Assembly (NCBI GenBank): GCA_024681495.1 | Contig: JAILAS010000136.1 | Coordinates: forward strand, 1 to 38,287 | Direction of reading: 5' to 3' | DNA length: 38,287 nt | DNA from: Eubacterium sp. | GTDB lineage: Bacteria; Bacillota; Clostridia; Lachnospirales; Lachnospiraceae | Shown here: positions 1-38,287 of the stretch, one piece after another | How the letters are laid out: each line of letters begins with the position of its first letter | Position numbering within the stretch: the first letter of the stretch is position 1 | Notes under the pieces: generated by a model | Seen by the model: only the letters and a program-made list of their open reading frames with translations | Database searches by the model: none | What the model was told of the DNA's origin: nothing | Position numbers and translations under genes: made by a program

Positions 1-284
1 TTTCTTAACTCGGTCTGTTCCAACCTGGCTTCGTAAAATTCTTTCAGCGCCAGCTTCTCAGCGGTTTCATGCTCATTCCTATGTAAATATCTCCTCCCTT
101 CATCATTCATCAAATACCACCTATAGTTTTCACTCCCCCTAACACGATACACCCGCAGCTTTCCTTCCGGCATTTTCCTTAATTCTCCCCTTATTCTTTC
201 TTCTTCTTCGACCAATACCATTAGCTGTTTTTCGTGCAGTGTCATTCCTCTTTTTTTCTTCAAATCCACCTCTTTTTTCCCCAT
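1..284 (-). CDS. Hypothetical protein, N-terminal part (runs off the left edge)
   Basis: This open frame is missing from the ORF track because it leaves the window. It starts at ATG (complement of 282-284) behind AGGAGAAAC and stays open for 94 codons to base 1. The product begins MGKKEVDLKKKRGMTLHEKQ. A charged, Glu-rich stretch that looks helical follows, then a segment reading MPEGKLRVYRVRGSENYRWY, then RRYLHRNEHETAEKLALKEFYE. A 'leaf-helix, LPEGKLR, Tyr-rich strand, then A..LA.K.YY' layout resembles a hypothetical family I associate with Lachnospiraceae genomes, sometimes speculated to be nuclease-like. That link is from memory and weak. Codon use and ribosome site argue that it is a real gene. 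It lies downstream of a promoter and of the 52-bp repeat array, which would form its leader. No function is assigned. Confidence 0.75.
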   Translation of the reverse strand, partial: MGKKEVDLKKKRGMTLHEKQLMVLVEEEERIRGELRKMPEGKLRVYRVRGSENYRWYLMNDEGRRYLHRNEHETAEKLALKEFYEARLEQTELR

Positions 285-348
285 GTTTCTCCTTTCCTAC
301 TCAAACTTTCACTCAAACTTTCTTCTCCGCCTCGGCCACACATTTTTT

Positions 349-543
349 CGCAAATCTGCCGATTTTCGCGTTTCTGCGAATCCGCCCCAACAAACTTTTT
401 CGCAAATCTCCCGTTTTCCGCGATTTTGCGAATCCGCCCCAACAAACATTTTCGCAAATCTCCCGGTTTCCGCGATTCTGCGAATCCGCCCCAACATGTT
501 TTTTCGCAAATCTCCCGGTTTCCGCGATTTTGCGAATCTGCGC
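349..543. repeat. Four 52-bp tandem repeats, each a potential hairpin
   Basis: The motif cgcaaatct begins at 349, 401, 453 and 505, an exact 52-bp period with almost identical units; the last copy is slightly shortened and diverged near 535-543. Inside each unit, cgcaaatc is followed about 13 nt later by gattttgcg (or gattctgcg), so each transcript copy can fold into a hairpin capped by a small CGG/CCG inner stem. Because 52 is not a multiple of 3, all reading frames stay open by chance, which explains the overlapping low-complexity ORFs in the track (for example 260-547 minus). The array lies between a minus-strand promoter (585-613) and the ATG of the partial gene at 284, so it probably forms most of that gene's 5' leader. 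Confidence 0.85.
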
Positions 544-584
544 CCACCGTTCCTACTACGCCCGTCTTACAATCGCATACACAA

Positions 585-613
585 ATAATACATCAGCCTT
601 CCCTCCAAATCAA
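585..613 (-). promoter_or_regulatory. Probable sigma-A promoter for the partial minus-strand gene
   Basis: Read on the minus strand: TTGATT (608-613), a 17-nt spacer, then TATTAT (585-590). This fits a sigma-A promoter well. Transcription would begin near 578 and cross the whole 52-bp repeat array before the ATG at 284, giving a leader of about 290 nt. No experimental support exists. Confidence 0.5.
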
Positions 614-768
614 TCACAATTTCCACCGAGATTCTTCGACCCCGTTTCCACCGTAGCCGCCCGCGTCCGCCCGTTGCCGGCCCCGCCGGCAATTTGCCCA
701 TAAACACACTATCTCGCACCCGAGTGAGAATGTATATCTGCACGAGGTATGCGCAGGGGTTCAGGCGA
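614..768. other. Intergenic stretch with one GC-rich hairpin
   Basis: No gene is visible between the minus-strand promoter and the deoR promoter. The only feature is a perfect 8-bp inverted repeat, TTGCCGGC-ccc-GCCGGCAA at 674-692. It has no T-run on either side, so it is not a convincing intrinsic terminator. ORFs called here (234-703) are low-complexity by-products of the repeat array. Confidence 0.5.
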
Positions 769-797
769 TTTACAACCCCCGAAATCCGTTGTAAAAT
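769..797 (+). promoter_or_regulatory. deoR promoter overlapped by a perfect inverted repeat
   Basis: TTTACA (769-774), a 17-nt spacer and TAAAAT (792-797) make a good sigma-A promoter. The same bases hold a perfect 8-bp inverted repeat, TTTACAAC (769-776) and GTTGTAAA (788-795), separated by 11 nt. A dimeric repressor bound there would cover both promoter elements. The simplest reading is autoregulation by the DeoR protein encoded just downstream. The sequence differs from the palindrome in front of fruK, so the two may answer to different proteins. Confidence 0.65.
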
Positions 798-858
798 AGA
801 AGGGTAAATGTAAATTTAAGAGGAAGAATCCTCATGGATATATGAATCGGAGGAAATG

Positions 859-1611
859 ATGCTGACAGAAGAAAGGCGAGCCAAAATTATCGGAATTGTT
901 AATGAAAAGAATGCCGTTACCGTAAATGAGCTCGTGGAACTGTTGGACTCCTCACCTGCCACCATAAGGAGAGACATCACGGCCCTGGCCAAGTCCAGAC
1001 AGCTGGTGAAGGTATACGGAGGTGCCACATCCATGCACGCCCTAGACGTAAATACCAACGAGGACGAGGTCCGTAAGAAGGCGGCCAAAAACGTCGACGA
1101 AAAAAATATCATAGCTGAGTATGCCGCATCTCTCATACTCAAGGGAGACTTCGTCTACCTGGACGCCGGAACCACCACACTCGCCATGATTGATTATTTG
1201 GAAAAAAAGAACGTAAAGTTTATTACAAACGGGATTGTTCACGCGCGGAAGCTCATGGAAAAGGGCTTCGAGACAATAATGATAGGCGGAAGGCTGAAGG
1301 CCTCCACCGAAGCCGTTGTAGGCCCTGATTGTGCGGAATTCATTAAGAAGTACCACTTCACGAAGGCCTTCCTCGGCACGAACGGCATATCCACGATAGC
1401 CGGATATACCACGCCGGACGCGGACGAGGCTCTGATTAAGTCCGCGGCCATAAAGCACACATACATGTCGTACATCTTAGCCGATCACACGAAGTTCGAT
1501 AAGATAAACTCAGTTACATTCGCGGAGCTGTCGGACTGCTGTGTGATAACCGATAAGATTACCAATAAGGACTACCTGAACTACACAGTAGTCAAGGGCT
1601 GCTCCCGATAG
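859..1611 (+). CDS. DeoR/GlpR-family transcriptional regulator, probable fructose operon regulator
   Basis: About 250 residues, the normal family length. The N-terminus MLTEERRAKIIGIV followed by VTVNELVELLDSSPATIRRDI is the classic DeoR helix-turn-helix (about residues 1-56). The rest is the sugar-phosphate-sensing domain, with YLDAGTTT, VKFITNG, MIGGRL and VGPDC segments and a late ADHTKFDK. Two adjacent ATGs exist (856, 859). The GGAGG at 849-853 is only 2 nt from the first but 5 nt from the second, and family members start MLTEER, so 859 is chosen. The gene converges on the fructose PTS operon. Regulators of this type (FruR) commonly respond to fructose-1-phosphate made by the PTS. That role is inferred from position and is not proven by the sequence. 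Confidence 0.9.
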   Translation: MLTEERRAKIIGIVNEKNAVTVNELVELLDSSPATIRRDITALAKSRQLVKVYGGATSMHALDVNTNEDEVRKKAAKNVDEKNIIAEYAASLILKGDFVYLDAGTTTLAMIDYLEKKNVKFITNGIVHARKLMEKGFETIMIGGRLKASTEAVVGPDCAEFIKKYHFTKAFLGTNGISTIAGYTTPDADEALIKSAAIKHTYMSYILADHTKFDKINSVTFAELSDCCVITDKITNKDYLNYTVVKGCSR

Positions 1612-1625
1612 CCAGGACATCCCCC

Positions 1626-1743
1626 GCCAGCCGGGATACACCCCAGCCAGCCGGAATACACCCCCGCCAGCCGGGATACCCTAGCCAGCCGGGATACACC
1701 CCCGCCAGCCGGGATACACCCCCGCCAGCCGGGATACACCCCG
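1626..1743. repeat. Six copies of a 20-bp tandem repeat between convergent genes
   Basis: GCCAGCCGGGATACACCCCC and close variants begin at 1626, 1646, 1666, 1684, 1704 and 1724; five gaps measure 20, 20, 18, 20 and 20 bp. Each unit with its upstream cccc can form a 4-bp CCCG/CGGG hairpin, but there is no T-run. The array fills almost all the space between the stop codons of deoR and ptsI. The end of ptsI (ctcccggcag on the plus strand) resembles a piece of the unit, which suggests the array grew by slippage from the gene end. Confidence 0.85.
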
Positions 1744-1747
1744 ATAA

Positions 1748-3460
1748 TCAGGAGATACTCCCGGCAGCCTCCTTCAGGGCTGCGACCACCTCTTCTTCGG
1801 TAGCCATACCCATCACGCGGGACGCGAGCTCATCAGCCTTTTCCTTTGACCATTTCGATATTGTGCACCGGGTGCTGAGAACCAGCGCCGGATTCACGCT
1901 GTATTCATCCAGACCGAATGATATCAAAAGCGGAATCAGGAGCGGATCTGCGGCCGACTCGCCGCACATGCCCACGGGTATCCCCGCCCTTTTTCCTTCC
2001 TCAATGATGTTTTTAATGGATCGCAGCACCGCGGGCTGGTATGTGGAATACAGGTAGGAGACCTTCTCGTTGCCCCTGTCCACGCTCATGGTGTACTGCG
2101 TAAGATCGTTGGTTCCTATCGAGAAAAAGTCCGCCTCCTTCGCCATAAGATCGGCGATAAGCGAGGCCGCCGCCGTCTCGATCATGCAGCCCACGTCCAT
2201 GTTCGCGTCGAATTCCTTTCCTTCCGAAGCCAGCTCGTTCTTGCACTCCTCGACTAGGGCCTTAACGCTCCTCACCTCTTCCACGCAGGTCACCAGGGGA
2301 ATCATTATCTTAACGTTCCCAAACGCTCCGGCCCGCAATATGGCGCGCAGCTGCGACTTGTAGATCTCGCTGTTGCCCAGGCAGTATCTGACGGCCCTGT
2401 ATCCCAGGAACGGATTGTCCTCCTTCTCGAGGCCCAGATAGGGGATATCCTTATCTCCGCCAATGTCCAGCGTCCTTATAATCACCGTCTTACCGTCCAG
2501 GACCTCGGCTGCGTGTTTATACGCCTCGAACTGTTCCTCCTCGTCCGGGAGGGAGGCCTTATCCATGAAGAGGAACTCCGACCTGAAAAGTCCGACTCCC
2601 TCGCCGTCGTGCTCTGTCACCCGCACGGCATCCCTGGCGGTTCCGATGTTGCAGAAAAGGTCCACCCTGGTGCCGTCGGCGGTAACGGTGTCTTTGTTCA
2701 GGAAGCTCCGAAGCTCAGCCTCCGAGCGCACGAACTCCTCGCGTTTTAAAACATAGCGGGATATGACATCACCGTCCGGATTTATGTAAACCTCTCCCTC
2801 GGTGCCGTCGACAATCGCCGTATCCTTGTCATTTACGATCTCAGTGATGTTTTCCACAGACAACACCGCCGGTATCTCCAGCGACCTCGCGAGGATGGCC
2901 GAGTGCGAGGTTTTTCCTCCCACCTCGGTGATTATTCCCACCACGTTGTCCTTCACAATCTGGGCCGTCATGGACGGAGTAAGATCATGGGCCACCAATA
3001 CGGTCCCCGGGGGAACCGCGGCGATATCCACTTCCTCCACTCCCATAAGTATCTTCAGCACGCTCATCTTTACGTCGGAGATGTCAGATGCCCTTTGCCG
3101 CATCATCTCGTCCTCAATCTGGCTGAACATACCGATGAACATGTCGCAAACGGCTGTCAAAGCGGACTCTGCGCGTTGGCCCATCTCGATCATCTTGGTG
3201 ATTTCACCAACCATTGCAGGGTCACCTATCATAGACAGGTGACCCTCCAATATAGCAGCTTCCTTAGAACCCATATTTTTTCGCACTTCTTCCATTGACC
3301 GGGCCGTGTTTTCCTTGAACTTATCCACAGCCTCAGAGAACCTGGTTTTTTCGACTTCCACGTCCTGCACAGGACAGGAGTCGAACTCGAGATCGGGATC
3401 TTTGATAAGGCAGATGCTGCCTATTCCAATCCCTCTCGAAGCATTTACGCCACTAAACAT
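1748..3460 (-). CDS. ptsI: PTS Enzyme I (phosphoenolpyruvate-protein phosphotransferase)
   Basis: Cytoplasmic first enzyme of the PTS: it takes phosphate from phosphoenolpyruvate onto a histidine and passes it to HPr. The protein has 570 residues, the usual size. The phosphohistidine motif GGKTSHSAILARS puts the active His at about residue 186. The C-terminal PEP-binding barrel shows the GEGVGLFRSEFLFMD, RTLDIGGDKDIPYL, FFSIGTNDLTQYT and GMCGESAADP signatures in order. The ORF track begins 33 codons too early. The ATG at 3458-3460 lies behind AAGGAGGAATGCCTT and gives the typical start MFSGVNASRGIGIG. It is the last gene of fruK-fruA-ptsH-ptsI, 16 nt after ptsH. Its presence here makes the fructose system self-contained, though it may also serve other PTS transporters. 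Confidence 0.95.
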   Translation of the reverse strand: MFSGVNASRGIGIGSICLIKDPDLEFDSCPVQDVEVEKTRFSEAVDKFKENTARSMEEVRKNMGSKEAAILEGHLSMIGDPAMVGEITKMIEMGQRAESALTAVCDMFIGMFSQIEDEMMRQRASDISDVKMSVLKILMGVEEVDIAAVPPGTVLVAHDLTPSMTAQIVKDNVVGIITEVGGKTSHSAILARSLEIPAVLSVENITEIVNDKDTAIVDGTEGEVYINPDGDVISRYVLKREEFVRSEAELRSFLNKDTVTADGTRVDLFCNIGTARDAVRVTEHDGEGVGLFRSEFLFMDKASLPDEEEQFEAYKHAAEVLDGKTVIIRTLDIGGDKDIPYLGLEKEDNPFLGYRAVRYCLGNSEIYKSQLRAILRAGAFGNVKIMIPLVTCVEEVRSVKALVEECKNELASEGKEFDANMDVGCMIETAAASLIADLMAKEADFFSIGTNDLTQYTMSVDRGNEKVSYLYSTYQPAVLRSIKNIIEEGKRAGIPVGMCGESAADPLLIPLLISFGLDEYSVNPALVLSTRCTISKWSKEKADELASRVMGMATEEEVVAALKEAAGSIS

Positions 3461-3476
3461 AAGGCATTCCTCCTTA

Positions 3477-3740
3477 TTAGTCCCCCAGTCCGCTCTCGAC
3501 CAGCTCGACAGCTTTATCCAGCGCCTCTTCCTCATCCTCTCCATCGCAGCGGATCTCAATCTCAGAGCCGCACTTGATACACGCCGACATAAGCATCATG
3601 ATGCTCTTCCCGTCGAAACTGTTCCCGTTAAATACCACACTGACACTGCTGGAGAATCCGGCCATTGCCGATGTGAAAACGGTGGCGGGGCGCATATGCA
3701 TCCCCTGTTCATTTGTAACTGTCAATGTTTTTGATACCAT
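3477..3740 (-). CDS. ptsH: HPr-family phosphocarrier protein
   Basis: An 87-residue phosphocarrier between Enzyme I and the fructose IIA domain. The active-site stretch GMHMRPAT supplies His15 and Arg17. The usual Ala16 is replaced by Met. The second motif FDGKSIMMLMSA carries Ser46, the residue that HPr kinase/phosphorylase modifies in Firmicutes for CcpA-dependent catabolite control, so this copy could act in regulation as well as transport. The C-terminal part is acidic (GEDEEEALDKAVELVESGLG), as is normal. The start is ATG at 3738-3740 behind AAGGAAGG. It sits 25 nt after fruA and 16 nt before ptsI. A second, housekeeping HPr elsewhere in the genome cannot be excluded. Confidence 0.93.
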   Translation of the reverse strand: MVSKTLTVTNEQGMHMRPATVFTSAMAGFSSSVSVVFNGNSFDGKSIMMLMSACIKCGSEIEIRCDGEDEEEALDKAVELVESGLGD

Positions 3741-3765
3741 AATTCGCCTTCCTTTTTAAATGCTT

Positions 3766-5676
3766 TTATTCTTCCACTCTTTTCTTCAAAAGACCAAGCA
3801 TAAGGCAGCCTACTGCGGATCCTATAAGAAGCGCCAGTACGTAGAACGCTACATTTCCTACTACGGGGAATACGAAGATTCCTCCATGAGGCGCCATGAG
3901 CGTGCACTTGAACGCCATAGAAAGCGCGCCTGCCACTCCGGATCCCACCATAAGCGAGGGAATAACACGGAGAGGATCTGCTGCCGCAAACGGGATAGCA
4001 CCCTCGGTTATGAAGCAGAATCCCATGATAAAGTTTACGGGGCCCGACTTCCTCTCTGCGGGAGTAAACTTGTTCTTAAATATGATGGTAGCAAGAGCGA
4101 TAGCTATAGGAGGAACCATTCCGCCAATCATAACGGCCGCCATTATCATCCATCCCATCTCGTTCTGCTGTGCCAGAGAGGCCGTGCCAAAGACGTATGC
4201 AGCCTTGTTCAGAGGGCCGCCCATGTCCGTGGCCATCATGGCACCCAGGAGCGCACCCAGAACGACTATCGAGCCCGCGCTCATGTTGGTAAGCACGGCG
4301 TAAATCCATGCGTTCAGCGCACCTACTATAGGATTAATCAGGCACATAAGCAATGCTATTATCAGAATACCACACAGAGGATAGATAAGAACAGGCTTAA
4401 TTCCCTCCAGTGCATCCGGCAGATTATCACATAACTTACGAAGTCCGAGCACGATGTATCCTGCAGCAAAACCTGCCACAAGCGCACCCAGGAAAGCCGA
4501 CGGAACACCCTCGCCGGGGGATGCGAAAGTAGCACCCGAAGCCGCCAATGCGCCTCCCACGAAACCAACCGCCAGTCCTGGCCTGTCGGCAATCGACATG
4601 GCGATAAATCCCGCAAGGATGGGAAGCATAAAGTTAAACGCTACGCCACCGACCGTCTTAAACCATGCGGCAACCGGCGTATTCGTACCGAAGTTGGCCG
4701 GGTCTATAGTATAGTCGTCCAGAAGGAACGCTATGGCAATCAGTATACCTCCGCCGATAACGAACGGAAGCATGTGAGACACGCCGTTCATAAGGTGCTT
4801 GTATACCTTCCTTCCGGCGGACTCATTCGCCTCTTCATTCACACTCACAACATTTCCGGTATGTCTGTATACCTGAGCGCTCTTAGCCTTCTCTATGAGC
4901 TTCTCGGGATCGTGAATAGCCTCCTTCGTGGAAGCGATAACCATCTTCTTGCCATCGAACCTTCCCATATCAATGTTCTTGTCGCAGGCGACAATCACCG
5001 CATCCGCCTCTTCGATCTCAGCAGCGGTAAGCGCATCCTTAACGCCACCCGATCCGTCCTTTTCCACCTTTACGGATATGCCTAACTCAGCAGCCTTATT
5101 CTCGATGGCCTCAGCCGCCATAAAGGTGTGAGCTATGCCCGTAGGGCAAGCCGTTACAGCCACAATTCTTTTCATTTCAACACATACCTCCTCTTCATTG
5201 TTTCCCATAGCCTTATCTTTCTGCGCCTCTTTTTCGTCCAGCAACGCCATAAACTCATCAACGCTCTCAGCTCCTGCCAGCTTTTCGCAAAATCCCTTAT
5301 CCACCAGCATGCCCATAAGCTTAGCCAGGATCTCGAGATGAGTATCGGCTCCCCCTTCGGGTGCTGCGATCATGAAGAGCAGATTGCTGGGTTCTCCGTC
5401 CGGAGCCCCATAATCAACACCGTCGGGACACGTGATAGCCACCAATCCGGCTCGGTCAACCGAAGCCGATTTTCCATGCGGAACAGCCACCCCGTTTCCG
5501 ACAGCAGTAGATCCAATGCTCTCTCTAGCCAGTATCGCCTCCCTGAAACCGGTTACATCATTCAGATTACCGGCTTCTTCATGAAGCGAGATAAGCTTGT
5601 CAATTGCCTCACTCTTGTCGTACACCTTTTCGCGAATCCTGATTCCATTCGCTCCGATGAATTCCGAAATCTTCAT
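3766..5676 (-). CDS. fruA: Fructose PTS transporter, fused IIA-IIB-IIC
   Basis: Membrane transporter that takes up fructose and phosphorylates it to fructose-1-phosphate. The 636 residues hold three domains. IIA is about 1-150, with phospho-His in AVPHGKS near residue 67. IIB is about 169-265, with the active cysteine in VAVTACPTGIAHT near 177. IIC is about 290-636, many membrane helices beginning around KHLMNGVSHMLPFVIGGGI. The linker between IIA and IIB is acidic. The ORF track starts 17 codons early; the ATG at 5674-5676 follows AAGGAGGAATGC and gives the typical MKISEFI start. It is 68 nt after fruK and 25 nt before ptsH. The family also includes mannose-type 2-O-alpha-mannosyl-glycerate systems, but the fruK neighbour points to fructose. 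Confidence 0.95.
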   Translation of the reverse strand: MKISEFIGANGIRIREKVYDKSEAIDKLISLHEEAGNLNDVTGFREAILARESIGSTAVGNGVAVPHGKSASVDRAGLVAITCPDGVDYGAPDGEPSNLLFMIAAPEGGADTHLEILAKLMGMLVDKGFCEKLAGAESVDEFMALLDEKEAQKDKAMGNNEEEVCVEMKRIVAVTACPTGIAHTFMAAEAIENKAAELGISVKVEKDGSGGVKDALTAAEIEEADAVIVACDKNIDMGRFDGKKMVIASTKEAIHDPEKLIEKAKSAQVYRHTGNVVSVNEEANESAGRKVYKHLMNGVSHMLPFVIGGGILIAIAFLLDDYTIDPANFGTNTPVAAWFKTVGGVAFNFMLPILAGFIAMSIADRPGLAVGFVGGALAASGATFASPGEGVPSAFLGALVAGFAAGYIVLGLRKLCDNLPDALEGIKPVLIYPLCGILIIALLMCLINPIVGALNAWIYAVLTNMSAGSIVVLGALLGAMMATDMGGPLNKAAYVFGTASLAQQNEMGWMIMAAVMIGGMVPPIAIALATIIFKNKFTPAERKSGPVNFIMGFCFITEGAIPFAAADPLRVIPSLMVGSGVAGALSMAFKCTLMAPHGGIFVFPVVGNVAFYVLALLIGSAVGCLMLGLLKKRVEE

Positions 5677-5744
5677 GCATTCCTCCTTAACCTGCAAAAC
5701 CACGTTTCTTATATATATAACCGCCATTTAAAGCCGGCGATGTA

Positions 5745-6650
5745 TCACAAGCTCCTGTAAACCTTTTCTATCTCGTCTTTCTTCGCCAGACCGTCGGAAA
5801 ACGCCGTAGCGCTGCCCGCTGCCGTACCGGCCTTAAGAGCCATCTCGTAATCCTTACTCTTCATGTATCCGGCCAAAAATCCGGCCACCATCGAATCTCC
5901 CGCTCCGACCGAGTTCTTAACCTCACCGACCGGGGCCTTGATTCTATGGCGTTCGCCCCTCTCATCTACGAGCATAGCTCCGTTTCCGGCCATGGATATA
6001 AGCACGTTCACGGCGCCCCTGCCCTGAAGCTCTATCGCCGCATCAAAAATCTCATCGTCGGTGTTGAGCTCCTTGCCCACAATCTCTCCGAGCTCAATGT
6101 GATTGGGTTTTATTAGAAACGGATGATACTTCAGTACGTTCGTAAGAAGATCGTTCGTCGCATCCACCACGAATCGTATCCCTCTACCATCCAGCTTAGA
6201 GAGTATTCTCTCGTACACATCGTCCGGCAGAGAATTCGGGATGCTCCCGGCCAGTATGAGAACGTCGCCCTTCGTGAGGCGATCGAGCTTCTCAAAAAGC
6301 TCATCCAGCTCATCGCCGCCTATTTTAGGTCCCTGCGCATTCACTTCCGTCTCACGCTCACCCTTAAGTTTTATGTTAATTCTGGAATTACCCTCCCTGA
6401 GGGTTATAAAATCGGTTTTTATTCCCGCCGCTTTTACGTTTTCGTCTATGGCCTTCCCTGTGAATCCGGCCACGAAACCCAGCGCTGTAGACTCAATGCC
6501 GAATTCCATGAGCACCAGGGAAACGTTTATCCCCTTGCCTCCAAAATAGAACTCCTCACATCCGGACCTGTTAGTCATCCCCTGCTCAAGCGGTGTTTCC
6601 ATCTTCATGACGTAATCGATGGCCGGATTAAAAGTAACCGTGTAAATCAT
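5745..6650 (-). CDS. fruK: 1-phosphofructokinase
   Basis: Cytoplasmic PfkB-family kinase that turns the fructose-1-phosphate made by FruA into fructose-1,6-bisphosphate for glycolysis. The 301 residues show MIYTVTFNPAIDYV at the N-terminus, the GGKGINVS substrate and glycine signature near residue 37, and NSVGAGDSMVAGFLAG near the C-terminus, holding the catalytic aspartate and anion hole. The ORF track starts 19 codons early. The ATG at 6648-6650 follows CGGAGGTAGACGG. It is the first gene of the operon, directly behind the strong promoter and palindromic operator at 6681-6736. Tagatose-6-phosphate kinase is the nearest alternative, made unlikely by the fruA linkage. Confidence 0.95.
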   Translation of the reverse strand: MIYTVTFNPAIDYVMKMETPLEQGMTNRSGCEEFYFGGKGINVSLVLMEFGIESTALGFVAGFTGKAIDENVKAAGIKTDFITLREGNSRINIKLKGERETEVNAQGPKIGGDELDELFEKLDRLTKGDVLILAGSIPNSLPDDVYERILSKLDGRGIRFVVDATNDLLTNVLKYHPFLIKPNHIELGEIVGKELNTDDEIFDAAIELQGRGAVNVLISMAGNGAMLVDERGERHRIKAPVGEVKNSVGAGDSMVAGFLAGYMKSKDYEMALKAGTAAGSATAFSDGLAKKDEIEKVYRSL

Positions 6651-6680
6651 CCGTCTACCTCCGAGTATTAACCTGCAAAG

Positions 6681-6707
6681 AATCAATCGATTGATTGGTT
6701 TAATCAA
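6681..6707 (-). promoter_or_regulatory. Palindromic operator at the fruK transcription start
   Basis: AATCAATCGATTGATT at 6681-6696 is a perfect 16-bp palindrome. It is followed on the plus strand by GGTTTAATCAA, so that a second inverted pair (TTGATT/AATCAA, 5-nt gap, minus strand) overlaps it. The site lies just downstream of the -10 hexamer and covers the expected start of transcription, a typical repressor position. A DeoR-type FruR is the obvious candidate, since these proteins often use repeated TTGATT-like half sites. Confidence 0.65.
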
Positions 6708-6736
6708 ATACTATCACTGTAATCACACTTTGTCAA
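6708..6736 (-). promoter_or_regulatory. Sigma-A promoter of the fructose PTS operon
   Basis: On the minus strand: consensus TTGACA (6731-6736), a 17-nt spacer and TAGTAT (6708-6713). Two gTGATT motifs occur in and just upstream of the spacer, which may be further regulator contacts. The leader to fruK would be about 50 nt. Confidence 0.8.
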
Positions 6737-6805
6737 TCACAAATAATCTAAGATAATCATTTTCACTCAAAAATCGTTTCAAAGAACTCAGAAACTTTCA
6801 GGCAC

Positions 6806-6835
6806 AAAAAAACGGCCCCCGCACAACGGGAGCCG
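6806..6835 (-). terminator. Intrinsic terminator of secA
   Basis: Minus strand: CGGCTCCCG-ttgtg-CGGGGGCCG (stem arms 6827-6835 and 6813-6821, one G-T pair) followed by a run of seven T (6806-6812). It lies about 90 nt beyond the secA stop and separates secA from the fructose operon promoter. Confidence 0.85.
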
Positions 6836-6841
6836 ATATAG

Positions 6842-6914
6842 TTCATTATTCCGCCTGCAGCCACCCGGGCCGCCAGCTTTCATTATTCCGCCCGCAGCCA
6901 CCCGGGCCGCCAGC
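6842..6914. repeat. 36-bp direct duplication downstream of secA
   Basis: Two copies starting ttcattattccgc and ending cacccgggccgccagc occupy 6842-6877 and 6879-6914 (37-bp period, one base different). They fill the space between the secA stop and its terminator. No coding role is apparent; the ORF at 6846-7313 is a shadow. Confidence 0.8.
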
Positions 6915-6921
6915 CTGACTT

Positions 6922-9492
6922 CTACTTCCTGCCGCAGCAGTTCTTATATTTCTTTCCGGATCCGCAGGGGCAGGGATCGTTGGGATATACCTTCTTGTCC
7001 TTGCGCACCTTGGGGCCGCTCTTGGCGGTGTCGTCCTTGTTGGTGCCGGTGGGCTTGGCCACCTCCTCGCGCTCGACCTTCTGCTCGATGCGCACGTGGT
7101 AGAGGAGACGAAGCACATCCTCCTGGATGTTGGCGATAAGGCCGTCGAACATCTCGAAGCCGGCGAGCTTATACTCCACGAGCGGGTCTCTCTGGCCGTA
7201 GGCCTGGAGTCCGATACCCTGACGGAGCTGGTCCATGTCGTCGATGTGGTCCATCCACTTGCGGTCGATAACCTTAAGGAGAACCACACGCTCGAGCTCG
7301 CGGAACGCCTCAATCTCGGGGAATTCCGACTCCTTGCTCTCGTAGAGGCGAACCGCCTCCTCCTTCAGGTTCTGCTTAATCGTGGCAAGCTTAAGCTTAT
7401 CGGCATTCTCTGCGGTAAGCGGCTTAACGGGGATGATGGGAATCAGGAGCGCGTTGAAGTCGTTATAACCCCTGTCTCCGCTCTCGGGATCGATGTCGTC
7501 GCTGAGCGTGGTGTCAACGGCCGATTCCACCTCGTCGGTCATCATCTTGAAGATGGCGTCCCTCATGCTCTCGCCGTCCAGAACCCTGCGGCGCTCGTCG
7601 TAGATGATCTCACGCTGCTCGTTCATTACCTGATCGTACTCGAGCAGGTTCTTACGGATTCCGAAGTTATTACCCTCTATCTTCTTCTGCGCCTGCTCTA
7701 TGGACTTGGAAAGCATCTTATGCTGAATCTGCTCGTTCTCGGGCACTCCGAGCGCGTTGAACATCGAAATCATCTTCTCGGAACCGAAGAGTCGAAGCAG
7801 ACTGTCCTCCAGAGAGAGGTAGAACTGCGACTCACCCGGGTCTCCCTGACGACCGGAACGTCCGCGGAGCTGGTTGTCAATTCGGCGGGACTCGTGGCGC
7901 TCTGTACCGATAATCTTCAGACCGCCCGCTGCCCTGGCATCCTCGTCAAGCTTGATATCGGTACCACGGCCGGCCATGTTGGTGGCGATGGTAACCATGC
8001 CCTTCTCGCCGGCGTGCTCAACGATCTGCGCCTCCTTCTCGTGGAACTTGGCGTTCAGTACCTGGTGCTCGATGCCCTCTCTGCGGAGCAATCCGCTCAG
8101 GAGCTCGGATGTCTCGATGGTGATGGTGCCGACCAGCACGGGCTGGCCCTTGGCATTGGCCTCCTTTATGGCCTCGACGACGGCGTGGAACTTCTCCTTC
8201 TCCGTCTTATATACGGCGTCCTCGAGATCCTTCCTGATAACGGGTCTGTTGGTGGGAATCTCGATAACGTCCATTCCGTAGATCTCACGGAACTCCTTCT
8301 CCTCGGTGAGGGCGGTACCGGTCATACCGCACTTCTTGTCGTATTTGTTAAAGAAGTTCTGGAACGTGATGGTGGCGAGGGTCTTGCTCTCGCGCTTAAC
8401 CTTCACGTGCTCCTTAGCCTCGATAGCCTGATGGAGGCCGTCCGAATAGCGGCGTCCGGGCATGATACGTCCGGTGAACTCGTCGACGATGAGCACCTGG
8501 TCATCCTTAACCACGTAGTCCTTGTCCTTGAACATGAGGTTATGCGCCCTGAGGGCCAGGATGATGTTATGCTGGATCTCGAGGTTATCGGCGTCGGCGA
8601 GGTTCTCGATGTGGAAGAACTGCTCCACCTTCTTAACGCCGTCGGCCGTGAGGTTAACGACCTTGTCCTTCTCGTTGACAATGAAGTCTCCCGTCTCCTC
8701 GATCTCGATACCCATGATGGCATCCATCTTAGAGAACTCTCCGGAGGCCTCGCCCTTCTTCAGCTGGCGGGCCAGCACATCGCAGGCCTCATAGAGCTGC
8801 GTGGACTTGCCGCTCTGGCCGGAAATGATAAGGGGCGTCCTGGCCTCGTCGATGAGAACCGAATCCACCTCGTCGATGATGGCGTAGTGGAGTCCCCTCT
8901 GGACCAATTGCTTCTTATAGATAACCATGTTGTCACGAAGATAGTCGAAGCCGTCCTCGTTGTTCGTGATGTAGGTGATGTCGCAGTTATATGCCTCCTG
9001 GCGCTCCTCGCTGTTCATGTCGTTGAGGACGCAGCCGACCTTAAGGCCCAGGAACTCGTGGACGGAACCCATCCACTCGGAATCTCGCTTGGCCAGGTAG
9101 TCGTTTACGGTAATGACGTGAACGCCCAGGCCCTCGAGCGCGTTGAGGTAGGCGGGAAGGGTGGACACGAGGGTCTTACCTTCACCCGTCTTCATCTCGG
9201 CGATACGCCCCTGATGAAGGATGACTCCACCGATGAGCTGTACCCTGTAGGGCTCCATTCCGAGGACTCTCTTGGCCGCCTCTCTCACCGTGGCGAACGC
9301 CTCGGGAAGCAGGTCGTCGAGCGTTTCCCCATCCTCGAGCCTCTTCTTAAACTCCGGTGTCTTCGCCTGCAGCTCCTCATCGGAGAGCGCCTGCATGGAA
9401 GGCCTCAGAGCCTCAATCTTATCTACTATTTTTTCGACCAGCTTCAGCTCGCGCTGGCTGTGTGTGCCGAAAAGCTTTTCTGCAATACCCAT
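6922..9492 (-). CDS. secA: Protein translocase ATPase SecA
   Basis: Motor ATPase that drives unfolded preproteins through SecYEG. The 856 residues are full length for the family. Nucleotide-binding fold 1 shows MKTGEGKTL (Walker A) and [15 protein letters not shown] (DEAD-like Walker B). The preprotein cross-linking region follows, then fold 2 with [10 protein letters not shown] and [13 protein letters not shown]. The helical scaffold comes next, and the tail ends in [15 protein letters not shown], the zinc-binding SecB/ribosome-contact motif. The start is ATG at 9490-9492 behind TAGGAG. It is a single-gene unit with its own promoter (9569-9597) and terminator (6806-6835). Nothing suggests an accessory SecA2; the conserved zinc tail marks it as the housekeeping copy. 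Confidence 0.98.
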
Positions 9493-9568
9493 ATTATGTT
9501 AACTCCTAAACGTATTCTCAACATTATCAAAATAATAAGTCCCATTTCAGGAAGACTCATACTTTGCT

Positions 9569-9597
9569 ATTCTATCACCGCTTTAGTTTCAATGCAA
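9569..9597 (-). promoter_or_regulatory. secA promoter
   Basis: Minus strand: TTGCAT (9592-9597), a 17-nt spacer and TAGAAT (9569-9574). The leader to secA would be about 70 nt, with no obvious secM-like open frame. The promoter is back-to-back with the aminotransferase promoter in a 278-bp gap. Confidence 0.65.
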
Positions 9598-9693
9598 TAA
9601 ACAAACTGTAAACGAGTTTTGAACTAGCTTTTACCCCGCTCACACCCCGCCTGCAATGTGGTTTTACGGCTCTTTTTTACCAAAAGTTATCTG

Positions 9694-9721
9694 TTGCGAT
9701 TTCCTGCTCGGGGTGTATAAT
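9694..9721 (+). promoter_or_regulatory. Promoter of the aminotransferase/aldolase/kinase operon
   Basis: TTGCGA (9694-9699), a 16-nt spacer and a perfect TATAAT (9716-9721). The start codon is about 50 nt downstream behind AAAGGAGAT. Around the start site, TTGAGTTATGACGTGAACGT and TTCACAAGTGAACG hold short inverted pieces (TTCAC/GTGAA) that could bind the TetR-type regulator encoded in the operon. That is a guess. Confidence 0.6.
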
Positions 9722-9770
9722 TGAGTTATGACGTGAACGTGGATTCACAAGTGAACGAAAGGAGATCATC

Positions 9771-11258
9771 ATGGCTTACAACGGTTTTGCAATTGACGAG
9801 TATCTCGACGCGGATGCCGTCACATCGCAGCTCGACGAGCTCATCCAAAAGCCCGTCTACTCCATACTCCCCGAGCACCTCGAAGAGTATGAAAAGGAAT
9901 ACTTCGACAGGAAGTGCACGAAATCGAAGGCGATGATTACGCGCGCGAAGACAGTCATCCCCGGCGGCGTTCAGCACAATCTGGCCTTCAACTATCCCTT
10001 CCCCATCGTCATCTCGAAGGCGGAGGGCGCCAAGCTCTACGACATCGACGGCAACGAATACTACGACCTGCTCCAGGCCGGCGGCCCCACCGTTTTGGGG
10101 AGCAATATGCCCGCGGTCCGCGAGGCCGTGAAGGACCTGCTCGACACCTGCGGTCCCTCCACCGGACTCTTCCACGAGTACGAATACAAGCTCGCCAACA
10201 AGATATCCGAGTGCGTTCCCTCTGTTGAGATGTTCAGGATGCTCGGCAGCGGAACCGAGGCCTGCATGGTGGCGGCCAGAATCGCACGCCTGAAGACCGG
10301 AAAGAAGAACATCCTCAAGATGGGTGGCGCCTACCACGGATGGTCGGATCAGCTGGCATTCGGCATAAGGGTCCCCGGCACCAGGGGAATGATGTCCAAG
10401 GGCGTGCCCGGATTCGTGTTCAAGCACACGGACGAGTTCTTCCCCAACGACCTCGAGGATCTCGAGAGAAAGCTTAAGAAGCACCAGATTGACGGCGGGA
10501 CCGCGGCAGTATTTATCGAGCCGGTCGGCCCCGAGAGCGGTACCCGCCCCGTCTCCAAAGAATTCATAAAGGGCTGCGAGAGGCTGGCCCACAAGTATGA
10601 CGCGCTCCTCGTATTCGACGAGGTCGTGACAGGATTCAGGATCGGCATGTCGGGCGCACAGGGCTACTTCGGCGTGGACCCCGACCTCACCATCTTCGGC
10701 AAGGTCATTGCCGGCGGATACCCGGGCGCGGGCGGAGTCGGCGGACACAGGGACTGCATGGCGCACCTGGGCGCCGGACTCGACTCGTCCGGAAAGAAGA
10801 TAAAGAAGGCCCTGTGCGGCGGAACCATGGCCGCCACCCCCATCTCATGCTGCGCCGGATACACGGTGCTGTGCGAGATCGAGCGGACCGGTGCCTGCGA
10901 GAAGGCCGGACGCATGGGCGACCGCCTCACCAAGGGGCTCCAGGAGCTCATCGCGAAGTACCACCTTCCCTTCGTGGCCTTCAACCAGGGCAGCATCTGC
11001 CACCTCGACAACGCCGGCACGATGCACTATGCCATCGACTTAAAGAAGCTCTGGGAGATCCCCTCCATCCTCAAGCAGACCGGCATTCGCCAGAAGGAGA
11101 TGGAGCACATGGGAGCCGCATACATGGCAGAGGGCATCGTGACCCTGGCGGGCTCCAGATTGTACACGAGTGCGGCGTATGACGAAGAGATGATAGACGA
11201 CGTTCTCTCCCGCTTCGACAGAGTGTTCTCGAAGTGCGGGCAGATAACCGAGAGCTAG
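9771..11258 (+). CDS. Class III PLP-dependent aminotransferase (HemL-like)
   Basis: Fold-type I enzyme related to glutamate-1-semialdehyde aminomutase and other class III aminotransferases. It has 495 residues, about 60 longer than HemL because of an N-terminal extension. Visible motifs are SGTEA (about 160-164, phosphate binding), AYHGW (187-191), FDEV (282-285, cofactor-ring aspartate) and the PLP lysine in FGKVIAGGYPGA (Lys311). The start is ATG behind AAAGGAGATCATC. It is first in an operon with an aldolase, TetR regulator and FGGY kinase, and no other haem genes are nearby. A catabolic transamination of a sugar-derived or amino-alcohol substrate is therefore more likely than tetrapyrrole synthesis. 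The true substrate cannot be read from sequence. The gene is richer in GC than the neighbouring PTS genes. Confidence 0.88.
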   Translation: MAYNGFAIDEYLDADAVTSQLDELIQKPVYSILPEHLEEYEKEYFDRKCTKSKAMITRAKTVIPGGVQHNLAFNYPFPIVISKAEGAKLYDIDGNEYYDLLQAGGPTVLGSNMPAVREAVKDLLDTCGPSTGLFHEYEYKLANKISECVPSVEMFRMLGSGTEACMVAARIARLKTGKKNILKMGGAYHGWSDQLAFGIRVPGTRGMMSKGVPGFVFKHTDEFFPNDLEDLERKLKKHQIDGGTAAVFIEPVGPESGTRPVSKEFIKGCERLAHKYDALLVFDEVVTGFRIGMSGAQGYFGVDPDLTIFGKVIAGGYPGAGGVGGHRDCMAHLGAGLDSSGKKIKKALCGGTMAATPISCCAGYTVLCEIERTGACEKAGRMGDRLTKGLQELIAKYHLPFVAFNQGSICHLDNAGTMHYAIDLKKLWEIPSILKQTGIRQKEMEHMGAAYMAEGIVTLAGSRLYTSAAYDEEMIDDVLSRFDRVFSKCGQITES

Positions 11259-11267
11259 GAGGTGCAC

Positions 11268-12269
11268 ATGGATACATTGACAGCCAAAACACAGGTGATT
11301 GAGGCGTCTCTGGAGCTGGTCGAAAAGGGCCTGGTGGCCAGGACGTGGGGCAACGTGTCCGCGCGAATCAGCGAGGACGAGTTCGTGATTACTCCCAGCG
11401 GAATGGCATACGAGGACCTGACGCCCGACGACATCGTCACCGTGAGGATCGACGGCCTCAGCTACGAGGGTGACATAAAACCGTCCAGCGAGAAGGGCGT
11501 GCACGCGGCAGCCTACGCCCTGCGCCCCGAGATAAACTTCATCGTCCACACGCATCAGGACTACGCCACGGCCCTCTCCGCGCTCGGTCGCGGGATTCGG
11601 GGATACGCCGCCTCCTACGCAGACGTGATAGGTCGCGCCGTTCCCTGCGCCGAATACGGCCTCTCATCCACCAAAAAGCTCGCCGACAATGTGGCCGCCT
11701 GCGTCGGGATGTACGCCGACTCGAAGGCGTTCCTCATGACCAACCACGGCACGGTCTGCCTGGGCGAGGACAGGGACGACGCCATGAAGGTGGCCCTCAC
11801 TCTCGAGGACATGTGCAAAGAGCGCTATGCCGAGATTGCCGGCAGGTCCTTCGACCGCGAGCTCCCCGAGTTCTACGAGACCAAAGAATCCCCCGAGGGG
11901 ACCTACATATTCGTAAAGAGCCCGCAGGTAAGGCTCATGAGCCAGGCCGGGGACCAGAGGAGGGTCTACGTCGACGACGAGGCGCAGTTCCTCGGATCCG
12001 GAATAAGGTGTGTGAGCGCCGATCGGAGCACCTCGTCGGTCATGGCCGCGGCCAGAAGGTACGGCGCGGTCTTCGTTAAGGGGCGCGGCGCTCTGGTATA
12101 CGGGCCCGACGCCGAGGAGGCGAACGCCCTGAGGATGATCGTCGAGAAGGGAGCTCTCGCTTCCTATGTAGCGGCCAAAAGCCACGACGCGCACGCCGTT
12201 CCCGTAACGTCATCCGTTCTGGAGCACATCATCTACAAGGTGAGCTACTCAAAGAGAAAGGACGCATAA
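11268..12269 (+). CDS. Class II aldolase/epimerase with a second, partial aldolase-like domain
   Basis: Zinc aldolases of the AraD/FucA type cleave or epimerise sugar phosphates. Residues 1 to about 205 form a complete domain: NVSAR near 29, TPSGM near 42, SSEKGVHAA with the catalytic-type Glu75, zinc ligands His94 and His96 in VHTHQDYA, and His160 in TNHGTV. Residues about 215-333 look like a second, partial copy (VFVKGRGALVYGPDAEEANALRMIVEKGA) without the histidine set, so the protein of 333 residues is longer than the usual 210-240. ATG 11268 is chosen because AGGAGG at 11257-11262 lies 5 nt before it; the ORF track uses GTG two codons earlier. The ribosome site overlaps the aminotransferase stop, so translation is probably coupled. 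Confidence 0.88.
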   Translation: MDTLTAKTQVIEASLELVEKGLVARTWGNVSARISEDEFVITPSGMAYEDLTPDDIVTVRIDGLSYEGDIKPSSEKGVHAAAYALRPEINFIVHTHQDYATALSALGRGIRGYAASYADVIGRAVPCAEYGLSSTKKLADNVAACVGMYADSKAFLMTNHGTVCLGEDRDDAMKVALTLEDMCKERYAEIAGRSFDRELPEFYETKESPEGTYIFVKSPQVRLMSQAGDQRRVYVDDEAQFLGSGIRCVSADRSTSSVMAAARRYGAVFVKGRGALVYGPDAEEANALRMIVEKGALASYVAAKSHDAHAVPVTSSVLEHIIYKVSYSKRKDA

Positions 12270-12923
12270 TTGCTTAAGAAACTTTCCGAAGAAAAACAAA
12301 AGTTGATTTTAGAAAAGGCGACGGACGAGTTCGGGCGCTGCGGCAAGGCGGATGCCAAGATAAGCCGGATTGCCGGCGCAGCCGGCGTGAGCGTGGGAGT
12401 CATCTACAAGTACTACACCGACAAGGACACCCTCTTCCACATCTGCCTCGAGAACAGCCTGAAGACGCTGTCAGAGGTTTTGACGACATCGGGCGCATCG
12501 AACGACGCTGAGGAGATGTTGAGGAATATATTGGCGTCCATCCGGGAGTTTTCGAAGGAGAACCCCAGCGTCATCCGCATGTACCACGCCATCACGAGCG
12601 AGCCCGACGAAAAGGAGGCGGCCGAGCTGGCCGCGGAGATAGAGGGGATATCCTCTTCCTTATATAAGGATTGGATTTCCGACGGGATTGAGGCAGGAAC
12701 CATCAGGGAGGACGCATCCCCCGAAATGTCCGCCTTCTTCTTCGACAACCTGCTCATGATGCTGCACTTTTCCTACGCGCTGCCCTACTACAGGCAGCGG
12801 TACAGGATCTACTGCGGCAAGGACGTGGACTCGGCCGCTTCGGAGAAGTTGCTCGAGGAGCAGCTCGTCGCCTTTCTGAAGGCCGCCCTAAACCCAGCGG
12901 CCCAACAAGGAGGAAAACCATGA
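12270..12923 (+). CDS. TetR/AcrR-family transcriptional regulator
   Basis: 217 residues with the family's N-terminal three-helix DNA-binding domain: ILEKATDEFGRCGKADAKISRIAGAAGVSVGVIYKYYTDKDTLF (in pieces, about residues 13-57). An all-helical ligand-binding and dimer region fills the rest. The start is TTG, immediately after the aldolase stop (taa-TTG) and 8 nt behind AAAGGA; no in-frame ATG would preserve the first helix. It overlaps the kinase ATG by four bases (ATGA). Lying inside the operon it probably controls, it is likely a local repressor released by a pathway intermediate. Ligand unknown. Confidence 0.9.
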   Translation: MLKKLSEEKQKLILEKATDEFGRCGKADAKISRIAGAAGVSVGVIYKYYTDKDTLFHICLENSLKTLSEVLTTSGASNDAEEMLRNILASIREFSKENPSVIRMYHAITSEPDEKEAAELAAEIEGISSSLYKDWISDGIEAGTIREDASPEMSAFFFDNLLMMLHFSYALPYYRQRYRIYCGKDVDSAASEKLLEEQLVAFLKAALNPAAQQGGKP

Positions 12924-14530
12924 ATATCCTGGCCTATGACATAGGAACCACGGGAATCAAGACCTGCCTGTTCAGCCTGGAGGACGGCATTACACCCCTG
13001 GGCTCGGAGAACCGCGGATACGGGCTCTACGAGGTACCGGGCGGCGGCATGGAACAGGACGCCGACGAGTGGTGGAGCGCCATGTGCGAGACCACCCGCG
13101 CCCTGCTGGAAAAGACGGGCATATCCCCGCTCGACATAAACGGCATCTCTTTCTGTTCGCAGATGCAGGGGCTAGTGCTGGTGGACAGCGAGGGAGAGCC
13201 GGTCAGGCGCCCCATGAGCTACATGGACCAGCGGGCGACGGCGCAGATAAAGAAGCATCTGGCTTACGGGCCGACCATTGCCGGCGCGAACGTATTTCGA
13301 CTCCTGAAGTGCCTGAAGGCCACGGGAGCGGTGCCCAGTTCGGTAAAGGATCCCGTCTGGAAGTATAAGTGGGTGGAGGAGAACGAGCCCGAAAACTTCG
13401 CACGCGTCCATAAGTGGCTGGACGTCAAGGAGTACATCATCGCCCGATGCACCGGACGCTTCGTTATGACCGAGGACTCCGCCTACGCCACCCTGCTCTA
13501 CGACACACACAGGAAGGAGTTCAGCGAGCCCCTGATGAAGATGTTCGGGGTGAAAAAGGAACACATGCCCGACATAATACGTTCCACGGACGAGGCGGGC
13601 AAGCTCCTGCACGGTCCCGCCGAGGAGCTGGGCCTGGCCGCCGGAACCTCAGTGTTCGGGGGCGGCGGCGACGCATCGTTCATCGGACTGGGCGCGGGAT
13701 GCGTACGCCCGGGAGACACGCACATATACTGCGGCACATCCGGCTGGGTCTCCACGGTCGTCCCCTCGCAGATGGTCGACACCAGGTACATGATTGCGGC
13801 GATAACCGGAGCCGATCCCAATAGCTACAACTACTTCGCCGAGATGGAGACGGCCGGCAAGTGCCTCGAGTGGGTGAAAAACCACCTGGCGCTCGACGAG
13901 ATCGGCGTCTACCTCGACCGGAAGGACATCACCTCATCCACCGGGATGGAGAAGACCTATATAAGCCTCTACGACTACCTGACGGAAGTGATTAAGAAGG
14001 CCCCCGCCGGCTCGGGCGGAGTGATCTTCACGCCCTGGCTGCACGGCAATCGCTGTCCCTTCGAGGACCCGGACGCCGCCGCCATGTTCTTCGGCATCAC
14101 CATGAACACCGGCAAGACCGAGCTCATCCGCTCCGTCATCGAGGGAATCTGCTATCACCTGCGCTGGATGCTCGAGTGCCAGGACCGCAAGACACGCACC
14201 TCCGATGTGATTCGATTCGTGGGGGGCGGCGCATTGTCGGACTCCGTGTGCCAGATTCTGGCCGATGTTACCGGGCGGACCATCGAGACTGTGGACCACC
14301 CACAGGATGCGGGAAGCGTGGGAGCGGCAGTAACCGCTGCGGTCGGCCTTCGGGAGATATCCCACCTCTACGACACGGGCAGGCTCATAAAGCCCACGAA
14401 GGTCTTTAGGCCCAATCCGGGAAACCGCGCGGTATACGACAGGTGCTACGCCGTATTTAAGGAGCTGCACGCGTCGAACGCCCGGGGATTTTCGGCGTTA
14501 TCCGCCATAAGAGAAAGGACAGGACTATGA
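12920..14530 (+). CDS. FGGY-family carbohydrate kinase (xylulokinase-like)
   Basis: 536 residues with the two-domain sugar kinase fold. The N-terminal phosphate-binding strand reads YDIGTTGIKT (5-14). Substrate-side residues include GISFCSQMQGLVLVD near 75-89 and SYMDQRA near 100-106. The catalytic aspartate sits in GGGGDASFIG (Asp251). The second ATP site follows as HIYCGTSGWVST and, further on, RFVGGGALSDSVCQILADVTGR and VDHPQDAGSVGAA. The start is ATG behind AAGGAGG, overlapping the tetR stop. It probably phosphorylates a ketose or polyol so that the aldolase upstream can split it. Family members include xylulo-, glycero-, erythritol- and ribulokinases; the exact sugar cannot be told. Confidence 0.9.
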   Translation: MNILAYDIGTTGIKTCLFSLEDGITPLGSENRGYGLYEVPGGGMEQDADEWWSAMCETTRALLEKTGISPLDINGISFCSQMQGLVLVDSEGEPVRRPMSYMDQRATAQIKKHLAYGPTIAGANVFRLLKCLKATGAVPSSVKDPVWKYKWVEENEPENFARVHKWLDVKEYIIARCTGRFVMTEDSAYATLLYDTHRKEFSEPLMKMFGVKKEHMPDIIRSTDEAGKLLHGPAEELGLAAGTSVFGGGGDASFIGLGAGCVRPGDTHIYCGTSGWVSTVVPSQMVDTRYMIAAITGADPNSYNYFAEMETAGKCLEWVKNHLALDEIGVYLDRKDITSSTGMEKTYISLYDYLTEVIKKAPAGSGGVIFTPWLHGNRCPFEDPDAAAMFFGITMNTGKTELIRSVIEGICYHLRWMLECQDRKTRTSDVIRFVGGGALSDSVCQILADVTGRTIETVDHPQDAGSVGAAVTAAVGLREISHLYDTGRLIKPTKVFRPNPGNRAVYDRCYAVFKELHASNARGFSALSAIRERTGL

Positions 14531-14955
14531 AGAAAAACAAAGAGCTTCTAAGGACAATCAAATTCGCTCTGTTCTCCGTGTCGGCCGGCGTAATCGAGCT
14601 GGGCGCGTTCACGGCACTGAACGCCCTGACCCCCTGGCCCTACTGGCCCAAGTACCTCATTGCACTGGTGCTCTCGGTGCTCTGGAACTTCACGCTGAAC
14701 AGGCATTACACCTTTCAGTCGGCCAACAACGTCCCCGTCGCCATGATGAAGGTGGCCGCCTTTTACGCGGTGTTCACGCCGCTTTCGACAGTCGGCGGCA
14801 ACTACCTGGCGGAGACCCTCGGCTGGAACGAAGTCCTGGTCACGGTGCTCAACATGTGCTGCAACTTCGTCACCGAGTACCTCTACGACAGATTCTTCGT
14901 ATTCGGAAGCACCCTCGACACAAACGAACGAGCAAAAAAACAGGAACGGGATTAA
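14527..14955 (+). CDS. GtrA-like membrane protein
   Basis: 142 residues with four predicted membrane helices (about 11-32, 39-57, 75-97 and 104-124) and the family signature ALVLSVLWNFTLNRHYTF between helices two and three. GtrA-type proteins are thought to help move lipid-linked sugars across the membrane or to aid polysaccharide glycosylation. The ATG overlaps the kinase stop (ATGA), so it is translated as the last gene of the operon. No sugar permease is present, and this protein is too small to be a conventional transporter, so its link with the catabolic genes is puzzling. The stop codon lies inside the loop of the terminator hairpin. Confidence 0.88.
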   Translation: MKKNKELLRTIKFALFSVSAGVIELGAFTALNALTPWPYWPKYLIALVLSVLWNFTLNRHYTFQSANNVPVAMMKVAAFYAVFTPLSTVGGNYLAETLGWNEVLVTVLNMCCNFVTEYLYDRFFVFGSTLDTNERAKKQERD

Positions 14956-14973
14956 CCCGCTCCTGTTTCCTTT
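14934..14973. terminator. Bidirectional intrinsic terminator between convergent operons
   Basis: CAGGAACGGG-attaa-CCCGCTCCTG (14941-14965, one mismatch) is extended by AAA/TTT. It is flanked by A7 on the left (14934-14940) and TTTCCTTTTTATT on the right. It therefore serves gtrA on the plus strand and the 14990 gene on the minus strand. The gtrA stop codon TAA (14953-14955) forms part of the loop. Confidence 0.9.
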
Positions 14974-14989
14974 TTATTCGGTATTATGT

Positions 14990-15886
14990 CTACCTCTCGC
15001 CTCTGATGAGCCAGGGCGTGGGCTGTGTCACGAAACTCGAGGCCTTGTCAGTCTTGGCCACGGTTATCTGCGTAACCCTCATGTTCTTAATGCCGTTGCG
15101 CTGGAAGATATCCCTGATTCCCGAGAGGATGTCGAGCTCGAGCGTGTAAACGATGAACTGCATGTGCGGGTTCTTCTTGATGAGGTCCCTTATCTGCTCC
15201 TCGAGCTTATCCGATGCTACGATGAACGAGAGCCTCGGAGCGGGCAGATCTGCCAGCGTCTCCTCCCTCACGTCCTTCACGATCTCCACGTTCCTCACGC
15301 CGAACTTCTCCACGTTCTCGCGCATGGACGCCTCCGAGCCCGGATCGGGCTCCACGGCGATAACCTTGCCATCGGGCGCCATCATGGCCGCCTCTACAAC
15401 AATACTCTCGGCGTTTACGAGGAGCACCCTGTCCTCGGAATCCACGCCCATCATCGTCATGATGACGGCTCGAATCTCGTTGCCCACGTAGTGAATGGGG
15501 CCGCGGGCGAAGTTGTCGTTCTCGATTCCTATCTTATAGGACTCGTGCGCATTCTGATTGTACACGAGGACGACGGTGGGTCCCACGATCTCGTCGTCAA
15601 TGAGGTCTCGAACCTTCTTCTTCTCGTAGTCGCCGTTGGGCTCGAGCCCGTAGCCTACGAAGACGTCGCACTCCTCGTGCCCCGCCTCCCATATGTCGTA
15701 GAAGAGGCCCTTGTCTCTCTTTCCGGTGAATATCAGCACGTACTGATTCATCTCGATGGCGGGGAGAACGTTACAGACGTTCCTCACGTTATCGAGAATC
15801 TTTACCTTGTCGATGCCTACCTGACCCACGTCGGTGAGAAAGCCCATCCACTGAGTCATCTGTTTGTTAGTAAATTCCTGTGCCAT
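14990..15886 (-). CDS. CbiE/CbiT-like (precorrin methyltransferase-related) protein with a degraded SAM motif
   Basis: 298 residues. The C-terminal half resembles the CbiT class of SAM methyltransferases: GPIHYVGNEIRAVIMTMMG, then a first strand VLLVNAESIVVEAAMMAP, then GKVIAVEPDPGSEASMRENVEKFGVRNVEIV. In true enzymes the first strand carries a glycine-rich D.GAGTG loop; here it reads LVNAES, so cofactor binding is doubtful. The N-terminal half (about 1-125) may be a worn CbiE-like domain. No other cobalamin genes are near. The start chosen (15884-15886) follows AAGGAGAGAGATT and is seven codons inside the ORF-track start. It is last in the operon after the U32-like and GGDEF-EAL genes, so a role tied to that signalling protein is possible but unproven. 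Confidence 0.55.
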   Translation of the reverse strand: MAQEFTNKQMTQWMGFLTDVGQVGIDKVKILDNVRNVCNVLPAIEMNQYVLIFTGKRDKGLFYDIWEAGHEECDVFVGYGLEPNGDYEKKKVRDLIDDEIVGPTVVLVYNQNAHESYKIGIENDNFARGPIHYVGNEIRAVIMTMMGVDSEDRVLLVNAESIVVEAAMMAPDGKVIAVEPDPGSEASMRENVEKFGVRNVEIVKDVREETLADLPAPRLSFIVASDKLEEQIRDLIKKNPHMQFIVYTLELDILSGIRDIFQRNGIKNMRVTQITVAKTDKASSFVTQPTPWLIRGER

Positions 15887-15903
15887 AATCTCTCTCCTTC
15901 CGG

Positions 15904-16782
15904 TCACAGCCTGTCGATCTGCTTAAGACAGGCCAGTCGTACCTCGTCTCTGTATTCGGGCCGAACAAAGAAATACATGTAACTCTCCAAAACCTTGTAT
16001 TTATTGAACGCCCGCCCGTCAATCTTGAAATTGTAAAATCCCGCTTCCTTGTATTTGCCGTAGATAAGGTCGGTAGTGATAAACGACCTGTTCTCCAGCA
16101 TCTGATAGAAGTCTCTGTTTATCTTGGTGCACTTCTTGAACTTGATCTCGCAGAAGTTCAGCTGGCACTCCCCTACCACCCGGTAATGCTCCTGCCTGTT
16201 GGGGCAGTTATCCATGCAGTAGTGGTTCGCCAGAAGCTCTATCTTCTCCTTATGCGGCATCTCGAACAGCTCGTCGGTATTGTTAAATGCCGAGTCAAGA
16301 ACCACCAGGTGGTAGTCCTTTTCGAGCTCCGCCCTAATGTCCTCCACGGTGTTAAGACACTTCGTGGTGGACGACAATATCTTATAATCCGGATGTGTCC
16401 GTCTTATGTACTCCTCCAGGCAGGGGGAATTGACCAGGACCTCGTTCATGCCGTTATCCGCCAGATCCAGTATCAGGTTGCAATATGTATCCCAAAGATG
16501 CTTCTCCTCGATGAGCGGATTGGTGAACGTGAATCTCACCGCGATTCCGTTTTCGTTCAGAGCCCTTATGACGAACTCCATCTGCTCCTTAGTGGAAGAG
16601 CCCAGTATGACGCGGCCGCCGTTCCATATGGCACCGGGAAACGTGCCGTAGGCCGCCGATATGGCTATGTCATCGAAAAACCTGTCCGGATATCTCTCCA
16701 TCAGGGTTTTCATAAACAGGATCATCCTGTACTTCCCGTAGAAATCGGGTAGGAAAAACCTGGTTATAGCGGAGTCGCCCAT
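15904..16782 (-). CDS. Protein of unknown function, possibly peptidase U32-like barrel
   Basis: About 292 residues, no signal peptide or membrane helix. The middle reads like a TIM-barrel of the U32 or radical-SAM-associated type (DNGMNEVLVNSPCLEEYI, ILSSTTKCL, LVVLDSAFNN). It is followed by a cysteine cluster (NHYCMDNCPNRQEHY, then GEC, NFC and KKC) that could bind iron-sulfur or zinc. I recognise the look but cannot name a function. Two starts compete. ATG 16786-16788 overlaps the upstream stop but sits only 2 nt from GGAG; ATG 16780-16782 is 8 nt from GGAG and is preferred. The gene is coupled to the GGDEF-EAL gene upstream and lies 17 nt before the CbiT-like gene. Confidence 0.55.
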   Translation of the reverse strand: MGDSAITRFFLPDFYGKYRMILFMKTLMERYPDRFFDDIAISAAYGTFPGAIWNGGRVILGSSTKEQMEFVIRALNENGIAVRFTFTNPLIEEKHLWDTYCNLILDLADNGMNEVLVNSPCLEEYIRRTHPDYKILSSTTKCLNTVEDIRAELEKDYHLVVLDSAFNNTDELFEMPHKEKIELLANHYCMDNCPNRQEHYRVVGECQLNFCEIKFKKCTKINRDFYQMLENRSFITTDLIYGKYKEAGFYNFKIDGRAFNKYKVLESYMYFFVRPEYRDEVRLACLKQIDRL

Positions 16783-16784
16783 AA

Positions 16785-19700
16785 TCATCTCTCCAGCAAA
16801 TCGAATGAGGCAGACCCGTATACACAGATCTTGCCGTTTTTCGAAATAACGTACTTAACCTTGACCTCATAGGCATGGCCCATGCTCATGCCCCGATGTG
16901 TAATCTCGTTTTGATTTACAGCCTCCTCGATAGCATCCCTCATGCTGTGGTAGATGTCGTTCTCGGGATTGTTTATGTATTCGACAATCCTTTCCTCTCC
17001 CATCAGCTTAAGCTGCGCGAGCCTCTTAAAGAACGCGGGATTCGCCGCCAGGAGTTTAATTCTGTTATTCTCGAGCTCGGCCACCGCCACGGGAAGCTGC
17101 CTGCTTTCCTCCCTGCCTGTGTCGCCGACGAGGTCGAAGCTCTTTCCGGAGAGCGAAAGCCTGCCTATCGTATCGTAGTATTCGCGGAGCTCCATATTCT
17201 CAATCTTAAGCGTCCCGCCCATCTTGGCGATAAGCTCCTCGAAGACCATGGGCTTGGCGAAGTAGTATCCCTGGACCTTCTCGCAGCCGATTCCCCTCAG
17301 GAAATCGTATTGTTCCCTGGTCTCCACTCCCTCGACCAGCGAGCACACGTCCATGTCCTTGGCCATGTCGATGATTATCTCTATCATCTTGCGGGAGCGC
17401 TTGTTTATACCGAAGTCCGCGAGGAATGCCATGTCGACCTTCATCACGTCGAAATTGTAATCCTTAAGGGTGTTAAGGGACGAGTATCCGCTTCCGAAGT
17501 CGTCCATCCACACCTGATAACCGCAGTTCTGGAGCCTCTGCAGCTGTGAGTGCAGCTCCACAGGCCGCTCCGTGAGCGCCGACTCGGTGATTTCAAAGTG
17601 GAGTAGCTCCCTGGGTATGTCGTATTTCTGCACCAGCCCCTCTATAATCTCAAGTATATCACAGAGCCAGAAATCGAGCCTGGAGAGATTTATCGAGAAC
17701 GGAACGCACTCCATGCCGCGCTCCCTCATCGATGCGAGGTCGCGGCAAACACGTTCGATGACGTAGATATCCACCTTGTGTATGAGATGGCTGTCTTCGA
17801 GTATCGAGATAAAGGTATTGGGCGGAATGATTCCCATCTCCTCGTCGTTCCAGCGAACGAGAGCCTCTACCTCACACATCTCGCCCGTCATGGTGCGGAC
17901 GATGGGCTGATAGTAGACCACGAGCTGCTCCTCGGCGATGGCCTTGTCCAGGTTATCCCAGAAATACTGCTGCTCATGCCTCTTCTTCTCCAGCGATTTA
18001 TCGTAGAAGCGATAGTCGGAATCGTATTTGTTCTTTATCGAATCACAGGCAACCATGGCCTTGTCGCAAACTACGGCTATATCAGTATCATCGCCCAGGA
18101 GGGCAATTCCGGCCTTAACCTCCAGTCGGACACCACGCTCCTCGCTATGGCCGAACTTATGGACCTCTTTTATCCTGTCCACAATGTTCTCCCTCTGGGT
18201 CAGGACAACGAAGCGGTCTCCCTCGAAGTGAGAGCAAAGCGAGCCCTCGAAGGTTTTCCTTATCTCATCGGCCAGGTCTCGAAGAACCTTGTCTCCCTCG
18301 TCGAACCCGTACTCGAGATTGTAGAGGTGGAAGTTCTCAATATTTATGTAAACCACAGCCAGCTCGCCGCTGTCGGACCTGGATATGATTTTCGAAGCTC
18401 GATTGAAGAAATGAAGCTTATTCGGAAGATTGGTAAGGACGTCCAAATCGTTCGACTTATAGGTGCGATCCCAGTCCTTAAACCTCTCGGCATCGTCGGG
18501 GCTCGGAACGTAGTCGTCTCGAACGACCCTGTCCTTGCCGAGCCTCTTCGCCTCGTAGAGCTTCTGGTCGGCAATGGAACTCATGACCCTTATGGACTCC
18601 CAGTTCACCACGGGACCCTTGACATATCCGCAGCTACTGGTGAGGTAGAGATCGGTGTGCTCGCCGATCGTCATCGCCTTTACTTCCTCACGGCACGCCT
18701 CCAGCTTCTTTACGAACTTCTCCTCGTCGTCTCCGAGGACGACAATCATGAACTCGTCTCCGCCGTACCTGTACACATCGTCCTGCCCGAAGTGCGAAAG
18801 AAGGATTCTCGAGAACCTCCTGAGCACCTCGTCGCCGAACTCGTGTCCGAACGAATCGTTGAAGTACTTAAAATCGTCAAGATCCATCATCACGAGGAAG
18901 ATGTTCTTTCCGAGGAATCTGTCGTTGTCGAGCTTGAGCGCGCGCCTGTTGCGCATGCCGGTGAGCTCGTCGTGCGTGGAGAGTCTCCCGACCAGAAGCT
19001 CATTGCGCACCGCGCCGACCTTATCCGTGTACTGCGCAATGCACAGGAACATGGTGAGCAGGAAGAATATGACCACGTTAACGACCATCGCGGTATTCAT
19101 GCTGCTGTAGTACACGCTCGCCGTGCAAAAGCCCACGCATCCCAGGATGTAAATTCCACCTTCAAGAAATGGATTAATGGTAATAATCGCAGGTATTACG
19201 GCGTTAAACAGGAGGAAGACCATCAGATTGCTTCCGCCGTTCATGGAATATACCGCCACGCCCAGTCCGACGTAAAAGGCCGAGAATAGCGCGGCCGAGG
19301 CGGTTCCAAGTATGCTGCTGGTTGATTTTCTCAGGGTGTATATCAGGCCGTAGAGCAGCATAATGACGTTAAACGCTGCCACGGCGGATGTAAACATAAT
19401 AATGAAGTCGCTGCTCGCGTAATTGTTTATGCCAAGGCACAGAGTAACAAGACCCAGGAAGGATCCGGACCCCATCGAAGGGTCAACAGTGTACGCCATC
19501 GGGTCGTCGACGTATGTATCGAGCGAAGGCTTTCCCTCATCGGGTTCTCCTGCCCCCGCCACCGCGTCCGACGATATCCCCTCGGGAAGGCTCTCCCCGT
19601 TGGAACCCACCTCTCCGTTGGGCTCCGCCCCGATATCCGCGGCCACTCCGGGCACCTCACCGTTCCTGATATTCTCGGCGATCTTAGTCTCCTCCATGTA

Positions 19701-19844
19701 TATGTTCACAAAGAGGAATGCGCATATTCCCACTATAAATGCACAGACAAAAATCATCTTCTTTGCGTTAGACCTGTCGATGAGTCGTTTCTCGTCAGAG
19801 TCTACGTGTAAAAGACCGAATTTTTTCCTAATAAAAGATTGCAT
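16785..19844 (-). CDS. Membrane GGDEF-EAL protein (cyclic di-GMP synthesis/breakdown)
   Basis: 1019 residues. One N-terminal helix (about 30-49) is followed by a low-complexity extracytoplasmic segment (50-125). A bundle of about five to six helices (128-272) comes next, then the cytoplasmic domains. GGDEF domain 1 has an intact GGDEF at 361-365, but the inhibitory-site RxxD position reads FGQD. A second GGDEF-like domain is degenerate (EGDRF, 541-545). The EAL domain keeps EAL (660-662), FEITES, DDFGSGYSSL (781-790) and EGVET, so it looks able to hydrolyse c-di-GMP. A C-terminal part (about 890-1019) may be PAS-like. ATG 19842-19844 is the only in-frame choice near GGGGAG. It heads a three-gene operon with two unknown proteins. 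Net direction of the activity cannot be told. Confidence 0.9.
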   Translation of the reverse strand: MQSFIRKKFGLLHVDSDEKRLIDRSNAKKMIFVCAFIVGICAFLFVNIYMEETKIAENIRNGEVPGVAADIGAEPNGEVGSNGESLPEGISSDAVAGAGEPDEGKPSLDTYVDDPMAYTVDPSMGSGSFLGLVTLCLGINNYASSDFIIMFTSAVAAFNVIMLLYGLIYTLRKSTSSILGTASAALFSAFYVGLGVAVYSMNGGSNLMVFLLFNAVIPAIITINPFLEGGIYILGCVGFCTASVYYSSMNTAMVVNVVIFFLLTMFLCIAQYTDKVGAVRNELLVGRLSTHDELTGMRNRRALKLDNDRFLGKNIFLVMMDLDDFKYFNDSFGHEFGDEVLRRFSRILLSHFGQDDVYRYGGDEFMIVVLGDDEEKFVKKLEACREEVKAMTIGEHTDLYLTSSCGYVKGPVVNWESIRVMSSIADQKLYEAKRLGKDRVVRDDYVPSPDDAERFKDWDRTYKSNDLDVLTNLPNKLHFFNRASKIISRSDSGELAVVYINIENFHLYNLEYGFDEGDKVLRDLADEIRKTFEGSLCSHFEGDRFVVLTQRENIVDRIKEVHKFGHSEERGVRLEVKAGIALLGDDTDIAVVCDKAMVACDSIKNKYDSDYRFYDKSLEKKRHEQQYFWDNLDKAIAEEQLVVYYQPIVRTMTGEMCEVEALVRWNDEEMGIIPPNTFISILEDSHLIHKVDIYVIERVCRDLASMRERGMECVPFSINLSRLDFWLCDILEIIEGLVQKYDIPRELLHFEITESALTERPVELHSQLQRLQNCGYQVWMDDFGSGYSSLNTLKDYNFDVMKVDMAFLADFGINKRSRKMIEIIIDMAKDMDVCSLVEGVETREQYDFLRGIGCEKVQGYYFAKPMVFEELIAKMGGTLKIENMELREYYDTIGRLSLSGKSFDLVGDTGREESRQLPVAVAELENNRIKLLAANPAFFKRLAQLKLMGEERIVEYINNPENDIYHSMRDAIEEAVNQNEITHRGMSMGHAYEVKVKYVISKNGKICVYGSASFDLLER

Positions 19845-19928
19845 ATCATCATATCTCCCCGGCCAAAACTCCTACCGGACTATGCAAACTGGTAATGCTA
19901 AAGTCCCTAAGCAATAGAATAACATATT

Positions 19929-22310
19929 TCAAAGACTTTGGGAAGATTCCCGGGCCCTTCGGGCGGCGTCATTTTTCTTCATCTCCAGCCCTATCCGGTC
20001 GAACAACATAGTCAGGTACCTCATGGACGGCTCAGTCGTAATCGCAAAGAGGACGAACAGCATCACGCACTCCCTGGAAATGTAGCTGATGGCGAACAGG
20101 TCGTGAAGGAAGTATCCGCACAAAGCAAACCCGACCATGCATATTCCGATCACGGCCACGTGGAACTTGTTAAGGGGCACGGACAGCCTTATGAGTATCA
20201 TGAATCCGACGATTGCCATGAGGAAGGTAGCCGCCACCGAGATGTCGTCGTCCGATACCCCGAAGACCTGCGAGAACCTGACCATGGCAGCAATGACAAA
20301 GAAGTTCGTCAGTGCCGCGGGCATAACGCGGAGCAAAACCCGCCTCAGGAAGTGATGCTCCACCCTCTCGTTGTTGGGCTCCATCGCCAGAAGGAACGCC
20401 GGCAGCCCGATGTTAAACATACTTATAAGAGACACCTGGGACGGCGCCAGCGGGTAGTTCTGGAGATTGAATATGGTGAAGAGCGCCAGCAGGAACGAAA
20501 ATATATTCTTAACCAGGAACAACGTGGCCGATCTCTCAAGGTTGTTTATGGTCTGCCGTCCCTCGGCCACCACCTGCGGCATCCTGGAAAAGTCAGAGTC
20601 CAGGATGACCACCTGCGCCGCCTGCGAGGCCGCGTCCGAGCCGGAGGCCATCGCCACCGAGCAGTCCGCGGATTTCATCGCCAGGATGTCGTTTACTCCG
20701 TCGCCGGTCATGGCCACGGTGTGTCCCGCCCTCTTCAGCGCCCTTACGAGCATGCGCTTCTGATCGGGCGAGGTGCGTCCGAAGACCACCTTCTCCGCGG
20801 CGGCCCTGTCCATGTCCTCGGCGGTCTTAAGCGTGCGGCAGTCGACGTACCTGTCAGCCCCCTCGATACCTGCGGCCTTAGCCACCTCCGAGACGGTCAC
20901 CGGATTGTCACCCGATATGACCCTTATGTCCACGCTCTGCCTCTTAAAGAAGTCGATTGTCTCCGCGGCGTTCTTGCGGAGCGGGTTGAGGAGGCAGATG
21001 TATCCAATGGGCTCGACATCGTCCGCGGGAGCAATGGGGCTGTCCGCCGTAATCGTCCTGCCGCCGCCGACGCGGGCGAACGCCAGTACACGGTAGCCCT
21101 TAGCGGCGAGTTCCTCGGCCCGCTCGTCCACGCCAGAGCTCAATATCATCTCCGGGGCGCCGAGGACGTATGTGCCGCCGTCAAACGCGACGGAGCTGTA
21201 CTTATATTTGGAAGAAAACGACATGACGCTCGTCGGACGCCTGTTCCCCCTCACGGTGAAGTACTCGCGAAGGGCTTGCATGGTCTGATTGTCGTCCGGA
21301 ACGGCGGCTATATAGTCGCCGATTACCGCGTTTATTTCGTCATTAAACTTTTCACCGTCTCTGTATTTTTCCGAAGCCGGCACCACATTCCGAACCTGCA
21401 TATCGTTGTCTGTTATGGTTCCTGTCTTATCCAGGCACAAAACGTCCACCCTGGCGAGGGTCTCGATGCTCTTCATGTCGTGGAGCATGACCTGCTTGCG
21501 CGCGAGCTTCGCCGCGCTCACGGCCATCACCATGGTCACGAGAAGGTACAGGCCCTCGGGAATCATGCCTACCACGGCAGCCACCATGCCCTGAACGGCC
21601 GTCACGAGGTCGTTCTCCTGGACGTAGTAACTCTGATAGAAGAGGCCGATTCCGATGGGAATGATGGCGATTCCGGCGGCTATGACGATGCGGTTTATGT
21701 CACGAACCATCTCGGACTGCTCGGACTTCTTCATCTTGCCCGCCTCGTGCATAAGGCCGTTTATGTAGGAATCCTCTCCCACGGCCGTGAGACGCGCGTA
21801 GCACTTGCCGGAGACCACGAAGCTTCCGCTCATGAGGGTATCCCCGCTCTTCTTCTCTATCTCGTCGGCCTCGCCCGTCAGGAGAGACTCGTTCACGGCG
21901 GCCTCTCCGTCCACGACGCAGGCGTCCGCCGGTATCTGGCAGCCGGAGGTCAGCAATATGATGTCGTCAAGGACCAGCTCCTCCACGGCAATCTCAGAGA
22001 CCTCCCCGTCGCGCAGCACGCGCGCAGTGGGCTGATTGAGCAGCGAGAGCTTGTCGAGCACCCGCTTCGCGCTGATCTCCTGGAATATGCCTATGAACAT
22101 GTTCGCTATTACCACGACCATGAACGTGAGGCTCCGGTAGTCCTTCACCAATATGACCAGGATCGCAAGAACCGCGAAGATTAGGTTGAAGTATGTGAAT
22201 ATGTTCTCTTTAACTATCTGCAGCTCCGTCTTGGCGCTGTGATCGGCCTGGACGTTTACCGCCCCGGCGCGCATTCTGTCTCTGACCTGCTGTTCGTTTA
22301 ATCCGTTCAT
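19929..22310 (-). CDS. P-type cation-translocating ATPase (CtpE-like)
   Basis: 793 residues with the full P-type plan: N-terminal actuator domain with VNESLLTGEADEI, and a membrane motif MIPEGLYLLVTM before the phosphorylation site CLDKTGTIT (aspartate near residue 295). The nucleotide-binding domain follows, then the hinge TGDGVNDILAMKSADCSVAM and six C-terminal helices. The PEGL helix and the length place it among non-heavy-metal cation pumps. It looks most like the CtpE or 'cation-transporting ATPase E' group, for which calcium transport has been proposed in mycobacteria; the ion is not certain here. There are no CPC or metal-binding N-terminal motifs. Start ATG behind CGGAGAATACAG. It ends 84 nt before the GGDEF-EAL gene, with no clear terminator or promoter between, so read-through is possible. 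Confidence 0.9.
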   Translation of the reverse strand: MNGLNEQQVRDRMRAGAVNVQADHSAKTELQIVKENIFTYFNLIFAVLAILVILVKDYRSLTFMVVVIANMFIGIFQEISAKRVLDKLSLLNQPTARVLRDGEVSEIAVEELVLDDIILLTSGCQIPADACVVDGEAAVNESLLTGEADEIEKKSGDTLMSGSFVVSGKCYARLTAVGEDSYINGLMHEAGKMKKSEQSEMVRDINRIVIAAGIAIIPIGIGLFYQSYYVQENDLVTAVQGMVAAVVGMIPEGLYLLVTMVMAVSAAKLARKQVMLHDMKSIETLARVDVLCLDKTGTITDNDMQVRNVVPASEKYRDGEKFNDEINAVIGDYIAAVPDDNQTMQALREYFTVRGNRRPTSVMSFSSKYKYSSVAFDGGTYVLGAPEMILSSGVDERAEELAAKGYRVLAFARVGGGRTITADSPIAPADDVEPIGYICLLNPLRKNAAETIDFFKRQSVDIRVISGDNPVTVSEVAKAAGIEGADRYVDCRTLKTAEDMDRAAAEKVVFGRTSPDQKRMLVRALKRAGHTVAMTGDGVNDILAMKSADCSVAMASGSDAASQAAQVVILDSDFSRMPQVVAEGRQTINNLERSATLFLVKNIFSFLLALFTIFNLQNYPLAPSQVSLISMFNIGLPAFLLAMEPNNERVEHHFLRRVLLRVMPAALTNFFVIAAMVRFSQVFGVSDDDISVAATFLMAIVGFMILIRLSVPLNKFHVAVIGICMVGFALCGYFLHDLFAISYISRECVMLFVLFAITTEPSMRYLTMLFDRIGLEMKKNDAARRARESSQSL

Positions 22311-22461
22311 CTGTATTCTCCGTTCCGACGCCGCCTTTCAGCCCCGATCCCCCGCCGAAGCCGCGCCGCAAATTCTCTCAAAAGCCTTTAAATACAATAC
22401 TTATACATTTTAACACACCACCGGCTTCTGTTCCACAGGCGCCCCTGCTTGCCGTTCGAAT

Positions 22462-22541
22462 TTTCCGACATTTTTTCTTGATTTTGCTTTTTTTCGGAAA
22501 GATGCATTGTCAATCCAAATCGAAAATTCATCCGATTTTGG
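22462..22541. other. AT-rich intergenic segment with two inverted repeats
   Basis: TTTCCGA (22462-22468) pairs with TCGGAAA (22494-22500) across a T-rich loop, and CCAAATCG (22515-22522) pairs with CGATTTTGG (22533-22541). No coding frame fits. I could not place a confident promoter for the ATPase in 22311-22600; the rest of that stretch shows nothing clear. Confidence 0.35.
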
Positions 22542-22606
22542 GCCAATTTTGTAAAGGTTACACAAGGACATACGTTCGTTTTTTCAGCCCTGCGGGGTAT
22601 TAAAAT

Positions 22607-22676
22607 TGTGGATAGTGTGGATAACTTTGTTTATAAACGGGCTTTTTCGATTTTTTTAATCTAGTTTTGTTGATAA
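22607..22676. promoter_or_regulatory. Cluster of three DnaA-box-like sites
   Basis: TGTGGATAA at 22616-22624 is a perfect DnaA box (TTATCCACA, reverse complement). TGTGGATAG at 22607-22615 and TGTTGATAA at 22668-22676 each differ by one base. All three face the same way, and the first two abut. The surroundings are AT-rich. No replication gene is nearby, so this may be a DnaA regulatory or titration site or simply chance in AT-rich DNA. Confidence 0.4.
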
Positions 22677-22751
22677 GTCTATTGCCCGTAACTTCGTTGT
22701 TTCTTTCCGGATTCAAAATTTTTTTGTATATTTTTTACTATCGTTTACATA

Positions 22752-22947
22752 AAATTGGCTCCTTCATCTTGCATTTTTATCTTGCAAATGACGGAGCAAT
22801 TTATAAAATAAAAGAGTCACCCACTACCTTTAGGTGGTGGGTGACTCTTTAACAGGTGCTGGGTACAAACCCAGTACCTGTAAGATTGCGAAGCAATCTG
22901 GTTTTATAACGAGCAAATTTAGAATAAATTTGTGAGTTTTGATGCTC
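22752..22947. other. Hairpin-dense element: palindromic mobile-element remnant or structured RNA
   Basis: Five stem-loops follow one another. H1 (22752-22802) is imperfect, with AAATTGgCTCC opposite GGAGCAATTT. H2 (22811-22850) has 18-bp arms and one G-T pair, centred on ACCTTTAGGT. H3 (22852-22881) has 13-bp arms and one G-T pair. H4 (22883-22899) is AGATTGC-gaa-GCAATCT, and H5 (22914-22932) is CAAATTT-agaat-AAATTTG. GAGC (22911-22914) can also pair with GCTC (22944-22947) around H5. No transposase or other coding frame is present. Strong palindromes such as H2 resemble the subterminal hairpins of IS200/IS605-type elements, so a non-autonomous derivative is one reading. A structured non-coding RNA is the other. 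Neither can be settled from one copy. Confidence 0.55.
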
Positions 22948-22970
22948 AGGCTTCCCGTCTGTATACATAA

Positions 22971-22998
22971 AGAAAGCGGCCCGGATTCCCCGGACCGC
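22971..22998 (-). terminator. Intrinsic terminator of the NlpC/P60 gene
   Basis: Minus strand: GCGGTCCGG-ggaat-CCGGGCCGC (arms 22990-22998 and 22976-22984, one mismatch) followed by TTTCTTTAT. It lies about 20 nt after the stop at 23019. Confidence 0.85.
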
Positions 22999-23018
22999 CT
23001 AAAAGGTCGTATCTGTTA

Positions 23019-24185
23019 TCAATTAAAAATTCGCCTTACGGTGATGATCGATCTGTAGTTGGCGGGACTCGTGGTCTTTATTCCGCTCTTTTTATTGCTG
23101 GCGTGTACAATGGTGTTGTTACCGATGTAAATCGCGCAATGTCCGCTGTAGCAGATGATGTCTCCGGCCTTCATCTTAGAGGTGCTGACCGACTTGCCCA
23201 CCGAACGCATCGAGCTCGATGAGTGGGGAAGGCTCTTTCCGAAGTGCTTATATACGGAAAGGACGAATCCCGAGCAGTCACAGCCGTCTGTAAGGCTGGT
23301 TCCGCCGTACTTGTACGGATTGCCCACGAACTGCATCGCGTAGGATGCAACAGCCGCTCCGGATACGCTGCTCGATTCGGAGTCATCGTCGGATGCCAGG
23401 TCGGAATCACTGTCGGAGTCCTTATCGGAGTCCTTATCGGAGTCCTTATCGGAATCCTTCTTGGAATCGCTCTTGGACTTGTCCTTCTTGGAATCCTTCT
23501 TATCGGAGTCCTTATCTGACTTACTGCCGCTCTCCTTATCCGACTTCTCTTCGGAACTGTCGGAATCTTTATCGTCCGAGCTGTCCTTCTCCTCAGAGGC
23601 GCTATCCTCGTCTTCTTCGTCGGATTCGCTCTCGTCGTACGTGAGCTCCTCGCCTACCCAGTATGTATCTACATACTCAGCGCTGACATAGCCGTCGTCG
23701 GCAGCCAGCTTATAGAAGCCGTTCTCCTCGCCGGAGAGCTCCAGCTCCTCGCCCCTGGGAAGCAATCCCAAAACCGACGAGTCCGCGTCTGCCTCGGCGC
23801 GTACCTTCAGGGTCTGTGTGTTAACAACGCCAATGAGAATCTCTCCCTCGTGGCTCTCCTCAGCCTCCTGCTGCTCCGCCTGCTCTGCCGCTTCCTCGGA
23901 AGCCTCAGCCATGGCAACGATTTCTCCCAATGCCTCTTCCACAGCGCCCGTCGCGCCGGCAGAAGCGGTATCTGAAGTCTCCTCCTGCTGCTTAACCGCA
24001 GAGTTGGAAACTGCGTCGGCAACCCGAAGCTTCGCGGCCGAGGCATCTGCCTGAGCCACATAGCTGGCCAGCTGGTCTGCAGCGCCGCTGCCTGACGATG
24101 CCAAAACCGCTACGGGTGAAGCACTGCCAATCGTAGCTGCGCCTGCCACTATGCAGGTCGCCATAATTTTTGCTCTTTGATTCAT
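23019..24185 (-). CDS. Secreted NlpC/P60 cell-wall hydrolase with SH3b domain
   Basis: 388 residues. A signal peptide (about 1-29, MNQRAKIMATCIVAGAATIG...VLA) is followed by an Ala/Glu-rich coiled segment (30-115). A bacterial SH3-like domain comes next (about 118-172, TQTLKVRAEADADSSVLGLLPRGEELEL). A long Ser/Asp/Lys linker (about 185-270) contains repeated KDSDKDSD units. The catalytic NlpC/P60 domain is 275-388, with Cys304 in DCSGF, His349 in GHCAIYIG and His361 in IVHA as the usual triad. It should cut stem-peptide bonds in peptidoglycan outside the membrane. Start ATG behind GAGGAGTAGAGT. It has its own promoter, a palindromic operator in the leader and a terminator. The linker repeats could vary in number between strains. 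Confidence 0.93.
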   Translation of the reverse strand: MNQRAKIMATCIVAGAATIGSASPVAVLASSGSGAADQLASYVAQADASAAKLRVADAVSNSAVKQQEETSDTASAGATGAVEEALGEIVAMAEASEEAAEQAEQQEAEESHEGEILIGVVNTQTLKVRAEADADSSVLGLLPRGEELELSGEENGFYKLAADDGYVSAEYVDTYWVGEELTYDESESDEEDEDSASEEKDSSDDKDSDSSEEKSDKESGSKSDKDSDKKDSKKDKSKSDSKKDSDKDSDKDSDKDSDSDSDLASDDDSESSSVSGAAVASYAMQFVGNPYKYGGTSLTDGCDCSGFVLSVYKHFGKSLPHSSSSMRSVGKSVSTSKMKAGDIICYSGHCAIYIGNNTIVHASNKKSGIKTTSPANYRSIITVRRIFN

Positions 24186-24197
24186 ACTCTACTCCTC

Positions 24198-24213
24198 GTC
24201 AAAATATTTTGAC
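24198..24213. promoter_or_regulatory. 16-bp perfect palindrome in the NlpC/P60 leader
   Basis: GTCAAAATATTTTGAC lies between the -10 element (24229-24234) and the ribosome site of the wall-hydrolase gene, roughly +9 to +24 of the transcript. The position fits a repressor operator; the binding protein is unknown. Confidence 0.6.
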
Positions 24214-24228
24214 ACGACATTTTACGGA

Positions 24229-24258
24229 ATTATAACACTATTATGTTACCCTCGTCAA
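24229..24258 (-). promoter_or_regulatory. Promoter of the NlpC/P60 gene
   Basis: Minus strand: TTGACG (24253-24258), an 18-nt spacer and perfect TATAAT (24229-24234), giving a leader of about 37 nt that contains the palindrome at 24198-24213. Confidence 0.8.
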
Positions 24259-24280
24259 GTTTTTTTAACAAAGAATACGC

Positions 24281-24306
24281 TAAAAAAGGGCGTTTGCACG
24301 CCCTTT
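24281..24306 (-). terminator. Intrinsic terminator of the thioesterase-cvfB-CPBP operon
   Basis: Minus strand: AAAGGGCGT-gcaa-ACGCCCTTT (arms 24298-24306 and 24285-24293) running into a T-tract. It lies about 30 nt after the CPBP stop. Confidence 0.88.
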
Positions 24307-24335
24307 CGACAAAATATTCAATATTGTTTTAATCG

Positions 24336-25295
24336 TCACAGGGCCAACTCATACAAGACCATGTACCCAGACATTAACAATAACGCAACAATTAGTGCCG
24401 GAGAGATTATCTCGCTCCAGGGCACATTTTCGTAGTCTCCCTTTACCAGACGGGCGACGATTTCGCCCCTTCCGGTGGTCTGTAACACCTTTTTATAGAC
24501 GAGACGCGTCAAAATCAGCGACACCGCTACTATCACCACCATGAACACGCCCATAAAAAGATTTACGGCCAAAGGCTGCCCGGCCAGAATGTCGCGGACG
24601 GATGTCCCCTGCTCGACAATCTCCTCGAGCTCCTCGCTGTCCACCTGAGAATAGGAACTGAAAACCGAGATGACCGAGAATGCGTTCAGCGTAAAATGAA
24701 CGAGCATAGAAGCCAGAATGCTGTCCGTCGCCTCCAGCATGAACACGAGGAAGATTCCCATCATAAACGTATATATGAACTGATTGAAATTAAGGTGAAA
24801 TCCGGCGAACAGGAGAGCCGACAGGAACGACGCCTTCCAAAACCCGTTATTCCTGTATCCGCTGTAGAAGAAGCCACGGCAGACAATCTCCTCCGTCACG
24901 GCAGGAACGACGGCCACGAAGAGTATCCCCGCCCAGACAGAGCCGTCGAGCACGGACCCCGAGAGGACCTCGGCCTGGGTTCCCGTCTCGAAGACCAGCT
25001 GGCTAAGCACATTGGCGACCAGCATGCACGGATAGAAACACAGGGTGCAAATCACGACCCAGACGGCGGCTACCGGCGAAAAAGCCCTGATCCGGAACTT
25101 CTCGACCACGTTGACGTTCCTCGCCGTGCAGTTCAACACGGGAGCCGCCACCAGGCATATCTCACTGAGCAGGCTGATCTGATACACGCCGTCCAGCACC
25201 CCGGAGAAAACCGAGAGCATTGCAAACGAACCGACCAAATACACGAAGAATGTCAGAAACGCCATTCGGTTTACGAAAGTGTTATGCCCCTTCAT
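24336..25295 (-). CDS. CPBP-family (CAAX-type) intramembrane metalloprotease
   Basis: 319 residues with about eight membrane helices. The family motifs are present in order: EEIVCRGFFYSGYR (EExxxR), then FAGFHLNFNQF (FxxxH), then ASMLVHFTLNA (HxxxN/A). Such glutamate proteases act within the membrane, for example on prenylated or bacteriocin-type peptides, but the substrate here is unknown. The ORF track begins 11 codons early. The ATG at 25293-25295 follows CAGGAGAAACA and overlaps the end of the CvfB-like gene by 14 bp, so translation is coupled. It is last in a three-gene operon. Bacteriocin genes, the common neighbours of CPBP immunity proteins, are not seen. Confidence 0.88.
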   Translation of the reverse strand: MKGHNTFVNRMAFLTFFVYLVGSFAMLSVFSGVLDGVYQISLLSEICLVAAPVLNCTARNVNVVEKFRIRAFSPVAAVWVVICTLCFYPCMLVANVLSQLVFETGTQAEVLSGSVLDGSVWAGILFVAVVPAVTEEIVCRGFFYSGYRNNGFWKASFLSALLFAGFHLNFNQFIYTFMMGIFLVFMLEATDSILASMLVHFTLNAFSVISVFSSYSQVDSEELEEIVEQGTSVRDILAGQPLAVNLFMGVFMVVIVAVSLILTRLVYKKVLQTTGRGEIVARLVKGDYENVPWSEIISPALIVALLLMSGYMVLYELAL

Positions 25296-26115
25296 TGTTT
25301 CTCCTGATGAATCCATCGCCGATAACAATTTTTCTCTCTTTATACAGGCGTCCCACCGCCCTCTTGAACGCGGCCTTGCTAAGCCCCGTCTCCTCCTTTA
25401 TAAGCGCGGGCGATGCCTTGTCGTCGAACGGGAGCTCGCCTCCGCAGAGGTCGATGAGTCGGTCTATGGCCTCGGCGTCGGTGTCCATCTGCTTATAAGC
25501 CACCTCCCTGGTGGACAGGTCGAGCTTGCCGTCCTCCTTGACCATCGTCACCCTGCACTCTATGACCTGTCCGGGCGTGAGGCTCTCGATGTTCTCGCTG
25601 GGAGGGATCATAGCGGAATACACGTCGTCCACGGCCACGTAGCCGCCGAAGGACGGACTTATCTCGTACACGCGTCCCTTCACCATGTCTCCGGCCGAAT
25701 AGGGCGCGTCCTTTCGCAGATAGGGGTAGACCTTCATAGTGGCGGCGAGCCTCTCGCTCTTGTCCACGTAGAGGGCCACCACAATCTCGTCGTCCTTCTT
25801 CACCCTGCAGGTCTGCTCCTTGAAGGGAAGCAGGAGGTCCTTCTCAAGGCCCCAGTCCAGAAAGGCGCCGATTTTGGTCACGTCCTTCACCCTGAGGACT
25901 GCCGTGTGCCCGAGCGTAACGGCGGGCTCGTTCACGGTAGCAATGAGCCTGTCCGAGGAATCCTTATATAAGAAGACGGATATCTCGTCGCCCTCCGAGG
26001 CGCCCTCCGGAACCTGCTTGCGAGGGAGGAGGACCTCCTCCTCTCCGTCGCTAAGGTATACGCCGAAATCTACTTTTCTTTTAATAATTAACTTTTGTTT
26101 TTCTCCGAGTCTCAT
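25282..26115 (-). CDS. CvfB-like S1 RNA-binding protein
   Basis: 277 residues matching the CvfB/YitL plan: three S1-type beta-barrels (about 1-62, 66-130 and 140-205; for example VTKIGAFLDWGLEKDLLLP and SPSFGGYVAVDDVYSAMIPPSE), then a C-terminal winged helix (about 220-277, IKEETGLSKAAFKRAVGRLYKERKI). In staphylococci CvfB affects RNA levels of virulence genes; the general role is RNA binding. The ATG overlaps the thioesterase stop (ATGA). It lies between the thioesterase and CPBP genes with overlaps on both sides, indicating one transcript. Confidence 0.9.
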   Translation of the reverse strand: MRLGEKQKLIIKRKVDFGVYLSDGEEEVLLPRKQVPEGASEGDEISVFLYKDSSDRLIATVNEPAVTLGHTAVLRVKDVTKIGAFLDWGLEKDLLLPFKEQTCRVKKDDEIVVALYVDKSERLAATMKVYPYLRKDAPYSAGDMVKGRVYEISPSFGGYVAVDDVYSAMIPPSENIESLTPGQVIECRVTMVKEDGKLDLSTREVAYKQMDTDAEAIDRLIDLCGGELPFDDKASPALIKEETGLSKAAFKRAVGRLYKERKIVIGDGFIRRNNEGA

Positions 26116-26825
26116 TTCAGCATCATCTCCATAGCGGCGGTTATGTCGCCGTCATCATTTAACAGTGTTACGAATATACTGCCGTCAGTCTCCGCCTTCA
26201 TAGCGTGAAGGGTCTGCCCGTAGTAAGCCGCATTCTTATACTCTATCCTGAGCCTGTCAAGCTCTGCCCCCTCGGGGATGAACTCCGACGCCAGGTACAC
26301 GTAGACCGAATTATTCACGTGCAGGTTCGAGTCTATGTCGTTCTTTCGTATCTGAAAATCCCCGGCGGGCTCCATATTGTCGGGCAGCTCGATCTTCCTG
26401 GAGTGCGTACCCATCTCGAACTTCTCGTCCGTCTCCTTCATGTACGCGTCGTGAATCTTATCGGGAACCTTGCTCATGCTCACCTTATTCACGTCGATGT
26501 ATACCCACAGGGAGTCCGAGACGGCGAGCTTCTCTCCCTCGCTGTCGAGCAGAAAGAAGTTTCTGTAACCCATGCAGCCCCTCATCTTGTACGGGTTGGT
26601 CCCCACCGTCACGATGTCTCCGGCCTTGGGCCTCCTGTAGAAAAGGATCTCGTGATAGGCGACGATCCATCCGCAGCCCTGCTCCTTGAGATACTCCGGA
26701 CCCACGCCCAGCTCGTCCGACTGGAACGTGGAGCAGTCCTGGAACTCGTCCAAAAGGGCCCCGGGCTTCAGATAGCCGTCCGCATCTGTCTCAGTATACT
26801 TCAATCTGGTCTCATATGAAAACAC
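26112..26825 (-). CDS. Acyl-ACP thioesterase (FatA/FatB type)
   Basis: 237 residues with two hot-dog domains. The first opens with RLKYTETDADGYLKPGALLDEFQDCSTFQSD (in parts) and ends near 115. The second carries the expected catalytic stretch KNDIDSNLHVNNSVYV. Such enzymes release fatty acids from acyl carrier protein in the cytoplasm. The start is GTG at 26823-26825, 7 nt behind GGAGG; the nearby ATG is out of frame. First gene of the thioesterase-cvfB-CPBP operon. A clear promoter was not found in 26826-26891, although the stretch is AT-rich around TATATACATATACAT. Confidence 0.9.
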   Translation of the reverse strand: MFSYETRLKYTETDADGYLKPGALLDEFQDCSTFQSDELGVGPEYLKEQGCGWIVAYHEILFYRRPKAGDIVTVGTNPYKMRGCMGYRNFFLLDSEGEKLAVSDSLWVYIDVNKVSMSKVPDKIHDAYMKETDEKFEMGTHSRKIELPDNMEPAGDFQIRKNDIDSNLHVNNSVYVYLASEFIPEGAELDRLRIEYKNAAYYGQTLHAMKAETDGSIFVTLLNDDGDITAAMEMMLK

Positions 26826-26891
26826 TTAAATACCTCCGTGTTTCTCCTTTAGCTAACCGGGCGCCGATCGCCCATGTATATGTATATATGC

Positions 26892-26947
26892 AAAAATGCC
26901 CCGCCGGCGTGTTCGGACGTTCTGTCCGAAACCACGCTAATCCCGGC
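26892..26947 (-). terminator. Terminator-like hairpin after the O-antigen-ligase-like gene
   Basis: Minus strand: GCCG, GCGTG and TTCGGAC pair with GTCCGAA, CACGC and CGGC (plus-strand arms 26903-26918 and 26924-26947, small internal loops). They are followed after a few bases by ATTTTTGC. The T-run is short, so it may be partial. It lies 45 nt after the stop at 26992. Confidence 0.6.
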
Positions 26948-26991
26948 ATCATTAAGGGCATTACAACACTCTTTAAGTTCAACTTCTTATG

Positions 26992-28869
26992 TCAACCAAC
27001 CACTTCGTCCTTCCTGCCGACAATATGGTTCAGGGAGTAGCCCATTCCCAAAATCGTCCAGAAAATCGGTGCGGTTCCCACATAGGAATCGTTCGCCACG
27101 CTGTTTATAAGGAACCAGATGACGGAAACCATGCAGGCCATTCCGACCATGGCCAGTCTGTCCTCCTTAAGTCTGGCGAAGGGCATCTTCCTGTACAGGC
27201 GTATGCTCTGAACCAGGTAGATTATGAAGAACGCCCATACCAGGCAGGTGGCCAGCACGCCCTGCTCGAGGGACGTGTTGAGGAAGTAGTTATGGGCCTT
27301 TACGTCGAACGTGAGGTTAAGCTGATCGTAGTTATCCTCCACGTAGTCCGCCTGGGGGAACGCCTCGACGAAGCTGTTGGCCCCGACACCGAGTATCAGG
27401 TGATACTTCAGGAGGGGAATGACCCTGTTCCAGATGGCTCCTCTGGTGGTGAAGAATCCCTCAGGGAAGAGGTCGAGCTTCTCAAATGCCGTATCCTCGT
27501 TTATCTTAACGAGCTTATTCGCGAAGTTCAGATAGTAGTAGGTACCATCCTCGCCGTATACCACGTTCCAGCTCCTGTCCTCTATGGTGAAGGTGCACAC
27601 GATGCCGTACTCTTCCGTGGAGCTGACCACGACGGTGCCATAGCAGAACCTGCTGTCGTTTATAACCACCTCGCCGTCGCTGCCGGCGGTGTGGCTTACG
27701 GGGTTTCCGTCTTCATCGGTGAGATAGACGAGCGCCGTTCCGTTTTCCACGCCGTAGCTGTAGTGCAGCTCGCTTCCGTCCTTCATATAGAATATGAACT
27801 CGTCGTCCCCGGTGTAGAGGCGCTCGATCGAAGCATTCTCCGAGTTAAGGGGATATACGAACGTATTGTAAAGCTTTGTCTTAAGAGTGTCGCTGTTCGC
27901 AATCACCACGACGCCCGCGATAAAGCACACGATTCCGGCCGCCAGAACCCCGATGAAAACCTTGGGCTTACGGCTTATGAGGATGAGGAATACGACTCCC
28001 GCGCACATAACGAAGGCGAGCTTTATCGAGGCAGTCTTAATGCCGATGGCGATAATCACCTGGGCAACCAGGAACACACCGGCTATCACCCTCTGGTAGG
28101 TCTTCTTAAAGAAGTACATCATGGCGATGGTGAGAGGCGTTATGAGCGCCAGATAGCCCGACACATTGTCGGCGTGTGAGAGCGTCAGGTTCATGAACTG
28201 GGGATTGTTGCTAACAGCGTCCGCCAGCTCCTGATGGAAGATTCCCACGAGGAAGCGTATGCCCAGCTTACACTGGAAGAAGTCGAGCCCGAACGCCTGG
28301 AACACTCCGATTACCATCATTATGCCTATGAGCACTCCCGCCACCTTAGCGAGCCACTCGATCTGCTCCTCCGTCTTTATGGTGACGAATGCGTAGTAGC
28401 AGATTATCAGGTATCCGACGACCACGAACACGGGCGTGAACATGTCGTAGGAGCCCACGAAGGCCCTGTACATATGCCCGCCGAAAAGGCCCGAGAGAAT
28501 CACCAGCACGCCTGCGCCCGCCAGGAGGAAGAAAGTCTTGTTGCGGTCGAGCTTCTCCCTGATAACGAACCTGCGGTAGAGAAGAGTGCACAAAATAAGC
28601 GCCGTAGTAATATAGACGCCCATCATCTTCGCATGCAGGTAATAATCGTATTCGTTGTCGGCAGTATCCGGAAACCACTCGTATCCTGTAAGTCCGGTAG
28701 TGTATATGTGTGCCCCAAGCAATAGGGGAATAACTCCGAAGATCAGAACCTGTGCGAGCAGATACCATTTACTGGCTGAAGGAGATGCCATGCGGGCATT
28801 CCCTTTCGCAGGTGCGGAATATCCTCCCGAACCCACAGATTTTTTCCGTTTTTTCTTATTCTTACTCAT
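26992..28869 (-). CDS. O-antigen ligase / Wzy-type polymerase-like membrane protein
   Basis: 625 residues. A basic, Lys-rich cytoplasmic N-terminus (KNKKKRKK) precedes about ten to twelve membrane helices. A large extracytoplasmic insert (about 345-480) reads like beta-rich sequence. The Wzy_C signature region follows: RGAIWNRVIPLLKYHLILGVGANSF, then AHNYFLNTSLEQGVLATCLVW. Such proteins join or polymerise lipid-linked glycans for surface polysaccharide or glycoprotein. The ORF track starts at GTG 17 codons earlier, inside the tRNA terminator. The ATG at 28867-28869 is preferred because the basic N-terminus begins there. No Shine-Dalgarno precedes it (TTCCTCT). The TAAAAT element ends 7 nt before the ATG, so the mRNA may be leaderless. 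No other polysaccharide genes are adjacent. Confidence 0.82.
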   Translation of the reverse strand: MSKNKKKRKKSVGSGGYSAPAKGNARMASPSASKWYLLAQVLIFGVIPLLLGAHIYTTGLTGYEWFPDTADNEYDYYLHAKMMGVYITTALILCTLLYRRFVIREKLDRNKTFFLLAGAGVLVILSGLFGGHMYRAFVGSYDMFTPVFVVVGYLIICYYAFVTIKTEEQIEWLAKVAGVLIGIMMVIGVFQAFGLDFFQCKLGIRFLVGIFHQELADAVSNNPQFMNLTLSHADNVSGYLALITPLTIAMMYFFKKTYQRVIAGVFLVAQVIIAIGIKTASIKLAFVMCAGVVFLILISRKPKVFIGVLAAGIVCFIAGVVVIANSDTLKTKLYNTFVYPLNSENASIERLYTGDDEFIFYMKDGSELHYSYGVENGTALVYLTDEDGNPVSHTAGSDGEVVINDSRFCYGTVVVSSTEEYGIVCTFTIEDRSWNVVYGEDGTYYYLNFANKLVKINEDTAFEKLDLFPEGFFTTRGAIWNRVIPLLKYHLILGVGANSFVEAFPQADYVEDNYDQLNLTFDVKAHNYFLNTSLEQGVLATCLVWAFFIIYLVQSIRLYRKMPFARLKEDRLAMVGMACMVSVIWFLINSVANDSYVGTAPIFWTILGMGYSLNHIVGRKDEVVG

Positions 28870-28876
28870 AGAGGAA

Positions 28877-28906
28877 ATTTTATCACAAATACAAAAAAAG
28901 TGCCAC
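28877..28906 (-). promoter_or_regulatory. Possible leaderless promoter of the O-antigen-ligase-like gene
   Basis: Minus strand: GTGGCA (28901-28906), an 18-nt spacer and TAAAAT (28877-28882), with only 7 nt to the ATG. Transcription would begin at or next to the start codon. The -35 element lies in the stem of the tRNA terminator. Confidence 0.45.
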
Positions 28907-28922
28907 CGTAAAGATAGCACTT
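28893..28922 (-). terminator. Intrinsic terminator of tRNA-Gln
   Basis: Minus strand: AAGTGC (28917-28922) pairs with GCACTT (28898-28903) around a 13-nt loop and runs into T7 (28893-28899). It begins 7 nt past the tRNA 3' end. The loop is larger than usual, so efficiency may be moderate. Confidence 0.7.
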
Positions 28923-28929
28923 AAATGAG

Positions 28930-29001
28930 CTGCCCCACAAGGATTCGAACCTTGGAATGACGGAGTCAGAGTCCGTTGCCTTACCGCTTGGCGATGGGGC
29001 A
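28930..29001 (-). tRNA. tRNA-Gln (anticodon CTG)
   Basis: The minus strand folds as a cloverleaf: acceptor TGCCCCA with TGGGGCA, D arm with AAGCGGTAAGG, anticodon stem ACGGA/TCCGT with loop CTCTGAC giving anticodon CTG, and T arm AAGGTTCGAATCCTT. The discriminator is G, as is normal for glutamine. CCA is not encoded. It reads CAG codons. It stands alone, between yigZ and the O-antigen-ligase-like gene. Confidence 0.93.
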
Positions 29002-29021
29002 ATATGTTGTCAACGAACGCT

Positions 29022-29050
29022 ATTATACAATATACTTTTTAAAACTGCAA
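29022..29050 (-). promoter_or_regulatory. tRNA-Gln promoter
   Basis: Minus strand: TTGCAG (29045-29050), a 17-nt spacer and perfect TATAAT (29022-29027). The -35 element lies within the last codons of yigZ. The 5' leader would be about 14 nt. Confidence 0.75.
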
Positions 29051-29674
29051 CAGTTTTTTTATCATAATTGGTTCCGTCGTCGAAACTTCTGCCGTTCCAT
29101 TGGATAAATCGATGATTTTCTCCATGACGGGGACCACGTTTTCCTCGGGAACTCCAATGTCCACGGTGACTTGAGCGCCGTAGTCTATATGCGTTATGTC
29201 AACCTGCTGCTCCTCGAAATAATTCTTTATCTTGCCAAAAGCCGTGTAGTCCGTGACCACGTGCATACCCATCCCGGGTATCACGTCCACCACGCCGGCC
29301 TCCCTAATCCCGGCCTGGGCGGCCTGGGTATACGCCCTGACCAGCCCGCCCGTCCCCAGGAGGATGCCGCCGAAGTAGCGCGTGACCACGATGGCCACGT
29401 TCCTGAGGTCCCCGGATGTTATCACCTCCAGGACGGGGCGCCCCGCTGTGCCCGAGGGCTCGCCGTCGTCGCTGCAGCGGGTGACGGGGGAGGACTCCCC
29501 CACCGTGAACGCGCTGACGTTATGCCTGGCGTCCCAGTATTCCTTCTTTTTAGAGGCGATGAACTCCTCCGCCTCCTCGACGCTCTCCACGGGCATAACG
29601 TGCGCGATGAACTTAGACTTGCGCTCCGTTATCTGCGCCTGAGCCGCCTTTTCTATGATTCTGAAATTATCCAT
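29039..29674 (-). CDS. YigZ/IMPACT family protein
   Basis: 211 residues. The N-terminal UPF0029 domain has the family signature: KSKFIAHVMPV, KKKEYWDARHNVSAF, SDDGEPSGTAGRPVLEVI and VTRYFGGILLGTGGLVRAY (the RYFGG.LLG core). The C-terminal ferredoxin-like domain is about 135-211. The molecular role is unclear; relatives are linked to translation control. The stop of the PBP gene lies 5 nt before the ATG. The nearest purine-rich site (GAGGAAGAA) is inside the PBP stop region, so coupling is likely. Confidence 0.92.
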   Translation of the reverse strand: MDNFRIIEKAAQAQITERKSKFIAHVMPVESVEEAEEFIASKKKEYWDARHNVSAFTVGESSPVTRCSDDGEPSGTAGRPVLEVITSGDLRNVAIVVTRYFGGILLGTGGLVRAYTQAAQAGIREAGVVDVIPGMGMHVVTDYTAFGKIKNYFEEQQVDITHIDYGAQVTVDIGVPEENVVPVMEKIIDLSNGTAEVSTTEPIMIKKLLQF

Positions 29675-29679
29675 TAACT

Positions 29680-32241
29680 TTATTCTTCCTCTGTTTCGCC
29701 GGTGTCCTCTTCCGCCTCGCTGTCGTCATCGTCATCGTCGTCGCTCTTGGACGTGGCGTTGCCGGACGATGAGGAGTGGGACGTGCACTTCTTCGTGGGT
29801 ATGAGAGCCGACGAGTTGGCCGAGCCCTTCTTCAGGAAGGCCTTGGAGACGATCTTCGGGCAGTTGGACGTCGCCAGAAGCCCCGACTTGGCGCAGACCT
29901 CGACGAGCTTATGCAGATTGCAGGTGTCCTCGGGCACGTTGTCGCTGGAGAAGTACTCGGTGTGAAGCCTGCTGCCCCTAATCTCGTTCGAGCACACGCC
30001 CTCTGCGGGGAGCAATCCGGAATCCAGGCACACCGTCTTCTCCACAATGCCGTCCGGCTGCTCGAACTCCTCGTACTCGCAGTCCTCGTGAATCCTCTCC
30101 ATAACGGACTTCCAGAGGAGCTTGGTGAACGTGGTCGACGACATCGACTCGTTAGTGTCGTATCCGCCCCAGACGCCGCAGGTGTAGCTGGTGGTGTAGC
30201 CCACGAACCAGGAGTCCACGTTGTTCGAGGTGGTTCCGGTCTTGCCGGCGATGGCGGTGGTGCCGAAATTGACGGCCGTTCCTGTACCCTCGGTAACCAC
30301 GTCCTCCATGGCGTCGGTGAGGAGCCATGCGTTCTGCTCGCTGATGACCTGTCTGGCCTCGGGGTCCCTGTCGAGGAGCACGTTGCCGTCATGGTCTAGT
30401 ATCTTCGTGTAGAATATGGGCTCGTTGTACTTTCCGCCGTCGGCGATGGTCGCAAACGCGGCGGTGAGCTCGAGGTTGGTGACACCGTTGGTGATGCCGC
30501 CGAGCGCCAGCGCCTGCACCTTGTCACTGTCCGTCAATGTGGTGATGCCAAACTTCTCGAGATACTCGTATCCCACCTCCGGCGTGATGTCGGTCAGAGT
30601 TTTAACCGTGACTATATTTATCGACTTGGTGATGGCCTGCCTGAGGGTAGTCCATCCGGTGTAGGAATTGTCATAGTTATGGACGGTGGTTCCGTCTGAG
30701 TACTCGTAGGGCGCGTTGTCCTGCGTGGATGCGAGGGTAAACTCGCCGGTATCCAGCGCGGGCGCGAACGTGGACAGGATCTTAAACGTCGATCCCGGCT
30801 GACGCGTGGTGTCGGTCGCCCTGTTGAGCGTGAGCGACGCCTTCTTCTTGCCGCGTCCACCCACTATAGCCTTGACCTCGCCCGTGCTCTGGTCCATTAC
30901 GACGATGGATGCCTGCGGCTGTAGCGTGAAGTTGATTATCTCGCCCTCGTCGGGGATGGAGTCTCCGGACTCCATGAGGTCCTTCTCGTACGCGCGGATG
31001 GCCTTCTTGGCCTCCTTCTTCGTATCGTAGACCAGATAGCTGGCCGATGACGACGCGGACTCGTTGGCCTTCGCCCACGAGAGCATGCTCTGCTCGTCGT
31101 AGTAGCTGTAGGTGCCGTCTGCGTGCGCGATGGTGAGGTTAAGCGTGAAGGAATACTGCTTCACGGGATAGTTGTCGTTGTCCTTATACTCCTCGTCGCA
31201 GATCTCCTGAATGGAGGCATCCTGCGTCGTATATATCGAGAGTCCGCCCGAGTAAACCAGCTTATAGGCCTGCTGCTGCGAGTAGCCCTTAAGCTCCTGA
31301 AGATCCTCTATTACCTGGTCGATGAGCGCGTCGGTGAAGTAGGAGTACACCGAGGTCTCGGTCGAGGAATCCACGGACTGAATGCGGGAGTAGACGTCAT
31401 CAGCGAGGGCCGTATTGTACTCGCTCTCGGTGATGTATCCCTGCTCGAGCATGTACTGCAGGACCGTAGACCTGCGGGTGGCGTTCTCATCGGGATTGGT
31501 GATGGGGTTATATTTGGTAGGGTTCTGGGTAATGCCGGCAATAACGGCAGCCTCCGACAGCGTCAGCTCGGATACCTCCTTGTCGAAGTATCTCTCGGAC
31601 GCAGCCTCCACACCCAGGCAGTTCTGGCCCAGATTTATGGTGTTCAGGTAATTCTCGAGGATGGTGTCCTTATCGGTAATCTTCTCGAGCTCAATGGCCA
31701 GGTACTGCTCCTGTATCTTTCTCTTAAGCTTCTCTCCGAACGACGACTCCGACGTCCAGTCGGTGAACACGTTGTTCTTAAGGAGCTGCTGCGTGATGGT
31801 GCTGGCACCCTGCGAGAAGTGGAATCCGCTGAAAATGCCCTTCACGGCCGCGCGGATGATTCCCGACACGTCCACGCCGTTGTGCTCGTAGAAGCGCTCG
31901 TCCTCGATCGCGACGAAGGCATGCTGCACGTCCTCCGGAATCTCCGACAATGTGACATAGACCCTGTTCGAGCCCGAGCCCACCAGCTCCTCGGTGAGAT
32001 TCCCCGAGCTGTCGTAGATGTTGGTGATAAAGCCCGTGGGCGAAATGTCGACGCTATCCACTGAGGGAACGTCGACGAGAGCGCCCCTTACGGCGCCTGC
32101 CACGCAGCATACGCCGAATATTCCCAGGCACACGAACACCAGAAGGATTCTTCCTATCACCTTCCAGGCCTTGCTCTTTTTCTTCTTTTTCTTTTTGGTA
32201 TTCCCGCGATCGGCGGAATTATTTCTTTCATAGTCTGTCAT
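29680..32241 (-). CDS. Class A penicillin-binding protein (transglycosylase/transpeptidase, PBP1A-like)
   Basis: 853 residues. A short Lys-rich cytoplasmic tail (KKKKKKKSK) precedes one membrane helix (about 28-52). The glycosyltransferase 51 domain holds AIEDERFYEHNGVD, the general-base region, and FSQGASTITQQLLKN. The transpeptidase domain has its serine in RQPGSTFK, SxN in KSINIVT and KTGTT near the C-terminal third. The end is a low-complexity tail rich in Ser and acidic residues (SKSDDDDDDDSEAEED). It polymerises and cross-links peptidoglycan outside the membrane. The start is ATG behind a loose AAGGGGGAAG. Four or more cysteines after the KTG motif may form disulfides. Confidence 0.95.
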   Translation of the reverse strand: MTDYERNNSADRGNTKKKKKKKSKAWKVIGRILLVFVCLGIFGVCCVAGAVRGALVDVPSVDSVDISPTGFITNIYDSSGNLTEELVGSGSNRVYVTLSEIPEDVQHAFVAIEDERFYEHNGVDVSGIIRAAVKGIFSGFHFSQGASTITQQLLKNNVFTDWTSESSFGEKLKRKIQEQYLAIELEKITDKDTILENYLNTINLGQNCLGVEAASERYFDKEVSELTLSEAAVIAGITQNPTKYNPITNPDENATRRSTVLQYMLEQGYITESEYNTALADDVYSRIQSVDSSTETSVYSYFTDALIDQVIEDLQELKGYSQQQAYKLVYSGGLSIYTTQDASIQEICDEEYKDNDNYPVKQYSFTLNLTIAHADGTYSYYDEQSMLSWAKANESASSSASYLVYDTKKEAKKAIRAYEKDLMESGDSIPDEGEIINFTLQPQASIVVMDQSTGEVKAIVGGRGKKKASLTLNRATDTTRQPGSTFKILSTFAPALDTGEFTLASTQDNAPYEYSDGTTVHNYDNSYTGWTTLRQAITKSINIVTVKTLTDITPEVGYEYLEKFGITTLTDSDKVQALALGGITNGVTNLELTAAFATIADGGKYNEPIFYTKILDHDGNVLLDRDPEARQVISEQNAWLLTDAMEDVVTEGTGTAVNFGTTAIAGKTGTTSNNVDSWFVGYTTSYTCGVWGGYDTNESMSSTTFTKLLWKSVMERIHEDCEYEEFEQPDGIVEKTVCLDSGLLPAEGVCSNEIRGSRLHTEYFSSDNVPEDTCNLHKLVEVCAKSGLLATSNCPKIVSKAFLKKGSANSSALIPTKKCTSHSSSSGNATSKSDDDDDDDSEAEEDTGETEEE

Positions 32242-32275
32242 GTTAAGGTCTTCCCCCTTTTAGTCATACACAGTT

Positions 32276-32284
32276 AGTATATCA
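32276..32284 (-). promoter_or_regulatory. Extended -10 promoter of the PBP gene
   Basis: Minus strand TGATATACT fits an extended -10 (TGnTATACT); no good -35 is seen 17 nt upstream, only a T-run. Leader of about 30 nt to the ATG. Confidence 0.45.
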
Positions 32285-32341
32285 AATACGCCAGTAAAAA
32301 AAAAGTCGCCGCCGCCCCGGGACGTGTTATCATAACAGGGA

Positions 32342-32368
32342 CGGGCGATCGCCCGCCGTTTCAACGGC
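32342..32368. other. GC-rich palindrome and hairpin upstream of the ligase gene
   Basis: CGGGCGATCGCCCG (32342-32355) is a perfect 14-bp palindrome and is followed by GCCGTT-tc-AACGGC (32355-32368). An 11-bp inverted repeat, GTTATcATAAC, lies just upstream. They sit between the divergent PBP and DNA ligase genes. A clear promoter for the ligase was not found; these could be operator sites or leader hairpins. Confidence 0.4.
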
Positions 32369-32447
32369 ACCCGGGCACAGAAATCCGCGGCGCCCTGCAG
32401 AATGGACATACCGTTCCTGCCCTACACCAGACAAACGGAGAGAATAC

Positions 32448-34436
32448 ATGACTGATCAGCACAAGCAAATCGACAAACTGATAAAGGAGCTCAATGAGGC
32501 CCGCACCGCGTACTACAACGGCGCAGACCCGGGCATGAGCGACAAGCAATACGACGAAAAGCTCTCGCTACTCGAGAGCCTTGAAAACGCCGAGGGATAC
32601 CACCCCTCCGAAAGCCCGGTTAACGCCGTCGGCGCAGCGCCCACCGGCAGGCTGTCCAAGGTGACGCACGAATTCCCGGCCCTCTCGCTGGCGAAGACCA
32701 AGAGTCCCGAAGAAATTTCTGCCGAATTCCCGGGCGAGACGGTGATAATGTGGAAGCTCGACGGCTCCACCTGCCAGGTCACTTACGAGGGCGGCCTGCT
32801 CGCTCTCGCCGCCACCAGGGGAGACGGAGAAGTCGGCCAGGACATAACCGTAAACGCCCCCTACCTGCACGGACTGCCGCAGGAAATCCCCTACACCGGC
32901 AAGCTCGTCGTCAGGGGCGAGACACTCATGAGCTACGAGGAATTCGACAGACTTAACGAGAGCCTCCCCGAGGAGGAGCGCTTCGCCAACCCCAGAAACC
33001 TCGCCAACGCCACGGTAACAGCGCTCGATAACCACATTCTCAGCGAGAGGAAGGTGGACTTTTGCGCGTTCTCGCTGGTCTACGCGGACGACCTGCCCGA
33101 CACTTTCACGGAAAGGTTCGAGCTCCTCGAGAGGTGCGGCATCGCCACCGTGCCCTACGAGAAGGTGGCGAAAGGCGGACTTATATCCAAAATCGAAGAG
33201 TGGGGAGAGCGGGTTTCTTCCTATACATATCCCGTGGACGGGCTGGTCATCGCCGACCAGGACGCGGCATACTCAGACACCCTGCCCGGCACGGGCCACC
33301 ACCCGAACGTAAGGCGCGGCTACGCCTTCAAGTGGGCGGACGAGACTGCGCAGACCACCCTCAGGGAAATCGAGTGGTCACCCTCAAGGACCGGCCTCCT
33401 CAACCCCGTGGCCATCTTCGACTCCGTAGAGCTCGAGGGCACCACTGTATCGAGGGCCACCCTCCACAACCTGTCCTTCATTATTAAGAAGAACCTCGTC
33501 ACGGGGGACGACATCACCGTGTACAAGGCGAATAAAATAATACCCGCCGTCGACGAAAACCTGACGGAGCACGACCCGATTGACGAGAGCGCCTTCGAGG
33601 GGATAGACTGCCCCGCCTGTTCGAAGCCCTCCTCAGTCCACCGCGATCCGGAGTCAGACACGCTGGTCTTACGGTGCGAGAACCCCGACTGCCCCGCCAA
33701 GCACATCGGGCGCTTCGTGCACTTCGTATCGAGGGAGTGCATGAACATAGACGGCATATCAGAGAAGACGATCACGAAGCTGGTGGGCGCCGGCTTCCTC
33801 AGGAGCTTCGACGACTTCTATGGGCTCGAAAAGCACAGCGAGGAGATGGCCTCGTGGGACGGTTTCGGCCCCAAGGCTGTTTCGAACCTCCTCTCCGCCC
33901 TGGAGGCATCCCGCCACGAGGTTTCGTTTGCAAGACTGATAAACGCATACGGCATATCCAACGTCGGAAAGGTGCAGTCGGCCCTCCTGGCCGCGCACTT
34001 CGGCGACAATATCGATAACCTTCTGGATATTAAGCCTCCCTTTGATTTTACCGAAATCGATGGATTTGGCGAGGTCATAAGCGCGTCTCTCAACGAGTGG
34101 CTCGACAGATACTCGCCCTCGGGCAGCCACACCGACAGCGAGCTCACGGACCTCCTCTCCTACCTCGAGATGAGAGAGCCCCAGGTGCAGAATACGGGCG
34201 ATAAACCCCTGGACGGGCTGACCTTCGTGGTCACGGGATCCGTGGAACACTTCGCCAACCGCGACGAGGTCCACGCCTTCATAGAGGAGCATGGCGGACA
34301 CGCCACCGGAAGCGTTTCAAAGAAAACGTCCTACCTGGTAAATAACGACTTAACAAGTACGAGCGGTAAAAATAAAAAGGCGAAGGAGCTGGGTATTCCA
34401 ATTATATCTGAGGCTCAGCTTCTCGAAATGGTATAA
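32448..34436 (+). CDS. ligA: NAD-dependent DNA ligase, divergent member
   Basis: 662 residues in the LigA order: domain Ia (about 1-65, SDKQYDEKL), the nucleotidyltransferase domain with active lysine in MWKLDGST (Lys103) and later YPVDGLVI and YAFKWADE, and an OB fold. A four-cysteine zinc finger follows (CPAC then CENPDCPAKH, about 388-410), then helix-hairpin-helix repeats (NIDGISEKTITKL, WDGFGPKAVSNLL, IDGFGEVIS) and a BRCT domain (about 585-662, GLTFVVTGSVEHF). It seals nicks in DNA. Motif I departs from the usual ExKxDG (Met replaces Glu), and the segment after the domain Ia/Ib junction reads LSLAKT rather than the common LSLDNA. It may therefore be a second, divergent ligase beside a housekeeping one. 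Start ATG behind GGAGAGAATAC. Confidence 0.9.
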   Translation: MTDQHKQIDKLIKELNEARTAYYNGADPGMSDKQYDEKLSLLESLENAEGYHPSESPVNAVGAAPTGRLSKVTHEFPALSLAKTKSPEEISAEFPGETVIMWKLDGSTCQVTYEGGLLALAATRGDGEVGQDITVNAPYLHGLPQEIPYTGKLVVRGETLMSYEEFDRLNESLPEEERFANPRNLANATVTALDNHILSERKVDFCAFSLVYADDLPDTFTERFELLERCGIATVPYEKVAKGGLISKIEEWGERVSSYTYPVDGLVIADQDAAYSDTLPGTGHHPNVRRGYAFKWADETAQTTLREIEWSPSRTGLLNPVAIFDSVELEGTTVSRATLHNLSFIIKKNLVTGDDITVYKANKIIPAVDENLTEHDPIDESAFEGIDCPACSKPSSVHRDPESDTLVLRCENPDCPAKHIGRFVHFVSRECMNIDGISEKTITKLVGAGFLRSFDDFYGLEKHSEEMASWDGFGPKAVSNLLSALEASRHEVSFARLINAYGISNVGKVQSALLAAHFGDNIDNLLDIKPPFDFTEIDGFGEVISASLNEWLDRYSPSGSHTDSELTDLLSYLEMREPQVQNTGDKPLDGLTFVVTGSVEHFANRDEVHAFIEEHGGHATGSVSKKTSYLVNNDLTSTSGKNKKAKELGIPIISEAQLLEMV

Positions 34437-34482
34437 GGCCGGAGCGCCGACACAACATCTGGGTATTTTCGTCGTTTTCTAC

Positions 34483-34512
34483 TTGACATAATATCCCGCA
34501 GCACATTATAAT
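34483..34512 (+). promoter_or_regulatory. nrdR promoter
   Basis: Consensus TTGACA (34483-34488), an 18-nt spacer and perfect TATAAT (34507-34512), about 50 nt before the ATG. Confidence 0.85.
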
Positions 34513-34561
34513 GATTCTGTGTTATGGTAACCAATAATATGCCAGTGAGGAGTAGAAAAGT

Positions 34562-35011
34562 ATGAAGTGTCCATTTTGCAGCGGGGAAGACACCAGGGTA
34601 ATTGACTCCAGACCCGCGGACGAAAATAACTCCATCAGGAGGAGAAGAGTCTGCGATACCTGTGGTAAGAGATTTACCACCTACGAAAAGATAGAAACCA
34701 TACCGCTTATCGTAATAAAGAAAGATGATAACCGCGAGCAATTCGACAGATCCAAGATTGAGGCCGGCGTCCTCAGGGCCTGCCACAAGCGTCCGGTTCC
34801 CGCCGATGCCATCTCCAACCTCGTAAACGAGGTCGAGAACGAGCTTCTGGCCATGGAGGGAAAGGAAATCCCCTCCACCGTTATCGGCGAGCTGGTGATG
34901 AGCAAGCTCAGCACACTCGACCAGGTGGCTTACGTACGATTTGCCTCCGTCTACAGGGAGTTCAAGGACGTAAACACCTTCATGGAAGAGTTAAAGAAGA
35001 TTCTTAAATAG
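34562..35011 (+). CDS. nrdR: Transcriptional repressor NrdR
   Basis: 149 residues, standard length. The N-terminal zinc ribbon uses Cys3, Cys6, Cys31 and Cys34 (MKCPFC and CDTCGKRFTTYE). The ATP-cone domain follows (about 46-136, PLIVIKKDDNREQFDRSKI, then VAYVRFASVYREFKDV). NrdR represses ribonucleotide reductase genes when it binds dATP. Start ATG 9 nt behind GAGGAG. It is a single-gene unit with a consensus promoter and strong terminators. No nrd genes are in the window. Confidence 0.97.
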   Translation: MKCPFCSGEDTRVIDSRPADENNSIRRRRVCDTCGKRFTTYEKIETIPLIVIKKDDNREQFDRSKIEAGVLRACHKRPVPADAISNLVNEVENELLAMEGKEIPSTVIGELVMSKLSTLDQVAYVRFASVYREFKDVNTFMEELKKILK

Positions 35012-35084
35012 CCGTTTAATCCGGTTTCCATGTAATCATTTAAAAACCACCGCTTCTTTCTCCTAATATAAATGAAGCAAAAGA

Positions 35085-35115
35085 CGATGGGCGCTATGCC
35101 CATCGCCTTTTTTTT
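35085..35115 (+). terminator. nrdR terminator 1
   Basis: CGATGGGC-gctat-GCCCATCG (arms 35085-35092 and 35098-35105) followed by T8 (35108-35115). Confidence 0.92.
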
Positions 35116-35120
35116 AGCAC

Positions 35121-35149
35121 AATCCCGCCCCTGCGGGATTTTTGTTTTT
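35121..35149 (+). terminator. nrdR terminator 2
   Basis: AATCCCGC-ccct-GCGGGATT (arms 35121-35128 and 35133-35140) followed by TTTGTTTTT. It is a second hairpin in tandem, insulating the pst operon from nrdR. Confidence 0.82.
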
Positions 35150-35163
35150 ACACACTTTTTACC
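35147..35163 (+). promoter_or_regulatory. Pho-box-like direct repeat upstream of pstS
   Basis: TTTACA (35147-35152) and TTTACC (35158-35163) are spaced 11 bp start to start, the spacing known for PhoP binding repeats in Gram-positive bacteria. A third, TTTACT, occurs at 35181-35186. The position upstream of a weak promoter fits activation under phosphate limitation. Confidence 0.6.
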
Positions 35164-35195
35164 TTCGAAGGATTTTGATTTTTACTTTGCATGCA

Positions 35196-35224
35196 TAGAA
35201 TGACTTTGACAACGCGAGGTCAAA
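35196..35224 (+). promoter_or_regulatory. pst operon -10 element and inverted repeat at the transcript start
   Basis: TAGAAT (35196-35201) has only a poor -35 (TTTGAT, 16 nt upstream), which suits an activator-dependent promoter. Just downstream, TTTGAC (35205-35210) and GTCAAA (35219-35224) form an inverted repeat over the expected start point. Confidence 0.5.
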
Positions 35225-35258
35225 GAAAAAATCAAGTATGAATCACAGGAGGTTCGAA

Positions 35259-36179
35259 ATGAAGAAAAAACTATTACAGACACTGGCATTGGGAACGGCG
35301 GCAATTATGATTGTCGGAGGCGTCATAGGCTGCGGCTCATCAAATGATACATCGACAGAAGATACCTCTCAGGAGACCACAGCTGAGAGCGCGGAATCCG
35401 CAGAAGCCGGCTCAGGCGATTCGGCACAGAACACCACAGATTTAAGCGGAAGCCTCTCCCTGGCAGGAAGCACTTCCATGGAAAAGCTTTGCGAGGCACT
35501 CAGCGAGGGCTTCATGCAGAAGTATCCCGGAGTGACGGTCACCGTTGAGTACACCGGCTCCAGTGCAGGTATCGAGTCCCTCATTCAGGGCAGCGTGGAT
35601 ATCGGCGATGCGTCCAGAAGCTTAGAGGACGGCGAGACCGAGAGCGGCGCAGTGGAAAATGTGGTCGCCATCGATGGTATCGCAGTAATTACCGATCCCG
35701 CCAACCCCGTATCCGACCTTACCACCGAACAGCTCGTATCCATATACAAGGGCGAGATTACCAACTGGAGTGAGCTGGGCGGCGACGACGAGGCCATCGT
35801 GGTAATCGGACGCGAGGCCGGTTCAGGTACCCGAGGCGCATTCGAGGAGCTTCTCGAGATTGAGGACGCTTGCAACTACGCGCAGGAGCTCGACTCCACC
35901 GGCGCTGTTCTCGCAAAGGTTGCCTCCACCCCCGGTTCCATCGGATACGTATCACTCGACGCAGTCGACGACTCAGTACTCAGCATGACTCTGGATAGCG
36001 TGGCAGCCACCGAGGAGAACATCACCGCAGGCGACTACGCACTCTCCCGCCCCTTCGTAATGGCTACAATGGGCGAAATCACCGAGCAGAACGAGCTGGT
36101 ACAGGCATGGTTTGACTACATCTCATCCGAGGAAGGCAGCTCAGTGGTAACGGGCGTAGGCCTCATTCTCCCCGAGTAA
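35259..36179 (+). CDS. pstS: Phosphate ABC transporter, substrate-binding lipoprotein
   Basis: 306 residues. A lipoprotein signal ends in VIGC with the lipidated Cys25, then a Ser/Thr/Glu-rich tether (26-62) leads to the phosphate-binding domain. Motifs are LAGSTSMEKLCEAL, VEYTGSSAGIESLIQG, DIGDASR and GREAGSGTRGAFEE, which supply the usual phosphate contacts. The ORF track starts seven codons early; ATG 35259 lies 6 nt behind AGGAGG. It is anchored on the outer face of the membrane and delivers phosphate to PstCA. First gene of pstSCAB. Confidence 0.96.
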   Translation: MKKKLLQTLALGTAAIMIVGGVIGCGSSNDTSTEDTSQETTAESAESAEAGSGDSAQNTTDLSGSLSLAGSTSMEKLCEALSEGFMQKYPGVTVTVEYTGSSAGIESLIQGSVDIGDASRSLEDGETESGAVENVVAIDGIAVITDPANPVSDLTTEQLVSIYKGEITNWSELGGDDEAIVVIGREAGSGTRGAFEELLEIEDACNYAQELDSTGAVLAKVASTPGSIGYVSLDAVDDSVLSMTLDSVAATEENITAGDYALSRPFVMATMGEITEQNELVQAWFDYISSEEGSSVVTGVGLILPE

Positions 36180-36191
36180 GGAAGGACAGCC

Positions 36192-37100
36192 ATGAAAAGT
36201 AAAGCAAAGACAGGTATCGTCGAAAGAATCGCAGGATGTATATTCACGGTCTGCGCAGTCATTGCCATCTTTGCAGTGTGTTCCATAACCATCTACATGG
36301 TAATCAAGGGCACTCCGGCATTTAACAGTGTCGGAGTGTTCGAGTTGTTATTTGAAACAACCTGGCAGCCCACTGCTGACGCCCCGTCCTACGGTATACT
36401 TTACATAATACTTTCTTCCATCGTCGGAACCGTAGCGAGCGTTCTGATAGGAGTACCCATAGGACTTCTGACGGCCGTCTTTTTAACCGAGATTTCTCAT
36501 AAGCGCGCGGCCGCTATCGTATCTCCCGCTGTGGAGCTTTTAGCGGCCATACCCTCCGTAATCTACGGCCTTTTGGGACTTATGATCCTAAACCCGGCCA
36601 TGTACCAGCTGGAGAAATTGATCTTCAAGGGTTCGGAAACGCACCAGTTTACCGGTGGTTCGAACATGCTCTCAGCTATACTCGTCCTGGCAATAATGAT
36701 TCTTCCGACAGTCGTAAACGTCAGCGCATCGTCCATCCGGGCGGTATCGAACGACCTTCGGGCCGCGTCACTGGCACTGGGCGCGAGCAAGATACAAACC
36801 ATCTTTAAAGTGACCATCCCCGCTGCAAAATCCGGCATACTGACCGGAGTCGTCCTCGGAATCGGAAGGGCCCTGGGCGAGGCAATGGCCATAAACATGG
36901 TGGCCGGCGGCTCTGTAAACATCCCGCTCCCCTTTAACTCTGTACGTTTTTTAACCACACAGCTGGTCAGCGAGATGGGATATGCGGAGGGCGTACACCG
37001 CCAGGTCCTCTTCTCAGTAGGGCTCGTTCTCTACATTTTTATCATGGTGGTAAACCTGGTACTGCTTAAGCTCAGAAAGGAGGCGGTAAGCAATGACTAG
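36192..37100 (+). CDS. pstC: Phosphate ABC transporter permease PstC
   Basis: 302 residues with about six membrane helices and the ABC permease loop (SNDLRAASLALGASKIQTIFKVTIPAAKSGILTG, in parts; EAA-type motif near residue 192-225). Start ATG behind AGGAAGGACAGCC, 12 nt after pstS. It overlaps pstA by 8 bp. It forms the channel with PstA. Confidence 0.96.
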   Translation: MKSKAKTGIVERIAGCIFTVCAVIAIFAVCSITIYMVIKGTPAFNSVGVFELLFETTWQPTADAPSYGILYIILSSIVGTVASVLIGVPIGLLTAVFLTEISHKRAAAIVSPAVELLAAIPSVIYGLLGLMILNPAMYQLEKLIFKGSETHQFTGGSNMLSAILVLAIMILPTVVNVSASSIRAVSNDLRAASLALGASKIQTIFKVTIPAAKSGILTGVVLGIGRALGEAMAINMVAGGSVNIPLPFNSVRFLTTQLVSEMGYAEGVHRQVLFSVGLVLYIFIMVVNLVLLKLRKEAVSND

Positions 37101-37980
37101 ACCAAACGCCCCGTCCCTCACCACGAGGAGACGACGCCCCACCGATGCGGCGCTGTACGCGCTAATCTACCTATGCGCCGCCTTCTCGGTAGCAATTCTG
37201 GCAATCATACTGGTTTACGTAATCGTGAAGGGCATCCACGTCGTAACACCTTCGTTTTTAACGTCGGTTACCTCGGTGCTAAACGGAACGGTCGGAATTG
37301 CCGGCAACATCGTTAACACGGTGATGATAATCCTATTGACAATGCTAATTGCAACCCCCATCGGAGTGGGTGCAGCCATATACCTGAACGAATACGCCAA
37401 GCCGGGAAGACTGGTAACTGTCATCGAATTTACCACGGAAACTCTTTCCGGAATCCCCTCCATCATATTCGGTCTTTTCGGAATGATGTTCTTCGGGCAG
37501 ACACTCGGAATGGGATACAGCCTTTTGACGGGAGCCCTCACCCTGATACTTATGGTCCTCCCCCTTATAACCAGGAACACCCAGGAGGCCCTTAAGACCG
37601 TGCCCGACAGCTACAGGCAGGGAGCCATCGGCCTCGGGGCCGGTAAATGGCACACCATCCGTACCATATTGCTGCCCTCCTCGATGCCGGGGATAATCAC
37701 GGGAGTAATACTGGCAATCGGTCGGATTGTCGGCGAATCAGCCGCACTGCTTTTCACTGCAGGAAGCGCGAAGATATTGCCGGCCTCCCTGTCGGGGCTT
37801 TTCCCGAAAATCTTTCAATCGGGCGGAACCCTGACGGTTCAGCTCTACCTCTCAGCCACGAGCGAGGGGGATTTCGATACGGCGTTTGGAATCGCCGTGG
37901 TACTGTTGGCGCTGGTGCTTGCCATAAATTTCGGAACGAAAAAACTGGCGGCCCGAATGGATGTAACGAGGAAAAAATAG
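37093..37980 (+). CDS. pstA: Phosphate ABC transporter permease PstA
   Basis: 295 residues with six membrane helices. Its ABC permease loop reads PDSYRQGAIGLGAGKWHTIRTILLPSSMPGI, in parts, near 175-210. An upstream TPIGVGAAIYLNEYA and ETLSGIPSIIFGLFG are typical of PstA. Start ATG behind AAAGGAGG inside the end of pstC. The stop directly abuts the pstB ATG. Confidence 0.96.
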   Translation: MTRPNAPSLTTRRRRPTDAALYALIYLCAAFSVAILAIILVYVIVKGIHVVTPSFLTSVTSVLNGTVGIAGNIVNTVMIILLTMLIATPIGVGAAIYLNEYAKPGRLVTVIEFTTETLSGIPSIIFGLFGMMFFGQTLGMGYSLLTGALTLILMVLPLITRNTQEALKTVPDSYRQGAIGLGAGKWHTIRTILLPSSMPGIITGVILAIGRIVGESAALLFTAGSAKILPASLSGLFPKIFQSGGTLTVQLYLSATSEGDFDTAFGIAVVLLALVLAINFGTKKLAARMDVTRKK

Positions 37981-38287
37981 ATGGAAAATAATTTAAAAAT
38001 CAGGGTGCGCGATCTGCACCTTCACTACGGAGAAAACCACGCCCTGAAGGGTGTGACAATGGATATAAAGCCCAATGCGGTAACGGCATTCATCGGCCCC
38101 TCGGGCTGCGGCAAGTCCACCTTTCTTAAAACGCTCAACCGAATGAACGACCTGGTGGAAAACGTCCGCATCGAGGGAACGATCGAACTGGACGGAGAGA
38201 ACATCTACGGTGCCGGAGTGGATACCACCGTGCTGAGAAAGCGGATCGGGATGGTCTTCCAGCAGCCCAATCCGTTCCCGATGAGCA
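37981..38287 (+). CDS. pstB: Phosphate ABC transporter ATP-binding protein PstB (3' end beyond the window)
   Basis: Not listed in the ORF track because it runs off the right edge. It begins with ATG directly after the pstA stop, behind GAGGAAAAAATAG. The first 102 residues show the Walker [10 protein letters not shown], the PstB-typical [10 protein letters not shown] and the Q-loop [12 protein letters not shown]. It hydrolyses ATP to drive phosphate uptake through PstCA. phoU would be expected next. Confidence 0.96.

Follow-up and report, generated by a model that had tools for sequence, protein, structure and literature searches.

A gene-less, structured mobile DNA element of about 140 bases scattered through Lachnospiraceae genomes

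A run of strong hairpins at positions 22752-22947 of a 38,287-nucleotide stretch of Eubacterium sp. DNA (hereafter the window) raises the question of whether it is a mobile element or a structured RNA. On the + strand, the folding energy of the run was -93.9 kcal/mol, compared with -41.6 ± 4.1 for shuffled sequences (n = 200, none as low; z = -12.9), and the minus strand folded more weakly (z = -10.1). An earlier reading of the sequence alone had described strong hairpins in a region with no coding frame, including stems of 18 and 13 bp with single G-T pairs. Both stems were confirmed, each with one G·T pair on the + strand, and the list of open reading frames contained no long frame here, the sole overlap being a 61-aa chance ORF reaching in. 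Neither the run nor the element defined below matched an Rfam family above the gathering threshold; weak miRNA-type matches were attributed to chance. The family to which the element belongs is a previously undescribed gene-less mobile DNA element of about 140 bases, scattered through Lachnospiraceae genomes. A literature search, with most subscription papers outside its reach, found no description of it.

The five hairpins had been taken as one unit. Four of them do belong to the element (Table 1), and the first, an imperfect hairpin at 22758-22796 (GGCTCCTTCATCTTGCA...TTGCAAATGACGGAGC), lies outside it and was not seen as a hairpin in the element's relatives. Matches to this outer hairpin at two other loci (L007 and L010) fell in apparent coding repeats and were discarded. 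The proposed GAGC/GCTC outer closure (22911-22914/22944-22947) overshoots the element end and is not conserved. Two features were absent from that reading, namely an outer helix of 8-9 bp and a tandem G·A closure of hairpin 4. In the window, the element stands alone, inserted with a P-type ATPase gene on one side and an NlpC/P60-type gene on the other. The upstream region of the ATPase gene also holds two TGTGGATA-type DnaA-box-like repeats (22608-22632), and similar GTGGATAA motifs occur at the sister locus (L182).

Table 1. Coordinates of the element, its parts and the flanking genes in the window.
Feature	Position	Strand	Description
Whole element	22805-22943	+	139 nt, AAAATAAAAG...GTTTTGAT; aligned with 23 relatives
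Target-type left flank TTTAT	22800-22804	+	Left-flank logo WATATAT; interrupted ORF
Outer helix, 5' strand	22802-22809	+	3 target bases and 5 element bases; RNAalifold, pair counts, 21 subfamilies
Hairpin 1	22811-22850	+	18 bp, 22811-22828/22833-22850; one G·T; loop TTTA
Hairpin 2	22852-22881	+	13 bp, 22852-22864/22869-22881; one G·T
Hairpin 3	22883-22899	+	7 bp, GAA loop; both-side changes in 4 of 5 counted pairs
Outer helix, 3' strand (presumed guide)	22901-22908	+	GTTTTATA; immediately 5' of hairpin 4
Hairpin 4	22909-22937	+	Closed by A-T, C-G and tandem G·A (ACGA-stem-GAGT); pattern searches
3' terminus	22938-22943	+	TTTGAT; TTAAC/TTGAC in relatives
P-type ATPase gene	19929-22310	minus	Flank of the element; named by eye
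SH3/NlpC (NlpC/P60-type) gene	23019-24185	minus	Other flank; named by eye

The element occurs once in its own genome, which is 82% complete (1.9 Mb in 218 contigs). The copy-number check that the sequence-only reading proposed thus found no second copy there, and strong conservation in relatives with many copies of defined ends. A DNA search of 195 related genomes returned a 71% match in an uncultured Eubacterium (G067), where three tandem units of ~101 bp lacking hairpin 1 occupy positions 10244-10560 of contig C8 (L011, L018), with tRNA-like sequence adjoining. The core pattern, TTTATAACGAGC-hairpin-GYGAGT, was present in at least 118 stretches of GTDB genomes; the records listed were all from Lachnospiraceae, Butyrivibrio or the G067 Eubacterium, with dozens in Butyrivibrio sp. 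MC2013. A 145-nt query recovered at least 40 full copies from MC2013, and pattern searches 49 right and 45 left ends. Copies on its 392-kb contig C2 were 98-100% identical, and 7 of the 10 full ones showed 100% identity over 145 nt. A covariance model of 24 diverse copies, with at most 7 candidates scored per genome, detected the element in 34 of the 397 host-family (Lachnospiraceae) genomes, across 33 genera. The element carries no ORF, and 61 of 62 scored copies were intergenic, many soon after ORF ends. Truncated copies, both 5' and 3', also exist. Plasmids searched for the element yielded none, and 15 pattern matches in viral contigs were attributed to chance, as the sequences lacked the element's hairpins on inspection.

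The ends of the element were sharp. In a set of 71 copies, the left flanks were random to within ~14 nt of TCAAGATA, after which WATATAT emerged, and the right ends read GAGTTTAAC with random sequence beyond. At five loci (L033, L035, L053, L067 and L101, of which L053 and L067 share a right flank), a right end directly abutted a left end (...TTAAC/AAAATAATC...), locating the element ends to the exact base; together with the sharp boundaries, these junctions set the limits of the window element and its TTTAT target given in Table 1. The covariance-model score of the window element was 129.7 bits. Such abutments are what a circular or tandem intermediate would give.

One copy (L131) interrupts a PF09820-like ORF (named by eye). 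The frame is restored when its flanks are joined at TATAT^ATATAGG, and a homologue without the insertion (L190) aligns through the site; TATAT was therefore supplied by the target, which makes a duplication unnecessary. This target origin of the flank bases was demonstrated in the one ORF and extends to the TTTAA-type subfamilies by analogy. When relatives were searched locally for orthologous sites lacking the element, the PF09820-like ORF was the only case. At the window locus, a sister genome (G001) has the identical gene pair without the element, separated by 305 nt instead of 709. Insertion thus occurred 3' of a fixed, short, AT-rich target without target duplication.

RNAalifold and pair counts agreed on an 8-bp outer helix enclosing hairpins 1-3, followed by hairpin 4. 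Double-change cells numbered 114, compared with 31.7 ± 6.1 in shuffles (0 of 500 reached 114) and 3-12 when the partners were slid. The three inner hairpins covaried strongly, and the outer helix covaried too. Hairpin 4 showed zero double changes in the 24-copy alignment, where its ACGAGCAAA is invariant; its support comes from the ATGAGC/GCGAAT variants of divergent subfamilies, in which C-G becomes T-A and the two G·A pairs are kept. Among the alignment pairs, G·U cells exceeded A·C cells (59 vs 18), indicating that the + strand is the folding strand. The sequence-only reading had offered a new structured RNA as one possibility; the structure is indeed conserved, but conservation alone cannot separate RNA from single-stranded DNA.

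The outer helix was mostly 8-11 bp long in 21 subfamilies with unrelated sequences. In divergent subfamilies it was completely re-written yet kept, as in TAACCGAAT/ATTCGGTTA, TAACGCAGT/ACTGCGTTA, TGAACGCAG/CTGCGTTCA, TAGCATATC/GATATGCTA and TATAAAGCA/TGCTTTATA, where the strands were picked by hand and the covariance model that found these copies itself rewards pairing. Hairpin 4 always followed immediately 3' of the helix, whose first three base pairs occupy the flank that is target by the L131 case. The presumed pairing partner of the target is located 5' of the right-hand hairpin, instead of 5' of the left hairpin foot, where the guide tetranucleotide for the left cleavage of an IS200/IS605 element is expected.

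The copies were also oriented with respect to replication. Of 106 copies, 90 had a positive GC skew along the element strand. In convergent or divergent gene contexts with adjacent genes masked, 25 copies lay on the leading strand and 5 did not, so neighbouring genes do not account for the bias. In a second set, drawn from other subfamilies and nine further genomes, 38 of 43 copies lay on the leading strand (38 to 5, p = 2.5e-7); these counts include copies from related genomes, and not all are independent. On MC2013 contig C2, the skew switches near 115 kb, matching gene orientation, with eight copies concordant and three discordant. We must also note that the window copy is an exception, lying against the local skew (about -0.08). 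The element strand corresponds in sequence to the leading strand and so serves as the lagging-strand template. IS608 and ISDra2 use the lagging-strand template and guide pairing (PMC6006769); this template is also the substrate of the group II intron RmInt1, which lacks an endonuclease and pairs with its 5' target (PMC8914252).

Past mobility, defined ends, absence of duplication, an AT-rich target, strand preference and a conserved fold are therefore established for this family. The explanation that we favour, and consider probable, is a non-autonomous element mobilised as a single, folded strand of DNA, with a guide pairing to the target and a Y1/HUH enzyme supplied in trans. Once exposed on the lagging-strand template, the top strand would fold into the outer helix enclosing three hairpins. 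The enzyme would bind the tandem-G·A hairpin adjoining this helix, and the guide 5' of hairpin 4 would pair, in one unbroken helix, with both the element 5' end and the last ~3 target bases. In consequence, the target end and the element end would lie side by side for joining. The right-hand cut would fall after TTRAC/TTGAT, and a single-strand endonuclease seated on the tandem-G·A hairpin may both cut and join the strands. The likeliest candidate for this enzyme is a single-strand transposase of the Y1/HUH type, working in trans. Against the explanation count the carriers in which no PF01797 gene was found, the unusual placement of the presumed guide, the orientation of the window copy and the truncated copies.

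Several traits are shared with IS200/IS605 elements and their PATE-type derivatives, including subterminal hairpins near both ends, a short fixed target on the 5' side without target-site duplication, the lagging-strand-template orientation (the window copy excepted) and, presumably, internal guide pairing with the target. However, no autonomous tnpA-bearing copy with the element's ends was found, and the helix in which the left end and target pair with bases 5' of the right-hand hairpin encloses three extra hairpins. The presumed guide, located 5' of the right-hand hairpin, pairs with the left end, whereas the textbook IS608 guide is placed otherwise. The IS200/IS605-type assignment suggested from the sequence comes close in mode of action, given the many defined-end copies, the lack of duplication and the orientation; strict membership is not supported, since no TnpA with these ends was found and the guide is unusually placed.

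The element also resembles REP sequences and REPtrons (TnpA-REP) in being an intergenic hairpin of high copy number with a short conserved foot and an irregular, mismatched stem. REPs are defined by a GTAG or GTGG foot and a length of 21-65 nt (PMC6006769), whereas the present elements span 139-160 nt, have a fixed target and exact ends, and show an ACGA/TGA foot with tandem G·A closure. Moreover, no consistent RAYT gene accompanies them, and no TnpA-REP gene was flanked by the element. Lacking both shared transposase-gene ends and a GTAG foot, the element works like IS200/IS605 or REP elements and belongs to neither family.

The search for the mobilising enzyme covered Y1 and reverse-transcriptase (RT) genes. 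PF01797 transposases were absent from 10 of 18 carrier genomes, several of which are probably incomplete MAGs, and from the window's 82%-complete genome; those in MC2013, AD3010 and G382 have other ends than the element. BLAST, end inspection and motif scans of Y1 loci revealed no partner sharing the element's ends, and no Y1 or RT gene found had ACGA-hairpin-GAGT within about 1.5 kb by motif scan. A Y1 sequence ~1 kb from one element (L279) was rejected as a partner, being an 88-aa decayed transposase fragment. RVT_1 had no match in 15 of 21 carrier genomes, AD3010 included, and was present in 6. Since the carriers include possibly incomplete MAGs, the absence of an enzyme is weak evidence.

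A possible, though unlikely, alternative is a novel re-programmable single-strand insertion system, in which guide, 5' end and target form one helix and the enzyme is neither a classical IS200 TnpA nor an RT; the element would then be a compact multi-helix DNA (or RNA) recognised via its tandem-G·A hairpin. Guide and target would then vary in step across subfamilies (TATA/TATA, TTA/TAA, TCA/TGA and CTA/TAG). We consider it distinctly unlikely that some other single-strand-specific enzyme, such as a relaxase/Rep-type HUH protein or a folded-ssDNA recombinase, is responsible. In favour of this reading, several carriers lack both Y1 and RT while the single-strand signature is strong; against it, no candidate gene was found, and the gaps may reflect incomplete MAGs.

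It is improbable that the element is a retroelement that is transcribed into an RNA, which reverse-splices into or is otherwise joined to the single-stranded DNA of the target at the fork before a group II-type or other RT copies it in trans. Target pairing and lagging-strand bias would fit endonuclease-less group II introns like RmInt1 (PMC8914252), and the conserved structure could be that of an RNA. Nevertheless, the element differs from RmInt1-type introns in size and ends, being too small and beginning with AAAA rather than GUGYG; it has no Rfam intron match and no recognisable intron core, RT was not found in most carriers, and the abutting right and left ends also argue against this origin. 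A retro-type 5'-truncation signature was first suspected and was dropped in view of the 3'-truncated copies, truncation affecting both ends and not mainly the 5' one.

Similarly slim is the probability of a host-useful structured RNA (a 3' UTR element or small RNA) that was spread by recombination and kept for its RNA function. The strong covariation with G·U bias would suit such an RNA, as would the intergenic position of nearly all scored copies, many close after ORF ends, and the pairs of outer helix and G·A hairpin after tuf- and yebC-like genes (L195, L194, L196). That identical copies have recently multiplied at unrelated sites argues against it, as do the absence of the element at the orthologous place in the sister species and an orientation that tracks replication even where neighbouring genes are neutral; no conserved gene context was seen. 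It is extremely improbable that a DDE transposase moved the element as a conventional MITE in which the hairpins are passengers: the element is short, gene-less and of high copy number, and hairpin-bearing repeats of such appearance, with terminal inverted repeats and AT-rich flanks, occur in AD3010 (L183-L191, L203-L208), but it has no terminal inverted repeat (AAAATAATC... vs ...GAGTTTAAC), no target duplication and a replication-strand bias.

The family provides an assignment for much unannotated intergenic sequence in a major gut and rumen bacterial group. Under the favoured single-strand mechanism, its subfamilies form a natural series in which guide and presumed target changed together, making target choice by base pairing directly testable, and they give a clear search for the missing enzyme.

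Other repeats were noted alongside. At four loci (L195, L193, L194 and L196), a long perfect hairpin followed by ACGA-hairpin-GAGT lies immediately 3' of a stop codon, the genes concerned including tuf and yebC (named by eye); this arrangement is a minimal form, outer helix plus hairpin 4, of the element plan. The Clostridiales-1 RNA (RF01699) is likewise a structured repeat of the same bacterial group, and its L203 copy (137 bits) contains the same CGAG/CGAG hairpin module as the element. The element itself has no match to RF01699, whereas the AD3010 copies of the latter have terminal inverted repeats around CGCCAAAAGT and AT-rich flanks. At L203-L208 these repeats are flanked by inverted ATGATTAAAGCGCCAAAAGT / ACTTTTGGCGTCCGAATCAT and AT-rich direct repeats, so that the Clostridiales-1 'RNA' in AD3010 looks like a TIR-type MITE. 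A longer TIR-type repeat (L183-L191; AD3010, CAMVGV and RGIG3735) starts with ATGATTCGGACGCCAAAAGT and contains the module ACGAGCAAACGC...GCGTTTGCGAGT. In AD3010, a Clostridiales-1-type repeat is apparently inserted in the left end of an element of the present family (L207), a nesting that could date the two. Finally, a short hairpin repeat, TGTCAACTACCCACCACCTAAAGGTAGTGGGTTT..CCTATGACATACGAAAGGATTTATTTATG, occurs in several copies (L006, L012, L014, L016, L019 and L020, in G022 and G053), some of them just before start codons.
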